Source: Methanofervidicoccus sp. A16
Lineage (GTDB): Archaea; AGJL01; Methanococci; Methanococcales; Methanococcaceae
Assembly: GCF_003351865.1 (NCBI RefSeq)
Contig: NZ_CP022242.1
Location: 992,001 to 1,056,000, forward strand
Direction of reading: 5' to 3'
DNA length: 64,000 nucleotides
Part shown: piece by piece, positions 1 through 64,000 of the stretch
Position numbering within the stretch: position 1 is the stretch's first letter
Layout of the letters: each line of letters begins with the position of its first letter
The notes under the pieces: model-generated
What the model was told of the DNA's origin: nothing
The model's database searches: none
The model's input: the letters and a program-made list of their open reading frames with translations, nothing else
Translations under genes and position numbers: made by a program

Positions 1-585
1 AAGTTGATCACAGATCCACTGGAAAAACTCCCTTGTATTCCTCCTATCTAAAACCCACTCCATCCCCTCGCTCCTTACCTTTATAAGTTTCAACTGGGCG
101 AGGAAGTAGAAGAAGATGAGTCTGTCGATCAGACGTTGGACAACTATAAGTTTATCCCTATCCTCCTTCAACTCCTCTATACTCTTAGCCATCAGTATTC
201 TATGCTCCCACAACTCCCAGTAAAACTTCTCTACAACGTCCCTGATATCGAAGAGAATATTCATATTGTCTGGAGAGAACCTCTTCAGTTTATCCTCCCT
301 ACTCTTCCGATAGTCCTTTCTCATCTTAGGAGAATAGTAGAACCATTTAATCTCACCGATCCTCCTAAAAACTTTTACTTTTCCTGTAGAGGGAAAGAAA
401 AACCAGATATACTTAACCTTCAGAGACATTAACCTCCTCTTTATCCTCTCAACCTCTTCGTTGGAGGAAACCTCCACATAGGCTAACATATTCTTTTCAT
501 CCACTAAAGCCCCCTCAACATCCTCCAACGGTATAACCTTTTTAAAAAATCCCTTCTCCTTCAACCAATCTAAGTTATAAACCAT
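1..585 (-). CDS. Probable DNA methyltransferase (type IIG-like), N-terminal part, cut by window edge
   Basis: This frame is open from an ATG at 585 to the window edge, giving 195 residues of a larger protein. The start is well placed: GGTGAT lies a few bases upstream. It begins MVYNLDWLKEKGFF and has a basic middle. It then has a helical segment rich in aromatic residues (FSPDNMNILFDIRDVVEKFYWELWEHR in outline, followed by DRLIFFYFLAQL). From memory of the family, this kind of helical N-terminus precedes the catalytic domain in large type IIG/Eco57I-like adenine methyltransferases; no catalytic motif lies inside the window, so the call rests on that resemblance. It has the same orientation as the PLD-helicase at 6416-9430, with a surface-protein gene between them. 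It could instead be the N-terminus of another phage-defence protein. Confidence 0.5.
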   Translation of the reverse strand, partial: MVYNLDWLKEKGFFKKVIPLEDVEGALVDEKNMLAYVEVSSNEEVERIKRRLMSLKVKYIWFFFPSTGKVKVFRRIGEIKWFYYSPKMRKDYRKSREDKLKRFSPDNMNILFDIRDVVEKFYWELWEHRILMAKSIEELKEDRDKLIVVQRLIDRLIFFYFLAQLKLIKVRSEGMEWVLDRRNTREFFQWICDQL

Positions 586-654
586 CGCTTATCACCTTTT
601 TTTATTATTTTTATTATTATTCTTATATTTATAATAATAAATATTCTAAGAATA

Positions 655-725
655 ATTAAAAAAAGAATAAACCTCGTTGTTATCCTCTGGAATACCTTGA
701 GTACTGAGAAAAAATGAGAGTTTAT
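655..725 (-). repeat. Degenerate copy of dispersed repeat family 2
   Basis: Read on the minus strand this stretch contains TTTTTCTCAGTACTCAAGG followed by CCAGAGGATAA. It resembles the core of the better copies at 48370-48480 and 51185-51312 (TTCTCCAGTACTCAGTGC, then AGAGGATAA). It lies in the spacer between the methyltransferase start and the surface-protein stop. No coding potential is seen here. The match is short and imperfect. Confidence 0.35.
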
Positions 726-841
726 TTAAACACTGGTATTTAATTAGATATCAATACAAAGTAAAAAAGAAATTAGAAAATCCCTGTCTATATTTCCTGT
801 TTCTAAGTATTTAGGATATAAAAAATAAAAAAAATTATTAA

Positions 842-3800
842 TTAAGGCCTCTCTATCCTCACTGCTTCCCCATTCCTCCACTCCACGAAGATAGGCTCAT
901 CTGGGAGATCCTCCAAGGTTTTGAAGTACTCCACTGCAGCCTTTGTACCCCATCTGTCAGAACCTGCCAGGAGGACAACTGTGTGACCGTCGATCTTTAT
1001 TACCTCTATTACACCTTTATGTTTTCCTGGATATTCGTTGGTTACTCTTACTGGGAAGTAATTCAGGTACTTTTTCACAACTGGGTTTGCCACTGGACCT
1101 CCTACGAGGATACAGTCTTCTTTTATCTCGAAGGGAGTATCTATTAGATCTATATCAGTTTTTAGGTACTTTGCTGAGAGGTTGATATCTATCTCTGAAC
1201 CTACTATGAGTTTTGTTTTATATATGAAGTTTCTAATTTCCTCTGATTTGATGTCTGTTTCTATAATGGTGGAGCTGGTAGTTCTTCCTTCAGATCCTTC
1301 AGTAGATTCTCTAGGTTCATCAGGTCCTCTAGGTCTTCTATTAGAGGTAGAAGATCCTCCTGGAGTTTGTAAATCTTCTTCCGTTGATAAATTCGCTGAG
1401 AGGGTAATATTTACCATAGGATCTTTTATTAGTGTTATCTCCAATACTCCCTTGACAGGTATTCTGTACCATCCTATGTCTGAACTTATACTTTCATTCC
1501 ACTGTGGTAGTGGTGTTACAGTATCATTCTCAATTACTGTGACATTTTTTACTGTTAGGTTACCTATTGGTATCCTGACTATTACGAATCCTTTATTGGA
1601 GGTATTTTCTGCCCTGAAGGAGATAATAGCTCTTACTGTGTTTGTGCTATTATCAATCTCTGTTCTATTGGTTATATTACTTATATTGAAGTTCTGAGAT
1701 AATACTGGTGTAATGTTTCCTGCAATCTTTTCAACTACTTCTTTTACATCAGATTCGTTTTTAATTTTTTCTTTTGTAATATTCTCTGCCACTTCGAGGA
1801 TTCTAGTTATGTTTCCAATTATACTGTCGTTTATAGTTATATTTGCACTTTCGTTGACTATTGGTATTATTAATGTGTCATTTAATTGGCTTGGATCAGT
1901 GTTATTTATTATTTGAAGTTCAGTTAAGTTTATATCTCCTACTTCTATTAATGATTTTGTTGTGACGTTACAGCCACTTACATTTATTTTTATATTCTCT
2001 ACTGTTCCAATAATCTCATTCTTTAGGATTACTTCATAGAATGGTATGTTGTTAGTATCTAACAGTTCTGCCTTCTCTAATATCGCTGAGTAGCTGCTAT
2101 TAGTTATATTAAAGGTAATATTGACAATTATGAATTCTCCTGATTTATTGGTGACGTTACCTGTTATGATTAAAGTATTATCAGAAGTCACATTACTGTG
2201 GTTTCCTATTGAGGTAATGTTTATCACTGAGAGGTTTTGTAATTTAATGGATATGTTGTACTTTTTGAGAGGTCTATAATCTGGAATGTTTGAAATTTCT
2301 ATTGCTGCTGTTATATTGTTATTATTTCCTGAAATCTTGTACAATCTGATGGATACAGATATTGGTTTTACTTCAATAGTCAAAGTCTTGTTGTTATCAG
2401 TTTTATTTAATTCATTTATTTTATTGTCAGGATCTACAGTTACTGTAACGTTGTAGGTACCTGGTTTCTCAGGAGTCCAGTTGAAGGTTATTATTTCAGA
2501 TTTGCTTTTATTTAACTTAGATATATTTCTTGTTATGTTATATACAACTTCTTGAGAGGAGTTTTTAATAGTTATATCCACAAGGAATGATGTGTTTATG
2601 TCTTTAGTACCATCGTTTATTATTGATACATTTATCTCTGTTTTGATACCGTTGTATATTGGAGTGTTTATGTTAATATATTCTATTTTTAGATTTGGTA
2701 CATTAACAGCTCTACCGATTAGAGGTATTGTTATTGTAGGCTTATCGGGATCGTTTGATTCAATGGTTATATTACTGGAGTAGTTACCTTCCTTACTTGG
2801 ACTGAAGAATGCTGTAAGATTGTATGATTCTTTGGGCTTAAGGATAAGAGGTAATTTAGGTATATTTTTCAAACCAATCTCAGCTGGAGGTGCTCGGTAT
2901 TCTGTGGATATGTTGGTTATAATTAAGTCAGCGTTTCCTCTGTTGGTTATGGTTATAATTACAGTTTTAGTTTCATTTACAAGAGTATTGCCGAAATCGA
3001 TGGATATAGGAGTAATATTTATGTCAGGAATTATGTAATTTTGCCATGGTTGCATTAGTGGATAGTTGTCGATATCGTATGAGGATATTTGATAAGGGGT
3101 GTCTCCAATTCCATCTCCATCTGTGTCGTTTCCAGTGTAATCATCCCAGTAGTTTCCTAAGTAGTTTGTGTATTGAGTGCCGTTGTAGGTGTAGGTTATT
3201 TTCTCTGGGGAGTGCCAGATATCCGTTGGAAGAGGAGTAGAAATATCAATACTAACGAATATACCGACATTATTACTGTTATTTATGAAGTTGTTGAGGT
3301 AGATGGTGTTATTTATGATATTGTTATTTAAATAGTATAAGCGGATACCACACCCGTTATCCGATATATCATTACCACTAATGGTGTTGTTGTTTGATGA
3401 TGAGGATAAGTAGATACCTCTCCAGTTATCCGATATATCATTACCACTAATGGTGTTGTTGTTTGAAGAGTCTAAGTGGATACCACCCCAGTTGTTATCC
3501 GATATATCATTACCACTAATGGTGTTGTTGTTTGATGAGGATAAGTAGATACCACACCCGTTATCCGATATATCATTACCACTAATGGTGTTGTTGTTTG
3601 ATGAGGATAAGTAGATACCATCATCCTCGTTATCCGATATATCATTACCACTAATGGTGTTGTTGTTTGATGAGGATAAGTAGATACCTCTCCAGTTATT
3701 CGATATATTATTATTCCTTATTACAATCTGTGATGAGAATCCAAGTACGATCCCAACATCTGTATTACTTATACTTAGATTTTCTACGATCATTTCACTA

Positions 3801-6052
3801 CAGTTTACTAAAATCACCTGACCAGTATCTTCTGGAACTTCTCCACCTCTCTGATTTTTGAGATAGTAGAGAGGTTTATCGTTAACAGTGTTGTTTTTTA
3901 TGGTATGATCCCAGTGCTTTAGAGATCCTCCTACTATGAAAATACCATCATTAATGAAAGTGTTATTTTTGATATTGTTATTGCTTGAAGAGTATAAGCG
4001 GATACCACCCCAGTTGTTATCCGATATATCATTACCACTAATGGTGTTATTGCTTGAAGAGTATAAGCGGATACCACACCCGTTATCCGATATATCATTA
4101 CCACTAATGGTGTTGTTGTTTGAAGAGTCTAAGTGGATACCACCCCAGTTGTTATCCGATATATCATTACCACTAATGGTGTTGTTGTTTGATGAGGATA
4201 AGTAGATACCACACCCGTTATCCGATATATCATTACCACTAATGGTGTTGTTGTTTGATGAGGATAAGTAGATACCATCATCCTCGTTATCCGATATATC
4301 ATTACCACTAATGGTATTGTTGTTTGATGAGGATAAGTAGATACCTCTCCAGTTATTCGATATATTATTATTCCTTATTACAATCTGTGATGAGAATCCA
4401 AGTACGATCCCAACATCTGTATTACTTATACTTAGATTTTCTACGATCATTTCACTACAGTTTACTAAAATCACCTGACCAGTATCTTCTGGAACTTCTC
4501 CACCTCTCTGATTTTTGAGATAGTAGAGAGGTTTATCGTTAACAGTGTTGTTTTTTATGGTATGATCCCAGTGCTTTAGAGATCCTCCTACTATGAAAAT
4601 ACCATCATTAATGAAAGTGTTATTTTTGATATTGTTATTGCTTGAAGAGTATAAGCGGATACCACCCCAGTTGTTATCCGATATATCATTACCACTAATG
4701 GTGTTATTGCTTGAAGAGTATAAGCGGATACCACCCCAGTTGTTATCCGATATATCATTACCACTAATGGTGTTATTGCTTGAAGAGTATAAGCGGATAC
4801 CACACCCGTTATCCGATATATCATTACCACTAATGGTATTGTTGTTTGATGAGGATAAGTAGATACCATCATCCTCGTTATCCGATATATCATTACCACT
4901 AATGGTGTTGTTGTTTGAAGAGTCTAAGTGGATACCACCCCAGTTGTTATCCAATATATCATTACCACTAATGGTGTTATTGCTTGAAGAGTATAAGCGG
5001 ATACCACCCCAGTTGTTATCCGATATATCATTACCACTAATGGTGTTGTTGTTTGATGAGGATAAGTAGATACCTCTCCAGTTATTCGATATATTATTAT
5101 TCCTTATTACAATCTGTGATGAGAATCCAAGTACGATCCCAACATCTGTATTACTTATACTTAGATTTTCTACGATCATTTCACTACAGTTTACTAAAAT
5201 CACCTGACCAGCATCTTCTGGAACTTCTCCACCTCTCTGATTTTTGAGATAGTAGAGAGGTTTATCGTTAACAGTGTTGTTTTTTATGGTATGATCCCAG
5301 TGCTTTAGAGATCCTCCTACTATGAAAATACCATCATTAATGAAAGTGTTATTTTTGATATTGTTATTGCTTGAAGAGTCTAAGTGGATACCACCCCAGT
5401 TGTTATCCGATATATCATTACCACTAATGGTGTTGTTGTTTGATGAGGATAAGTAGATACCACACCCGTTATCCGATATATCATTACCACTAATGGTGTT
5501 GTTGTTTGATGAGGATAAGTAGATACCTATCCAGTTATCCGATATACTATTATTCCTAATAATATTGTTATCTGATATTACTCTAATACCTGCATTAAAC
5601 CAACCACCAGCCCCTCCTGATATTACTCTAATACCTGCATTAAACCAACCACCAGCCCCTCCTGATATTACTCTAATACCTGCATTAAACCAACCACCAG
5701 CCCCTCCTGATATTACTCTAATACCTGCATTAAACCAACCACCAGCCCCTCTAACCGTAAACCCATCAATAGTAACCCCATCTACATTAATCACTATCAC
5801 ATTTCCAGAGTTATTCCCATCAATAATACAATTCTCCGGACCGTTCTCAGATTTCAAAATAATACTCTTGTTAATAACTAAATTCTCATAGTAAATCCCA
5901 TCCCTAACAACTATCACATCCCCATCCTTTGCAGCATCTATAGCCCGTTGAATTGTTGAATAATTGTCAGGAACGTATATTGTATCTCCATATACAGAGA
6001 CAATACCTAAAAATAGAGTAAGTAAAAATAGTGTAGTATATACTCTTTTCAT
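842..6052 (-). CDS. Giant secreted right-handed beta-helix (NosD-like) surface protein with S-layer-type C-terminus
   Basis: This is a 1736-residue protein. An N-terminal signal peptide (about residues 1-22, basic then leucine-rich, ending VSVYG) is followed by roughly 900 residues of parallel beta-helix (NosD/PbH1) coils built on NNTISGNDISDN-type repeats. The helix ends with a NosD-like segment (YWDDYTGNDTDGDGIGDTPYQI). Next come immunoglobulin-like modules: one opening DINITPISIDFGNTLVNE (ASH/HYDIN-like) and one opening NLKIEYININTPIYNG (CARDB-like). A low-complexity linker follows. The C-terminus contains ILVGGPVANPVVKKY and VVLLAGSDRWGTKAAVEYF, the signature also seen at the end of the S-layer protein at 32461-34146. 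It is probably an exported protein held in the S-layer; any sugar binding or adhesion role is inference. The helix region carries very recent in-frame duplications. Confidence 0.85.
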   Translation of the reverse strand: MKRVYTTLFLLTLFLGIVSVYGDTIYVPDNYSTIQRAIDAAKDGDVIVVRDGIYYENLVINKSIILKSENGPENCIIDGNNSGNVIVINVDGVTIDGFTVRGAGGWFNAGIRVISGGAGGWFNAGIRVISGGAGGWFNAGIRVISGGAGGWFNAGIRVISDNNIIRNNSISDNWIGIYLSSSNNNTISGNDISDNGCGIYLSSSNNNTISGNDISDNNWGGIHLDSSSNNNIKNNTFINDGIFIVGGSLKHWDHTIKNNTVNDKPLYYLKNQRGGEVPEDAGQVILVNCSEMIVENLSISNTDVGIVLGFSSQIVIRNNNISNNWRGIYLSSSNNNTISGNDISDNNWGGIRLYSSSNNTISGNDILDNNWGGIHLDSSNNNTISGNDISDNEDDGIYLSSSNNNTISGNDISDNGCGIRLYSSSNNTISGNDISDNNWGGIRLYSSSNNTISGNDISDNNWGGIRLYSSSNNNIKNNTFINDGIFIVGGSLKHWDHTIKNNTVNDKPLYYLKNQRGGEVPEDTGQVILVNCSEMIVENLSISNTDVGIVLGFSSQIVIRNNNISNNWRGIYLSSSNNNTISGNDISDNEDDGIYLSSSNNNTISGNDISDNGCGIYLSSSNNNTISGNDISDNNWGGIHLDSSNNNTISGNDISDNGCGIRLYSSSNNTISGNDISDNNWGGIRLYSSSNNNIKNNTFINDGIFIVGGSLKHWDHTIKNNTVNDKPLYYLKNQRGGEVPEDTGQVILVNCSEMIVENLSISNTDVGIVLGFSSQIVIRNNNISNNWRGIYLSSSNNNTISGNDISDNEDDGIYLSSSNNNTISGNDISDNGCGIYLSSSNNNTISGNDISDNNWGGIHLDSSNNNTISGNDISDNWRGIYLSSSSNNNTISGNDISDNGCGIRLYYLNNNIINNTIYLNNFINNSNNVGIFVSIDISTPLPTDIWHSPEKITYTYNGTQYTNYLGNYWDDYTGNDTDGDGIGDTPYQISSYDIDNYPLMQPWQNYIIPDINITPISIDFGNTLVNETKTVIITITNRGNADLIITNISTEYRAPPAEIGLKNIPKLPLILKPKESYNLTAFFSPSKEGNYSSNITIESNDPDKPTITIPLIGRAVNVPNLKIEYININTPIYNGIKTEINVSIINDGTKDINTSFLVDITIKNSSQEVVYNITRNISKLNKSKSEIITFNWTPEKPGTYNVTVTVDPDNKINELNKTDNNKTLTIEVKPISVSIRLYKISGNNNNITAAIEISNIPDYRPLKKYNISIKLQNLSVINITSIGNHSNVTSDNTLIITGNVTNKSGEFIIVNITFNITNSSYSAILEKAELLDTNNIPFYEVILKNEIIGTVENIKINVSGCNVTTKSLIEVGDINLTELQIINNTDPSQLNDTLIIPIVNESANITINDSIIGNITRILEVAENITKEKIKNESDVKEVVEKIAGNITPVLSQNFNISNITNRTEIDNSTNTVRAIISFRAENTSNKGFVIVRIPIGNLTVKNVTVIENDTVTPLPQWNESISSDIGWYRIPVKGVLEITLIKDPMVNITLSANLSTEEDLQTPGGSSTSNRRPRGPDEPRESTEGSEGRTTSSTIIETDIKSEEIRNFIYKTKLIVGSEIDINLSAKYLKTDIDLIDTPFEIKEDCILVGGPVANPVVKKYLNYFPVRVTNEYPGKHKGVIEVIKIDGHTVVLLAGSDRWGTKAAVEYFKTLEDLPDEPIFVEWRNGEAVRIERP
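3650..5376 (-). repeat. Three near-identical ~330-bp blocks inside the beta-helix gene
   Basis: A block encoding GIFIVGGSLKHWDHTIKNN through IVIRNNNISNNWRGIYL occurs three times, at about 3650-3990, 4307-4647 and 5036-5376. The offsets are 657 and 729 bp. The difference of 72 bp equals exactly one 24-residue coil, so the copies differ by whole coils and stay in frame. Between them lie many 66-75-bp coil repeats. The third block differs in a few bases (GCATCTTC for GTATCTTC, giving A for T), so duplication is recent or the blocks are kept alike by gene conversion. Confidence 0.9.
5573..5752 (-). repeat. Four tandem 45-bp units encoding GGAGGWFNAGIRVIS
   Basis: Four consecutive units of 45 bp are identical as far as I can read them. 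Each encodes a 15-residue coil (GGAGGWFNAGIRVIS) near the N-terminus of the beta-helix. The unit is a multiple of three, so copy-number change would lengthen or shorten the protein without a frameshift. The last unit runs on into the unique sequence encoding the preceding strand. Confidence 0.93.
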
Positions 6053-6415
6053 ACCTCCCCTCCCCCGTTATAATTTGTTTATATATTATACCTTATCTCA
6101 AAATCCACTATTTATGTATTTCGATTACATTTATGGAAACTGTCAAGATATAACATTTTAAATAAAATATTATAATAAAAATTATATTATATAATGTAAT
6201 ATACTATAAGATAATGATAAAAAACTAAAATAGACTTCTACTCATAACAACCACTTTTTAGTATTTTTTTTGGACACTTGAAAAAATATAACCATAAAAG
6301 TTAATAAAATAAATAGAGAAGTTGTTTAAAAAATAAAAACCCTATGAGATTTTTATTATTCTTAATTATTATTACTTTGACAGGAAATTAAAACTATAAT
6401 TTTTATCAATAAAAC
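6053..6415. other. AT-rich spacer, no gene seen
   Basis: This 363-bp spacer lies between the surface-protein start and the helicase stop. It is very AT-rich and has T-tracts, such as the stretch near 6258-6270. I see no credible small ORF or RNA gene. It should contain the surface-protein promoter, but TATA-like motifs are too numerous to choose one. Confidence 0.6.
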
Positions 6416-9400
6416 CTACACATACTTCAATACCGCTAAAATTTCCGGCTCTTCTAAGATTCTCTGATGTCCTCTACTTTTTAACCTCTCTATCTTACCC
6501 TCCAACTTCTTTATTTCCTCCCCCCTCCTCCAAGGTGGGATCTTCTCAACTTTTCTCAAAATCTCTAAAATATCCTCCCTCTCCCTCTTCGGCAGAGTGG
6601 TTATATCAACACCTTCAAATACCTCCTTCAACCTCTCCATCTTTTCTACCATCCTCTCTATCTCCATACTGATTCTATCCTTTCTCCCATAACTTACCTT
6701 TAGAAATTCCCTGTCCATCTCCAAACACTTTTCCAACACTAAACCCTTTATCTCCTCCAACTCCTCCCTACTTAGTTTTGCAGTCCCTCTCTTCTCAGAG
6801 AAGATCAACTCACCTAAGGTATAGACAGATCCCCTGTACTTAAAAACAACAAAGTAGCCCCCTTTACCCACCTCCAAAGAGGTAAATATAGGTTTTCTAT
6901 AAACCCTACTACGGGATTCGACAGTCTCCTCTGAAATACTCCAAAACTTTATAAACTCCCTCAATACCTTATCCTCCTTCGAGAGTGTTGGAGATAACTT
7001 CATCCCAAGTTCCTCTGGATGCCTACTTGCCAGTATACACTTGTACTCCCTTATCAACTCCACAGTTCTTTTTCTATTCCTCTCAGACACCTCCCTTAAT
7101 TTGCCCTCCTCCATAGCCCAGATAAGGAAATCTAACCCGATAGTCGAGATTATATTCTCTACCCTTTCGGCGAGTCTATCACAGAGTTCCAACTCCTTAT
7201 CTATCCTCTCATCTGGCACAAAATTGTATATTATAACCTTCTTAGGGTTGTTTATCCTTATAGCCCTCCCCACCCTCTGAATAAGTCGAACAGGGTTGTA
7301 ATGAAGATCGAAATTTACAACCACATCTGCCCTTGGCAGATTGACACCTTCACTTAACACATCTGTAGTAATTAGGATGTCAAATTTACCCTCGTTGAAC
7401 TCCTTCTCCACCTTCTCCTTATCCACCTTATGAAACTCCTCCCCCTCCTCATCAATAGGATCCTCTCCACCGTAGGCAAGTGCAAACTTAAATTTCCCGT
7501 ACCTCTTAAGTCTCTTACCTATGTAGATCACAGTATCCCTTGACTCTGAAAATACAATAGTTGGTTTTCCCTCCTTTTCAAGGATCTCGAGGAGTTTAGC
7601 GATCTTCTCATCCCTCTCCTGGAGATCTTTAATACCCTCAATACTCTTTAACATCCTCTTAATGAGATCTATATCCTCCTCTATCCTCCTCAGGATCTCA
7701 TCCCTCTTTGAATCAGATAGGGAGAGGAATGTATTTTTTATATTTTCCAACCTCTCCTTTGAGAATAATCTAGTATTTTCCCAATATTCCTTATTAACTG
7801 TAACCTCCCTAAGGTATCCCAAGAGAAACCTGTTTTTCTCGAGGATGTTCTCTAAACTTATCTTAAACCCTATTATACTACTCTCAAGTCTCTTGTAAAG
7901 TCTCCACTTATACCACCATATAAGGTTCTTATCCTCCCTGTACTCCCTCTCCCACAGTTTCGTATATTCAAAATTAACCTCACTTAAAAAGGGCACAACT
8001 TTATCGAAGATCTCCCCTGCAATCTCTTCATCGTACTTGTAATTTACAGGGACTACATCAGGCTCCTCTATATCCTCAACCCCTGCTATCTTTTTAAGAT
8101 CCTCCTTAAAGTAAATTGGGAGATCTGGCCACTCCACCCTTACAGAAAATATTCTAATCAACTCATTTAACTTTTTAACAGTCTCCGAAGTTATAACCCT
8201 CTTTCTAATCTCATTTTCTACCTCCTTCATTTTAGCAAGTATCCCCTCCGATTCAAACCTCTCCTTATAGTTCCCCTTAACAAAAAGTTTTATCAACTCT
8301 ATGAAGTCCAGGAGGGAGGTATTTATTGGAGTTGCAGTAATAAGGAGTACATGGGATTTAGGATTGATCTTTACAATATTCTCTAAATTCTCCCTCCTGT
8401 TGGACTTTGGTTTTGAAACCCTGAAGTGGTGAGCCTCATCTACAACGATCAGATCAACACCTAAGTACCTCCCATAGTCAAAATCCCTCTTCTGAAGTTT
8501 GCCCCTTGATAGTAGTTCAACATCACCCTCTTTTAACCCAACTTTCTTCAGCGTATTTTCCCAGTGTTCCCTTAACACTGGAGGATGGATAATTAAAACC
8601 TTTTTACCTAACTCCCTATAGTACTTTGCCACTGTACATCCAACGTCAGTCTTACCCAACCCAAAGGAGTTGGCTAAGATACATCCACCGTATCTATTCA
8701 ACTTATCTACACATAGGTAGTAACTCATATTTTGGAACTCGGCGAGGTAGGAGAGATCTGCACTTATATTCTTAATAAGATATTTTTTATCGAGAATTTT
8801 TATAAGATTAACAATAAAATCCCTTGGATGTAGGTAGATAACCTCAGAGATAGAGCCCTCTCTAATTACATCTATTACCTTTAGATCCTCAACCTTATCT
8901 GTAGATCTCTTCCAAATTTCATTGAAAAACTCTCTATATATATTATCCTCAACTGGAACTATCAACTCAATGTTTTCCTCCAACCCACCTGCAGTTAAAT
9001 TTGCAGAACCAGTCCATATCTCCAACTCCTCTCCCACCTCAAAAAGATACAATTTTATATGAAGGTTTCTATCTAAGAATATCCTGAAGTCAAACTTCCC
9101 CCTGTTATACAGTTCCTTTATGAAGTTAAAAGTTTCATTATTAAGTACACTTCCCTCATTTTTCAAAGATTCCAAAATCTCTTTAGTCGATTTCTTAGTC
9201 TCTGGCCCCATTACAAGTTTAAACTCCCTAAGTAATCCCCTCTCATACAACTCCTTAAGTTCTGGATACAACCTTTGAAAACCTTCAAAAAAGAAAAATC
9301 CTACGGCAATTTTAAAGGAGATCTCCTGATTTTTCTCAATAGATCTCTTAATTCTATCTCTAAAAACATCTAAAACACTCTTTTCATAGGGGAGGATCCC

Positions 9401-9430
9401 TGCTAAGTTATCAACGATAAATTTATTCAC
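6416..9430 (-). CDS. PLD-nuclease / SNF2-type helicase fusion, probable defence or restriction enzyme
   Basis: The protein has 1004 residues and starts at a GTG preceded by AAAGGTGAAAAG. The N-terminal ~200 residues form a phospholipase-D-like domain with HIKLYLF near residue 124 and GSANLTAGG near residue 141 (a single HKD motif, so probably dimeric). A superfamily-2 helicase of the SNF2 group follows: NSFGLGKT (Walker A, about 254-262), VVDEAHHF (about 330), ITATPIN, a C-terminal RecA lobe with PTIVFSES, and QRVGRAIRINNP (motif VI). The last ~250 residues are basic and helical without a domain I recognise. Such fusions belong to DNA-restriction and phage-defence systems, usually with a methyltransferase; one begins at 585 in the same direction. 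The exact system is not identified. Confidence 0.8.
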   Translation of the reverse strand: MNKFIVDNLAGILPYEKSVLDVFRDRIKRSIEKNQEISFKIAVGFFFFEGFQRLYPELKELYERGLLREFKLVMGPETKKSTKEILESLKNEGSVLNNETFNFIKELYNRGKFDFRIFLDRNLHIKLYLFEVGEELEIWTGSANLTAGGLEENIELIVPVEDNIYREFFNEIWKRSTDKVEDLKVIDVIREGSISEVIYLHPRDFIVNLIKILDKKYLIKNISADLSYLAEFQNMSYYLCVDKLNRYGGCILANSFGLGKTDVGCTVAKYYRELGKKVLIIHPPVLREHWENTLKKVGLKEGDVELLSRGKLQKRDFDYGRYLGVDLIVVDEAHHFRVSKPKSNRRENLENIVKINPKSHVLLITATPINTSLLDFIELIKLFVKGNYKERFESEGILAKMKEVENEIRKRVITSETVKKLNELIRIFSVRVEWPDLPIYFKEDLKKIAGVEDIEEPDVVPVNYKYDEEIAGEIFDKVVPFLSEVNFEYTKLWEREYREDKNLIWWYKWRLYKRLESSIIGFKISLENILEKNRFLLGYLREVTVNKEYWENTRLFSKERLENIKNTFLSLSDSKRDEILRRIEEDIDLIKRMLKSIEGIKDLQERDEKIAKLLEILEKEGKPTIVFSESRDTVIYIGKRLKRYGKFKFALAYGGEDPIDEEGEEFHKVDKEKVEKEFNEGKFDILITTDVLSEGVNLPRADVVVNFDLHYNPVRLIQRVGRAIRINNPKKVIIYNFVPDERIDKELELCDRLAERVENIISTIGLDFLIWAMEEGKLREVSERNRKRTVELIREYKCILASRHPEELGMKLSPTLSKEDKVLREFIKFWSISEETVESRSRVYRKPIFTSLEVGKGGYFVVFKYRGSVYTLGELIFSEKRGTAKLSREELEEIKGLVLEKCLEMDREFLKVSYGRKDRISMEIERMVEKMERLKEVFEGVDITTLPKREREDILEILRKVEKIPPWRRGEEIKKLEGKIERLKSRGHQRILEEPEILAVLKYV

Positions 9431-9689
9431 CTTTTCACCTTTTCCATAACAAAATAGTTCAAATATCTATCAAAAAATCCTGATAAAATAATTATTGTTA
9501 AAATTATTATAAAAAAGAATTATTGAAAACATTAAAACTAAAACATAATATACAAAACAGTTATTAAAAATCCTGATAAAAAACAGGTAATAATTTTACT
9601 AACTTAAAAAATAGATAGTTCTTAAATTATAAAAGTTGATATGTCTATTAATAAAAAAATCCATTAATAAAAAAATAAAAAAGAGATAA

Positions 9690-11039
9690 TTACAGTGTTC
9701 CTAAGTACATGTTTGTCTCCCAGTCTGTAACTGCAGTTCTGAAACTATCCCACTCTGCAGTTTTCAACTCCATGAAGTTCTCGTATATATGGTCTCCAAG
9801 TGCCTTCTTCAGGACTGTATCGTTTTCCAACTCATCAAGTGCCTCCTTCAAGTTAGATGGTACAGATTCAATCCCTAACTCCTTCTTCTCCTTCTCACTC
9901 ATTGTGAATATGTTCTTCTCCACAGGTTCAGGTGGTGTCAACTTCTTCTTTATTCCATCTAATCCAGCTGCCAACATCACTGTAAATGCCAAGTATGGGT
10001 TACAGGATGGATCTGGAGCCCTGAACTCGATCCTTGTACCTTTACCTCTTATAGCAGGTACTCTAATTATTGCACTTCTGTTCTTGTTTGCCCAGGCGAT
10101 ATTTACAGGTGCCTCATATCCTGGTACTAACCTCTTGTAGGAGTTAACTGTTGGGTTTGTTATTGCAACAATTGCCTTGGCGTGCTCAAGGATACCTGCA
10201 ATATAACTTAAACATGTCTCACTTAACTGGTATGGTCCATTTTCATCGTAGAAGGATGGTTTTCCATCTAACCATACACTCTGGTGACAGTGCATACCGT
10301 TACCGTTCATACCGTAGAATGGTTTTGGCATAAAGGTTGCTATTAACCCGTACTTCTTTGCTATCATCTTTATAGTTGTCTTGAAGGTAACAACACTGTC
10401 TGCAGTCTTCAGGGCGTTGTCAAACTTGAAATCTACCTCGTGCTGTCCTGGTGCTACCTCGTGGTGGGATGCCTCTACGTGGAATCCAAGGTTCTCCAGT
10501 GCCAATACTATATCCCTTCTAATATCTGGGGCGTCATCTAAAGGCTCCATATCGAAGTATCCTCCAATGTCAGCAGGGATCATCCTATGTGGGTTGTGAG
10601 GATCTGGTTTTACTAGGAAGAACTCTGGTTCAGGACCTACGAAGTATTCCCCATTTAGATCCTCTTTAAGTTGGTCCATTATCTTCTTTAAACAACTTCT
10701 TGGATCTCCTTCAAATGGCTTCCCTTCAGGTGTATAGACATCACAGATAACCCTTGCTACAGATTTCTCTGTAGGTCTCCAAGGTAAAACAGAGAGTGTT
10801 GATAGATCAGGTTTTAACAACATATCTGAGTACTCTATTGGAACAAAACCTCTAATTGAAGAACCGTCAAAGTATATACCCTCTGTAAGTATCTCCCTTA
10901 ATTCGTCAAGACCTTTCTCTCCAGGTTTTACAGGGTAGGCTACATTCTTAGGAGCACCTAGGATATCCACAAATTGGAACCTTATAAACTTAACATCGTT
11001 GGTTTTTATGTAATCTAGGGCCTTCTCAACTAGATCCAT
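9690..11039 (-). CDS. glnA: Glutamine synthetase, type I
   Basis: The enzyme condenses ammonia and glutamate to glutamine with ATP in the cytoplasm and is the main ammonia-assimilating enzyme. Family motifs are present: FDGSSIRGF, GPEPEFFL, the glutamate/ammonia-site segment GNGMHCHQS, NKNRSAIIRVP and RIEFRAPDPSCNPYLAF. The length (449 residues) fits GSI. I chose the ATG at 11039: the GGGTGG just upstream is then an SD site, and the protein begins MDLVEKALDYIK like other methanococcal GlnA. The frame extends to a GTG at 11048, but that GTG is part of the SD. The tyrosine adenylylated in enteric GSI is replaced by phenylalanine (KNIFTMSEK), so adenylylation control is unlikely. Control is probably transcriptional through the operator at 11073-11086. 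Confidence 0.97.
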   Translation of the reverse strand: MDLVEKALDYIKTNDVKFIRFQFVDILGAPKNVAYPVKPGEKGLDELREILTEGIYFDGSSIRGFVPIEYSDMLLKPDLSTLSVLPWRPTEKSVARVICDVYTPEGKPFEGDPRSCLKKIMDQLKEDLNGEYFVGPEPEFFLVKPDPHNPHRMIPADIGGYFDMEPLDDAPDIRRDIVLALENLGFHVEASHHEVAPGQHEVDFKFDNALKTADSVVTFKTTIKMIAKKYGLIATFMPKPFYGMNGNGMHCHQSVWLDGKPSFYDENGPYQLSETCLSYIAGILEHAKAIVAITNPTVNSYKRLVPGYEAPVNIAWANKNRSAIIRVPAIRGKGTRIEFRAPDPSCNPYLAFTVMLAAGLDGIKKKLTPPEPVEKNIFTMSEKEKKELGIESVPSNLKEALDELENDTVLKKALGDHIYENFMELKTAEWDSFRTAVTDWETNMYLGTL

Positions 11040-11072
11040 CATTTCCACCCATTAGTTATTGTTATAATTGTC

Positions 11073-11086
11073 GGAAATATCTTTCC
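11073..11086 (-). promoter_or_regulatory. NrpR operator of glnA (GGAA-N6-TTCC)
   Basis: The sequence GGAAATATCTTTCC matches the palindromic operator GGAA-N6-TTCC known for NrpR, the nitrogen repressor of methanococci. It lies about 35 bp upstream of the glnA start and just downstream of the TATA box, where a bound repressor would block transcription initiation. NrpR is relieved by 2-oxoglutarate, so glnA should be induced under nitrogen limitation. NrpR itself is not in the window. Confidence 0.88.
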
Positions 11087-11091
11087 TATAT

Positions 11092-11106
11092 TAAATATAT
11101 ATAATT
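11092..11106 (-). promoter_or_regulatory. glnA: TATA box of glnA
   Basis: On the minus strand AAATTATATATATTTAA lies about 25 bp upstream of the NrpR operator's centre. It is a typical archaeal TATA element. A start of transcription near 11070-11075 would place the operator over the initiation site. Confidence 0.55.
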
Positions 11107-11319
11107 TACGGTTTTATTGTCAATAAAGATTAATGATAATAATAAAAATAATAAATTTAAAAAATAAAAAATTCTTTAACTCTTCTATTTATCAATATTT
11201 TAGAAATAAACGTCCGATCTTACCATATTTAGGGTTTTGAAATACTTTTAATACTTAATTTTATTTCTTATTTTCTCATAATTTTTAAAATATTATATAC
11301 TTCATTATAATGTGATACT

Positions 11320-12858
11320 ATGAGATTCTTAATACTGGATGGATACACAGATGAACCTGCAGGGTTGGGGGTACCTCCCTATATAGGTACATATCCAAGG
11401 TACGCTGCTGGAGTACTCTATCACTATGGATATAAGGATGTTCATTACATTACCATAGATAAGTTAAGGGAGGAGTTGAAAAGAGGTTATGATCTGAATA
11501 AATTTGATGTTATAATAGTTATATGTGGATCCCACACACCTGGGAAGTATCTAAATGCTAAACCTGCCACATTGAGGGAGATAGTCTCTATCTTATATAA
11601 TTACAGGGGTATTAAGATCTTAGGAGGTCCTGCAGGAACCAGATTCGGCTCCTCCATGGAGGGAGGTACCTTAAAAGATGAAGAGAGGTATAAAACCTTC
11701 TTCCATCTTGTAGCAGAGGGAGACCTTGAGAAACTCCTCTCTGATCTCATAGAGAATAAGTTTAACCTTGAGAAGATAGACAGGGAGTACCACCAACTTA
11801 GAGACTACAAAAGTATAAGGGAGTTTGCAATAAAGGGGGCGAGGATCGTAAGGGAGCATCCTAACTATCCCTATATCGTTGCAGAGATAGAGACCTACAG
11901 GGGATGCTCCAGGTATCTAAGTGGAGGATGCTCCTTCTGTACAGAGCCGAGACGTTTTGGCACTCCAAAGTTTAGGGATGAGAGGGATATAGTTGATGAG
12001 ATAGAGGCGTTATACAATGAAGGTGTTAGATACTTCAGGATAGGTAGGCAACCATGTATATTCTCCTACAAATCCTTAGAGAGTGAGAGGGAGGAGGTAC
12101 CAAAACCTAACGTTGAGGCAATAGAGAGATTATTTAAAAGTATATGGAACAGGGTTAAACCTAAGGTACTCCACATAGACAACGCCAACCCTGCAGTAAT
12201 AGCGAGACATGAAGAGGAGAGTAGGGAGGTTGCCAAGATATTAGTGAGATACTGCACAAGTGGAAATGTGGCTGCCTTCGGTGTGGAGAGTTTCGACGAG
12301 AAGGTAATTAAGATGAACAACCTATTAACAACTCCCAAGGATGTCCTTAAGGCTGTGGAGATACTTAACGAAATTGGAGGTAGGAGGGGTCCAAGTGGTC
12401 TTCCCTATCTACTTCCAGGTATAAACCTACTCTTTGGGTTAAAGGGAGAGTCCAAGAGAACCTTTAAGATAAACTACCAGTATCTAAAGGAAATATACGA
12501 TAGAGGGTTGATGTTGAGGAGGATAAATATAAGACAGGTGGTGCCTTTCTACGGTACCAATATAGGTATTAAAGATGTTAAAAAAGCAAATAAAAGGAAG
12601 AAGTTATTCCTAAGTTTTAGGGAGAAGGTTAGGGAGGAGATAGATAAACCTATGTTGAAGAGGGTTGTTCCAAAGGGTACTGTATTAAGGGATGTTCTCT
12701 TAGAGGTGAAGGAGAAAAACCTATACTTTGGTAGGCAACTTGGTACCTATCCGATACTGGTAGGTATAAAAGGGGAGGGGTTGAAACTTAGATCCTTTGT
12801 AGATGTGAAGGTGGTAGATTACGGTAGGAGATCTATAACTGGAGTGGTAGTTAGTTGA
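11320..12858 (+). CDS. Radical-SAM protein with B12-binding-like N-terminus and TRAM-like C-terminus, function unknown
   Basis: The protein has 512 residues and follows GTGATACT before the ATG. The N-terminal ~170 residues (RFLILDGYTDEP, VIIVICGSHTPG, GIKILGGPAGTRFG) look like a Rossmann or cobalamin-binding-type domain. The radical-SAM core begins at YRGCSRYLSGGCSFCTEP, in which the cluster cysteines are spaced CX7CX2C rather than the classical CX3CX2C. The C-terminal ~65 residues, starting RVVPKGTVLRDVLLEV, resemble a TRAM nucleic-acid-binding module. The combination recalls MiaB/YgiQ-like enzymes, so RNA or protein modification is possible, but the substrate is not known to me. It is transcribed alone. 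Confidence 0.75.
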   Translation: MRFLILDGYTDEPAGLGVPPYIGTYPRYAAGVLYHYGYKDVHYITIDKLREELKRGYDLNKFDVIIVICGSHTPGKYLNAKPATLREIVSILYNYRGIKILGGPAGTRFGSSMEGGTLKDEERYKTFFHLVAEGDLEKLLSDLIENKFNLEKIDREYHQLRDYKSIREFAIKGARIVREHPNYPYIVAEIETYRGCSRYLSGGCSFCTEPRRFGTPKFRDERDIVDEIEALYNEGVRYFRIGRQPCIFSYKSLESEREEVPKPNVEAIERLFKSIWNRVKPKVLHIDNANPAVIARHEEESREVAKILVRYCTSGNVAAFGVESFDEKVIKMNNLLTTPKDVLKAVEILNEIGGRRGPSGLPYLLPGINLLFGLKGESKRTFKINYQYLKEIYDRGLMLRRINIRQVVPFYGTNIGIKDVKKANKRKKLFLSFREKVREEIDKPMLKRVVPKGTVLRDVLLEVKEKNLYFGRQLGTYPILVGIKGEGLKLRSFVDVKVVDYGRRSITGVVVS

Positions 12859-13401
12859 AGGGTGAGTTATAAAATTAACATTGTAAAGATAAAATACCAG
12901 TATCCAAATTAAAAATATTAAAAAATGGAGGATAATAAAATATTATAATTAAAAACATAAGAATAAAAAATAAAGTAATAATTTTAGTTGAATTTTAATT
13001 GTTAAACACTGTAAAACAGATGAAGAAATAATAGAGTGATTCTTACCTATTGAAGGTATAAACCCCGTGAAGATATTAGATGTTATCTGAGGGAGACATT
13101 CTTATTCTTCTTTACTTACTCCTTAATACACCTAGTATAATATATTGGATCCTATAGATCCTTTTTTACTGTTTTTACTGTAGATTAATGAAGTTTTAAC
13201 TAATCTTATACTACTTTTATCATTATTTTATCTTAAAAATATCATCAAAATATTTAGATATATAATAAAACACCAATCCCATCCACAAAATATATAAAGC
13301 ATTAACACTACAATAAACACCGTTTATATTATAATATAATACTCTACCTAAAATTTTCTTTTGATAATAAAATCTTAGAACATATTAAAAGAGTTGAAAG
13401 T
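12859..13401. other. Intergenic region with probable comA promoter
   Basis: This is 543 bp of AT-rich sequence between the radical-SAM gene and comA. A TATA-like element, AAAATATATAAAGC, lies at about 13287-13300, some 100 bp before comA. That leaves a 5' leader of roughly 75 bp. I see no gene, tRNA or recognisable riboswitch in the rest. Confidence 0.5.
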
Positions 13402-14160
13402 ATGAGAGCCTTTGAATTTCTAAGAGAATCTAAGGAGAAGTTAGGTATTACAATGGTCTTAGATAAGGGACTACCTCCAGAATTTCTCAGAGACTACCTC
13501 AGAGTATGTGGGGAGTATATAACCTTTGTTAAATTTGGATGGGGCACCTCTGCAGTAATAGATAGGGATATTGTAAAGGAGAAAATTAAGATATACAAAA
13601 AATATGGAATAAAAACCTACCCTGGCGGTACCTTATTTGAGGTTGCCTACTCCAAGGGGCTATTTGAGGAGTATCTAAGGGAGTGTGAGGAGTTAGGTTT
13701 TGAGACTGTGGAGATATCAGATGGTTCTATAAATCTAAGTTTAGAGGAGAGGGAGGAGGTTATAAGGAGGGCGAAGGAGAGAGGTTTTACTGTATTGACA
13801 GAGGTTGGGAAAAAGAGTGTAGAGATGGATAGAAAGATAACCTTGGAGGAGAGAATAGAGTTGATAAACAGGGATATAGATGTAGGAGCAGATTACGTAA
13901 TTGTGGAGGGTAGGGAGAGTGGAAAGTCTATAGGCCTCTTTGACAGTAAAGGTAATGTTAAAGAGGAGGAGTTTAAAACTCTGATAAACTCAATCCCCCT
14001 TGAAAAGGTGATATTCGAGGCTCCTCAGAAGAATCAACAGGTTTATTTTATACTGAATATTGGGCCTGACGTTAATTTAGGAAATATCCCCTATGAGGAT
14101 GTGATCTCCTTAGAGACTCTGAGGAGAGGGTTAAGGGGAGATACCTTTGGAAAGGTTTAG
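13402..14160 (+). CDS. comA: (2R)-phospho-3-sulfolactate synthase
   Basis: ComA adds sulfite to phosphoenolpyruvate, the first step of coenzyme M synthesis in methanogens that use the PEP route. The 252 residues fit the family, a TIM barrel: ITMVLDKGLPPE, FVKFGWGTSAV, KTYPGGTLFEVA and the late FEAPQKNQQVYFI segment are characteristic. It is the first gene of an apparent four-gene transcript, ending 21 bp before the ABC-type ATPase. A probable TATA box lies about 105 bp upstream. Membership of ComA is secure; why it leads a metallocentre-type operon is open. Confidence 0.95.
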   Translation: MRAFEFLRESKEKLGITMVLDKGLPPEFLRDYLRVCGEYITFVKFGWGTSAVIDRDIVKEKIKIYKKYGIKTYPGGTLFEVAYSKGLFEEYLRECEELGFETVEISDGSINLSLEEREEVIRRAKERGFTVLTEVGKKSVEMDRKITLEERIELINRDIDVGADYVIVEGRESGKSIGLFDSKGNVKEEEFKTLINSIPLEKVIFEAPQKNQQVYFILNIGPDVNLGNIPYEDVISLETLRRGLRGDTFGKV

Positions 14161-14181
14161 AATAACAGGGGAGGTTAAACT

Positions 14182-14961
14182 ATGGATATCAAAGAGATCA
14201 CAGTTATTGGAGGGTATAACAAGTATGGAGAGTTGGAGAGTGTGAGGGAACTAAGGATAAAGAAGGGGGAGATATTTGGTATTGTAGGTCCTACAGGAAG
14301 TGGGAAATCTACGCTGATAAGTGATATAGAGCAACTGGCCCAGGGAGATACCCTCTCAAGGAGAAAGATCCTGATAAATGGAGAAACTCCCCCTGAAGAG
14401 ATAAGGAGGGATCCGAGAAAAAAGATAATAGCCCAACTTTCTCAAAATATGAATTTTTTAGCGGATATGACAGTTGAGGAGTTCATACTGATGCATGCAA
14501 AGAGTAGGGGTGTTGAAAAAGATAGGGTTGTAGATGAAGTATTGAAGTTGGCAAACAGGTTGACAGGAGAACCTATTGAGAGGGATTACAACTTGACAAT
14601 ATTAAGCGGTGGACAGTCGAGAAGTCTAATGGTGGCTGATATAGCAGTTATAAGTGACTCTCCCATTGTACTGATAGACGAGATAGAAAATGCAGGGATA
14701 AAAAAACATGAGGCTTTAAATCTACTGGCTGACTACGGGAAGATCGTAATGATCGTAACCCACGATCCCCTTTTGGCCCTTATGACTGATAGAAGGGTGG
14801 TTATGAAAAAGGGAGGTATGTGTAAGATCATCAACACCACACCAGAGGAAAAGAAGGTTTCGAAGAAGTTAAGTAAAATAGACAGTTGGATACTCTCCCT
14901 CAGGGAGAAGATAAGGGAGGGAGAAGTGTTGGAGATGAAGGACGTAAATTTAATTCTATAA
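14182..14961 (+). CDS. Soluble ABC-type ATPase, orphan (no permease), function unknown
   Basis: A single ABC nucleotide-binding domain of 259 residues: Walker [10 protein letters not shown] (about 36-44), Q-loop IAQLSQNM, signature [14 protein letters not shown], Walker [13 protein letters not shown] and switch histidine VTHDPLL. There are no membrane segments, and no permease or binding protein is nearby, so it is unlikely to be a classical importer. The neighbours are comA upstream and a GTPase and an Fe-S protein downstream, all closely spaced. I infer a role in assembling or activating a metallocofactor enzyme, by analogy with the ABC-type activator A2 of methyl-coenzyme M reductase, but it is only half the size of that protein. 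The target is unknown. Confidence 0.7.
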
Positions 14962-14974
14962 AAATAGATGGGAT

Positions 14975-15724
14975 ATGATGGAGAGGACAGGTATATCAGA
15001 TAAAGGGATAAAGATAGCAGTTGTAGCAGGAACTCCTGGAGCAGGTAAGACATCGGTACTGATTCATACAATAAAATATCTCATAAATTCAGGGTTTAAC
15101 CCCTGTGTGGTGAAGATAGACTGTCTATATACCGAGGATGATAAGAGGTACAAAAGATTAGGCATTCCTGTACTTGTAGGACTTAGTAAGGACATGTGTC
15201 CAGATCACTTTGCAATATACAACTTAGAGGAGATGGTGGAGTGGGCAAAGGAGGAGGAAAAAGATACAGATATACTCATTGTTGAAACTGCTGGTTTGTG
15301 TCATAGATGTGCCCCCTATACAAAGAACACCCTTGGAATCTGTGTAATAGATGCAACCTCTGGGCCAAATACTCCAAGGAAGGTAGGTCCATTTTTAACA
15401 AGTGCCGACGTAGTGGCTATTACAAAGGGAGATATCATCTCCCAGGCAGAGAGGGAGATTTTTAGGGAGAGGGTTTTAGAGATGAATCCAAAATGTAGGA
15501 TTTACGATGTAAATGGGTTAAGTGGGCAGGGATGCGAGGAGATTGCAAAAGAAATCTTAGGGACAAGGTCTATAAGATACAGTGATTTAGAATTTGAAGA
15601 GTTGAGACATAGTGCTCCACTGTGTATATGTACCCTCTGTATCGGTGAAAAGAGAGTTTCTAAGAAATATCATAGAGGAGTTTTAAGGAGAATAGACGGA
15701 TTTACAAAGTACGTAGGGGAGTGA
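14975..15724 (+). CDS. HypB/CobW-like P-loop GTPase, probable metallocentre maturation factor
   Basis: The protein has 249 residues with Walker [10 protein letters not shown] near residue 20, a [12 protein letters not shown] segment, [14 protein letters not shown] (Walker B/G3-like followed by paired cysteines) and VVAITKGDI as the base-recognition motif. The C-terminus carries another cysteine group ([11 protein letters not shown]). The layout is that of SIMIBI-class GTPases such as HypB, CooC and UreG, which insert nickel or other cofactors; the extra cysteines could bind a metal or an Fe-S cluster. It starts 13 bp after the ABC ATPase and ends 3 bp before the Fe-S protein, so the three are probably co-translated. 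The client enzyme cannot be told from the sequence. Confidence 0.72.
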
Positions 15725-15727
15725 AGT

Positions 15728-16396
15728 ATGGAGATTCTAAGGAGAGTTGTAGATCTACTACCTGGATACAACTGTGGAGCCTGTAACTATCCCAAATGTG
15801 ATATATTTGCAGAGGAACTTTTAAAGGGAAATACCTCATTAGAGAATTGTCCAATCTTACTTCGGGAAGATTTCAGTGGAAATTTGAAAGAGTTGAGAGA
15901 TATACTGAGGAAATATAAAAATTATAATAATAAAAATAATAATAATATTAAAATAGTTGGTATAATCGATGGATATAGAGGAGATTTTATACTGGATCCC
16001 CTACCTGGTGAGCCATCCTGTAGGGAAACCTTACTGATCCCAAAAAGAGTTGAATTAGAGGTTGGAGATCTCATACACTACAGGCCCTTAGGTTGTCCAA
16101 TACCTCACTTTGCCAAGGTTATTCAGGAAAAAGATGGACTCTATGTAGTTCATATCCAAGGCCCATGCCATAGGATCAGAGGTGATGAGGATCTACTTAA
16201 GAGATACAAGAATGTAGGTATTGCAATTGTATTGGCCTTTGAGGGTACCGTTGTTGCAGGTAAGATACCAGAGGTTGGACGTACTGTAAAATTCATACCT
16301 AACCACTGTATGATGCAGAAGGTACACTCTGGAGTTGTAGTAGAGGTGGAGGGAAAGAGGGTATATATTGAAGGTATAGACTTAAAGGTGTTTTAG
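15728..16396 (+). CDS. 4Fe-4S domain protein, partner of the GTPase and ABC ATPase
   Basis: The protein has 222 residues. The first 35 contain YNCGACNYPKCDIFA...NCPIL, a CX2CX4CX16C motif of the small 4Fe-4S domain found in corrinoid Fe-S proteins and Rnf/CooS-related proteins. An asparagine/lysine-rich linker (about residues 60-75) separates it from a conserved C-terminal domain with two CP motifs (LGCPIPHFAKV, GPCHRIRG) and a late NHCMMQKVHSG. I do not recognise that second domain. It is the last gene of the comA transcript and overlaps the convergent larC by 15 bp at their 3' ends. A scaffold or electron-donor role in the proposed maturation complex is inference. Confidence 0.68.
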   Translation: MEILRRVVDLLPGYNCGACNYPKCDIFAEELLKGNTSLENCPILLREDFSGNLKELRDILRKYKNYNNKNNNNIKIVGIIDGYRGDFILDPLPGEPSCRETLLIPKRVELEVGDLIHYRPLGCPIPHFAKVIQEKDGLYVVHIQGPCHRIRGDEDLLKRYKNVGIAIVLAFEGTVVAGKIPEVGRTVKFIPNHCMMQKVHSGVVVEVEGKRVYIEGIDLKVF

Positions 16397-17614
16397 GTGC
16401 CTGTAGATCTTAGATATCTCTTTCTCTATCTCCTTTAAAACCACTCTGAGGGGTATATTCAGATCCTCTGCTATTTTCTTTACATCATCGTACTCAGGTT
16501 TTATATTTATCAATTTATCCCCTAGATAGGATACCTTAACTCTAACTTTATAAGATCTTCCCTTTATATTGATACTCTGTACCTCTATCCTACGCTCTGC
16601 CTTAATCCTATCAACCTCTTTAATTCTAACCCCCAAGGTTCCTGTCTCCTCCATAAGTGTCTCAACCATCCTGTGGAGATTCCCGTAGTCTGTAATTACA
16701 GTAATAACATAAGTGGGTCTGTTCTTCTTCCCTATACCATTTACAACGAAAACCTCTTTAGCACCTCTCTTAAACAGTACCTCGTAGAGGTTTCCAATAA
16801 CTTCACCTGAGATATCATCTACGTTGGTTTCAAGGACTACAATATTTTCTTCCTTATCTTCAATCCTCCCCTCAACTACCCTAAGAACATTTGGTACATT
16901 CTCCAACCTCTTAGAACCCCCTCCATATCCCACCTTTAAAGGTATCATCTCTGGATAACTATCCACTATCTTATCTACGATATTTACCAGGATGGCGATA
17001 CCTGTTGGTGTAGTATGTTCAAAGTTGGTTGTATAGGGAGGGTTTGTGTATTTTATACGGTATTTACAGAGTATCTCCAAGGTACTTGGAGTAGGTACAG
17101 GGAGGATACCATGTTCCATTTGGATGTATCCACTACCTAATACAGGAGGTGTGGAGTAAATCTTGCCGTCTAAGTACCCATGTTTCTCAAGTAGTGTGGC
17201 ACTTCCTAAGATATCGAAGATGGTATCAAGGGAGGAGATCTCGTGAAGGTGGATATTTTTATCTCCATGTACCTTCATCTCTGCAGATATGAGATCCTCG
17301 AGGATATTAAAAGATATTTTTCTAACCTTCTCTGAAAGTCCCAACTTATTTACTACCTCCTCCATCGCCCTTTTTAGATCCTGAGGATTTTTAAGTTTAT
17401 CCTCCACTATCTCTATATGAAGTCTTTTCGCTCTTATTCCATTTATCTTCTCCTCCCTGATATCTATCTTAAATTTTTTACAGTTATCCAACTCCTCTAT
17501 AGTTTGAGATATTTGATACACTGTCTCTATATCTCCAGTTAAATCTACAAGTGCAGAGAGTAGCATATCACCTGATATACCAGATATCTTAGGATCGAGG
17601 AGCAATAACTTCAT
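16382..17614 (-). CDS. larC: Nickel-pincer cofactor biosynthesis protein LarC
   Basis: LarC (DUF111 family) inserts nickel into the pyridinium-dithiocarboxylate precursor of the nickel-pincer cofactor of lactate racemase and related enzymes. The 410 residues include DPKISGISGDMLLSALVDL at the start, GDKNIHLHEISSLDTI (conserved histidine region), NFEHTTPTGIAIL and VLETNVDDISGEVIG. I placed the start at the ATG at 17614; the frame extends 11 codons further without an SD. It is a single ORF, whereas some bacteria make LarC by frameshifting. LarB and LarE are not in the window. The 3' end overlaps the Fe-S gene by 15 bp in convergent orientation. Confidence 0.88.
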   Translation of the reverse strand: MKLLLLDPKISGISGDMLLSALVDLTGDIETVYQISQTIEELDNCKKFKIDIREEKINGIRAKRLHIEIVEDKLKNPQDLKRAMEEVVNKLGLSEKVRKISFNILEDLISAEMKVHGDKNIHLHEISSLDTIFDILGSATLLEKHGYLDGKIYSTPPVLGSGYIQMEHGILPVPTPSTLEILCKYRIKYTNPPYTTNFEHTTPTGIAILVNIVDKIVDSYPEMIPLKVGYGGGSKRLENVPNVLRVVEGRIEDKEENIVVLETNVDDISGEVIGNLYEVLFKRGAKEVFVVNGIGKKNRPTYVITVITDYGNLHRMVETLMEETGTLGVRIKEVDRIKAERRIEVQSINIKGRSYKVRVKVSYLGDKLINIKPEYDDVKKIAEDLNIPLRVVLKEIEKEISKIYRHLKHL

Positions 17615-19119
17615 TTTATCCCAATAGAGGTTATGGAAGATTATCAAAAATACAATTGTTTAATCTCCAATTGTTTTTAAAGGTAAACTTTTTTAAATTA
17701 ATTTTTATTAATATTTTAAAAATATTTTATTATAAAACCCTAATTCCCACCAAGATTGCGATTAGAAGAATAATAAAAATGATTATCATAATAAAAAATA
17801 ATAAAAATCTTAATGAGGAATAACAATAAAATAATTCTGAAGGGATAGAGATAAAAAAGTAAAATAATATTGGATACAGGATAGACTAGTAAGATTCCTT
17901 TTTAATTTTTTAGTTTTTATGATCTTTAATTTACCTTAGTTCCCATCAGTAGTGATTAAAAGAACAGTGAAAATGATAATCATTATAATAAAAATCATGA
18001 TTAAAATAATCATTATAAAACTATACAAAAACTATTAAATATTCTAGGATCTTTCTAATCACTTAGGTAAAAAGAGGAAATTCTACTCCGATATCTACTA
18101 TATTAGAAGATCTTCAGAGGATCATTCTCCTTCAATCTTCTTTTTAAAATGTTATATTTGAGAGATAGAAAGTTCTTATTTTAAATATTTTCTACATTTT
18201 TTATATTTATTATTTTTATAATTATTTTTTTAAACTATCTTTTTGATGGGAACTAGGGTTATTATTATAAAAATAAGAAGGAAATAGATTAATATAAAAA
18301 GGGTTAATTCTAAAATCTAGGTATGATACTATTTATTTAATGAGGATCTTGGGATCTATCGGCTACAATTTTTCTCTAATTTAAGAAGAGGATTGATCAC
18401 TATCCTAATAGACTGCTATTTCCTTTCGAATAGTAAATCATAGGAGAATTAAAAAATATGTTAAGAAACAACTGAAAGAATAAGATAGATGAGACAGAGA
18501 AGGGATAATAATTGAATTGGATAGGGGGCAAGGATTTTAAATGGGAAGAAGAGTAAATTCCAGAGGTTTATTGGGTTATGGAGGCGGATATTTTCATGTT
18601 TATTATTAACGAAGTTATTAAAATATATAGATTATATTAGCACTTGAATCCTCTAAGTAAATACCCACTCCATTTTTCTTTATATCATTTCCTGTAATGA
18701 TGGTAATAGTTGAAAATAAGAAATTAAAAAATAAGATAAGGTTTTGAAAAATAAAAAACTCTATCTACCTTGGATATAAGTTGTTGGAAGCATAAATAGG
18801 TAATATTCTCTCTATTCCTGAACATTGAAGAATAATATAAAATAGAGTAATGACAAAATAGGTAAAAAACTCTTTAAAAAGTTTAACAGAGTCCCAGAAT
18901 GATTCTTCAGCACCCAATATAGTTTAGGAGACAAAAAACTAGATTTTTTTAAGATTTTTTATTTTTCTTTAATTTTAATTTTTTAATTATTTTTATTATT
19001 TTTTTAATTGAGATCTAGATAATTGGTGTAGTCTAAAAGCTTATTTATTACTATATATAAAGCAGAAAAAATAAAAAGTAATCAGTAATAACATTCCATA
19101 GAAGCCACTTTGAGGCACC
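17615..19119. other. Long non-coding AT-rich region holding a repeat element
   Basis: About 1.5 kb without a convincing gene. Its first half is occupied by the inverted-repeat element at 17737-18259. The rest (18260-19119) is AT-rich with many stops in all frames. A segment near 18890-18910 (GAGTCCCAGAATGATTCTTC) resembles part of the core of the element copy at 63411-63732, so more eroded element sequence may be present. No tRNA-like GC-rich stems were seen. Confidence 0.6.
17737..18259 (+). mobile_element. Repeat family 1, copy A: inverted-repeat element (MITE-like), long form
   Basis: It begins ACCCTAATTCCCACCAAG and ends TTTTGATGGGAACTAGGGT, forming imperfect terminal inverted repeats of about 17 bp. 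A further left-type repeat (ACCTTAGTTCCCATCA) sits inside at 17933-17948. The first ~95 bp match the left modules of copies C and D (GATTAGAAGAATAATAAAAAT, then AAATCTTAA, then GAGGAATAA). The middle matches copy B in reverse (GGGATAGAG, AAAAAAGTAAA, AAAAGAACAGTGAAAAT, AGAGGATCATT). It has no ORF. TATTATAAA directly precedes the left end and recurs three bases after the right end, an imperfect target duplication. Confidence 0.75.
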
Positions 19120-19521
19120 TTAACTCTTTTCCCCTTTCAACTCCTCCAACACCTTATCCAAATCCACCTCTACAGGAGAAGATAGTTTAATCACCTCCTC
19201 CTTCTCATCCTTATACCTTGGTATAATATGGAAGTGTAGATGAGGTACCTCCTGTCCAGCGGTAGGTTTGTTGTTATTTAATATATTATAACCATCAAAA
19301 TTTAGAGGTTTTAGTATCTCTAAAACCTTCTTGATAGTTCTAATTAGAGCTAAGGCGGTATCCTCTGGGAGTTCCTCAAAGGTTTCATAGTGCTCCTTAG
19401 GTATAACTAGAGTATGCCCCTTACTCCTTGGATTTATATCTAAGAATGCCATAGTCTTTTCATCCTCGTATATTACCTTTGCAGGTATCTCCTTCTTAAC
19501 TATCTTACAGAAGATACACAT
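19120..19521 (-). CDS. HIT-family nucleotide hydrolase/transferase
   Basis: The protein has 133 residues with the histidine triad VPHLHFHIIPRY near the C-terminus, the N-terminal CIFCKIV cysteine pair (a likely zinc site with later histidines) and KGHTLVIPKEHYE. Family members hydrolyse or transfer nucleoside monophosphates from substrates such as AMP-lysine or dinucleotides; the physiological substrate in methanogens is not defined. GAGGTGATACT precedes the start. It is the last gene of an apparent three-gene operon with GGGP synthase and dehydroquinate synthase II, starting 4 bp after the former's stop. Confidence 0.92.
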   Translation of the reverse strand: MCIFCKIVKKEIPAKVIYEDEKTMAFLDINPRSKGHTLVIPKEHYETFEELPEDTALALIRTIKKVLEILKPLNFDGYNILNNNKPTAGQEVPHLHFHIIPRYKDEKEEVIKLSSPVEVDLDKVLEELKGEKS

Positions 19522-19525
19522 AGTA

Positions 19526-20284
19526 TCACCTCAACTTCTCCCTTCCTGCCCTCTTTACAGCATCCCTTATATCCTCCATAACAGAAGGATTTCCCTCTAC
19601 AACAGTACCTGTTACAAGGGCATCTGCTCCACTTACTATTTTCCTGTAAGCCACTTCAGGAGTCCTTATACCTCCCCCTACTATGATGTTGATACCACTT
19701 AACTCCTTAGAAACCCTGATCATCTCATCACTTACAGGGTACTCTGCACCACTTCCAGCCTCTAAATACGCCCATCTCATCCCAAAGTACCTTGCAGAGA
19801 GACAGTACATGGCAGCTATCTCAGGTTTCCTCTGAGGTATCTCATTCACCTCCCCAACAAATCCCACTGCAGTCCTCTTTACAGGTTCAACGCCTAAGTA
19901 TGCCATAGGTATAGGTTCTAAGGAGTACCTCTTAATAATAGGTGCTCCCAAGGTAGGTGCCAAGGTTGTCCAGTAGGTGTTGTTGGAGTTCATAAGGGAC
20001 ATGAAGAATACAGCGTCTGCATAGGGAGTCAGTCCATCTATATTACCAGGGAAGAGTATAACAGGGACATCCTTAACTACCCTCTTTATCTCCCTTGTAA
20101 TCTCGTCTAAGTTAGACACCCCAATACTCCCTCCAACGATTACAGCATCTGCGTACTCCCCAACCCTCTCCAACACCTGGGAGATATTCCTATCTTCAGG
20201 ATCCACAAGTACAAAGTAGAGGGCACCTTCACTTTCCAGAATACTGTAAAGTCTCCTCTCCACCTTCCCAATGGAGATCTCCAT
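19526..20284 (-). CDS. Geranylgeranylglyceryl phosphate synthase
   Basis: The enzyme joins sn-glycerol-1-phosphate to geranylgeranyl diphosphate, the first committed step of archaeal ether-lipid synthesis. The 252 residues show the PcrB/GGGPS TIM barrel: FVLVDPEDRN, ADAVIVGGSIGV, VPVILFPGNIDG, ADAVFFMSLMNS, YLEAGSGAEYPV and IIVGGGIRTPEVA with the terminal ADALVTGTVVEG. The length fits group II archaeal enzymes. The start follows GGTGTTATAAG. It lies 11 bp after dehydroquinate synthase II and 4 bp before the HIT gene. Confidence 0.95.
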   Translation of the reverse strand: MEISIGKVERRLYSILESEGALYFVLVDPEDRNISQVLERVGEYADAVIVGGSIGVSNLDEITREIKRVVKDVPVILFPGNIDGLTPYADAVFFMSLMNSNNTYWTTLAPTLGAPIIKRYSLEPIPMAYLGVEPVKRTAVGFVGEVNEIPQRKPEIAAMYCLSARYFGMRWAYLEAGSGAEYPVSDEMIRVSKELSGINIIVGGGIRTPEVAYRKIVSGADALVTGTVVEGNPSVMEDIRDAVKRAGREKLR

Positions 20285-20295
20285 CTTATAACACC

Positions 20296-21381
20296 TTACC
20301 TCTCAATTATAGTCTCCTTTATAGCCATTCCAAAGTGCCTGGCACTCTCATCGAATTTTATAAGTACCTTATCCCCCTCCTTCAAATCCACCACAGAGAT
20401 AGGTTTCCCTCCCTCTCCAACTAACCTTATAGTCTCTGCATTCTGAAGGATAGTCCTCAGTATATCCCCCTTGTACTCTGCCTCCACGAGTACCAAGGGC
20501 CTCCTCTCTATCTTCACCCTGCCAACCACAGCCTCCCTTGTCATCCCATCTTTATTGACTATTAAAACCTTATCTCCTGCCTTCAACTCACTTAGGTACT
20601 TCGTCTTATTGCCTGGACAGAGGACGTAGGCATGTACAGGGCCAGCATTTACCCTGAAGGGCCTTGTAGCAACGTATGGGTTCTCTACAGTCTCCCCATG
20701 GACTAAGAATAGCCCTCTCGAGTAGGAGCCAACTAACATCCCCTCCCCTTCCTCCATAATAGTGCAGGTATCTATACATACCCTATCTCCGCTACCGATA
20801 GGTTCTACCTTCTTCACAGTGGCGTAGTCTAACTTTACCCTCTCGGCATTCATCTCCTCTATCATCTTTGAGAAGTCCTTAATCTCGTTAGTGTCTTTGG
20901 AACGTAGTAAGGTACCATCTACCCCTTTCTCCAGTATCTCGTATGCAGTCTTCCCCTCCTCTACATCATCTGTAACAGATACTATCTTAACATTACTATC
21001 TGCAAGTTTTGCTATAAGGTTCTCTAGAGGAATTATTGTCCAATCTTTCCCCTCTATTATGATGTAATCTACATATGGGTACTTACTTACCTCGGCAGCG
21101 TATTCCTCATCCTCCTTCCCCTCTATTGGTATGTATACTCCAGTCTCCTTTCCCAACTCCTTAGCCTTCCTTAATATATCCAAATCTTCTCCCTTACCTA
21201 TTACAACAATATCTGCATCGAGATCTTTAGATGCAACCTTTATATTTCCCAGTTCTCTAACCTTTTCAATATCCTCCTTAGGAACATAAACTGCAGGAAT
21301 AGAACTCTCCAAGGCGTCTTTTACTATCTCTTTTCTCTCATTCCAGTTATCTCCACTTACATATATCCATCCAAACTTCAT
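20296..21381 (-). CDS. aroB': 3-Dehydroquinate synthase II (AroB')
   Basis: The enzyme makes 3-dehydroquinate from 2-amino-3,7-dideoxy-threo-hept-6-ulosonate, the archaeal route into shikimate and aromatic amino acids that bypasses DAHP. The 361 residues begin MKFGWIYVSGDNWNERKEI. They include VKKVEPIGSGDRVCIDTC, EGEGMLVGSYSRGLFLVHGE, RPFRVNAGPVHAYVL and SARHFGMAIKETIIER, all typical of this archaeal family, which is unrelated to bacterial AroB. GAGGGATAAG precedes the ATG. It is the first gene of the GGGPS/HIT operon. Chorismate mutase at 34176-34484 acts later in the same pathway. Confidence 0.95.
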   Translation of the reverse strand: MKFGWIYVSGDNWNERKEIVKDALESSIPAVYVPKEDIEKVRELGNIKVASKDLDADIVVIGKGEDLDILRKAKELGKETGVYIPIEGKEDEEYAAEVSKYPYVDYIIIEGKDWTIIPLENLIAKLADSNVKIVSVTDDVEEGKTAYEILEKGVDGTLLRSKDTNEIKDFSKMIEEMNAERVKLDYATVKKVEPIGSGDRVCIDTCTIMEEGEGMLVGSYSRGLFLVHGETVENPYVATRPFRVNAGPVHAYVLCPGNKTKYLSELKAGDKVLIVNKDGMTREAVVGRVKIERRPLVLVEAEYKGDILRTILQNAETIRLVGEGGKPISVVDLKEGDKVLIKFDESARHFGMAIKETIIER

Positions 21382-21471
21382 CTTATCCCTCTTGATTATT
21401 ATGATAATAATTATTACGATAAATTATTATAATATTTATGGTTTTTATAATAATGAACAAAACTTTTTAAA

Positions 21472-21932
21472 ACCCTAGTTCCCACCAAAGTAATAATATA
21501 AAAAATAATAATAAAAACCCTAGTTCCTATCAAAAATGATAATATAAAAAATAATAAAAATAATTATAAAAAATAAAAAATAAAGAAAAAAGGTTTTAAA
21601 AAAAAAACAGAAGACTTCTATTATCCTATATACAAAAAATTTTAAAAGAAGATGAAGGGAAATGATCCTCTGTACACCTTCTAATATGGTGGATACCAAA
21701 ATAAGATTTCTTATCTTACCTAAGTGTTCAGAAAGATCCCTAAGGGTATTTAATAATTTTTATAGTTGGTTATTTTCACTGTTCTTTTAATCACTACTTG
21801 GTGAGAACCAAGATTATTTACTTTTTTACCTCTATCCCTTTTATTTTATTATTACTCCTAAGATCTTTATTATTCTTATTATAATAACCATTTTTATTGT
21901 TCTTTTAATCACTACTTGGTGGGAACTAAGGT
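21472..21932 (-). mobile_element. Repeat family 1, copy B (inverted relative to copy A), with nested ends
   Basis: On the plus strand the ends are ACCCTAGTTCCCACCAAAG and CTTGGTGGGAACTAAGGT. A second end-like copy lies 45 bp inside the left (ACCCTAGTTCCTATCAAA, from 21517), and another lies inside the right (ACTTGGTGAGAACCAAGATT, 21796-21815). The reverse complement aligns with copy A through most of its length. It has no ORF. The flanks (CTTTTTAAA and TAACTTTAA) are similar but not a perfect duplication, which suggests an older insertion. The double ends suggest an insertion next to, or duplication of, an existing end. It fills most of the 616-bp gap between aroB' and the hexuloisomerase gene. 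Confidence 0.75.
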
Positions 21933-21997
21933 TAACTTTAATATATTTTTTTATAATTTATATAATTATTATTATCTTTATTAGGAGATCATTGATT

Positions 21998-22534
21998 TCA
22001 TAACAAATTACAATGCCTTCTCTTCATATCCTCCTCAGAAATATTTAATTTCCTCCTCAAAAGATATATTATCCCATCTAACAGTATAAAGGCAAGTTCC
22101 TCAAAGAGAGTACCCATTGGAAAGTACTCCCTATTATAATCCCCTATATTCAGATCTATATGGATATCTGAAATATCTCCTATTTCTCCCTTACCTCCAA
22201 TAGATACTATCTTAACATTCCAGCCCTCTTTCCTTACCTTCTTAACCATATTAACTACTGAGTAAGTCCTCCCACTACGAGATACTACCAGAAGTATATC
22301 ACCATCTCCTATAGAGGGACAGTTAGGTTCCCCAACGAAGTAGGCGTTAAACCCCAAGTGCATCAACCTCATGGTAAATGCCTGGGCTACGTATCCACTT
22401 CTACCAACACCGTAGGTGAATATCTTAGAGTTGGAGGAGGCGATCAAGTCTACCAGTTGTTTTACACTATCCCAATTGATATTCTTCAACCTCTTTAAAT
22501 GTAGTACAACCTCATCAATATAATCCTCAAGCAA
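21998..22534 (-). CDS. 6-Phospho-3-hexuloisomerase (SIS domain)
   Basis: The enzyme interconverts D-arabino-hex-3-ulose 6-phosphate and fructose 6-phosphate in the ribulose-monophosphate route by which many archaea make pentoses. The 178 residues are one SIS domain: KIFTYGVGRSGYVAQAF, RLMHLGFNAYFVGE, LLVVSRSGRT and a C-terminal FEELAFILLDGII. The start is a TTG at 22534, preceded by GGTGATAAC, a canonical SD with normal spacing; no ATG fits. It begins 8 bp after the cofE stop and is probably co-transcribed with it. Confidence 0.9.
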   Translation of the reverse strand: MLEDYIDEVVLHLKRLKNINWDSVKQLVDLIASSNSKIFTYGVGRSGYVAQAFTMRLMHLGFNAYFVGEPNCPSIGDGDILLVVSRSGRTYSVVNMVKKVRKEGWNVKIVSIGGKGEIGDISDIHIDLNIGDYNREYFPMGTLFEELAFILLDGIIYLLRRKLNISEEDMKRRHCNLL

Positions 22535-22542
22535 GTTATCAC

Positions 22543-23313
22543 CTAATCCCTGAAGACATCCTCCTCCTTAGACCTTATTAGATCTTTCCCCCTCCCGTCT
22601 GTAAAGGGCACTGGAGCGTTTCTTATTATCACCACAGGTATTCCCTCGTTAGACTCTCCCATAAGTATCGAGGCGGCAGATGCTAACTCATCCCCTATGG
22701 CAACCTCCGTACTTTTTAAGGGCTTATTAAATAGATCCTTCTCTCCCTTTCTATCCCAGAGTGCACAGACACCACTAACTCCTATGGCTACCCCAATGGA
22801 ACCTCTCCTAAAGGGCCTCCCCATACTATCACTTATTATAACCCCTATCCTCTTCCCAGTCTTCCTCTCTATCATCTCCCTAAGTAATGAGGCACTTTTA
22901 TCTGGATCCTCTGGGAGAGGTTTTATTGCATCCTTGAGGTTACTCTCATCCACCCCACTGTTGGCACATACAAACCCATGTTTAGTCTCTGTGATAATGA
23001 ATCCATCCCCTATCTTCACTATCTCCTTCGCCTGATCCAGTATCACCTGAACAACCTCTGGAGACTTTCCCAACTTTTCTGCCAACTTGTGGGCTAAAGG
23101 TGTTGGTTTAACATCCTCCTTTTTTATAATATTTCCCTCAAGTTTCGATATAAGTGTCTCTGCCACCACTACAATATCTTTATCTCTCAATGGATAGGAG
23201 GATATGAGATCTGCCAGATATTCTATCCCTAAGTTGTCATCTTCAGATATTACAGGTATTTCAAGGCCTATAAGTTCCATTCTTCTTTTCTCTTTTATAT
23301 ACTTCTCAACCAT
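22543..23313 (-). CDS. cofE: Coenzyme F420-0:L-glutamate ligase
   Basis: CofE adds glutamates to F420-0 with GTP, completing the hydride carrier used throughout methanogenesis. The 256 residues carry DIVVVAETLISKLEGN, FIITETKHGFVCANSGVDESN, GVIISDSMGRPFRRGSIGVAIG and a C-terminal RNAPVPFTDGRG segment, all characteristic. I kept the ATG at 23313, which follows GGGATCTT; an internal ATG at residue 12 matches the usual family start but lacks an SD. The hexuloisomerase gene follows closely. Confidence 0.94.
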   Translation of the reverse strand: MVEKYIKEKRRMELIGLEIPVISEDDNLGIEYLADLISSYPLRDKDIVVVAETLISKLEGNIIKKEDVKPTPLAHKLAEKLGKSPEVVQVILDQAKEIVKIGDGFIITETKHGFVCANSGVDESNLKDAIKPLPEDPDKSASLLREMIERKTGKRIGVIISDSMGRPFRRGSIGVAIGVSGVCALWDRKGEKDLFNKPLKSTEVAIGDELASAASILMGESNEGIPVVIIRNAPVPFTDGRGKDLIRSKEEDVFRD

Positions 23314-24324
23314 AAGATCCCAGATATAGACTTATTATTTATGGCCTTAGAGATCATGACAAGATACAATCAATATTGATAACTAAATTAGGAAATTTTC
23401 TCTTTCTAGTATCGAAGATAGGAGGAATTCATCTTTATAAAAATAATAAATCTGAATCTCTCTGTTTTTCATATAACTTAAAAACTATTTTGAGAAGGAC
23501 AATATGAAGAACTTTTATTATTAATATTTTTATTTTTAAATTAATATTTTTACTTTAATCTTTATACTCTTCCTTATAATTTATTATGAATAAAATGTTG
23601 GATATATTACTTCTTAAACTTCAATTTAATAAAAAATAATCTTAAATATTTACTAATAAACACTATATAAAAATAAAAGATCCTTAATAGATATTTTCAA
23701 TAGATTCATACTTTTTTATACCTTATTATAACTCATTTATAAATTAAAACTCTTCTTGAAAATTCTAATTCCCATTTAAAAAATATTAAAAAAATAATTA
23801 GAGAAATTGTTTAAAAATGGGAAGAAAATATAAAAGAATAATCCTCTCTTTTACTCCTAGGTATTGGAGGAAAGGAGATTTTCTACCCTCTTTTAGATAT
23901 CTTTTATATTACGATTTTCACATTATCCCTTAGTATCCAGGAAAAATCTTAATAGATACAATTAATAGCTTCACTTCTTTTTAATAATTTTTAGTTATCC
24001 TTTTTGATAGAAATTAAGGTAATTTTCTCAATAACCTTAATACTTCTATAATTAATTTGATAATATAATAATTAAATTAAAATTAAAAAAGTAATAAATA
24101 ATAAAAAAAGAGAATTTTACGAAATAAAACCTCGTCAAAGAGGAATTCATCCTTTACAAGGTTTAAACTGTTTAAATCTAAGGTTAGAAGTATGGGAGAG
24201 GCACCTTATATTTTATGATATATTTTTATTATCTTATGATTAAAAATAACGGTTCTAATACTACCATAGCACAGTTAAATAAATTGCATCCTATAGCTAA
24301 TAATTCCTTACTAGAAAGAGAAAA
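23314..24324. other. 1-kb AT-rich gap with an eroded repeat element
   Basis: No gene is seen. Roughly the third quarter (23762-24020) looks like a decayed repeat-family-1 element. The remainder is AT-rich, with oligo-T and oligo-A tracts and short GC-richer islands (for example near 24120-24200) that do not fold into an obvious tRNA. Confidence 0.5.
23762..24020. mobile_element. Repeat family 1, decayed copy E
   Basis: The left boundary reads ATTCTAATTCCCATTTAAA and the right TTTTTGATAGAAATTAAGGT, imperfect versions of the family ends in opposite orientation 259 bp apart. The core does not clearly match the other copies and no target duplication is visible, so this is tentative. Confidence 0.4.
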
Positions 24325-25401
24325 TTAACTAATTACTTTTATATACTCGTTGAATGCCTCCCTAGAAGTGCCCACTACAACCCTCATATACTCCCCCTTG
24401 GTAGTTATTACCTTCTCTAACTTACCTCTGACAACTATCCTCTCTCCCTTAAATGCCTGGCCTGCGTAGGTGTGTGTAAATGATACTACCTCCTTAATAC
24501 TAGGTGCCAGATGCTTATCCCTGCCTTCCAATATCCTAACATCCTCCACCTTGTAGATGCCAGGGCTGTCAAATATATAGTCATCGTTAACTACGAGGGC
24601 CTCTATCTCAACAGGTCCCAGGTTTCTGTAGATAGTATTCCAGTTATCCTCTATCTCATCCCAGTCCCTAGTTGCAAGTATATCAAAGGTAGTATTTTCA
24701 ATTAACCCCCTGTTGTACTTTCTAATCTCATGTCTTAGGAACTCCTGGTAGGAAATAGTATTGTCTTTTATTCTCTTGTTGTACACCTTTTTCCAATGTT
24801 CCTCTGAGAGAGGTTTTATTATCTCTCTGTATTTACTGTACTTTTCATCTTCAAAGATAGATCTCAATATCTCTCTTGCAGTTCTATGGTTCTTCATACC
24901 GTATATTACAAAGTCTATATCTGAATTTTCACTGTTTAACCTTAAAAGGGTGGAACCAGACACCCCCATATATTTATAGTCTAACCCACACTGGTGGAAT
25001 ATATTGGCAAGGGTTTTACACTTCTCCTCAAAGGGATTTTGACAGTTGTTGAGTATCTCCTCCAACCTCTCCTGGGGCCTCAGTATCTTTATTATTTTAT
25101 CTTTACTAACTGCATGTAGTAGAACATCCCTTCTATCATCGTAGTATAGATACTCTGGATACATATCCCTTAGTATGTCATAGGTTTTTCTGGTATCTGA
25201 TATTTTGATATACCTTTTTCCATCTAACTCTCTTATATCTCCTCTATTTAAATTATACCTGTCTATAACATCTTTACCTGCCACATCTAGATTTAAATAT
25301 CTTAGAAATGCAAAAACCCTGTCCCTTGGATGTTCATAGGTATTCACTGCAAAGAACCCAATTTCAGTCTCTACAAAATCTCGTAATCTAACCTTTACCA
25401 T
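24325..25401 (-). CDS. Archaeal nucleotidyltransferase-domain protein, function unknown
   Basis: The protein has 358 residues. The middle holds a polymerase-beta-type nucleotidyltransferase motif: YMGVSGSTLLRLNSENSDIDFVIYG (the GS...DxD pattern), with a likely third carboxylate in the later FDILATRDWDE. The N-terminal ~130 residues (RDRVFAFLRYLNLD, KRYIKISDTRKTYDILRDMYPEY) look like a separate domain, and the C-terminus (GERIVVRGKLEKVITTKGEYMRVVVG) resembles a small OB-like fold. The family appears conserved in methanogens, but I know no assigned role. Transfer of a nucleotide to RNA, protein or small molecule is possible. It is transcribed alone, with ~120 bp of AT-rich spacer on the far side of its stop. 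Confidence 0.6.
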   Translation of the reverse strand: MVKVRLRDFVETEIGFFAVNTYEHPRDRVFAFLRYLNLDVAGKDVIDRYNLNRGDIRELDGKRYIKISDTRKTYDILRDMYPEYLYYDDRRDVLLHAVSKDKIIKILRPQERLEEILNNCQNPFEEKCKTLANIFHQCGLDYKYMGVSGSTLLRLNSENSDIDFVIYGMKNHRTAREILRSIFEDEKYSKYREIIKPLSEEHWKKVYNKRIKDNTISYQEFLRHEIRKYNRGLIENTTFDILATRDWDEIEDNWNTIYRNLGPVEIEALVVNDDYIFDSPGIYKVEDVRILEGRDKHLAPSIKEVVSFTHTYAGQAFKGERIVVRGKLEKVITTKGEYMRVVVGTSREAFNEYIKVIS

Positions 25402-25525
25402 ATTTTCACAGTATGTTATTCTGTTATCCAGTTGCTAGGAATATTTAGAAGTTTTTAAATTAATCAATTTTTATTTTTAATTTTTTAATTTAATTATTAA
25501 AATTTTTATTAAAAAGATTAAAAAA

Positions 25526-26080
25526 TTAACTTTTGTTATTTATACACTCTAAAATAGCCCTCTTAATATCCTCTACAGTGTCGAGGACTGTAATACCTTC
25601 CATTTCCCTTAACTTATCAACGTTCTCTACATCTTCCTTCCTTATACGTAATTTCAAGGTCTTTCCTCCAGGTAGAATGGTCTCTAATTCTCCAACTTTG
25701 TTATCTGGAGGATATATATAAACAGGTACTCCGGCTTTGATTGCCTGAGATACTGAGTTTGTAATAAGTGTATCTGCTATACAGTGGGCGATCTTTGCTA
25801 CAGTATTTGCAGTTGTTGGTGCTACTACAAATATATCGTACTTTCCAGTTTGTAGTTTTCCTGCTAAGAATGGGGCGTTGGCGTTTACCTCTACCCCTAT
25901 ATCCTGAAATTCTGCTATCAACTTATCCCATAGTTTATACCACTTTAATACAGTTTTAGCACTTTGAGAGGCGTAAACATCTATATCTACCTTGAACTCA
26001 TTTTTTAAGAATATCATAGTGTCTACTACCTTCTCTATTTTGTCTCCACAACCTGTTATACCCCAGGCGACCCTTATCAT
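25526..26080 (-). CDS. afpA: Archaeoflavoprotein, ferredoxin-linked electron carrier
   Basis: The 184-residue flavoprotein belongs to the FMN-binding flavoprotein/decarboxylase fold: VAWGITGCGDKIEKVVD, YDIFVVAPTTANTVAKIAHCIADTLITNSVSQAIKAG, with P-x-x-x-N/A flavin-site features. AfpA of Archaeoglobus takes electrons from ferredoxin; that role is assumed here. The frame is open to 26110 inside the upstream gene, but the ATG at 26080 has a perfect AGGTGAT site and gives the family start MIRVAWGITG, so I use it. It begins 8 bp after the stop of the GAPOR gene, and its SD overlaps that stop region. The two are almost certainly co-translated. Confidence 0.85.
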   Translation of the reverse strand: MIRVAWGITGCGDKIEKVVDTMIFLKNEFKVDIDVYASQSAKTVLKWYKLWDKLIAEFQDIGVEVNANAPFLAGKLQTGKYDIFVVAPTTANTVAKIAHCIADTLITNSVSQAIKAGVPVYIYPPDNKVGELETILPGGKTLKLRIRKEDVENVDKLREMEGITVLDTVEDIKRAILECINNKS

Positions 26081-26088
26081 AATATCAC

Positions 26089-28002
26089 CTATTTTGTATT
26101 CATTTTCCAATCTATTCCTAGTAATCTACTGTATTCATCAAGTACTCTCTTTATATACTCCTTCAGTTTACCTTCTCCCTCCACTTCAAAGTAGGAGGCC
26201 CAAGTTTCATTTCCAAACTCTTCAGCCCCACCTACGATTAGATCCTTAACCCTCTGACTCTCAATATATGGAGGATAACCTCCTAACAGTTTATCGTAGA
26301 TCCATATATCTTTTATTAATTTGTAAGTAATACTTTTTATATCCTCCCCTGTAGTTTCCTTTACTAAGGTGTCCAGGAGTGGAGCACACCATCCCCTGTG
26401 GAATCTACATAGTCCTATATTATCTAAGGTGATCTCCTCTATAATTCTTTCTACACTTAATCTAGCCAGTTCCTCAGGTTCTGGGAATACACCAGCCTTA
26501 TAGTAGGTAAGATATCTCCCCTGTATAAGGTAAGGGATGAAGTTTCCAATTGCCCAGTACATGGTCGGAGATATTCCTCCCTCATCTCCAAAGGGCACAT
26601 ATACCCCGTAGTCGTTGAACCTCTTAAAGGCATTACTATTCTCTAGTCTTCCCTTAAACCTCTCGTTAAGTATCTTGGAGGCCTTTCTTATCCCTAGTCC
26701 CAGTATCCTTCCCATCTCATTTTTACCGAAAGCCACGATCTCTGCAAGTTTAACTGCCAACTCTCCATTGTACTGGGAGTTCTTCAGTATATCCTCTTCA
26801 TCTTTATACTGGGATATGTCAAATACAGGTTTGTCTATACCTACCTTTTCAGGTTTCAGTAATCCCACATGGAGAAGTTCAAAAACCCAGGCTATTAAAT
26901 TTCCACACTCTATAGCGTCAAAGCCTAATGAGTCTATAGTATGAACTACCTTATCAGTGGCATATATATCGAAGATTCCTAGAAGAGGCCCACCGGCCTC
27001 ATAGGGTTCGTAATCCACCTTTAAACCTTTTCTGTACTTCTTACATTGGACAGGGCAGGGCTCTCCACAGGTTGTCCAATTTCTAGGCTCAATCGCCTCT
27101 CTGTTGAACCTTTCTACTAGATATTTTAATATCTTTTTGTGAAACTCCATTCTTATATGTTTTGGTATATAGGGCATCCTCCAGTTAAAGATGGGAGTGG
27201 TATCTAATAGATATAAATAGTTATTTCCAAAGGTTCCTCCAGTACCTGTCTCCTCGTTGTACCTGTACTTCTTAGTATGTTCTAGAATAACCTCCATATA
27301 GGGTTTGTTGTAGTACTCCTCCACCATATTTTTAAGTTTTTTCGCCAATTCCTTCTCCTTCTTTAACTCCTCCTTAATACTATCCTTATCTCCGTAATAT
27401 ACAATACCTAGGATGTTATGGGCTCTGAAGAGGACAGAACCAACTCCTCCCCTTCCAGCCCAATCCTCTGAACCTTCAAGGAGTTTCCCATTTTTTACAG
27501 TCTGGGAAAATATAGCTCCCATATTGGTGTTTATCCCTGCAGGTCCAACTATGAGAGCCCTGTAGTTCTTCTCGCCGAATTTTTCTAATATGTAGTCGTT
27601 TAAGTGGTAAATATTGGTATATTCCTCCAAGTAGGACTCCATATCTATAAAATCTATCTTTATATCCTCTCCGTCCCTCTCTATGATAAGGAGACTAGGT
27701 TTATCACACTTACCAATAATAGCAACGTTCCTCAACCCTGTGAATTTAAGTGTATACCCTGCTCCACCCATTGCTGAAAAGAAGAAACCATCCCAGAGAG
27801 GAGATCTGAAGGTAAATATTAACCTATTTCCACCTATTACGGGCAAAACGCCCCTTCCAAAGGTTAGTATGTTTTTTTCATGGTATGGAGGATATTTCCA
27901 GGTTTCATATTTATGATGAATGTAGGCTCCCCAACTTAGTGGAAAGAAGTTTCCTTTTACAGTTTCATACATCTTATTTTTAACATCTATTATTATATTC
28001 AT
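26089..28002 (-). CDS. gor: Glyceraldehyde-3-phosphate:ferredoxin oxidoreductase (AOR family, tungsten/molybdenum)
   Basis: The 637-residue protein belongs to the aldehyde ferredoxin oxidoreductase superfamily, which carries a bis-pterin tungsten or molybdenum centre and a 4Fe-4S cluster. Visible motifs are SPLWDGFFFSAMGGAGYTLKFTG and SEDWAGRGGVGSVLFRAHN (pterin binding), TTCGEPCPVQCKKY (CX3CX3C cluster cysteines), and GLCRFHRGWCAP with the fourth cysteine region near the end. The N-terminus (FFPLSWGAYIHHKYETWK) fits the methanococcal GAPOR branch, which oxidises glyceraldehyde 3-phosphate to 3-phosphoglycerate and reduces ferredoxin, rather than general AORs. Substrate assignment is by resemblance. 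afpA follows 8 bp downstream. Confidence 0.82.
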   Translation of the reverse strand: MNIIIDVKNKMYETVKGNFFPLSWGAYIHHKYETWKYPPYHEKNILTFGRGVLPVIGGNRLIFTFRSPLWDGFFFSAMGGAGYTLKFTGLRNVAIIGKCDKPSLLIIERDGEDIKIDFIDMESYLEEYTNIYHLNDYILEKFGEKNYRALIVGPAGINTNMGAIFSQTVKNGKLLEGSEDWAGRGGVGSVLFRAHNILGIVYYGDKDSIKEELKKEKELAKKLKNMVEEYYNKPYMEVILEHTKKYRYNEETGTGGTFGNNYLYLLDTTPIFNWRMPYIPKHIRMEFHKKILKYLVERFNREAIEPRNWTTCGEPCPVQCKKYRKGLKVDYEPYEAGGPLLGIFDIYATDKVVHTIDSLGFDAIECGNLIAWVFELLHVGLLKPEKVGIDKPVFDISQYKDEEDILKNSQYNGELAVKLAEIVAFGKNEMGRILGLGIRKASKILNERFKGRLENSNAFKRFNDYGVYVPFGDEGGISPTMYWAIGNFIPYLIQGRYLTYYKAGVFPEPEELARLSVERIIEEITLDNIGLCRFHRGWCAPLLDTLVKETTGEDIKSITYKLIKDIWIYDKLLGGYPPYIESQRVKDLIVGGAEEFGNETWASYFEVEGEGKLKEYIKRVLDEYSRLLGIDWKMNTK

Positions 28003-28431
28003 AGTTTCATCTCAAGATGTTTTGTAGTTTTATTAACTATTATCGTTTATCTTATTAAAACCTTAGTTTTTATTAAGAAATTTTGATAACTATAGTAATT
28101 TAAATAATTACATAAATAAAAATTAAAAAATCTTAAAATGTTTTCTGATCATTGGGATTAAAATAGATGATATTATCAAATACTCAGAAAAGTCCTTTTC
28201 CTCCAAATCAGGAATAGAAGAGAGATCTCTAGATATGTTTATACTTTTTATTTTTTAATAACTTCTCTAGTTTTTTACCACTAGTTTTTATAATAATTAT
28301 TTTGATCATAGACATAACTTTTCAATTTATAATAAAAAATTAATAATAATTGAAATAATTGGAGTAAAAATAGCAACATAAAAAGAGACAGAATTATATT
28401 ATATAAAAAAATTTAAACTTTTTAACAGTAA
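28003..28431. other. AT-rich spacer, no gene seen
   Basis: This 429-bp spacer lies between the primase large-subunit stop and the GAPOR start, and carries the GAPOR promoter somewhere in its right part. An end-like motif of repeat family 1 (AACCTTAGTTTTTATTAAG near 28062) is too degenerate to call as a copy. Confidence 0.5.
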
Positions 28432-29541
28432 TCAGTCTTTTTCTCTCTTTTTATTACTTTTAACATGTCTGTTGATATTGTAACATAGATAATCCAAAGG
28501 ATGTATTACAACAGGCTTCCCATTTTTCCTCATCCTACAGATCTCATCTGGATTGCAGTAATAACTAAGTCCTTTACCTCCATCCTCTCTCCAATTCTTA
28601 CAGTACTCACAGTGGGTAAGATGATCTGCAACTCTGTAGCCTATGTTGTGGCTTATGTAGTACCTGGTTTTTTCAGGGTTGAAATCCTCGACGTTGCCGA
28701 ATATCCTTAACATCTCCTCTAAGAAGTTCTCTATAGCCTCTTCACTCTTTGCAATATCTAAGGCACTGACATTTACTAACTCTCCATCTCTGTTGAGGGG
28801 CCTAAGATTTGGATCGAACTTTGCACAGAACCAGTAGACTACAAAACTCCTCCTTGCATAGTGGGATGGGGAACCTCCACTGAGAATATCCTCCAGTATC
28901 TTTCTTATGCAGGGAGGGTGCCACTCTAAGGGTATCTCGCCCTTAAATTTTACAGATCTTATACCTCCCCCTATATCCTTGAATTTAACCATTCCTTCCA
29001 TGAATCTTACTATCTCCCTGACACTCTCGTTTTCCAGGAGATTCACATCTTTGTTTGCTCTTATCTTTTCTATCATCTCCCTTAGTTTTATCCTCATTTT
29101 TTCTATGTAGTATGTTTCCCTTATAGGATCTATATTAACTAATCCATTTTTTACATCTAACCTTTCAAGTTTTAGATCGTTGTTCCTGGAGTGGGCACTT
29201 ACCTTTATAAACTCCCAAACAGATACTTTATTAAGTTTATTATTGTCTTTTAGAACCTCTTTTAAATATTTCTTTTTATACCTTTCAATATAGTTTTTAA
29301 TGTATAAGTTATAGTACCGTGTATTAGCTACTATTATGAGGGTTAAATATTCAATCAGTGAATTTTTCTTCTCCTTTTCCTCTTCTCTATTTTTGAAAAG
29401 ACCTCTCAGTAATTCTTGATATGATTCATCTCCCTGAAAGATATACTTTAAGAAGTACTTTATCAGTTTTATATTACTTCTATTCTCAATCTCCTGAAAA
29501 AAATCGTAATTTTTTATTTTGTCTAAATCATCCCAAAACAT
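28432..29541 (-). CDS. priL: DNA primase large subunit
   Basis: PriL forms the archaeal/eukaryotic-type primase with PriS and stimulates primer synthesis. The 369 residues have the expected two-part layout: a helical N-terminal domain and a C-terminal 4Fe-4S domain whose four cysteines are visible in HPPCIRKIL, HCEYCKNW, YYCNPDE and EICRMRK, together with SHYARRSFVVYWF and YYISHNIGY. I placed the start at the ATG at 29541, where GTGGT upstream can act as SD; the frame extends three codons to a GTG. It is transcribed alone. The small subunit is not in the window. Confidence 0.93.
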   Translation of the reverse strand: MFWDDLDKIKNYDFFQEIENRSNIKLIKYFLKYIFQGDESYQELLRGLFKNREEEKEKKNSLIEYLTLIIVANTRYYNLYIKNYIERYKKKYLKEVLKDNNKLNKVSVWEFIKVSAHSRNNDLKLERLDVKNGLVNIDPIRETYYIEKMRIKLREMIEKIRANKDVNLLENESVREIVRFMEGMVKFKDIGGGIRSVKFKGEIPLEWHPPCIRKILEDILSGGSPSHYARRSFVVYWFCAKFDPNLRPLNRDGELVNVSALDIAKSEEAIENFLEEMLRIFGNVEDFNPEKTRYYISHNIGYRVADHLTHCEYCKNWREDGGKGLSYYCNPDEICRMRKNGKPVVIHPLDYLCYNINRHVKSNKKREKD

Positions 29542-29550
29542 GTGTACCAC

Positions 29551-29909
29551 TATATTAATAAGGTATTAATTGTTATAATCTGGTAGAAAGATTTTAAATG
29601 ATAATAAGTTATGAGGAAGTGATTTTAATAACTAGGTCTTAAAAAAATTATTAAAAACTCTAAAATAAAAAATATAAAAATTAAAATTATTAATTTTATA
29701 AATATTAATTAGGATTTTATCTTTTCTTCATTTTTTAGCAACTTTTTTATTATTCTTTATTTTATATTATTATTAAAATAGTTATTATAATTAACTATAA
29801 TTAAAAAATGTTCTTTTCCAACACAGCTTTAAATTCTAAGTTAAATATACTTAATCTACCTCCATTTTATAAGTTGTAATGAATTATAATATCTCTCAGA
29901 GGGATAAAT
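29551..29909. other. Divergent promoter region, AT-rich
   Basis: This 359-bp spacer separates divergent priL and the homoaconitase-type small-subunit gene. A TATAAG element lies around 29869 ahead of the plus-strand operon. No gene or repeat was recognised. Confidence 0.4.
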
Positions 29910-30398
29910 ATGATAATAAAGGGAAGAGTTCACCTATTTGGAGATGACATAGATACCGATAGGATTATTCCGGGGCCCTATCTTAAAACTACAGATCCCT
30001 ATGAACTTGCCTCCTACTGTATGTACGGTATTGATAAGGATTTTCCAAAGAGGGTGAAGGAGGGGGATATAATAGTTGCTGGGGAGAACTTTGGGTGTGG
30101 AAGTAGTAGGGAGCAGGCTCCTATCTCTATAAAGTACTGTGGTATTAAGGCTGTAGTTGCAGAGAGTTTTGCAAGAATATTCTACAGGAATTCTATAAAT
30201 ATTGGGCTTATCCCTGTTGTATGTGGGGAGATAAGGGGGGTTGTTAAGGACGGGGATATTTTAGAGATAGATTTAGATAGGAAGGTTATAAGGATAGGTA
30301 ATAAAGAGTTGCCCTGTGAGGTTCCTGAAGGTATAGCCTGGGAGATCTTAAAATCTGGGGGACTGGTAAATTATGCAAAGTTGAAGAGAGGTGATTAG
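29910..30398 (+). CDS. hacB: Aconitase-family small subunit, probably homoaconitase (HacB) rather than LeuD
   Basis: The 162-residue swivelling subunit of the aconitase family ([49 protein letters not shown]) pairs with a large Fe-S subunit encoded elsewhere. Methanogens have two such enzymes. Published work on the Methanocaldococcus proteins links the YLRT-type loop to homoaconitase in coenzyme B synthesis and a different loop to isopropylmalate isomerase. Here the loop reads YLKT, so homoaconitase is favoured; the call is by motif only. The stop codon directly precedes the ATG of the ABCE1 gene, whose SD lies inside this gene's end. It works downstream of AksA, encoded at 35425-36612. Confidence 0.72.
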
Positions 30399-32174
30399 AT
30401 GGGAGGTAGGTTGGCTATAGTGGATTACGACAGGTGTCAACCTAAGAAGTGTTCCTTGGAGTGTATGAAGTACTGTCCTGGGGTTAGGATGGGGGAGGAG
30501 ACTGTAGTTATAGATGAGAGTACTGGAAAACCTGTTATCTCCGAGGAACTCTGTAGTGGTTGTGGGATATGTGTAAAGAGGTGTCCCTTTGGTGCTATTG
30601 CAATTATAGGACTTCCAGAGGAACTTACAGAGGATAAGATTGTCCATTCCTACGGTAAAAACAGATTTAGACTCTACGGTTTAGTGGTGCCAAGGGATGG
30701 GGTTGTTGGTATCCTTGGACCAAATGGAGTAGGTAAATCTACGATACTCTCTATACTAAGTGGGAACCTTATACCTAACCTAGGTAACTTAGAGGAGGAG
30801 CCCTCCTATGATAAGGTGATAAAGTACTTCTCTGGTACTGAACTTCAGAGGTACTTTAAGGATCTCAAGGAGGGCAGGATAAAACCTGTCTATAAACCTC
30901 AATATGTGGATATGCTACCGAAGGTTGTAAAGGGTACTGTGGGGGAACTGTTGAGGAGGGTTGACGAGAGGGGGATGTTCGATGAGGTGGTTGAGGTTTT
31001 GGAGTTGAAGAATGTTTTAAATAGATCCTTGGATAAACTAAGTGGTGGGGAACTTCAGAGGGTTGCAATTGCTGGGGCCTGTCTAAGGGACGGTACTATA
31101 TACTACTTCGATGAACCTACATCCTGGCTGGATATAAGGCAGAGGTTCAACTGTGCAAAACTTATAAGAAGGTTGTCTGAGGGGAAGAAAGTAGTTGTAG
31201 TTGAGCATGATCTTATAGTTTTGGATTATTTGTCTGATCTAGTGTATATAGTGTATGGGGTTCCATCTGCCTACGGGGTAGTTTCTCATCCTAAGAGTAC
31301 AAGGGTAGGTATAAATGCTTATTTAGAGGGTTATCTAAAGGAGGAGAACATAAGGTTTAGAAAGGAACCTGTGGTATTTGAGAGGAGGCCACCTATTGAT
31401 TACAGGGAGAGGCCACTACTTTTGGAGTACAGTGATATAGTGAAAAACTTGGGAGATTTTAATTTGAGGGTTGAAGGGGGTTGTATATACAAGGGAGAGG
31501 TTATAGGGATCTTAGGTCCAAACGGTATAGGTAAAACTACCTTTGTGAAGATACTTGCAGGGGAGATGGAATGTGATGAGGGGCAGGTGTCCATGGGAGA
31601 TCTAAGGATCTCCTATAAACCACAGTATATATCTATAGAGTACGATGGGACTGTTGAGGAGTTTTTAAGGGGTATTGGAAATATAGATTCTTCATTTTAT
31701 AAGTCTGAGATTATAAAGCCCCTAGGTATAGATAGGATTATGGATCTCTATATTGAAGATCTCTCTGGTGGGGAACTTCAGAGGGTTGCAATAGCCTCTG
31801 CCCTTATGAGAGATGCAGATATATATCTGATCGATGAGCCCTCTGCCTTCTTAGATGTGGAGCAGAGGTTGGCAGTGTCTAAGATTATAAGGAGGATAGG
31901 AGAGGAGAAGGAAGCAGGGGTTTTCGTTGTGGATCACGATATACTCTTCCAGGACTACATATCAGATAGATTTATGGTGTTTAGTGGGGAGCCTGGAGTG
32001 TATGGTAGAGGTAGTGCTCCACTGGATAAGAGGACTGGGGCGAATATGTTCCTTAAGGAGATGGGGATTACATTTAGAAGGGATCCTGACACTGGAAGGC
32101 CAAGGGTGAATAAGGAGGGTAGTCAGATGGACAGGTATCAGAAGGAGATAGGGGAGTATTACTATATTAATTAA
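30399..32174 (+). CDS. rli1: ABCE1/Rli1 ribosome recycling ATPase
   Basis: ABCE1 splits post-termination ribosomes into subunits using ATP. The 591 residues have two N-terminal 4Fe-4S motifs (CQPKKCSLECMKYCPG and CSGCGICVKRCPFG) followed by twin nucleotide-binding domains: GPNGVGKST with LSGGELQRVAIAGA and FDEPTSWLD, then GPNGIGKTT with LSGGELQRVAIASA and IDEPSAFLD. The length and order are standard. It starts at the base after the hacB stop, with GGTGATTAG as SD. Confidence 0.98.
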   Translation: MGGRLAIVDYDRCQPKKCSLECMKYCPGVRMGEETVVIDESTGKPVISEELCSGCGICVKRCPFGAIAIIGLPEELTEDKIVHSYGKNRFRLYGLVVPRDGVVGILGPNGVGKSTILSILSGNLIPNLGNLEEEPSYDKVIKYFSGTELQRYFKDLKEGRIKPVYKPQYVDMLPKVVKGTVGELLRRVDERGMFDEVVEVLELKNVLNRSLDKLSGGELQRVAIAGACLRDGTIYYFDEPTSWLDIRQRFNCAKLIRRLSEGKKVVVVEHDLIVLDYLSDLVYIVYGVPSAYGVVSHPKSTRVGINAYLEGYLKEENIRFRKEPVVFERRPPIDYRERPLLLEYSDIVKNLGDFNLRVEGGCIYKGEVIGILGPNGIGKTTFVKILAGEMECDEGQVSMGDLRISYKPQYISIEYDGTVEEFLRGIGNIDSSFYKSEIIKPLGIDRIMDLYIEDLSGGELQRVAIASALMRDADIYLIDEPSAFLDVEQRLAVSKIIRRIGEEKEAGVFVVDHDILFQDYISDRFMVFSGEPGVYGRGSAPLDKRTGANMFLKEMGITFRRDPDTGRPRVNKEGSQMDRYQKEIGEYYYIN

Positions 32175-32346
32175 ATTTAAATATTAAGGTATATGGAAAT
32201 ATTTTATTATGGGACTAAAAAAGTTGCAAATATTTACAACTGAATATTTTCCTAAAATGTTTATTATGATGAGTTATTTTTTGAAATTAAGTTATTATAT
32301 TTTTTATTTTTTAATGAAATCGTTTTTACAACTATTTCGACTGGTA

Positions 32347-32358
32347 AAGTATATATAT
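32347..32358 (+). promoter_or_regulatory. TATA box of the S-layer gene
   Basis: The sequence GGTAAAGTATATATATAAG has a purine-rich BRE-like stretch followed by a strong TATA. It lies about 105 bp before the S-layer start, which leaves a leader of about 80 nt ending in AGGTGATAAGGT. This fits strong expression of the most abundant surface protein. Confidence 0.6.
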
Positions 32359-32460
32359 AAGAAATGCTACAGTAATTACCGTCAAAGGACATAACTACAA
32401 AATAAAAATAAAATAAATAAAATAAATAAATTATAATTATAATATATTAGGTGATAAGGT

Positions 32461-34146
32461 ATGGCAATGAGTTTGAAAAAGATAACTGCTATAGCAGTAG
32501 GAGGTGCAATGGTAGCAAGCACCTTGGCAAGTGGAGTGGCTGCAAGTGTAGTAACTATAGGAGATGTTGAAGGATTCATGAAGAACGTAGTCAAGGATGG
32601 TCAACCAAATGTAGAAATAGTTGTAGGTTCCAAGGCTGCTGCAATGGACGTAGTATCTGCAGCAGATATAGCTGCTAAGATAGGATCAATGTGCTACAAG
32701 GATGCAACTATTGAGGATGGATCAGTATGTTTAAAATTTACAGTAAGTGCAGATACTGAGACGTCAGATAAATTAACTCCTAATCCAAATTTTGGTCAAG
32801 ACGAATATATGCTGATACTCACAACACCTAAAAGAAGTTATACGGAGAGTCTAAGAAATAATAATAATATAGATACTCTTAAAAATCTAGTAGGAGATAA
32901 AGGGGATTTAATAGACAATAAAATAGCAAGACTAAGTACCTTAATAACTGATAGTGACGCAGATCCAGACGATATTGGTAAAAATGATGATATAAAGAAA
33001 GCAGATACAATAGAGTTTCTATTGGCAGCAGTTAAAAATGATTCAAGTACTGGGTTTACTATAGAAAAGAATGGTTTGGCATACGGTACATTGATGTTTA
33101 AAGATGGTAAAAAAGATACACAAAACTTGCAGGCACTATGTATTGGTATGGAAATGCCTTTCTTAGGTGAGATTTACAGAATAGTAGATATTGATGAAGA
33201 TGTAATTTATTTAGGTAAGGAAGCATACTCAGGAAATGTGAAAGAAGGAAGTACTATAGATGTAGGTAATGGATATCAAGTAAAAGTTGAAAGTGTATTG
33301 CAACCAGTTGTTGGGGGGACTGATTCTGAAGTGACTATTAAGGTCATAAAGGATGGTGAAGTAGTAACTTCTAAAAGCCAAAAAGTTCCATTTGAATTTG
33401 TATACAAGGATATAGGTGTAATAGTATACGATACATATAAAGATATATCAGAAACTTATGGATATGCATCCCTAATTATTACAAAGGATGTTAAAGAATA
33501 TGAATTAGGAGAGGAATTTGTAAAAGATTGGAAATTGTATGCAATAACTACTGACAATAATGATAACCTTTTAGCTATAGATAACGAAGACTTTGATGAA
33601 ATAGAGGATACAAATATATGTAAAACAAAGTACTTAAAAATTGGAAATGATGAACTTTACGGTCTTGCATTAATATATGAAGGAGATAAGTATGAAAAGT
33701 TAGGTAAAGGGGATTCTGTAGATTTTGTAAATGACTATGCCACATTAGAATTCACTGATGATGATGAGCCCAACAATCTATACGCAAAATATAAGATGGA
33801 AGTATCCAAGGAGGTACCATTGACTATAGGAGAAAAAGTAGAAGTATTAAACGCAAAACTAAAACTAAAAGACATCAAAGCAACAGCCCAGCAAGTAGTA
33901 CCAATAAAAACACCAATAGCAAAATTAGACACTGAGGCGTCCTTAGACACTGACAAGTACCTGATACTCGTAGGAGGTCCAGTTGCAAACAAACTAAGTG
34001 AAGAACTACAGAACGAAGGTAAGATAAACATTGACAACGACAGTCCAGCAACACTACAGGTAGTAGATGACAAGATACTAGTAGTAGCAGGAGGAGACAG
34101 AGAGAGAACAAGAGAGGCTGCACTGTATCTCATAGAGAACTACTAA
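32461..34146 (+). CDS. sla: S-layer protein (main cell-wall protein)
   Basis: The 561-residue exported protein forms the crystalline surface layer that is the only cell wall of methanococci. A signal peptide spans about residues 1-28 (MSLKKITAIAVGGAM...ASGVAA). The mature N-terminus (TIGDVEGFMKNVV...VEIVVGSKAAAMDVVSAADIAAKIG) and the C-terminal module (KYLILVGGPVANKLSEEL ... KILVVAGGDRERTREAALYLIENY) are hallmarks of methanococcal S-layer proteins. The mature protein is acidic and Asp/Lys-rich, with few cysteines. The SD is AGGTGATAAGGT. The codon and base pattern of the conserved ends is less AT-rich than the variable middle, as expected for a highly expressed gene with a diverging centre. 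Confidence 0.95.
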   Translation: MAMSLKKITAIAVGGAMVASTLASGVAASVVTIGDVEGFMKNVVKDGQPNVEIVVGSKAAAMDVVSAADIAAKIGSMCYKDATIEDGSVCLKFTVSADTETSDKLTPNPNFGQDEYMLILTTPKRSYTESLRNNNNIDTLKNLVGDKGDLIDNKIARLSTLITDSDADPDDIGKNDDIKKADTIEFLLAAVKNDSSTGFTIEKNGLAYGTLMFKDGKKDTQNLQALCIGMEMPFLGEIYRIVDIDEDVIYLGKEAYSGNVKEGSTIDVGNGYQVKVESVLQPVVGGTDSEVTIKVIKDGEVVTSKSQKVPFEFVYKDIGVIVYDTYKDISETYGYASLIITKDVKEYELGEEFVKDWKLYAITTDNNDNLLAIDNEDFDEIEDTNICKTKYLKIGNDELYGLALIYEGDKYEKLGKGDSVDFVNDYATLEFTDDDEPNNLYAKYKMEVSKEVPLTIGEKVEVLNAKLKLKDIKATAQQVVPIKTPIAKLDTEASLDTDKYLILVGGPVANKLSEELQNEGKINIDNDSPATLQVVDDKILVVAGGDRERTREAALYLIENY

Positions 34147-34149
34147 ATC

Positions 34150-34180
34150 CCCCTTAAAAATATTTTTTAATTTTTTTAGT
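34150..34180 (+). terminator. Oligo-T terminator after the S-layer gene
   Basis: Just past the stop, CCCCCTTAAAAATATTTTTT is followed by a second run of seven T. T-runs of this kind end archaeal transcription. The gene on the other strand ends at 34176, so the region separates convergent transcripts. Confidence 0.45.
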
Positions 34181-34484
34181 GTAATTTTTTATTGTTTTTA
34201 CTGTTGATTTCTTCTCTTTGAATTCTCTTGTTGTATTCCATAAGTATACCCATCACATTCCAAACCATCTCAAAATCTAAATTGTACTTCTTACACAGTT
34301 CATATATCCTTTTCTTAATCTCCATCTCTCTCTTTTCATCGTTTATAGGACAGTTCAACTTCATCTTCAAATGAGCAATTTCCTTTGCGTACTCTGTCCT
34401 CTTGGATATCAGATAAACAAGTTTCTCATCTATCTCATCTATCTCCTTCCTAATACTTCTAAGTCTCTCCATAGGATTCTCCAT
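34176..34484 (-). CDS. Chorismate mutase, AroQ type
   Basis: The enzyme converts chorismate to prephenate for phenylalanine and tyrosine synthesis. The 102-residue all-helical protein has the AroQ pattern: LRSIRKEIDEIDEKLVYLISKRTEYAKEIAHLK, with the active-site arginines, lysine and glutamine region spread over three helices, and a C-terminal helix KRIYELCKKYNLDFEMVWNVMGIL. It is monofunctional, without a prephenate dehydratase or dehydrogenase domain. GGGGGAAAA precedes the start. It is convergent with the S-layer gene. Confidence 0.9.
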   Translation of the reverse strand: MENPMERLRSIRKEIDEIDEKLVYLISKRTEYAKEIAHLKMKLNCPINDEKREMEIKKRIYELCKKYNLDFEMVWNVMGILMEYNKRIQREEINSKNNKKLH

Positions 34485-34846
34485 TTTTCCCCCTTTATAT
34501 TTTTCTTAGGATGATGATGAGAAGAGGGTTATCTGAGATATGATGATACTTACCCGATCTGAATCCTAAAAATTTTAAATAACTAATTTTTTAGATAAAA
34601 AGATAAATATACTTCTATTTTCTGGTCTACCCAAGTACTGTAGGAGTAGGGCGTGGTTCTACTAATTCCTCCTTTTTAAAGATAGGATTGAACTCTAAAG
34701 AAGGAATAGGGAATTTTTTATTCTCTTTCTATTTTATACTAATTTTTATTTTAATTTTATTTATTATTATTTTAATTTTTATTATATAGTTTAAAGCCGC
34801 TATTATGTGTTTAACTCTCTTTTTATTGGATAAAAAATTAATCCCT
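34485..34846. other. AT-rich spacer, no gene seen
   Basis: This 362-bp spacer lies between two minus-strand genes. A GC-richer patch near 34625-34680 (CAAGTACTGTAGGAGTAGGG) faintly recalls repeat family 2 but is not a confident copy. It should hold the chorismate mutase promoter. Confidence 0.4.
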
Positions 34847-35428
34847 TCAACCCTCCTCTGCAATACCTTTGTATATTGCCAGTACAAACCTAGACACTGC
34901 CTTATCTAACTCCTCCAGTGAATTGCCCTCTATTATGTATGTTCTATTATTTACCTTCTCTATTGTTGCACTTCTGTTTCCTTTAATTACCTTCAATATC
35001 AAGGTAATATTACTACTCTTAACTTTCTCCCTCTCACTCTCGTTTTTAAATATGCTATCGTCTACAATAACATGTCCATACAGCGGTCTTAAAAAACCCA
35101 ACTTTAGAGATAGATCTATTAAAGACAGTTTTCCCTCCTCGAGAGATAGGGATCTGTTATACTCGAGATATATTATTCTATGACTCAAATAATTCTCCAC
35201 AATATCGCTGTCGTTGGTATTTATCAACTCTGTAGAGAGTGCCTCTCTTACAGTTGTTCTTAAAACAAGTTGGATTGGCTGTCCACCTATGGTTAAATTT
35301 ACTTCGTTAGTATCTTCAAAGGATCTCTTGTTCTCTACAACTCCAGAATGATCCCAGGTACTCTCAATACACATGGATAAACTTACCATCATTCCAAATA
35401 CAAGAAATAAAATTAATAACTTTCTCAT
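34847..35428 (-). CDS. Small exported protein of unknown function, coupled to aksA
   Basis: The protein has 193 residues. The N-terminus (MRKLLILFLVFGMMVSLSMCIES) is a signal peptide or single anchor; the cysteine near residue 20 could be a lipid site, but LSMC does not fit the strict lipobox. The rest is hydrophilic, with repeated Asn-X-Ser/Thr sites, consistent with an extracellular location. I do not recognise the family. Its ATG overlaps the aksA stop (ATGA), so translation is coupled to aksA although the products act in different places. That overlap is unusual for an enzyme gene and an exported protein, and suggests an unexplored link or simple gene packing. Confidence 0.6.
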   Translation of the reverse strand: MRKLLILFLVFGMMVSLSMCIESTWDHSGVVENKRSFEDTNEVNLTIGGQPIQLVLRTTVREALSTELINTNDSDIVENYLSHRIIYLEYNRSLSLEEGKLSLIDLSLKLGFLRPLYGHVIVDDSIFKNESEREKVKSSNITLILKVIKGNRSATIEKVNNRTYIIEGNSLEELDKAVSRFVLAIYKGIAEEG

Positions 35429-36612
35429 TTAGAACCCTCTTTTTTATTTTTTATTACCTCCTCTACAATACTCCTAAACACCCTATCGTCTATTTCAGTA
35501 CCTTCCTCCCTTGTCTCCTTTATCCTCTTAACGATCTCCAAAAGATCATCATCTGATACCTCAATACCCATCTCTTTTAATTTGGCACGTACTCCCCTAC
35601 CTCCAGAGTGCTTTCCAAAGACAATCTCCCTCCTATGGCCTATTTTCTCAGGGAGGAAGGGCTCATAGGTAAATGGATTTGCAAGTACCCCATCTACATG
35701 GATGCCACTTTCATGGTAAAATACCCTATCCCCTACTATAGGTTTATTAACTGGTACAGGTATCTTGGAGTACCTCTCAACAAGTTCTGAAAGTTCCTTC
35801 AAGACAGAGATATTCAACCCTAGATCAACATCGTAGAGCACCATCAGTGCCATAATAACCTCTTCTAAGGGAGCATTTCCAGCCCTCTCCCCAATACCAT
35901 TTACTGTAGTGGAGATAGCCTTTGCCCCTCCCATAACCCCATATATAGAGTTTATCACAGCAAAACCAAAGTCGTTATGACAATGTACCCCAATATGTGC
36001 CCTCTTCAGATGTCTCCTCAACTCTGAACATATATAGTATATAGATTGAGGCGTGCCTACTCCTGTGGTATCTGCAATATGAACCCTATCTGCACCGTGC
36101 TCCTCTGCATTCTTGTGGATCCTCAAAAGATCCTCGAGAGGTGTTCTCGTAGCATCCTCTGCAGAGAATGCCACAAAGAGGCCGTGATCCTTGGCGTATT
36201 CTATTGCATCCATTCCCATCTTTTCCACTTCCTCCAACGTCCTACGAAGTTTGTACTTCAGATGTAGGGGAGATGTGGCAATAAAGATTATAACACCATC
36301 TACATCACAGTAGAGTGCCTTATCTATATCCTCCTTTAGAGCCCTTGAAAGGGCCAGTATATCAGCGTTCAGTCCCTCATTTGCTATCTCCTTTATAGTC
36401 TCCCTCTCCCTATCAGATACAGCAGGAAAACCAGCCTCTATCTGTTTAATTCCTAATTCATCCAACTTCCTTGCAATATCTAACTTCTGCTCTTTACTGA
36501 AACAGACACCTGGCGTCTGTTCTCCATCCCTTAATGTAGTATCGTAGATGTATAGTTCTTCAACATCTATGTTTAACTTGGGATTGTAGGGACATCCTTC
36601 TTTCCACTTCAT
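35425..36612 (-). CDS. aksA: Homocitrate synthase family enzyme AksA (coenzyme B pathway)
   Basis: AksA condenses acetyl-CoA with 2-oxoglutarate and the longer 2-oxo acids formed from it, building the 2-oxosuberate chain of coenzyme B (7-mercaptoheptanoyl-threonine phosphate). The 395 residues are a catalytic TIM barrel: YDTTLRDGEQTPGVCFS, QIEAGFPAVSDRE, FSAEDATRTP, HIADTTGVGTPQS, HIGVHCHNDFGFAV, NGIGERAGNAPLEE and HESGIHVDGVL. The regulatory C-terminal domain of LeuA is absent, which separates it from isopropylmalate synthase; NifV is the alternative, but the N-terminus CPYNPKLNIDVEELYIYD fits methanococcal AksA. GGTGAAAGGTT precedes the ATG. Confidence 0.9.
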   Translation of the reverse strand: MKWKEGCPYNPKLNIDVEELYIYDTTLRDGEQTPGVCFSKEQKLDIARKLDELGIKQIEAGFPAVSDRERETIKEIANEGLNADILALSRALKEDIDKALYCDVDGVIIFIATSPLHLKYKLRRTLEEVEKMGMDAIEYAKDHGLFVAFSAEDATRTPLEDLLRIHKNAEEHGADRVHIADTTGVGTPQSIYYICSELRRHLKRAHIGVHCHNDFGFAVINSIYGVMGGAKAISTTVNGIGERAGNAPLEEVIMALMVLYDVDLGLNISVLKELSELVERYSKIPVPVNKPIVGDRVFYHESGIHVDGVLANPFTYEPFLPEKIGHRREIVFGKHSGGRGVRAKLKEMGIEVSDDDLLEIVKRIKETREEGTEIDDRVFRSIVEEVIKNKKEGSK

Positions 36613-37359
36613 AACCTTTCACCAAGATAGAAGTTATTAGAGATCGGAACTACCAGTTCATATTAGATTAAGATAAAGTATAAGGGAATATAGGAAATGT
36701 GTAAAAACCTTATTTAGTATTTAATAACAAACCAATAAAATATATAATTCATCACTAAATATTAAACTTCTTCATAATATTAAAATATACTAAAACCCTA
36801 GTTCCCATCAAGATTGTAATTAAAAAATAATAATTATTATGATAAAAATAATAAAAATCTTAAGAGGGAATAATAATAAAATAAACCTTAATTCCCATCA
36901 AAGTAAGATTTAGATAATAAAAAAAATAATAAAATTAATAATAGCAAACTGTTAAGAAGGATCTGCTCCACTTCCATAGTATCTTAGGGCAATCTTAGGA
37001 GATTATCTCTTATTTTGATTTTAATATCTTCTTTTTATACTTTCTATTTTTATAATTATTATTCTTATCAGAATTTTTTTGATGGGAATTAGGGTTATAC
37101 TAAAATATATTGAGGATTTTAAAAAATAGTTTTCTCAATTCTATTGGTAAATATCCAGAATCTCAATAAAAATAAGAAAATAACTATAAAAATATATATC
37201 CAAAAACATAAAAAATAAAAAACATTGCTTACCTTCGCCCTCTTTTTTATTTTTATTTAATTTTTAAATCATTTATCCTTTACTATTTTTGATTATATGT
37301 TTAAAAACTAGGTTTTTAACTATAAAAATACAACAACAAAAACAGAAAATATAATTATT
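36613..37359. other. Spacer holding repeat element copy C
   Basis: About 750 bp between the carbonic anhydrase stop and the aksA start. Element copy C occupies 36795-37095. The rest is AT-rich, with no gene seen; the aksA promoter must lie near 36650-36750. Confidence 0.5.
36795..37095 (+). mobile_element. Repeat family 1, copy C, with perfect 9-bp target duplication
   Basis: The 301-bp element runs from ACCCTAGTTCCCATCAAG to TTTTTGATGGGAATTAGGGT. Directly outside both ends is the same 9-mer, TATACTAAA (36786-36794 and 37096-37104). Inside, a second left-type end lies at 36884-36903 (AACCTTAATTCCCATCAAAG). The core (AATAATAGCAA, GGATCT, CTCCACT, CCATAG, TATCTTAG, GATTATCTCTTATT) matches copy D almost throughout. 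No ORF is present, so it must have been moved in trans. Confidence 0.88.
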
Positions 37360-38019
37360 TTACTTCAAATAAAGTTCCAAAGGTAAAAATTCATCCTTTT
37401 CTAGGTCGTAGTACTCTATTTCTCCTGTATCTATCCTGAAGTACCACCCATGTATTGAAAGTTCTCCATTTTCCACTCTCCTTTTTACTCCTGGATACGT
37501 CATGAGATTCTCGATCTGGAATTTTATGGAGATTTTCTCTGTAAGTTCTGCAAGTTTCTCTTTGTCCACCGTCTTGTTTTCTATCTTTTCTAAAACATAC
37601 TTTTTAACTGGCTCTGCAACCTTTAACCACTTCTTTATGGCCATCATCTCTGGGTCATCTGGAATATCTTGGTAGAGAGATGTACAGGCTCCACACTGTG
37701 AGTGGCCACAGATTATAATATGCTCCACTTTCAACACTGAAACTGCATACTCTATTGCCGATGCAACACCACTGTACTCTAAAGCATGTTCATGTGGTGG
37801 TACAAAATTCCCTATAACTCTCAAGACAAAGAGATCCCCAGGATCACTTTGTGTTATTATATTTGGAGCAACCCTTGAATCACTACAGGTTATAAAGAAT
37901 ACTTTTGGTTTCTGGCCCTCTTCAGCCAATTTACGGAATAATTCCTTATTTTTTTCATAGTAATTCTTTTTATACTCCATGTAGTTTTTTATCAATGTAT
38001 TTAAATCTTTACCTTCCAT
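37360..38019 (-). CDS. Beta-class carbonic anhydrase
   Basis: The zinc enzyme interconverts CO2 and bicarbonate, useful to a CO2-reducing autotroph. The zinc and catalytic motifs are clear: ITCSDSRVAPN and IICGHSQCGACTS, with Asp-Arg in the first. At 219 residues from the chosen start it fits the plant/bacterial-type beta class (E. coli Can-like) rather than the shorter Cab type. I placed the start at the ATG at 38019 because AGGTG lies upstream and the protein then begins MEGKDLNTLIKN as in the family; the frame is open to an ATG at 38082 that has no SD. It is transcribed alone. Confidence 0.9.
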   Translation of the reverse strand: MEGKDLNTLIKNYMEYKKNYYEKNKELFRKLAEEGQKPKVFFITCSDSRVAPNIITQSDPGDLFVLRVIGNFVPPHEHALEYSGVASAIEYAVSVLKVEHIIICGHSQCGACTSLYQDIPDDPEMMAIKKWLKVAEPVKKYVLEKIENKTVDKEKLAELTEKISIKFQIENLMTYPGVKRRVENGELSIHGWYFRIDTGEIEYYDLEKDEFLPLELYLK

Positions 38020-38261
38020 ACTTACAACACCTGATTCTGTGGTTTCTGTTTTCTGTCCTTCTTCTGAATATTTTAACTTCATTTCAATTTTTTATAAACT
38101 TAATGATCCTAATAATTATTTTACTATAAAATAATTATTTTTATTTATTATTTTTAATAAGAACTAAATCTATAAAAAATTAAATATTATCAGAGGATTT
38201 GTCATAGCCCTTCCCATTCGAGAAATTCCCATATATTTAAAAATTACCTTATAAAGAAACT

Positions 38262-39779
38262 TTATCCTCTAGGATGGGAGGATGTCAACTCTAAAAGATA
38301 TACCTCGTCTCCCACCTTCACATTTTTTAATATCTCTATATTCTTAACCACTCTACCTACAATATTAGTACCTTCAAAGGTTTCCCCTGTAGGACCGTAT
38401 TTATCATGTGGGTTTAACCTTACACCTATGTACCCCTTATATCTTTTAACCATATTTGTTACTCCTATATAACCTCCCTCTACCCTTTCTGAGGGCGTAT
38501 TTTCAGGTAGTAATCCACGGGCATAATTTTCGTTCCTTTCAAACATTACCATATCTCCTACCTTGAAATACACCTTCAACTTACCTATCCTCCTTGTAGT
38601 GAGTCCAGAGGTTTTTCTAAAGTACCAGGCAGTTCTTGGGGCCTTGCTATCAAATATCTCTATATATAACAGTTTATCTGGAGATAGTCCTTTAGTTATT
38701 ACCTTCTTAGATTTAAGTACCTCTAAGGTGTACTCTGGTTTCTGTTCAACCACTATAGCATTATCGTCCTTATCTCCTTCCCTCTCATGCTCTATACCGT
38801 ATCTACTGAATAACTTAGAAGCCTCACCTTGAGTCATTCCTAAGACATTTAATCTCTCAGGTTTCAACTTAACAGTTATAACGCCTTCATCTGAAAAATC
38901 TACTAACTCCATGCCCTTTGTTATCCTACCTACCACAGTATGTGAAGGAGTGGATGTTCTCCCATCCCTGTAAATATAAACCTTACCAACACCCTCCCCA
39001 CTGTTTCTAACTGTAATAGCACCTCTAAACCTATCTTCTATGTTTTCCTCTTCTATATCAAGACTCTGTAATCTACAGTCTGCAATATAGGTATTTGTAT
39101 GCTCCCCGATCTCAAAGTAGTTGTTCTCCATAAGTGCAAGGACATGCTCAACAGTTTGAGGAGGTCCATCTAACTCTCCTTCGCAGTAGGTCCAAATCTT
39201 CCAGCCCTCTTCAAGTTCTATATTGAGATCCTTTGTTGTTAGATAATCCACCATCTCCTTTGATTCCCTTAGAGGTTCTATGGAGAGTATTCTATCCTCT
39301 GGAGTTAGTTGGGAGAGTATCTTCTTACCTCCTATAAGAATCCCTATTTTTGGATTCTCAATACCGTATACCTCTGTAGTGTCCTTCTTGATAAATACTA
39401 GATGTCCTTCCTCCTTATCAAATCCAGATATACTTAGTACTACATCCCATTTCTTAAATTTCTCGGGCTTATTACTCATCTCTAAATCTATGGTAATAGG
39501 CCCAAATGCGACATCAGATATTCCTCTCCATCTAACACTCTTATTAACAAATTTCTTATAGTTTCTATTCCAAAAATCTACCACCTTAGAATCTTCAGTT
39601 ATACCTATTATCAATACTCCCTTAGTTGTGGTGATCTTGTATTTCTTAGATCTTTTTACCTCCTTTTTTACTCCCTTCACTATTACTACATTACTCCCCT
39701 CAATATAAAACTCTCCCTCAATCACGTCTTTAAGGGTTTTTCCTTCCTTTTCCTTACCATTTACAAATACCTTTACCAT
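38262..39779 (-). CDS. Methanogenesis marker protein 3 (UPF0288), cyclophilin-like domains
   Basis: The 505-residue protein belongs to a family found in essentially all methanogens and used as a genomic marker of methanogenesis; its molecular role is unsettled. Recognisable parts are an N-terminal ubiquitin-like stretch ([20 protein letters not shown]), a cyclophilin-like centre ([14 protein letters not shown] ... [20 protein letters not shown]), the segment [21 protein letters not shown] and a second peptidyl-prolyl-isomerase-like C-terminus ([17 protein letters not shown]). It may take part in folding or cofactor loading of methyl-coenzyme M reductase; that is inference. It is divergent from the YhbY-like gene with a 99-bp spacer. 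Confidence 0.85.
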
Positions 39780-39878
39780 GGGATCCTCTCCTAATACTTT
39801 TATATAGTTAAAAAGATATATTGGGTATAAAATTATTTTAATTATATTAATTACTATAAAAATTGTGGGGAAATAATT

Positions 39879-40274
39879 ATGGAGGACAATGTCTCATTAC
39901 AGTCACGTAAGAGATTAACTTCAAAGGCTAGAAAGATACTTAGAGCACAGTCTCACTCACTATCACCTGTGGTATGGATAGGAAAGGAAGGTGTAGATAA
40001 GGTTATAAACGAGGTAAAAAGACAGATAAAGGATAAAGGGCTTATAAAGGTTAAAATTAGAAGGATAGCACTGGAGAAAGATACTCGGGAAAATATTGCT
40101 AGAAAACTGGCTTCAGAGGCAGATGCGGAAGTTGTAAGTTTAGTTGGGAATGTAATAACACTGTTTAGGCCAAGGGAGGGGTGGAAGAGATACACCAGTA
40201 AAAAGAGTGAGAAGTCTAAGTATATAAAGGAGTTTGAAAAGTTGAAATTTGCTAAGAAATTTAGAGGGTCTTAG
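39879..40274 (+). CDS. YhbY/CRM-domain RNA-binding protein
   Basis: The 131-residue protein has an N-terminal CRM (YhbY) domain: [41 protein letters not shown] and [13 protein letters not shown] are typical. A very basic C-terminal tail ([23 protein letters not shown]) follows. Bacterial YhbY associates with pre-50S particles, and archaeal members are thought to act in ribosome or RNA assembly; that role is by homology. GGGGAAATAATT precedes the ATG. Confidence 0.9.
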
Positions 40275-40449
40275 GTTGTATACTGCAAAATACATTGAGA
40301 ATTCAATAAAATATTCATTCCTTTTATTTATATTACTGTTCTTAGTGTATCAATTTTTTATATTATTATTTAATTAATTAAATTTAAATATATTGGAATA
40401 AATAGATATTATTAACATAATATAGAAGGGAAAATAATTGGGGATAAAG

Positions 40450-43032
40450 ATGAAAAATAAGAATTTTATCCAGGATCCTGAATCTAAATTTTTTGAAGTG
40501 TTGAAGGATGTTTTTATAGGTGCAGAGGTTGAGGGGGAGTCTGGATACATCAACCTAATGAGGATAAAGACGAAGTATTTTGATAAGATCTTTAAGGAGT
40601 TGCAGAAAGAGATAGATGAAAAAACAGAGGAGTTTCCAGAGTTTAAAAAGGAGTTATTCGATAAACTTTACAGTTTCTTTAGAAGGTACTTCAGTGAGAG
40701 TGGATCTATTTACTTCAGATACACTCCCTTTCATGAGAGGATCTACGAGAGGGTTTATACAGATAACAGGGACGTTGTAATGTTCTGGAAAACCCATATG
40801 CTATACTACGTCAAGACAGATATACAACCTAAGGGGATGGAAGTTGAGATAGATGGTGTGAGGTTTATTTTCGATGTCTCCAAGTTGGAGCATAAAAAAA
40901 CTAACGAGAAGAGGAAGTTGATCTTTGAGTTGAAGGAGGTTAGGGATGGTACAGTTGTATTTAACGTACTCTACTCTGAAAGGGGGAGGAAAACTAAATT
41001 GAAGGATATCTTAAAGGAGTTGAAGAAGAAAGGTATAGTGTTAGATGAGGAGACCTTAGAGAGAACTTTTAGGGTTTTTGAAAAGCAGAACGAGGTGGAT
41101 TACTTTATAAACAAAAATGCAAGGGGGTTTTTGAAGGAGCAGTTTGATCTCTGGTTTTATCAGTATATCTACTCCGATGAGACAGAATTCACTGAAAGGA
41201 GGGTTAAACAGTTGAAGGTTTTGAAGGAGATCGCCTATAAGATCATCGACTTTGTGGGGCAGTTCGAGGATGAGTTAGTTAAGATCTGGCAGAAACCTAA
41301 GTTTGTTTTAAACAGTAACTATGTGATCACCTTGGATAGGATCGCTAAAAAAGAAGGGGGAATAGAAGTTATTGAAAAAATAGTGGATAGGTTGATTGAA
41401 CAGAAGAGGGAGTTTAAGGGAGAGTTAGATAGATGGAGGAGTATTAAAGAAAATAACAGATCTTATAGGGAGAGGTTTGAGGAGGTTGGGGAGATAGGGA
41501 ATCAGGTAGTTGAGTGGTATCTGTTGGATTTAGTCGATGAGGATTTCGATCCTAAGGGGATCTTGATACCAACTATAACAGGTAAAAACTTGAATCCAGA
41601 GTGTCGATTTTTACCAATTGATACAAGGTATTTTAAAGATTTAGAGGTTGAGATCTTAAGTTTGTTTGACAACTTAGATGAGGAGTTGGACGGGTGGTTA
41701 ATTAAGAGTGAAAACTGGCAGGCTTTGAATACCATACTACCGAAGTTTAAGGAGAAGGTGCAGACGATCTATATAGATCCGCCCTTTAATACTGGAAGTA
41801 ACGAATTCACCATGTACATTAACAGGTTTTTAGATTCCGCCTGGATAACGATGATGGAGAACAGGTTGAGATTGGCAAGGGAATTTTTGAAGGATACTGG
41901 GAGTATATTTGTTAGAATAGATTACCACGGGAACCATTATGTTAGGTTTTTGATGGATGATATATTTGGGAGGGAGAATTTTAGGAATGAGATAGTTTTA
42001 AAGAGAGGTGATGTACCAAAGGGTGAAGTTAATAAATTACTTACAGGGACAGAATCTCTATTCTTTTATTCTAAATCATGGGAGAAGATGCTGTTTAACT
42101 ATCCTGTTAAAAAGAGAAAGGAACAAAAATGGCTACCTATGCACCTCCCAGGTGAAAGATCTACATATGAACTTCAAGTAAGATACTTCTTTGGAAAACC
42201 GTTATTACCGCCAAAAGGTAGACATTGGGCACTTTCACAGGAGAAGATCGATGAGTTTATAAAAAAAGGAAAGATAAGAATCAATAAAAATAAAGAATAT
42301 ATAGATACACAGGGTAATTTAGTAAAAGGAATGCCGGAAATTCTACAGTCCCCTGAGGAGAAACTAACTTCAAATTGGACAGATATACCTTCCTATGTTA
42401 TTCCCAGTAAATTTGGATTTCCAACAGAAAACTCCGAACAACTCCTTAAAAGAGTTGTCCAATCAACATCAAACCCTGGAGATATAGTTATGGATTTCTT
42501 CCTCGGCTCTGGAACAACAACGGCGGTAGCACATAAGTTAAAGAGAAAGTGGATAGGAGTAGAGATGGGGGAACACTTCTACACTGTAATCTTACCTAGG
42601 ATGAAGAAGGTTTTAGCCTATGATAAATCTGGAATCTCAAAAGATAATGACGTTAAAGAGATCTACAACAAGGATAATGCAGGAGGTTTCTTCAAATACT
42701 ACCAATTAGAACAATATGAAGACACCTTAAGAAGGGTTAAATACTCAGATACCGATCCATTCTTCGATCCAACAGAGGATCCCTACAATCAATACATATT
42801 TATGAAGGATTTAAAACTCCTGGAGGCGTTAGAGATAGACTATAAAAACAACAAGGTTAAGGTTAACCTTGAAAAACTCTACAAGAATATAGACGTTGCA
42901 GAGACTATCTCCAACTTATATGGAAAGTGGATAAAGAGAATTGGAGAGGGATATGTAGAATTTGAAGATGGAGAAATAGTGAATACTGATAATTTAGATT
43001 ATAAATTAATCAAACCTTTAATATGGTGGTAA
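40450..43032 (+). CDS. mod: Type III restriction-modification methyltransferase (Mod), with long N-terminal extension
   Basis: The 860-residue DNA methyltransferase has motif IV DPPFNTG near residue 442 before motif I DFFLGSGTTTA near residue 681, the beta-class order of Mod subunits. IDYHGNHYVRFLMDDIFG, KWIGVEMGEHF and EEKLTSNWTDIP fit that family. The N-terminal ~430 residues form an unusual extension for a Mod (EcoP15I Mod is about 640 in total) and hold no domain I can name; SGSIYFRYTPFHERIY and VVMFWKTHMLYYVKT look conserved in style. I placed the start at the ATG at 40450, with GGGGAT as SD, rather than the TTG four codons earlier. The res gene follows after 259 bp. Confidence 0.88.
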   Translation: MKNKNFIQDPESKFFEVLKDVFIGAEVEGESGYINLMRIKTKYFDKIFKELQKEIDEKTEEFPEFKKELFDKLYSFFRRYFSESGSIYFRYTPFHERIYERVYTDNRDVVMFWKTHMLYYVKTDIQPKGMEVEIDGVRFIFDVSKLEHKKTNEKRKLIFELKEVRDGTVVFNVLYSERGRKTKLKDILKELKKKGIVLDEETLERTFRVFEKQNEVDYFINKNARGFLKEQFDLWFYQYIYSDETEFTERRVKQLKVLKEIAYKIIDFVGQFEDELVKIWQKPKFVLNSNYVITLDRIAKKEGGIEVIEKIVDRLIEQKREFKGELDRWRSIKENNRSYRERFEEVGEIGNQVVEWYLLDLVDEDFDPKGILIPTITGKNLNPECRFLPIDTRYFKDLEVEILSLFDNLDEELDGWLIKSENWQALNTILPKFKEKVQTIYIDPPFNTGSNEFTMYINRFLDSAWITMMENRLRLAREFLKDTGSIFVRIDYHGNHYVRFLMDDIFGRENFRNEIVLKRGDVPKGEVNKLLTGTESLFFYSKSWEKMLFNYPVKKRKEQKWLPMHLPGERSTYELQVRYFFGKPLLPPKGRHWALSQEKIDEFIKKGKIRINKNKEYIDTQGNLVKGMPEILQSPEEKLTSNWTDIPSYVIPSKFGFPTENSEQLLKRVVQSTSNPGDIVMDFFLGSGTTTAVAHKLKRKWIGVEMGEHFYTVILPRMKKVLAYDKSGISKDNDVKEIYNKDNAGGFFKYYQLEQYEDTLRRVKYSDTDPFFDPTEDPYNQYIFMKDLKLLEALEIDYKNNKVKVNLEKLYKNIDVAETISNLYGKWIKRIGEGYVEFEDGEIVNTDNLDYKLIKPLIWW

Positions 43033-43291
43033 GTAGATGACAGTAAACAGTAAAAAAGAACAATAATTAAAATAATAATTAAAGATTTTAAAATAAGGAC
43101 TTTCCATCATCCCAGATATAAAATTTTAAAAAGAAGTATTGAAAAAAGATGATCCTCTTAACGATTTTTATATTTATTATTTTTATCATTTCTTTTATCA
43201 TTATTATTATTTTTTAAACCAAATGATTTCAGGGAAAAATATAAGGAACTTATATATTAAAGAACTAATAAAAAAATAATCTAATGATAAT

Positions 43292-46255
43292 ATGGTGGCA
43301 AATATAATCCTTAAACCTATCCTACAATCAATAGTTGAAGATATAGATTTTGACTCCTTACCAGGTAATTGGAACATCTTAGACACTGTAAGTTTTTCCA
43401 AGGATAAAAAACTCTGGGACTTCCAACAGGAATCCCTTAAAAATGCTATCAAGGTTTTATACCTCTACTTTAAAGAGGATAAAGGGGATAAAAAAAGATT
43501 CTACCAAAGGTACGATTTAGATGAAGATCTAGAAAAAAACTTAGATATAAGACTCTCCAGGTTAAAGAAGAACCTCTCAACTATCATAAGAGAGTACTAT
43601 CCAGTTGAAAACAACAGGATAAAGTTTTACAACTTCATAAACAGGGCCTCTTTCTGGATGGCTACAGGAAGTGGAAAATCCCTTATTATCGTAAAACTCG
43701 TTGAGATCCTAAAAAGACTGATGGAATTAAAAGAGATTCCCGAGAGGGATATACTGATCCTTACCCACAGGGAGGATCTACTAAATCAGTTGAAAAAACA
43801 TGTGGAGGAATTCAACCAGTTGGCGGGAGAAAGGGGGTTCAGAATAAACTTCGTAGAACTAACTGACTACGAGAGGATAAAAAGGGAGAGTTTAATTCCA
43901 TATCTCAAGGAGATAACAGTTTTCTACTACAGATCCGATCTAATAGGGGATGAGCAGAAGGAGAAGGTAATAGACTTTAGAAACTACGAAAACAATGGAA
44001 ACTGGTATATAATCTTAGACGAGGCTCATAAGGGGGATAAGGAGGAATCTAAGAGGCAGATGTTTTACTCCATTATGTCAAGGAACGGTTTTCTCTTCAA
44101 CTTCTCTGCAACTTTTACAGATCCAAGGGATATTATAACAACAGTTTACAACTTCAACTTGGAGAAGTTTATCTCAGAGGGCTACGGTAAGCACATCTAT
44201 ATACTTAAAGAGGATATGGAACCTTTTAAAGATAGGAGGGATTACAACAAGGTGGAGAAGCAGAAGATCCTTTTAAAATCTCTAATCCTACTTACATACC
44301 TTAAGAAGGTTAGGGAAGAGATAAAGGAAGTTGCCGGCAATATCTACCATGAACCTCTGATGTTAACACTGGTTAACACCGTAAACTTTACAGAAACTAA
44401 GGATGAAAAACCTGATTTAACCTTATTCTTCCAGGAGATAGAGAGAGTAGGAAAGGGAGATATAAATAAAGATATCTTTGAGACAGTTAAGGATGAACTA
44501 CTCCAGGAGTTTTCAGAGGATTCTAAGTTGATATACGAGGACATCCCCCTCAAGGTTAAAAGGGATATAATTAAAAGTATAAAAATAGAGGATATTCTAA
44601 AGTACGTCTATAACTCCGAGAGTTTTGGAGAGGTAGAGGCAATAACTATCCCTGGAAAAAAGCAGGAGGTTGTATTTAAACTAAAAACCAGTGATAAACC
44701 TTTTGCATTAATTAAAATTGGAGATGCTGTAAAGTGGATAAAGGACAACCTCAAAGGGTACGAAGTTATAGAGAGTTATGAGGATAAAAGTATATTCGAA
44801 AACCTTGACGAGAGGGAAGATATAAACATCTTAATGGGATCCAGAGCCTTCTACGAAGGTTGGGACTCCAACAGGCCAAATATTATACTCTTCATAAATA
44901 TAGGTGTTGGAAAGGATGCAAAGAAGTTCATAATTCAATCTGTTGGAAGGGGGGTGAGGATAGAGCCAATTAAAGGTAAGAGGAGAAGGTTGAGAAACCT
45001 CTACAACAGGGGAGAGGATGGAGGTATCTACAAGAGAATAGTAAGTATTAAAGATGGTAGATACCTGATAGACTCTATAGAAACACTCTTTATATTCGGG
45101 ACGAGGAGAAAGGTACTCTCTGAAGTTATAACCACTTTAAAGATGGAAAAAGAACCTGCAAAAACTATCCAGTTGAGAAAAAATAAAGATGCAGAAACCT
45201 ACGCCCTCCTAATCCCAGTATTCAAAGTTTCCAAAAAGAAACTTTATCAAGAGAGGGAGATACAGAAATTCGTAGTATCGGAAACCTTGTTTAACGCCCT
45301 TAGGGAGTACTTCACCTCTACAGATGAGAGGATCCCCATAGTGGAGAACAACATAACACCAGATCTCCTCCAATATATAAAAAACAGTTTTAAGGACAGG
45401 GAGAGGTACTATAAAATTGTCCAAGACTCTTCCATCCCATTCAAGGTAGCACTACAGAAGTTGATAAATCACTTCAACATCAATATCGAGGAGTTAGATA
45501 GATTTAAAGTATTAGAGGAGGAGATAATTCACTTCAAAAAGATAAAGGTATTCCTAAAAGAAGAGGAAATCAACGAGTTAAAGGAGAAGATAGAGAAGGT
45601 TTATAAATATATAGATCCTGAAACTAGGAAGGATGAATTAAAAACAATGTTTGAGAGGGGAGAGATCTCCATAGAGGAGTACACATCTGAAATAGAGAAG
45701 TTGGCAAAGACTTCAAAGGAAGAAAACTTCAAAGATCTAAAGATAAAAAAGATAGTTAATCACTACTACATCCCCCTAATCCTCTCCAAAAAAGAAAAAG
45801 TAGATTATATAAGACATATAATAAAGACAAAAAGTGAGGTGAAATTTATAGAGGATCTGGAAAACTACCTCAACAGTAGGGATATAGACGTTGACTGGTG
45901 GATGTTCAGTAAGATAGACGAGTACTTAGATGAAATATATATCCCCTACTACGATCCAGATAGCAATAAAATAAGGAGGTTTAAACCAGATTTCATATTT
46001 TGGTTAAAAAAGGGAAAGGATTACTACATCCTATTTGTGGATCCAAAGGGGATAAAACATACAGAGTTTGAGCATAAGGTAGATTACTTCAGAAAGATAT
46101 TCGGCGATATAGAATCACCAAAGGTATTTGAATTTGACGGTTTTAAAATCAGGGTTTACCTGTATTTATATACAGAGGATAGAAATAAACTCTCTGAAGG
46201 GTATAGAAAATACTGGATCGATGAGGTAGGGGATATATTTAAAATATTACAATGA
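43292..46255 (+). CDS. res: Type III restriction-modification endonuclease/helicase (Res)
   Basis: The 987-residue protein has superfamily-2 helicase motifs: WMATGSGKSLIIVKL (about residue 120), ILDEAHKG (about 242), FNFSATFTDP, MGSRAFYEGWDSN and IIQSVGRGVRIEP. The C-terminus has a PD-(D/E)xK-type nuclease: FKPDFIFWLKKGKDYYILFVDPKG (about 897-917). This is the layout of Res, which with Mod translocates DNA and cuts when two unmethylated sites meet. A helical spacer rich in Lys/Glu lies between the two parts. All motifs look intact, so the system may be active. The ATG follows only a weak SD (AATGATAAT). Confidence 0.88.
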   Translation: MVANIILKPILQSIVEDIDFDSLPGNWNILDTVSFSKDKKLWDFQQESLKNAIKVLYLYFKEDKGDKKRFYQRYDLDEDLEKNLDIRLSRLKKNLSTIIREYYPVENNRIKFYNFINRASFWMATGSGKSLIIVKLVEILKRLMELKEIPERDILILTHREDLLNQLKKHVEEFNQLAGERGFRINFVELTDYERIKRESLIPYLKEITVFYYRSDLIGDEQKEKVIDFRNYENNGNWYIILDEAHKGDKEESKRQMFYSIMSRNGFLFNFSATFTDPRDIITTVYNFNLEKFISEGYGKHIYILKEDMEPFKDRRDYNKVEKQKILLKSLILLTYLKKVREEIKEVAGNIYHEPLMLTLVNTVNFTETKDEKPDLTLFFQEIERVGKGDINKDIFETVKDELLQEFSEDSKLIYEDIPLKVKRDIIKSIKIEDILKYVYNSESFGEVEAITIPGKKQEVVFKLKTSDKPFALIKIGDAVKWIKDNLKGYEVIESYEDKSIFENLDEREDINILMGSRAFYEGWDSNRPNIILFINIGVGKDAKKFIIQSVGRGVRIEPIKGKRRRLRNLYNRGEDGGIYKRIVSIKDGRYLIDSIETLFIFGTRRKVLSEVITTLKMEKEPAKTIQLRKNKDAETYALLIPVFKVSKKKLYQEREIQKFVVSETLFNALREYFTSTDERIPIVENNITPDLLQYIKNSFKDRERYYKIVQDSSIPFKVALQKLINHFNINIEELDRFKVLEEEIIHFKKIKVFLKEEEINELKEKIEKVYKYIDPETRKDELKTMFERGEISIEEYTSEIEKLAKTSKEENFKDLKIKKIVNHYYIPLILSKKEKVDYIRHIIKTKSEVKFIEDLENYLNSRDIDVDWWMFSKIDEYLDEIYIPYYDPDSNKIRRFKPDFIFWLKKGKDYYILFVDPKGIKHTEFEHKVDYFRKIFGDIESPKVFEFDGFKIRVYLYLYTEDRNKLSEGYRKYWIDEVGDIFKILQ

Positions 46256-46312
46256 TATTTTAAAAAATAAAAGATTTTATAAAAAATATTATAATTAACT
46301 TTTAATCATCAC

Positions 46313-46330
46313 TTTGATGAGAATTAAGGT
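46313..46330 (+). repeat. Lone right end of repeat family 1 (copy F)
   Basis: TTTGATGAGAATTAAGGT matches the right terminal repeat of family 1 with two changes. On the minus strand the sequence after it (ATCAAAGTGATGATTAAAAG) resembles the segment behind the internal ends of copies C and D, so this may be a truncated or older copy. It lies in the 354-bp spacer before the ribosomal operon, whose promoter must lie to its right. Confidence 0.45.
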
Positions 46331-46609
46331 AAGGGGTTCTGGGAGACAATCTTTCAGAGAGCTAGTATTATGAAAAATTTGATAAATTAGGAAAACCAAT
46401 TTTATAATATCTTCAAATATCTTTCCTAAGAATGTTTGGAGATGCTATGTAGACAGGTCAGTAGGGTTCTTAGTAAATATTATATACCCCTATTCTATAA
46501 TATAGGAACTTGCTCAATACCCCTCTCTTTTGATATAAATTATAATAAGTATGAAAAATTTTTTATAAATAATTAAAAAAATATATAAAAAATTTTTGAG
46601 GTGTAAAAG

Positions 46610-47056
46610 ATGACAACAGTGTACGATGTGCCTCCATCAAAACTTATTGAAAAGGTGGCAAAAAAGTTGAAGGAGATGGGCATAGATAAACCAGAGTGGG
46701 TAGATTTCGTCAAGACAGGGGCCCATAAGGAGAGGAGACCACATGATCCAGAATGGTGGTATATAAGATGTGCCGCTATCCTTAGAAAGATATATATCGA
46801 TGGTCCTGTAGGGGTAGAGAGACTAAGAACTGCATACGGTGGTAGGAAGAACAGAGGTCATAAACCTGAGAAGTTTGTAAAAGGTAGTGGAAATATTATA
46901 AGAAAGGCTCTACAGGCACTGGAGAAGTTAGATCTTGTAACAAGAACTAGAGAGGGTAGGATAATTACTCCTAAGGGACAGTCTCTACTGGATAACACGG
47001 CAAAAGAGGTTAAAGATGAGATTATAGAAGAAGTACCTGCCCTCTCCAAATATTAA
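46610..47056 (+). CDS. rps19e: Ribosomal protein eS19
   Basis: The 148-residue small-subunit protein shared by archaea and eukaryotes opens [19 protein letters not shown]. It contains [33 protein letters not shown] and [30 protein letters not shown] precedes the start. It is the first gene of a four-gene operon (eS19, PDCD5 homologue, PP-loop ATPase, eL39), a grouping conserved across archaea. Confidence 0.98.
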
Positions 47057-47069
47057 AAAGGGGGTAAAT

Positions 47070-47420
47070 ATGGATATTGAAGAGATAAGAAGAAGAAAAT
47101 TACTAGAACTACAGAAAAGAATGGCTGCCAATAAAATGACTGATGAAGAGCAGCAGGCCCTCCAACTTCAACAACAGTACGAATTACAGAAAAAAAGGAT
47201 ATTGAAACAGATACTTACAGAACCTGCGAGGGCTAGGTTGGCTAGGTTGAGATTGGCAAAACCTGAACTTGCCGCCCAGGTAGAACTTCAACTTCTCCAA
47301 TTGGCACAGATGGGAAGGATCCAGGTACCTATCTCCGATGAGGAGTTGAAGTCACTCTTAGAAAAACTCCATGAGATGAGTAAGGCTAGAAAGAGAGAGA
47401 TAAAGTTCATTAGAAAGTAA
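47070..47420 (+). CDS. PDCD5-family DNA-binding protein
   Basis: The 116-residue helical protein is homologous to human programmed cell death protein 5: RRRKLLELQKRMAAN, EQQALQLQQQYELQKKRILKQILTEPARARLARLRLAKPE and a basic tail. It binds DNA in vitro in some archaea, but its cellular job is unclear; the constant link with eS19 suggests a role near translation or chaperoning. It starts 13 bp after eS19 with GGGGGTAAAT as SD. Confidence 0.95.
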   Translation: MDIEEIRRRKLLELQKRMAANKMTDEEQQALQLQQQYELQKKRILKQILTEPARARLARLRLAKPELAAQVELQLLQLAQMGRIQVPISDEELKSLLEKLHEMSKARKREIKFIRK

Positions 47421-47434
47421 AAAAAGGTCTTCAT

Positions 47435-48037
47435 ATGAAAAAGGCCTACGTCCTATTCAGTGGAGGAAAGGACAGTTCATTGTCAGCATTACTTTTGAAG
47501 AAGTTGGGATATGAGGTTGAACTTATTACTGTAAATTTCGGAGTATTGGACTCCTACAAGTACGCCCAGGAAACTGCAGATATATTGAATATTCCCCATA
47601 AAGTGGAGTTTCTAGACAGGGAAATTATCGAGAGAGCTGTAGAGATCATCCTAAGTGATGGATATCCTGGCAAGGGTATCCAGTATCTCCATAAGAGGGT
47701 TATAGAGATATTGGCAGATAAGTACAAAGTTATAGCAGATGGTGTTAGAAGGGACGACAGGGTGCCGAAGTTATCTCACTCTGAGATACAGAGTATAGAG
47801 ATGAGGAAGGGCATTGAATATTTAAATCCCCTTATGGGCTTTGGACATAAGACTATTAAATATCTCGTAGATAGGTACTTCATACTCTCCCAAGGAGAGA
47901 GTGATAGTATATTAAAGTCAGATTACGAGAGTGAAATTAGAGCCCTGATAAGGGCTAAAGGTAGAGATCCCAAGGATTACTTCCCTAAGCATACTCAGTC
48001 TAGAGTGATAGGGTTAAAAAAGGAGAGTGAGGTGTAA
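47435..48037 (+). CDS. PP-loop ATP pyrophosphatase of the archaeal ribosomal operon, substrate unknown
   Basis: The 200-residue protein has an N-terminal PP-loop [17 protein letters not shown], a conserved [17 protein letters not shown] segment, then [15 protein letters not shown] and the late [20 protein letters not shown]. This fits the adenylating enzymes that activate RNA or small molecules before amination or thiolation. The gene is fixed between PDCD5 and eL39 in archaea, which suggests modification of rRNA, tRNA or a translation factor; no substrate is known to me. It starts 14 bp after PDCD5 and its stop lies 2 bp before eL39. Confidence 0.85.
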
Positions 48038-48039
48038 GT

Positions 48040-48195
48040 ATGGGATCCATAAAACCACTTGGAAAAAAGTTGAGACTTGCCAAGGCTTTAAAGCAGAACA
48101 GAAGAGTTCCACTATTTGTGATACTAAGAACTAAAGGTAAGGTTAGATCTCATCCAAAGATGAGGCATTGGAGAAGAAGTAAACTTAAGAAGTAA
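48040..48195 (+). CDS. rpl39e: Ribosomal protein eL39
   Basis: This 51-residue gene is easily missed because of its size. The product starts [20 protein letters not shown] and ends [11 protein letters not shown], the very basic eL39 that lines the exit tunnel of the large subunit. The SD GAGGTG lies in the end of the preceding gene, whose stop is 2 bp upstream. It is the last gene of the eS19 operon. Confidence 0.97.
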
Positions 48196-48369
48196 GTTAT
48201 ACATTTACCTAATAAATAGTCTATATTTTTTCAATTCTATCCTTTTTTAGAATTTTTATTCCTATTATAGGCAATATTAAATTTATATAAAAATTAAAAA
48301 TAATAACTATTATAATAATAAAAATATAAAAAGTAAAAATGAATAGAATAAAAAATAACTACAAAAAGA

Positions 48370-48480
48370 GATAAAAACTTCTAAGAAGAAGGTTTAACAG
48401 AAACCTTGCCTGTTTTCTCCAGTACTCAGTGCAAACTAGAGGATAAGGGAATATTTTTTGCTTTCCTACCTGTATTTATT
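48370..48480 (+). repeat. Repeat family 2, copy near eL39/argS (plus orientation)
   Basis: The consensus-like parts here are GATAAAAACTTCTAAGAAG, GGTTTAACAGAAACCTTGCC, TTCTCCAGTACTCAGTGC, AGAGGATAAGGGA and TTTCCTACCTGTATTT. The reverse complement of 51185-51312 aligns along its whole length with many small differences. It lies in a 428-bp spacer between convergent genes and shows no ORF and no strong hairpin. Confidence 0.65.
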
Positions 48481-48623
48481 CTTTATTTGGATATTAATAT
48501 ATTAAGATTTTTGTTTTTTGATTTTTAATTATTCTTTTTATTATCATTCTTTTATTTAAGATTCTCGATGACTGTTGTTAATTTAAAAAGTTTTGTTTAT
48601 TACTATTTTTTATTTATATCAAT

Positions 48624-50354
48624 CTACATCTTCCCTGGGCACTCTATCCCTAACAACCTAAGGCCATTCTCTATAACTATCTTTGTAGATTCTACAACCT
48701 TCAACCTGGAGTACAGTATATCCTCATTTTCCTCCTTGAGTATTGGACAGTTCCCGTAGAAACTGTTAAACCTCTGGGCAACCTCTAACATATAGTGTGC
48801 AAGGGTTTGAGGTTTCAAAGACTCTCCAGACATCTCGAGGATCTTTGGGAACTTCAGAAGGGCTTTTATAAGTATCTTCTCCTGATCCTTCATCTCGTAG
48901 TTGAAGAGTTCCTTAGGATCCTTATCCTCTACCTTACCTATCTCCTTAGCATGCTCCAATATTCTACAGCATCTAGCATGGGCATACTGTATAACTGGAC
49001 ATCCCACCTTCTCAAAGTCCAAAGCCTCCTCCCATTTAAATACCATAGGTTTCTCTGGAGATACCCTTACTATGTTGTACCTAACTGCACCTACAGCGAT
49101 TTTATGGGATATATCTTTTATCTCCTCATCCCTGGCAATACCTCTCTTTTTAACCTCTCCAATAGCCCTCCTCTCAGCCTCCTCAAGGAGTTCGTCTAAA
49201 CTTACAAACCTTCCCCTCCTTGTACTCATGGATCCCTCCGGCAGAGATATGAACTCGTAGAATATCACCTTTGGAGTCTTAGAATTCAACAGTTTTAAGG
49301 AGGCATTTACCATCTCTGCGGTAAGTTTATGATCTGCACCTAAGACGTTTATACCTATATCACAGTTTGACATCTTGTCCAGATGGTAGGCTATATCCCT
49401 TGTGGAGTAGAGGGTAGTGCCGTCTAATCTCATCAATACAAGTTTCTTCTCAATTCCAAATTCTGATAGATCAAGTTTATATACATCTTCTTTTACTACT
49501 TTACCAGTCTCCATCAATCTTTTTATAACCTCCTTTACCATCCCGTTCCTTACGTACTCACTCTCCCATACAAATACGTCATGCTTAATATTAAGATTAT
49601 CTAAGGTCTCCCTAATACCCTCTAAGGCGTAATTTACTGCCCACTGGAATCTCTCTACTACTGGACTATCCTCCTTATTCTCCAAAGATCCCTCGTACTC
49701 CCTCATTATCCTTCCTATCTCATCCTCCAGTTGAGGATCCTCCTCTAAGAGTCTATTTGCCTTTACGTAGATCTCTCCAATGGCATGATCTGGTTTTTTA
49801 CTCTTATCTATCTCAAACCTCTCTAAACCGAAGACAACAACAGCCTCCTGCCTCCCCATGTCATTTACATAGTAATGAGTTTCTACATCATAACCGATAA
49901 ACTCTAGTATCCTCCTTAAACTGTCTCCTATTATGGCATTTCTACCATGGCCTATATGGAGGGGACCGTTGGGATTTGCAGAGGTGTGTTCAAGGATTAC
50001 CTTCTTATCTTTTTTCTTACCTCTACCGAAGTTCTCCCTCTCCCTAAGTATCTTACCTATACCATCCTTGGAATACTCCTTATAATCTAAAAAGAAGTTT
50101 ATATAACCGTTAACTGCCCTCACATCACTAACATAGGGAATACTTTCAGATTTTAACCTCTCTCCCAACTCCTCTGCAATAACCTTCGGAGGTTTTCTAA
50201 GTACCCTCGCCAACCTGAAGGATACATTCGTTGAATAATCCCCCAACTCCAAGGAAGGTGGCTCATCTAACTGTATATCTCCAACATCCTCCTCACATAT
50301 CTCCTGGATCTTTCTGTAGATAGCATCTTTTATAGTATTCTCTACCTCTATCAT
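48624..50354 (-). CDS. argS: Arginyl-tRNA synthetase
   Basis: The 576-residue class I synthetase has [18 protein letters not shown] (HIGH region), an N-terminal Add-1-type domain, the KMSKS equivalent [19 protein letters not shown], and a C-terminal DALR anticodon-binding domain ending [15 protein letters not shown]. The length is normal. It starts 4 bp after the hypB stop with GTGATACC as SD, so it is probably in one transcript with hypB. Confidence 0.97.
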
Positions 50355-50358
50355 GGTA

Positions 50359-51027
50359 TCACTTTAATGATCCCTCCTTACTCCTAACTATAAAATCAAC
50401 TACCTTATCCAACCCCTCGTTAGTCTTAAGGGATGTAAGTACTACCTCCATCTTATCGTTTATACTCTCAGCGTCCCTCTTCATCTTCAAGGGATCTACA
50501 CCTACAGCCTCTGCAACATCTATCTTATTTATAACAGTGAGATCTGCAGTTTTAAATATCATGGGATGTTTCTTAACTGTATCGTCTCCCTCTGTAACAC
50601 TTATTACAACTATTCTCTTATGGGCACCGAGATCGAAATCTGTAGGACATATTAAATTCCCCACATTCTCTATAAAGAGTATATCTAACTCCTCCAAGTT
50701 AAGATCCTCCAGAGCATGACTTACTAAATGAGCATCTAAGTGGCACTCCTTGCCAGTGTTCAAGGGAACAACCTCCACACCATATTTCTTAAACCTCTCT
50801 GCATCGTACTTGGCTATAACATCCCCTGCAATACATCCTATATTGTATCTGTCCTTTAATTTTTCAATTAACTTCTCTATAAGTAATGTCTTCCCACTAC
50901 CAATGGCACCCATGAAGTCAAAGGCGGTGACGTTATACTTATCTAAAAGTGCCCTGTTCTTATCTGCAAGTTTCTTATTGGCCTTTAAAAGATCTCTTTC
51001 AACGTCCAAAACACTTACAAAGTGCAT
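50359..51027 (-). CDS. hypB: Hydrogenase nickel-insertion GTPase HypB
   Basis: HypB delivers nickel to [NiFe]-hydrogenases with HypA. The 222 residues carry Walker [22 protein letters not shown] (metal-site Cys-His), [32 protein letters not shown] and [11 protein letters not shown]. It lacks the His-rich N-terminus of some bacterial HypB, as is usual in methanogens. I placed the start at the ATG at 51027, preceded by AGGTGAAGATT; the frame extends six codons upstream. argS follows 4 bp downstream. Confidence 0.95.
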
Positions 51028-51184
51028 AATCTTCACCTGTAGCATTTTATAAAATAATTTTTTATAATAATTATATTAAATAAACGAAACTTAATAAAAA
51101 ATTTTATAATAATTTTAGAGACAATTAAAGTTAAAAATAATATCTTAAATTGTTAATACATAAATAAACTGTTAAAATAGTAAT

Positions 51185-51312
51185 AATTAGGATAAAAGAA
51201 TGAAAACAGGTAGCAAAGTAAAATTTAGTCCTTGACTCTCGAACTACCCTGAGTACTGGAGAAACTTGACAGGATTTCTATTAAACCTTTTTTAAGAGTT
51301 TTTATCTCTTTA
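51185..51312 (-). repeat. Repeat family 2, copy near hypB/LX (minus orientation)
   Basis: Read on the plus strand it contains ACAGGTAGCAAAG, GAGTACTGGAGAAAC, GACAGGATTTCTATTAAACC and AAGAGTTTTTATCTC. Its reverse complement aligns with 48370-48480 over about 125 bp, so argS-hypB is framed by an inverted pair. The spacer (51028-51411) is otherwise AT-rich and must hold the hypB promoter in its left part. Confidence 0.65.
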
Positions 51313-51411
51313 TATTTGATAATTTTTTAACTATTTTCATAATTATTTTAATTATTTTTATTATAATTTAAAAAACTATGTTCATAACTTAAAAAACAAA
51401 AAAAGTATCGA

Positions 51412-51642
51412 TTAATACATCCTTATTATACTCTGAAGTACTGGATCTGTAACTTCATTCTCAGGGATCTCTTCGATCTTCTCAATTTTAATAAGGGTTC
51501 TCTTTACATGGTGTTTACTTCCCATTTCAGAGTACAGATACTCTAGAGCATCTTCCTTTTTTAGAGCCCTGTACTCCTTTCTAAAGAACATAGGTTCCTC
51601 CTTACCAAGTATTCTCCCAGTTATTCTGTAGATCTTTATCAT
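51412..51642 (-). CDS. rplX: Ribosomal protein eL20 (LX)
   Basis: This is a 76-residue large-subunit protein: IKIYRITGRILGKEEPMFFRKEYRALKKEDALEYLYSEMGSKHHVKRTLIKI in outline. I start it at the ATG at 51642, with GGGGTGATAGAG as SD; the frame also has a GTG three codons earlier that belongs to the SD itself. It follows aIF6 closely and ends the eL31-aIF6-eL20 operon. Confidence 0.93.
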   Translation of the reverse strand: MIKIYRITGRILGKEEPMFFRKEYRALKKEDALEYLYSEMGSKHHVKRTLIKIEKIEEIPENEVTDPVLQSIIRMY

Positions 51643-51655
51643 CTCTATCACCCCA

Positions 51656-52342
51656 TTACTCTATTAGATCCAAGGCTTCCTCTATCTTTAACATTTCAGG
51701 CCCTGTTGTGTCTCCACCTACGATAGCGCCCTTTGAATTTGCAACAATACAGGCACCTACTGAAGGATTACCCTTATTGGCAGTACCTCTCTCCAGTATA
51801 TCTATCTTGAAGATATCTTTCAACTCCTCTATTTCCTCCTCAGAAGTGTTTGGATGGACTAGGCCCCCCTTATTTGTAACAACTAAGTTGGAACCCACAG
51901 TACTTAACCCCGCAACATCTCGAGGCACTACCTCCACATTTAATATATCTTCTATCTCCCTTCTATACCCCCTCAATTCGTTGGATATTATACATCCCCT
52001 GTCGTTAGTGGCTATAAGATTACCAAAGGCAGTATTTTTCGCCTCCACTTTTTCGATAGCAATATCTATATCGTTCTCTCTTAAAAATCCCTTTAGTGTT
52101 TCTATCTCATCCTTTGAGGTTAAGGGAGGAAGTACTATACCGTAAGAATTTGCCACAGAGAGAGAACCTATTAGAGAACTGTTTCCAATATTTAGGGCTT
52201 TAACAGGGACTTCTAATATACGGGAGTATCTCTCTAAGGCCCTCTCTTCAACAAAGTGAGGAAAGAGTCCAAATAATTCAGTGGCAAGGGAAAGTACTCC
52301 TAACGTAGGTATCCCTGAAAAATACTCCTTTATCACCCTCAT
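51656..52342 (-). CDS. eif6: Translation initiation factor aIF6
   Basis: aIF6 binds the large ribosomal subunit and keeps it from joining the small one before maturation or initiation. The 228 residues form the pentein-like fold: EYFSGIPTLGVLSLATE, GNSSLIGSLSVANSYGIVLPPL, NLIATNDRGCIISNEL, VGSNLVVTNKGGLVHPNTS and GNPSVGACIVANSKGAIVGGDTTGPE. I placed the start at the ATG at 52342, with GGTGTCT as SD. It lies 25 bp after eL31 and 13 bp before eL20. Confidence 0.97.
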   Translation of the reverse strand: MRVIKEYFSGIPTLGVLSLATELFGLFPHFVEERALERYSRILEVPVKALNIGNSSLIGSLSVANSYGIVLPPLTSKDEIETLKGFLRENDIDIAIEKVEAKNTAFGNLIATNDRGCIISNELRGYRREIEDILNVEVVPRDVAGLSTVGSNLVVTNKGGLVHPNTSEEEIEELKDIFKIDILERGTANKGNPSVGACIVANSKGAIVGGDTTGPEMLKIEEALDLIE

Positions 52343-52367
52343 AGACACCACAGATTGTTCGAAAATC

Positions 52368-52619
52368 TTATTCTACAAGTATAGCCCTTACTACGTTATC
52401 CTCCTCTTTAATCACCTTAACTCTTATTCTAGGAGGAATCTTAGATATACCTCTTTCCCATACTTTCTCGTTTATGGACCTATCTAACTTGATTACCTCG
52501 CACTTAGTATGTCTCTTCAGGAATTCTCTAATCTTTTTTATGGCCCTTGGAGCCCTTTTTGTAGCTACAGATCTGTTGGTAACATCCCTTAACGGTATTG
52601 TGTATATCCTCTCCTCCAT
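52368..52619 (-). CDS. rpl31e: Ribosomal protein eL31
   Basis: This is an 83-residue large-subunit protein: [32 protein letters not shown], then the late [19 protein letters not shown]. It is the first gene of the eL31-aIF6-eL20 operon on the minus strand, divergent from cfbA. GGGTGTAAAAC precedes the ATG. Confidence 0.97.
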
Positions 52620-52781
52620 GTTTTACACCCTTTTACCTTGATACTTAAGGTTTTCTATATTTTAAAGAATATCTTATTTAAAGGTTATGGTGAAAGTTAT
52701 TATAATTATATTAAATAGAAAGACATATATAACCTAAGGATAGTATGAATATTGTCTAAAAAAGTATGATGAGGTAAAAGT

Positions 52782-53207
52782 ATGGAGGCGTTAATTCTAG
52801 TAGGTCATGGTAGTAGATTACCCTATTCAAAAGAATTAGTTAGTAAAATTGCAGAGAGAATAAGAGAGAGAAACATCTACCCCATTGTAGAAATAGGTAT
52901 GATGGAGTTCAACGAACCAAATATATCCCAAGCGATTAAAAAGGTAATAGAGAAAGGTGCTAAGAGGATAATTGTAGTACCTGTGTTTTTAGCCCATGGA
53001 AATCATACAAAGAGAGATATTCCTAAGATCTTAGGAATATATAACGGAGAAGAGGAGGATTCTCATCACCATGAACACCATCATCACCACCACCATCATG
53101 AGGAACCTGTGGAGATCCCAGAGGGTGTAGAGATAATATATAGAGAACCTATTGGACCAGATGACAGATTGGTAGATATTATTATAGATAGAGCCCTTGG
53201 AAATTAA
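52782..53207 (+). CDS. cfbA: Sirohydrochlorin cobalt/nickel chelatase, small type (CbiXS/CfbA)
   Basis: In methanogens this short chelatase inserts nickel into sirohydrochlorin, the first committed step to F430, and can insert cobalt for cobalamin. The 141 residues carry LILVGHGSRLPYSKE and VVPVFLAHGNHTKRDIP with the metal-binding histidines. A striking His-rich loop (SHHHEHHHHHHHHEE, about residues 88-102) sits before the last strand and may store or hand over nickel. GAGGTAAAAGT precedes the start. It is convergent with the selenoprotein gene fwuB. Confidence 0.93.
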   Translation: MEALILVGHGSRLPYSKELVSKIAERIRERNIYPIVEIGMMEFNEPNISQAIKKVIEKGAKRIIVVPVFLAHGNHTKRDIPKILGIYNGEEEDSHHHEHHHHHHHHEEPVEIPEGVEIIYREPIGPDDRLVDIIIDRALGN

Positions 53208-53576
53208 GGGACATAAATTTTTTATTTTTCTCTTCAGTAGGAGATCGATAGGAGTATTAATTATAAATAAAAACTATGAATTTTACTGTTTTAAGTACTG
53301 AACAAAAAAAAACTATTATGTATTTTAGTCTAATAATAAAAATTAAAAAATTATTGAAAATAAAAAAGTTAATAAACAGTTGAAAAGGTAAATCTCGCCG
53401 TTATCTGGAATACTTTAAAAACTAACTTTATTTAGCCTTGGTAATTATTCAAAAAAGTTATTTAATATTATAATTTTTTATTTTTTATTCTTTTTTATAT
53501 CTTATATTTTACTTTTTTGATAAAAAATAGAAACAAGAGTTGTAAATTTTTGGTTTAATGATTTAAAATGTTAATG
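53208..53576. other. AT-rich spacer between cfbA and the fwuB SECIS
   Basis: This is 369 bp with no gene. A degenerate family-2 segment may lie near 53390-53430: on the minus strand TATTCCAGATAACGGCGAG resembles the 655-725 copy (TATTCCAGAGGATAACAACG). T-runs near 53480-53500 could end either convergent transcript. Confidence 0.4.
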
Positions 53577-53610
53577 ATTTGAAGGGTCCCAGATGGGTTC
53601 CCCTTCAAAT
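53577..53610 (-). promoter_or_regulatory. Archaeal SECIS element of fwuB (3'-UTR)
   Basis: On the minus strand the RNA folds as a 10-bp stem (AUUUGAAGGG with CCCUUCAAAU), an asymmetric loop with GAA on one side and a single A on the other, a 3-bp CCC/GGG stem and an AUCU tetraloop. This is the archaeal SECIS consensus exactly. It lies 47 bases after the fwuB stop, as expected for archaeal 3'-UTR SECIS elements, and directs selenocysteine insertion at UGA 54603-54605. Confidence 0.95.
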
Positions 53611-53657
53611 CCCCTAAATATCTCCGCAGGATGTAGGATACCCAATATTACCGGTTT

Positions 53658-54965
53658 TTATAACATTTCATTTATTTTCTTACTCATAATCTTGAAGACT
53701 TCTTCATCTGTAAGAACTCCCTCTGGAGGCTCTACAACCTTCTTCAGTTCCAATGGGACACCATCCATTCTGTATGCAATTCCACCAACTTCTACCCCTG
53801 TGAAGGCAGTTGGTATTATTATGTTAGACAGTTCAGTTGTAGGTGTTTGGTGTGGTTCTACACATATTACAGGTATCTTTGCTATATGCTCTACAGCCTT
53901 CTGTGGGAAGTGTGCTCCTGGATCTGATGCAATGTTCATCATTACGTCGACCTCTCCTCTAAGTAAGAGGTCAATGGTACTTGTCTCCCCTGGGTTGTAC
54001 CTTGGATAACCTCTACTGAAGTCCACTGCATAAGGATATCCTGTTAGCCAGGATATTACCTGGTTGAACCCATTTACGTTGTAGTGCCCTCTCATTGGCA
54101 TCAGTCCAAATTTGGTATAGGCGTTGAGATCCCTAATCAGACATATTGCGTTGTCTATAATTCTATGTTTACCTCTACTCATAGTTACTCCCATACCAAA
54201 GTACAACTGCCCAAACTGAGCCTTTTTACATGCCTCTACCACTTCATAGATGGTGTCCACTGGAATCCCTGCAACTTTATCTGCGTTTAATTCCATTCCT
54301 CTGAGCACTGCCCTCATGGCACTTATCAACTCGTAGTCCTTGTTGGGCTCCACCTGTAAGTGGAGATCTGCCAACTTTGTAGTGTCTGTCTTCCTTGGAT
54401 CTACTACTACAACAGTCCTATCTCTTCTTCCCCTCTCCCTGAAGAACCCTCTTGCAAATACAGAATATCTACCCATATGTCTTGGGTGGGCATGCATTGG
54501 GTTGCATCCCCAGAATATTACAAGATCGGCTCTGTTTTTAGCCTCTCCAAGGGTACAAACTGGGTATCCTACATCCTGCACAGCCAGTAGAGAAGGACCA
54601 TGTCAAACAGTTGCTGTGTTATCTACAATAGCCCCAATTTTCTCCCCTATTAATATTGCCTCACGCTGTGCCTCACAACTTATAGAGGAGAATCCATAGA
54701 ATACAGGAAGTTTTGACTCTACTAGCAATCTTGCAGATTCTTCAATTGCAGTGTCGTAATCTGTCTTTTTGAAGTCATCCTTCTTATTCTCTCTTATTAG
54801 AGGTTCTGTATATCTTACAGAGCCCTCAAAGTGCATGAATTTTGCATGACCTATCCTACAGGCGTTCCTTGTCCCAACAATGTGGCCGTCCTCTACCATG
54901 ATTTCAATATCGTCACAGAGGCAGCCACAGAAGGGACATACAACATTTTTTACTACCTCAACCAA
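53658..54965 (-). CDS. fwuB: Formylmethanofuran dehydrogenase subunit B, selenocysteine-containing (tungsten type)
   Basis: This is the catalytic subunit of the enzyme that reduces CO2 onto methanofuran, the first step of methanogenesis; it binds a tungsten-pterin centre and a 4Fe-4S cluster ([12 protein letters not shown]). An in-frame UGA at 54603-54605 interrupts the frame between NTATV and [12 protein letters not shown], precisely where family members have the metal-ligating Cys or Sec. A SECIS follows the stop, so this is one 435-residue selenoprotein (Sec about residue 121), not two genes or a pseudogene. The start is probably the TTG at 54965, preceded by GGTGATCCC; a GTG at 54974 lies within that SD. 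Later motifs: [34 protein letters not shown] and [15 protein letters not shown]. The other Fwd subunits are not nearby. Confidence 0.95.
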
Positions 54966-55350
54966 AGGGATCACCCCATTAATAGTAGATTCTCTACATT
55001 ACTTTATACTATCATTAATATTTATGTCTTTTTATTATGTTATTTTTATATAACTATTAACTTTTTTGAAATCTATTAGAAATTTTTATTTTTAGAAAAA
55101 TAAAGTATTTGTAGGTATAGATAAAGAGGATCTCAGTCACCTTTAGGGTAATATATTAATTATTAATTTTAACTAATTTTATCTCATGGTTAGAAATAAT
55201 ACCAGATTATAAAAAATATACCTAAATTATATATAACTTTTTTATACAATTTTAAATGTCATTACATGAATAAATGATATAATCAAACTATAAACTAAAA
55301 GAGGTTTATTCATTAATGTATATCAATGTTTAGAGTTTTGAGGGATATGA
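54966..55350. other. AT-rich divergent promoter region
   Basis: This is 385 bp between fwuB (minus) and the membrane-protein gene at 55351 (plus). No ORF or repeat was recognised. A TATATATAAC-type element near 55225-55235 could serve the plus-strand operon. Confidence 0.4.
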
Positions 55351-56487
55351 ATGGCAAACAGTTTTAGCGATAAATTGAAGAAAATAAAAGCACGAAGTAA
55401 ACGACTATCTAGAGAAAAATCAAAAATTATTAGTTATATTATAATAGTTATTATTTCAATAATGCTAGTATCCTTTGTAGCATACAATATATACCAGATG
55501 GAAATGAAAAAATATATTGAAAGTAATAAAAAGTTAGAAGAGGCTAAAAATACAGCAATAAATAATATTAAACAGATGTTTTCAAAGTATCCAGATGATC
55601 CTCGTCTCAAGGTATATATAACTAATATTGAAAATAGCGATTCCATAGAAGAGATAAACAAGATAGTAAATGATGCTGCAAAGTATATTGAATTTAGGAA
55701 ATATAAGGAAAGAGTTATTGAAAGTATTAAACAGATGTACGGAAAGTATTATTCTAAAAGTTTATATGCCCAATATATTGTAAATAAGATAGAAAAGGCC
55801 AATTCTATTGAAGAGATAGACTCTATATTAAAAAATAGTAATATCGAAGAGAATGCGAAGATATACTATTTAAAAAGTATTGAAAATAGTGTCGATCTTA
55901 ATGAATATTACGCTATTTTAGTATTTGGAAAAAAGACATTAATAAGTGGTAAAGAACTTATAGACTATGTAAAAAAATTAAGTTTGGCAGATATTAAAAA
56001 TCTTACCATAGTTCCAGTATCCTTCAATAAAGTTGCAATTGTAGTTCCTGCAACTCATTGTGGTAAGATACCCTTTGAAGGAAGTAAAATAGAAATTTAT
56101 GACAAAGGAAATCTTAGTATGGAACCTATACCAGGTATGGTTGATTCTGCCTATGTAATAGTTGGTAATATCAAATACAAAGAGTCTAAAAGTACATCTA
56201 GTACATTAAATGAAGATGGAGATACCACTACACTCTCAACTACTTCAGATATAGAATATTCCTTGGAAAATGTCCCTGGAGTAATCTATGCAACAGCCGC
56301 CGGGAAATTAGATTACAATAAAATAATAAGTAAATTTGGTAGGTATGGAGAGAAATTCAACAAAATAACGTCAGATACTCAAATCTTTGATGAAAATGCA
56401 AAGTATCTGTTAATTGTTTCTATTCCATCAGATACTATACCCAAGTTATTATCTATAAAGGACATGTATATAGTGAGAGTAGAGTGA
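55351..56487 (+). CDS. Membrane-anchored extracytoplasmic protein (DUF515-like), first gene of a surface triad
   Basis: The protein has 378 residues. A basic cytoplasmic N-terminus (residues 1-25, RSKRLSREKSK) is followed by one membrane helix (about 26-48, IISYIIIVIISIMLVSFVAY), a helical and likely coiled-coil region with two similar segments (AINNIKQMFSKYPDDPRLKVYITNIENSDSIEEI and ESIKQMYGKYYSKSLYAQYIVNKIEKANSIEEI), then a beta-rich C-terminal domain. It resembles the methanococcal DUF515 family, which has no assigned function; the match is from memory. The next gene starts 4 bp downstream. A bitopic scaffold for the exported partner and pilin-like protein is plausible, like pilus-assembly platform proteins. 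Confidence 0.65.
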   Translation: MANSFSDKLKKIKARSKRLSREKSKIISYIIIVIISIMLVSFVAYNIYQMEMKKYIESNKKLEEAKNTAINNIKQMFSKYPDDPRLKVYITNIENSDSIEEINKIVNDAAKYIEFRKYKERVIESIKQMYGKYYSKSLYAQYIVNKIEKANSIEEIDSILKNSNIEENAKIYYLKSIENSVDLNEYYAILVFGKKTLISGKELIDYVKKLSLADIKNLTIVPVSFNKVAIVVPATHCGKIPFEGSKIEIYDKGNLSMEPIPGMVDSAYVIVGNIKYKESKSTSSTLNEDGDTTTLSTTSDIEYSLENVPGVIYATAAGKLDYNKIISKFGRYGEKFNKITSDTQIFDENAKYLLIVSIPSDTIPKLLSIKDMYIVRVE

Positions 56488-56491
56488 GAAT

Positions 56492-57313
56492 ATGAGGGTT
56501 ATTATTTCTTTGATATTACTTTTACTCTTTATTCTACCACAAACTTATGCTGAAACTATTTGTAAAATAGAAGGTACTTGGAAATTATCTTTTGAAATTA
56601 CCAATATAAACCCTTATACAGTGTTTATAGCAATACCTGAGAATATATATTTTTCTGATAGATCTTTAAAATATTCTGAAAATTTCTTAAAGTTGAATGT
56701 AAATAAGAAAGTTATTACTAACAATGATATGGAAGATTATTATACAACGCTAAATGGAAAAGTTGGTATTTGGATACCTCCTTATACTACTGTAAAAATC
56801 TACAAAGACGGTAATTTCTCATATATTTTAAGCGTTTCTAAAACTCAAAATGAGTTCAAAATTGTAGGCCCTGCACTGGTGGATACTACAAAAGTATTCG
56901 ATGAAACTCAGATAAAATCCCTCCGTAAATATGGTGTTAAAGTAGATAACTATAAACTCCTAGTTAATGGAAAAATTGTGAAATCATCTGATACTGAAGT
57001 ATTAAGTATAGTTATCCCTGCCCCATTGGTGTTGAAGGACTACGATTCCTTCCATAAACTCCTTGGAAAATACGATGTAGATATATGGGTAGATTCTTAT
57101 AGGAAGTACGTAAATAAACATAAAATGATGTCTTCAAGGAGGTACTCTGAACTTTACAACTCTCTTGATGATTCTTTAATACCAACTATGGATAACGATC
57201 TTACAGATATGGATATTAATTTGAAGTTATTTGACGTTCCTGCCATGGTATTCACTACAGATGATGGAGAAACTAAATCTTTAGAGTTTTCTTATGTAAT
57301 GTATAAGTATTAA
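56492..57313 (+). CDS. Exported protein of unknown function, second gene of the surface triad
   Basis: The protein has 273 residues. A clear signal peptide (about residues 1-20, MRVIISLILLLLFILPQTYA, cleavage before ETICK) precedes a beta-rich domain without a motif I recognise (SFEITNINPYTVFIAIPENIYF, GIWIPPYTTVKIYKDG). It has no obvious C-terminal anchor. It lies 4 bp after the anchored coiled-coil protein and 13 bp before the class III signal-peptide protein, so the three are one operon. An extracellular partner of the other two is inferred. Confidence 0.65.
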   Translation: MRVIISLILLLLFILPQTYAETICKIEGTWKLSFEITNINPYTVFIAIPENIYFSDRSLKYSENFLKLNVNKKVITNNDMEDYYTTLNGKVGIWIPPYTTVKIYKDGNFSYILSVSKTQNEFKIVGPALVDTTKVFDETQIKSLRKYGVKVDNYKLLVNGKIVKSSDTEVLSIVIPAPLVLKDYDSFHKLLGKYDVDIWVDSYRKYVNKHKMMSSRRYSELYNSLDDSLIPTMDNDLTDMDINLKLFDVPAMVFTTDDGETKSLEFSYVMYKY

Positions 57314-57326
57314 AGGTGTTTCCTTT

Positions 57327-57728
57327 ATGAGAGGACAGATATCCTTGGAATTCTCAATATTATTCCTCTCTCTCCTAGTTGTTGTAATAATAACAACTAT
57401 GATCCCTGGTATGTACGGATTTGGAAGAACAATAGAGACCTCCTCTGCAAGTTTAGGGCATGGAGCTCTATCTAAACTTAAGACAAACATAGAGATGTTA
57501 TCTGTGTTGGATCCTGGCTCAAGAAAGGTTGTATATATAAAGAGCCCTCCTGGAATTTGGAGAATAAATGGTAGTAATATAATCTTAGAAGGTAATGGAT
57601 ATACCATATCTACAAACTGTAGTATAGTTTTAATGTCGAATGATAGTGAATATAAGACAAATCTAAGTATAATTGAAATATGCTTAGAAAAAAGAGACTA
57701 TAATACCATCTATATAGAGTGGGGATAA
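57327..57728 (+). CDS. Class III signal peptide (type IV pilin-like) protein
   Basis: The 133-residue protein begins MRGQISLEFSILFLSLLVVVIITT: the GQISLEF motif is the class III signal peptide of archaeal pilins, cut by an EppA-type peptidase before Gln, with Glu at position 5 and a following hydrophobic helix. The mature head is small and beta-rich, with two cysteines (NCSIVLM and EICLEK) that may form a disulphide. It could be a minor pilin or a pseudopilin of a secretion or adhesion device; the two preceding genes support a surface assembly. Other pilin-operon genes (ATPase, membrane platform) are absent from the window. Confidence 0.8.
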   Translation: MRGQISLEFSILFLSLLVVVIITTMIPGMYGFGRTIETSSASLGHGALSKLKTNIEMLSVLDPGSRKVVYIKSPPGIWRINGSNIILEGNGYTISTNCSIVLMSNDSEYKTNLSIIEICLEKRDYNTIYIEWG

Positions 57729-58515
57729 GTATATTACTTATTGAAAATAATATCTATTTATTATAAAAATATGGAACAAAACCCAACAATAGTTTCCAAA
57801 TTAATACCTTCTGGATGTTCTGATCACTATCTATATCTAAATGATAGATTTTATTCTCCTTATCTTAACACTTAGATAATTTTAGGAAATAAATTTAAGA
57901 CAAAATTCCTCTGTGTCTTTTTATAGTTAAGAACATAAACATAAATACTATAAGATTATTATCTAAGATTAAAATAATATAATAAATTAAAAAATATTAA
58001 TGTTAAAAAATAATAAAAAGAGATCAATAAATAATAAATTAAAAAAATAACAAAAATTCTCTTAATTCTCTTAAGAAGAGGGTTAAGAGGGTGTAACAGA
58101 AATCCTGCCCTACTCCTTCACTACATACTATAAACCTGAAGATAAAGTTATATTTTAACTAATAATTTATTATTTTATTTTTATTTGAGTATTAACAGTT
58201 TTTTAGGGTTTTTATTTTATAATTTTTAAAATTCTTATTATAAATTATGTTATTATTTATTATAGACTGGTTATAGTTTAAAAAGAGTAAAAAATTTCTA
58301 TCCATCTTCTTAGTACTTAGCAAAAGAGAAGATAAAGGTAAGATTCCTTTTAACTGGTGTATCAACTTTATGTTAAATACTAATAATTTTTTCCATTTTT
58401 TAAATATAACAGTTCTTATTTTTTCTGACATTGTTTTAATGAGAGCTATGAATAAAATTATTATTTGTTTTTATTATAATATTTATTCTAATAAAAAACT
58501 TATAACCTTATTATC
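57729..58515. other. 787-bp AT-rich spacer with a family-2 repeat
   Basis: No gene is credible here. A family-2 copy lies at about 58045-58170. A second, weaker stretch near 58290-58340 (TTCTTAGTACTTAGC, then AGAGAAGATAAAGG) resembles the same core. The spacer separates the convergent surface triad and hmdB. Confidence 0.5.
58045..58170 (+). repeat. Repeat family 2, third copy (plus orientation)
   Basis: It shares CTTAAGAAGAGGGTTAAG, GTAACAGAAATCCTGCC and a following CTACATACTATAAACCTGAAGATAAA with the copy at 48370-48480 (TTCTAAGAAG, TTTAACAGAAACCTTGCC, GTGCAAACTAGAGGATAA). Small insertions and substitutions separate them. No ORF and no target duplication were seen. Confidence 0.5.
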
Positions 58516-59568
58516 TCATACCTTAACCCTTTTTAAAATTCTTGATACATAATCTTCTATTTTTTTATTGATAGCACCCTTTAGAGACTCTAGAAGTCTC
58601 AGACTCTCTTCACTGATAACTATCTCCTCGTCTACATACGGAGTATTCTCAAGTTTTTTACTCCCTTTGAGAATCTCTATATCTGAGAAGGTTCCTAACA
58701 ATTTCCTACCAGTGGATCTTATTTCTTTCTCTACTGTAATGCCCTCCTTCCTTCCGTAGATACTAAATAGGGGGAATTTGGTAATAGTATTGGAGCCACT
58801 CATTATTAAGGGACCTATATTGCTAAGTTTATCTACCCAGGTTCCAGTAATTATCTCTATCTTTGGAAAGTTAAGCCTCACAGTAGAGACCCAGTTCATA
58901 TATTCTAAGGTAGTAATAGAACTTTTATTTTCAAAGATAGTGTTTTTCTGAGGGTTTAGGGAGTAGAAAGTTATTCTATCTAGATCTAACTCCTCTATTA
59001 AGTTCAGTAGTTTATCTATATCCTCCTCTTTCTCCCCTAAACCAAGAATAATAGTTATACCAGTTTTTAAGTTATACTCCTTAGCCTTTAACAGCATCTC
59101 TTTTGTCTTATCTAAAGGCTTCTGAGGACAAAGATATCTGTGGAGATCCTCATTTACAGTCTCCACTGCCCCTACAATACCCTCTACCACATCTAAGTTT
59201 AACCTCTCAAAGTCTACAATACCTACATTGAGATACTGTTTGGACTTTTGAAGGTATGCGACTAACTCCAAGATCCTATTTAACTCCTCAGGTGTATATC
59301 CATATCCCCCGGATATGAACTCCAACTTCCACCCTATCCTCTTCATAAGTATGGCTTCTGCCAATATACTCTCCAATCTCCTCCTGGCAGATTTAGGATC
59401 CTTTATTCTGTTTTTCTGAGTAGACATATAGCAAAACTTACAGGGATCCTTGAGATCACAGTACCATCCTAAAAAGAGCGCCCTCTTCAGATCAGTGAAG
59501 TTTCCGTGGTACTTAGTAGTTAGTTTATAGGCTTTGATAGAGTTCTCCATAACCTCTAAAGGATTCAT
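58516..59568 (-). CDS. hmdB: Radical-SAM enzyme HmdB/HcgA-like (FeGP cofactor of [Fe]-hydrogenase)
   Basis: The 350-residue radical-SAM protein has cluster cysteines CDLKDPCKFC, a CX5CX2C spacing known for HmdB/HcgA rather than the classical CX3CX2C. The surrounding WYCDLKDPCKFCYMSTQKN, ESILAEAILMKRIGWKLEFISGGYGYTPEELNRI, GITIILGLGEKEEDI and FYSLNPQKNTIFE match that family. HcgA/HmdB acts early in making the guanylylpyridinol of the FeGP cofactor in Hmd hydrogenase. I placed the start at the ATG at 59568, with GGAGAT upstream; another ATG lies four codons earlier. Neither hmd nor the other hcg genes are in the window, so a paralogue with another target remains possible. Confidence 0.83.
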   Translation of the reverse strand: MNPLEVMENSIKAYKLTTKYHGNFTDLKRALFLGWYCDLKDPCKFCYMSTQKNRIKDPKSARRRLESILAEAILMKRIGWKLEFISGGYGYTPEELNRILELVAYLQKSKQYLNVGIVDFERLNLDVVEGIVGAVETVNEDLHRYLCPQKPLDKTKEMLLKAKEYNLKTGITIILGLGEKEEDIDKLLNLIEELDLDRITFYSLNPQKNTIFENKSSITTLEYMNWVSTVRLNFPKIEIITGTWVDKLSNIGPLIMSGSNTITKFPLFSIYGRKEGITVEKEIRSTGRKLLGTFSDIEILKGSKKLENTPYVDEEIVISEESLRLLESLKGAINKKIEDYVSRILKRVKV

Positions 59569-59580
59569 AGAAATCTCCAT

Positions 59581-59910
59581 TTAAAAGTTTTTAAATTTTT
59601 TCTAAAAAAGGATAAAAGTTCTAATTAGAAGTAATATATTTTTAAGAGAGAATTTTCAGGATCTATATTTTGATTTTCTAGTACTTAGAATTTTCCGAGG
59701 AATATAAACATAGATTTTCAAATTTTTATAATAATAATTATTTTTAAATTCTTTAAATAGACATTTTAAATCATTACCAAACTCTTATAAAATAAAAACA
59801 ATATAGGAATAATCTAGATACTTAAAAAGATGAAACTCTCCTGTTAACGGCTTATATTCTATTTTTAATATAAATATTTTTTCTCCACCATTATTTAAAT
59901 AGTGGTCTCT
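59581..59910. other. Divergent AT-rich spacer
   Basis: About 330 bp between hmdB (minus) and the ATP-grasp gene (plus). A segment near 59675-59710 (TTTTCTAGTACTTAGAATTT) is reminiscent of family 2. TATTTAAATAGTGG directly before the plus-strand gene contains its SD; a TATA box cannot be chosen among many AT runs. Confidence 0.35.
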
Positions 59911-61047
59911 ATGAAAATCCTTGTAGTGGGTATTAATACTCGCCCAGTGGTAAATTCTGCAAAGAGATTGGGATATAAAGTTTATTCAGTTTCTTACTAC
60001 AACCCTGTAGATCTAGATGCAGACGTAAGAGACTACTTTATAAGTGATACATACCATGGACGTTTTAGTGAGAACTACGATAGTAGAAAGTTGATAAACT
60101 GTGCAGAAAAGTACGTTGATGAAGTGGATTATATTTTCATCTGTTCTGGAGTATTTGAATGTGAAAACTCTAAGACTCCTAACTGGAATGTTGCTGGCAA
60201 CCTCCCGAAGAAAATAAAGAGATTAAGTAACAAATACTATATTATGAAAAAATTAGAGAACTTGGGATGTCCCATTCCTGAAACACATATCGCCTATAAC
60301 TATCAACAGTTGGATAGATATCTTCAGGAGTATAATAAAGTTGTTGTGAAACCTATCTACGGTCATGGAGGTATGGGGGTTCATACAATATCTTTAAATA
60401 TGAGTGATGACAAACATAGTAGTTTGCTAAAAAATTTAAAGTACCCCTGTTTAGTACAGGAGTACATACCCTCCGAAAGTTTCAGTGCATCCTATATAAG
60501 TAGGGAGTTTATCACCTTTAACAAACAGATAATTAAAAATAACAGTTATTCTGGGTGTATTACTCCCTACAATCTAGATAACCTGTTAGATGTTGGATAC
60601 ACCATAAAGTTGTTTGAGGATATTGTCGATTTTTTTGATTTGGAAGGGATGAACGGTATTGATTTCATGATAAAGAATGGACTCCCAGTAGTTGTTGAGA
60701 TCAACCCACGAATACCGGGAACTTTTGAAACTGTGGAGATGGCTCTACAGTGCAACCTTGTAAGGTGTATAATAGAGAATGTAGAGGGGTGTAGAAATCC
60801 CTTAAAAATTGGATCTGCGAGACAATACATTAAAAAGATTCTATTCGCAGATAGTAAGGTGACCTCCTATATAAGAAAAAGTGGAAATATCGTCGATGTC
60901 CCTAAATACGGTGCTGTGATTGAAAAAGGAGAACCTTTAACTACAGTAATTGGAAGGGACATGAAGGAGGTAAAAAATACAGTAAAGGAGATCTCAAAGA
61001 TGGTGATCCCATGGTCACAAGTAAGAAAAAACTATACGAAATGCTAG
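59911..61047 (+). CDS. ATP-grasp ligase of unknown substrate, overlapping TFE
   Basis: The 378-residue ATP-grasp enzyme (carboxylate-amine or -thiol ligase class) has an N-terminal preATP-grasp Rossmann region ([31 protein letters not shown]), then [15 protein letters not shown] (nucleotide loop), [18 protein letters not shown] and [26 protein letters not shown] (Mg-binding acidic residues). These fit methanogen-conserved ATP-grasp proteins with no confirmed substrate. I placed the start at the ATG at 59911, with AGTGGT as SD, rather than the GTG three codons upstream. Its last 37 bp overlap the start of the transcription factor E gene in another frame, so their translation is probably coupled. 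Confidence 0.75.
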
Positions 61048-61625
61048 AAAACCCGTTAGTTCAGCAGGTACTCCTCGATATACTGGAGGATAATATAGAA
61101 GGATTTGATGTGTTATACACTCTTATTGAGTTAGGAGAAGCCACTGACGACGAGATATCTAGACGACTTAACATGAAGTTAAACACAGTAAGGAAGATAC
61201 TATATAAACTCTACGATGCAAGACTTGTAGATTATACTAGAGAAAAGGAGGAAGATATTAACTGGTACACCTATACTTGGAAACCTACACTAGATAAACT
61301 ACCATGGGTTGTAAGAAAAAGAGGTCAGGAGTTGTTGAAAAAACTTAAAGAGCAGTTGACACTTGAAGAGAATAATATGTTCTTTTATTGTCCAAAGTGT
61401 GAAATTAAGTACATATTTGAGGAGGCCATGGATTGTGGATTTAGATGCCCACACTGTGGAGGAGTACTTAAGGAATACGATAATAGTAGAGATATAGAGA
61501 TACTTAAAAACCAAATAAAATTTTTAGAGGAAGAATTGAAATCCAATATATTTTTGGTATCTCCTCCATCAACAACTTCTAAAACTAAAGGTAGAAAGAG
61601 ATCCAGGAGAAAAGTAAAGAGTTAG
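61011..61625 (+). CDS. tfe: Transcription factor E alpha subunit (TFE)
   Basis: TFE, the homologue of eukaryotic TFIIE-alpha, helps open promoters with RNA polymerase, TBP and TFB. The 204 residues have a winged-helix N-terminus ([44 protein letters not shown]) and a zinc ribbon ([27 protein letters not shown]), then a basic tail ending [12 protein letters not shown]. The start is fixed by GGTGATCCC before the ATG, inside the end of the ATP-grasp gene. Confidence 0.95.
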
Positions 61626-61912
61626 GGTGTGATATAATTTTCATTAAAATCCTAAGTAGGTAAATTAATTAATATTAAAATTAGAAAATTATGAGATTAT
61701 TTTTATTATTTTATTAATTATTAAATTTTTAATTTTCTAATTTTTTGGATATTTGTTATATTTTTTATAGAGATATCCTTTGAAGTGTCTTTAAAGGACT
61801 ATTTTATAAGAACTTAGTGTCTGTTAATTTTATAAGTTGAATAACAACATATAAATAGCACTACAATATTTATAATATCTCCATCTTCAAAAAGAATAAT
61901 GAGGGATCACGT
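61626..61912 (+). promoter_or_regulatory. Intergenic region with probable Alba promoter
   Basis: This is AT-rich. ACATATAAATAGCAC near 61847-61861 is a good TATA candidate about 55 bp before the Alba start, which would give a leader of about 30 nt. T-runs near 61715-61770 could end the TFE transcript. No gene is seen. Confidence 0.45.
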
Positions 61913-62185
61913 ATGATAGGGACAGTATTTGTAGGTAAAAAGAGTATTATGAACTATGTCCTCGCAGTACTTACACAATTTAACGTGGAGAACGTAGATA
62001 AGGTTGTAATAAAGGCAAGAGGTAAGGCTATAAGTAAGGCTGTAGATGTAGAGGAAATGGTAAGAAACAGATTTTTACCAAATGTTAAAGTGGAAGAAGT
62101 GAGATTAGGTACTGAAAAGGTAAAAAATGAGGATGGTAGAACAGTCAATGTTTCAACTATTGAAATAGTACTTTCAAAAGAATAA
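61913..62185 (+). CDS. albA: Chromatin/RNA-binding protein Alba
   Basis: The 90-residue Alba-fold protein coats DNA or RNA in archaea. The family pattern is clear: [21 protein letters not shown] (with the lysine acetylated or methylated in other Alba proteins), [24 protein letters not shown] and [11 protein letters not shown]. The methanococcal proteins are moderately rather than massively abundant. GAGGGATCACGT precedes the ATG. It is convergent with hemC, with a 3-bp gap between stops. Confidence 0.96.
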
Positions 62186-62188
62186 AAT

Positions 62189-63094
62189 CTAACTCTCTAT
62201 TTTCTCTTTCAACCTACTACCTATATACTTTGCCAACCTTTTAGCACCTTTTACATCCTCTATATCACATCTGATTTTACCATCCTCAGATACGATTCTT
62301 CCCTTTTCCAGATCTACAACACTACAGGTGAGATGAAGTTCTTCTCCCTCGATACAATACCTTGCAAGAGCTCCAAAGGGCGCTTGACAGCCTTCTCCAT
62401 AAGTCTTCAGTGCCCATCTCTCTGCAGTAGATTCTAGATAGGTTTTACTATCGTTTATCTTCTTAAGTAGTTTTATAATCTCCTTATCTTCTTTTCTGGC
62501 AGCCACCCCTATAACCCCCTGGGCTGGTGCAGGAGGAATGTCTAATATTCTATAACTCAAGTTTAAGGCATCTAGATCTATTTTAAGCCTCCTTAAACCT
62601 GCTTCTGCCACAACTATACCTTGATATTTTCCATCCCTCAATTTTTTTAATCGGGTATCTATATTACCTCTTAAAGGTGCTATCCTCATCCCTGGATATT
62701 TCAGAGAGAGGAAGGCCCTTCTCCTAATACTAGAGGTACCCACTATAATACTATCTTCTATATTCACATCCTTGCTGTATACCAGTACATCGTGGTAACT
62801 CTCCCTCTCTGGAGTTGCGGCTATAGTCAGATCCTCGTTCCACACTGTCGGCACATCCTTTAAACTATGGACTGCAATATCTATCTCATAATTTAACATC
62901 TTAATATCTAACTCTTTAGTGAATACTCCCAACCCTAACTGGGATATAGGAGCCTTCTGATCCACATCACCTCTGGTTTTCACTATCTTTATCTCAACCT
63001 CAATATCTTCATCTATCTTCTCCAGAAGATTCTTTATGTAGTAAGTCTGGGCTAAAGCCAGTTTACTCCCCCTACTACCTATTATTAACTTCAA
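62189..63094 (-). CDS. hemC: Porphobilinogen deaminase (hydroxymethylbilane synthase)
   Basis: The enzyme polymerises four porphobilinogens to hydroxymethylbilane, leading to sirohydrochlorin for F430 and cobalamin. The 301 residues include IIGSRGSKLALAQTYYIKN, KTRGDVDQKAPISQLG, FTKELDIKML, AVHSLKDVPT, GTSSIRRRAFL, LRGNIDTRLKKL and GEGCQAPFGALARY, whose cysteine carries the dipyrromethane cofactor. The likely start is the TTG at 63094, preceded by AGGTGAAAATC; the GTG three codons earlier (63103) is part of that SD. cfbA at 52782-53207 uses a later product of this pathway. Confidence 0.95.
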   Translation of the reverse strand: MKLIIGSRGSKLALAQTYYIKNLLEKIDEDIEVEIKIVKTRGDVDQKAPISQLGLGVFTKELDIKMLNYEIDIAVHSLKDVPTVWNEDLTIAATPERESYHDVLVYSKDVNIEDSIIVGTSSIRRRAFLSLKYPGMRIAPLRGNIDTRLKKLRDGKYQGIVVAEAGLRRLKIDLDALNLSYRILDIPPAPAQGVIGVAARKEDKEIIKLLKKINDSKTYLESTAERWALKTYGEGCQAPFGALARYCIEGEELHLTCSVVDLEKGRIVSEDGKIRCDIEDVKGAKRLAKYIGSRLKEKIES

Positions 63095-64000
63095 GATTTT
63101 CACCTAATATATATATATGTGAAGAGATTATCTTATTTTATTTGTTTACTTCACTTTTACCAGTAAAAAAGTTATGATAGTGAAGTTTCACTCTCTTTTT
63201 TCTAAGTATTCAAGGGAGAAATATAGAAAAGGTTGTAGGGATAAAGTTTCGTCTTCAAGGCATTTCTACTTCTTTTTATTAGGTTTTAAAAATATTCTGT
63301 AGTTTGTTATTTTTGTATTTAATTTTAATTATTAGTCATTAAAGTTATATTTATTATTTTTAAATCCTTTTTCTGTGCTTAAACTTTTAAAATGTAGTTA
63401 TTATCTAATAACCTTAATTCCCATCAAGACTGTGATTAGAAGAATAATAAAAATAAAAATATTATAATAAAAAATACCAAAAATCTTAAGAGGAATAATA
63501 AAATAAACCTTAATTCCTATCAAAGTAACGATTTAAATAATAAAAAGATAATAAAGTTAATAATAGCAACCTGTTATAAAGGATCTACTCCACTCCATAG
63601 AGTATCTTAGAGCGTCCCAGAAAGATTATCTCTTATTCTGATTTTAATACTTCTTCTTATACTTTTAGTTTTTATTCTTATTTCTTATTTTATTATTATT
63701 TTTTATATTATCATTTTGATGGGAACTAGGGTTATCTAATAATTATTATAATAATTATTTTTATTTAAAAAGAATTACTTAATAAGATAAAAATAAAAAA
63801 CTTTAAAATAAAATTTCTAAATCCTCATGAACATCTTTATATATATTAAATATTCTATTAAAAACATTCCTAAAATATTTTAATATGATTTTATTTATTT
63901 CTATCATTATTTTTTCACATTATGGTCTCTCTATTTTATCTTTAACCACTACTATAAATTAGAACTGGGATTAGAGTTTGTATAAATGAGACAAAACATA
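63095..64000. other. Right-edge spacer holding repeat element copy D
   Basis: About 900 bp to the window edge without a gene. Upstream of hemC an 8-bp inverted repeat (ACTTCACT at 63148-63155, AGTGAAGT at 63179-63186) may be an operator or chance. A stretch near 63193-63215 (TTTTTTCTAAGTATTCAAGG) weakly resembles family 2. Element copy D occupies 63411-63732. The last 260 bp are AT-rich with no feature I can name. Confidence 0.5.
63411..63732 (+). mobile_element. Repeat family 1, copy D, with perfect 9-bp target duplication
   Basis: The 322-bp element runs from ACCTTAATTCCCATCAAG to TTTTGATGGGAACTAGGGT. It is flanked on both sides by the same 9-mer, TATCTAATA (63402-63410 and 63733-63741). 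An internal left-type end lies at 63506-63525 (AACCTTAATTCCTATCAAAG). The core matches copy C closely, including TTAATAATAGCAA, GGATCT, CTCCACT, GATTATCTCTTATT and GATTTTAATA. It has no ORF. Together with copy C this shows transposition of a non-autonomous element. Confidence 0.88.

Follow-up and report, generated by a model that had tools for sequence, protein, structure and literature searches.

A long-range mRNA helix that probably docks the 3'UTR SECIS of fwuB beside its UGA codon in Methanococcales, and a displaced, guide-bearing form that may act in trans

Selenocysteine-containing FwuB is an established selenoprotein of Methanococcales (PMC11097638), and both Sec-FwuB and its SECIS were already known (PMC11097638, PMC11881835); thus an fwuB gene followed by a canonical SECIS, taken alone, is a gene of a known kind. 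For archaea it is still unsettled how a distant SECIS reaches the UGA codon and what it is bound by (PMC11881835). The closest described arrangement is the 5'UTR SECIS of fdhA1 in Methanococcales, whose flanks are complementary to the ORF shortly past the UGA and are longer in thermophiles (Peiter et al. 2025, PMC11881835). Repositioning of the SECIS was proposed for these flanks, which comprise 7 and 10 bases in M. maripaludis (PMC11881835). In the open-licence literature, the idea of complementary flanks was found only for this fdhA1 element, in the same paper.

The fwuB locus described here lies in the window, a stretch of 64,000 nucleotides from Methanofervidicoccus sp. A16. Its SECIS, too, has a flank able to pair with ORF sequence that closely follows the UGA. 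However, the fdhA1 flanks lie in the 5'UTR on both sides of the element, whereas the fwuB SECIS lies in the 3'UTR and has a complementary segment of 22 bp on its 5' side only; because of this location and this single flank, we consider it a variant rather than a plain member of the complementary-flank type. Beyond fdhA1, the same pairing occurs in hdrA and, within one genus, in selD, and a displaced multi-guide form is found in Methanocaldococcus-type genomes. The features of the locus are as follows.

54969..54975, minus strand: probable Shine-Dalgarno sequence GGTGATC of fwuB, from sequence inspection; it backs the start at TTG 54965
53658..54965, minus strand: fwuB, formylmethanofuran dehydrogenase subunit B with selenocysteine, 435 aa from TTG 54965
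54603..54605, minus strand: in-frame UGA, the Sec codon of fwuB (Sec121; Sec124 from the GTG start)
54559..54580, minus strand: coding arm of the helix, +23..+44 after the UGA, TGCAGGATGTAGGATACCCAGT
53625..53646, minus strand: helix arm in the 3'UTR, ATTGGGTATCCTACATCCTGCG, which lies 13 nt 5' of the SECIS stem
53576..53611, minus strand: archaeal SECIS of fwuB, with an 11-bp basal stem, a GAA/A internal loop and a 3-bp GC apical stem (CCC/GGG)

The fwuB frame opens at GTG 54974 and ends at TAA 53660-53658, which gives 438 aa from the GTG. TTG 54965, implied as the start by the coordinates of the earlier note, is the better candidate, since the sequence at 54975-54969 resembles its Shine-Dalgarno and the homologues begin there. 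That note had joined the two ORFs on either side of the UGA into one full FwuB, with Sec at a metal-ligand position, and had expected automatic annotation to report two truncated products; all of this is borne out. The UGA at 54605-54603 is the sole internal stop of the frame, the orthologues examined have TGA or a Cys codon at exactly the same position, the similarity to FwdB is full-length with the UGA replacing a metal-ligand Cys codon of that family, and standard ORF calling splits the gene into pieces of 123 and 307 aa. The closest solved chain, and the best PDB match, is the methanogen Sec-FwuB 9sfi_Q (E 4.7e-228), which has X, a non-standard residue, at the Sec position; the window FwuB shares this site and is otherwise unremarkable as a protein. 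Thirty-four of the 36 genomes of the order Methanococcales contain a match. We conclude that fwuB is one selenoprotein gene, the only one in the window, and predict that FwuB is a Sec-containing protein.

The SECIS resembles the canonical archaeal 3'UTR element in its two stems, GAA/A asymmetric internal loop, GC clamps and position in the UTR of fwuB, and its fold is more stable than that of shuffled sequences (z -3.35). The loop, the CCC/GGG stem and the distance of 47 nt from the stop codon to the first stem base are as previously claimed; the basal stem is 11 bp rather than 10. The textbook model of such an element has no pairing with the coding region and leaves the distance to the UGA unconstrained, and in this the window SECIS differs. 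Rfam has no family for the window. A SECIS model built from fwuB matched essentially only fwuB SECIS elements, so other selenoprotein genes were located by protein family. The host genome has the Sec machinery that the note had predicted: tRNA-Sec (66 bits), SelB (396 bits), SepSecS (554 bits) and a Sec-type SelD, whose gene has its own UGA. With tRNA-Sec and SelB present and no second, Cys-type FwdB paralogue found in this genome, neither of the two observations that would have spoken against the selenoprotein was made; the single FwdB-type gene is of the Sec type, and Sec therefore appears to be obligatory for this step.

The long-range helix was absent from the earlier note and is the novel part of the finding in the window. 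It comprises 22 bp including flanking wobble pairs, with a 19-nt perfect core (54561-54579 with 53626-53644), and no other inverted repeat of the window, pure AT repeats aside, is as long; the maxima in ten shuffled windows were 13-17. When the 1051-nt piece of mRNA that runs from the UGA to the SECIS was folded without constraints, the helix had a pairing probability of 1.0, and of 0.99 with 80 C parameters. In an all-by-all test within the genome, the arms of fwuB and hdrA each paired strongly only with their own mRNA. A promoter upstream of the 3'UTR arm was also considered; the candidate, TTATAAAA, overlaps the fwuB stop and was ruled out because relatives lack it. Elsewhere in the window, two more inverted repeats of 16 and 15 nt link 48365-48429 with 51249-51311 in nested order, about 2.9 kb apart, and flank two minus-strand ORFs (48624-51045).

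Nearly every Sec-fwuB gene of Methanococcales has a helix of 9-26 bp at the same coding site, and the Cys paralogues have none there. Close relatives have 18-22 bp, genus g4 has 25-26 bp, two others have 14 bp, and the mesophile-type genus g2 and G009 have 9-11 bp; these last helices are singly near background, and their support comes from the shared position. In genus g5, of Methanocaldococcus type, a helix of 19-22 bp is accompanied by a second, nested one of 13-14 bp at +107..+120. Every strong fwuB arm (14 bp or more) abuts a SECIS. G030, an incomplete assembly, has a UGA-containing fwuB with no SECIS or helix on its contig. Of the pair cells in 19 haplotypes, 91.8% form; both sides have changed in 7 of 18 pairs, and position +30 displays all four Watson-Crick pairs. 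For these related sequences, in a register picked by the best helix, the covariation score was 0.225 vs 0.108 in shuffles, none of 500 shuffles scoring as high. When arms were permuted among genomes, the observed cognate pairing was reached in 0 of 100000 trials. The gene, its SECIS, the helix, and the conservation and covariation of the helix are thus all legible in the sequences themselves.

Several related loci deserve mention on their own account. The fwuB gene of G005 (L099), with Cys at the Sec codon, keeps a SECIS-like element and a 9-bp arm, and apparently represents a recent Sec-to-Cys change with a SECIS relic. G019 has two extra tandem fwu/fwd-type genes (L232, C1:1361500-1367000), one with a UGA and one without, with a SECIS-like element after each; the copy with the UGA also has a 16-bp helix of its own, at +30..+45. 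The loci L108, L116, L117 and L118 encode Sec-containing FwdB paralogues (42-44% identity), and no SECIS was seen in the flanks examined. Their UGA genes have a SECIS-like hairpin, TATTGGGGAACCAATCCTATGGACTCAATG, inside the frame about 87-120 nt past the UGA, in a conserved protein motif, and this is possibly an in-ORF archaeal SECIS.

Other selenoprotein genes show the same arrangement to varying degrees. The UGA of hdrA lies about 1.46 kb from its SECIS, and the gene has its own helix, of 21 bp at +26..+46 in the window's genome, 20-25 bp in g4 and 29 bp in some g5 genomes; we regard it as an independent recurrence of the fwuB arrangement. In both genes the coding arm begins 23-30 nt past the UGA. 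The published complementary flanks of fdhA1 were recovered for fdhA, with its 5'UTR SECIS, and served as a positive control of the method. In selD, where the distance between UGA and SECIS is similar to that in fwuB, a helix was found only in two g4 genomes, and in vhuD, tested in the same way, none was found; the UGA codons of vhuD lie 240-390 nt from the SECIS. Separately, at G034:C1:885783 (L301) the sequence CAGTGCTGGGCAGTAAGTT stands ahead of a selD-type SECIS and, as in g4, may form base pairs with the part of selD that follows the UGA. In hdrA 3'UTRs (e.g. L213:5085-5135, L246, L253), the SECIS base lies within flanks of the form (G)ATGA...CTGA(T), an arrangement similar to a box C/D kink-turn; the flanked short stem persists in G024, G034 and G035, where the GAA/A SECIS is gone, and this kink-turn-like element could bind L7Ae.

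In the Methanocaldococcus-type genomes (g5), three guide segments accompany the fwuB SECIS, two directed at fwuB and one at hdrA: the spacer that separates the two fwuB arms is invariant and complements hdrA at +7..+30, over 22-24 bp, in every g5 genome with hdrA read. The sequence ACACGTC, which follows the second fwuB arm and precedes the SECIS, is (nearly) invariant in 11 g5 loci, and no pairing partner was identified for it. Three g5 genomes have a UGA-containing fwuB with no SECIS behind it. In G034, a contig scanned in stretches, a fwuB-type SECIS with both arms lies at C1:315286, 447 kb from fwuB, and its neighbourhood contains no second fwuB copy. This cassette is intergenic, in a 185-nt gap between two opposite-strand genes and antisense to both neighbours, with a TATA-like sequence upstream, its own T-tract downstream and an intact SECIS (GAA/A). 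In a blind search of the whole 1.24-Mb contig on both strands with the 57-nt guide region, the longest exact complements were hdrA (23 nt) and fwuB (17 and 14 nt), all three just past the UGA codons of these genes; the next best was 12 nt, and shuffled guides mostly gave 11-13.

G024, a single contig of 1,328,194 bp, has the SECIS and both fwuB arms 3.9 kb beyond fwuB, at the end of a gene judged KsgA-like from its sequence; a convergent gene and an operon with its own start intervene. Joint changes of guide and target occur there at two positions of the hdrA guide and at one of the fwuB guides. Thus a SECIS with guide complementarity lies outside the transcription unit of its target clearly in G034 and, judged by gene order, in G024, whereas the window SECIS is in cis. 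No canonical SECIS of its own was found for hdrA in G024, G034 or G035, which is what a shared guide RNA would explain. The displaced multi-guide cassette, too, is a matter of sequence; its transcription as a separate RNA and its action in trans are what we infer from it.

Taken together, these data make it likely that the 3'UTR SECIS of fwuB is docked beside the UGA by the 22-bp mRNA helix, and that the module is movable, being a guide cassette in Methanocaldococcus-type genomes and a trans-acting guide SECIS RNA in G034 (probably also in G024). Coding bases 23-44 nt past the UGA would pair with the 3'UTR bases that directly precede the SECIS, and while the UGA is in the ribosomal A site the helix would remain unopened in front of the mRNA entry channel. 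The docked element would sit approximately where a bacterial SECIS sits, with codons not constrained inside a hairpin, and recruitment of SelB and Sec-tRNA would therefore be local despite the approximately 990 nt that separate the encoded hairpin from the UGA; once Sec is inserted, the ribosome would unwind the helix. As pairing and not covalent linkage would deliver the SECIS, the module could relocate and serve two genes. The cis helix of the window would then be the widespread form and the source of the mobile one. In G034 the separate RNA would be about 100 nt long, from near GGGGTGGGCG to the T-tract. That a Methanococcales SECIS acts in trans, as a small RNA with antisense guides that pairs with the hdrA and fwuB mRNAs past their UGA codons and directs Sec insertion, is in our judgement likely.

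The docking function that we infer has to be set against several observations. In M. maripaludis reporters, a SECIS lacking complementary flanks was still functional at 37 C, and the 5'UTR flanks reduced mRNA about threefold and gave no higher total activity, with a gain of about 2-fold after mRNA normalisation (PMC11881835). In addition, the restriction of the selD helix to g4, the short helices of the mesophile type and the G030 contig count against docking. The helix could be more important at high temperature, or when efficiency is reckoned per mRNA.

The helix might instead act chiefly as a downstream roadblock that pauses the ribosome at the UGA, like the stem-loops of eukaryotic Sec redefinition or readthrough, with the proximity of the SECIS incidental. 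The start of the coding arm 23-30 nt past the UGA in fwuB and hdrA suits such a stall. However, the partner strand of a roadblock need not carry a SECIS, whereas all strong fwuB arms abut one, and in G034 arms and SECIS have relocated together. As the main role of the helix this seems unlikely; pausing and SECIS docking can coexist.

For the cassettes of G024 and G034, another reading is an antisense regulator or a relic, fwuB and hdrA using the vhuD or vhuU SECIS on a polycistronic mRNA. We consider it quite unlikely, since the cassette retains an intact SECIS and exact guides, the matched double changes in the fwuB and hdrA guides of G024 are unexpected for a relic, and a pure antisense regulator would have no use for a SECIS. 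It draws on the clustering of hdrA, vhuD, vhuU and fwuB in G034, with the vhuD/vhuU SECIS between hdrA and fwuB: if this cluster is one mRNA, these elements could serve their neighbours, which tells against action in trans. Moreover, a 5'-located SECIS can function in archaea (PMC11881835).

The reporter data, in which a flank-free SECIS suffices at 37 C and flanks lower the mRNA level (PMC11881835), also agree with an ordinary cis SECIS whose complementary arm has no bearing on Sec insertion but acts in mRNA stability, RNase processing or 3'-end protection. This is very unlikely: the helix follows the SECIS and not the 3' end, flanking the 5'UTR SECIS of fdhA1; it lies directly past the UGA in fwuB, hdrA and fdhA; it is lost in Cys paralogues and travels with the SECIS when the SECIS leaves the gene. 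Finally, mis-assembly of G034 and G024 with arms that are chance complements is hardly credible, for although these are single assemblies, both displaced elements lie on single large contigs in differing contexts, the G034 cassette is antisense to both neighbours and has its own T-tract, and the blind guide search stands far above shuffles.

The docked SECIS of fwuB, as proposed here, may be compared with two further classes of RNA. Bacterial in-ORF SECIS elements (e.g. that of fdhF) likewise lie a short distance 3' of the UGA; they are part of the coding sequence, whereas the fwuB SECIS would be brought there by long-range pairing, leaving the codons free. Like the archaeal C/D sRNAs and antisense sRNAs, the displaced RNA would pick its targets by antisense guides, one RNA serving two mRNAs. 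The payload of those guide RNAs is modification, cleavage or repression; that of the displaced RNA, for which Rfam has no family, would be a SECIS that recodes a stop codon. We know of no precedent for a separate guide SECIS RNA. Thus, the docking helix of the 3'UTR is a new variant of the fdhA1 flanks, while a SECIS used in trans via guides would be new in kind.

A conserved docking helix would answer the question of geometry, explain the apparent lack of a distance constraint on the archaeal SECIS and predict the coding positions that are important. Should the displaced form act in trans, it would be a natural case of RNA-guided stop-codon recoding, useful for programming Sec insertion at chosen codons with the UTR of the mRNA itself untouched, and it would explain selenoprotein genes that have no identifiable SECIS.
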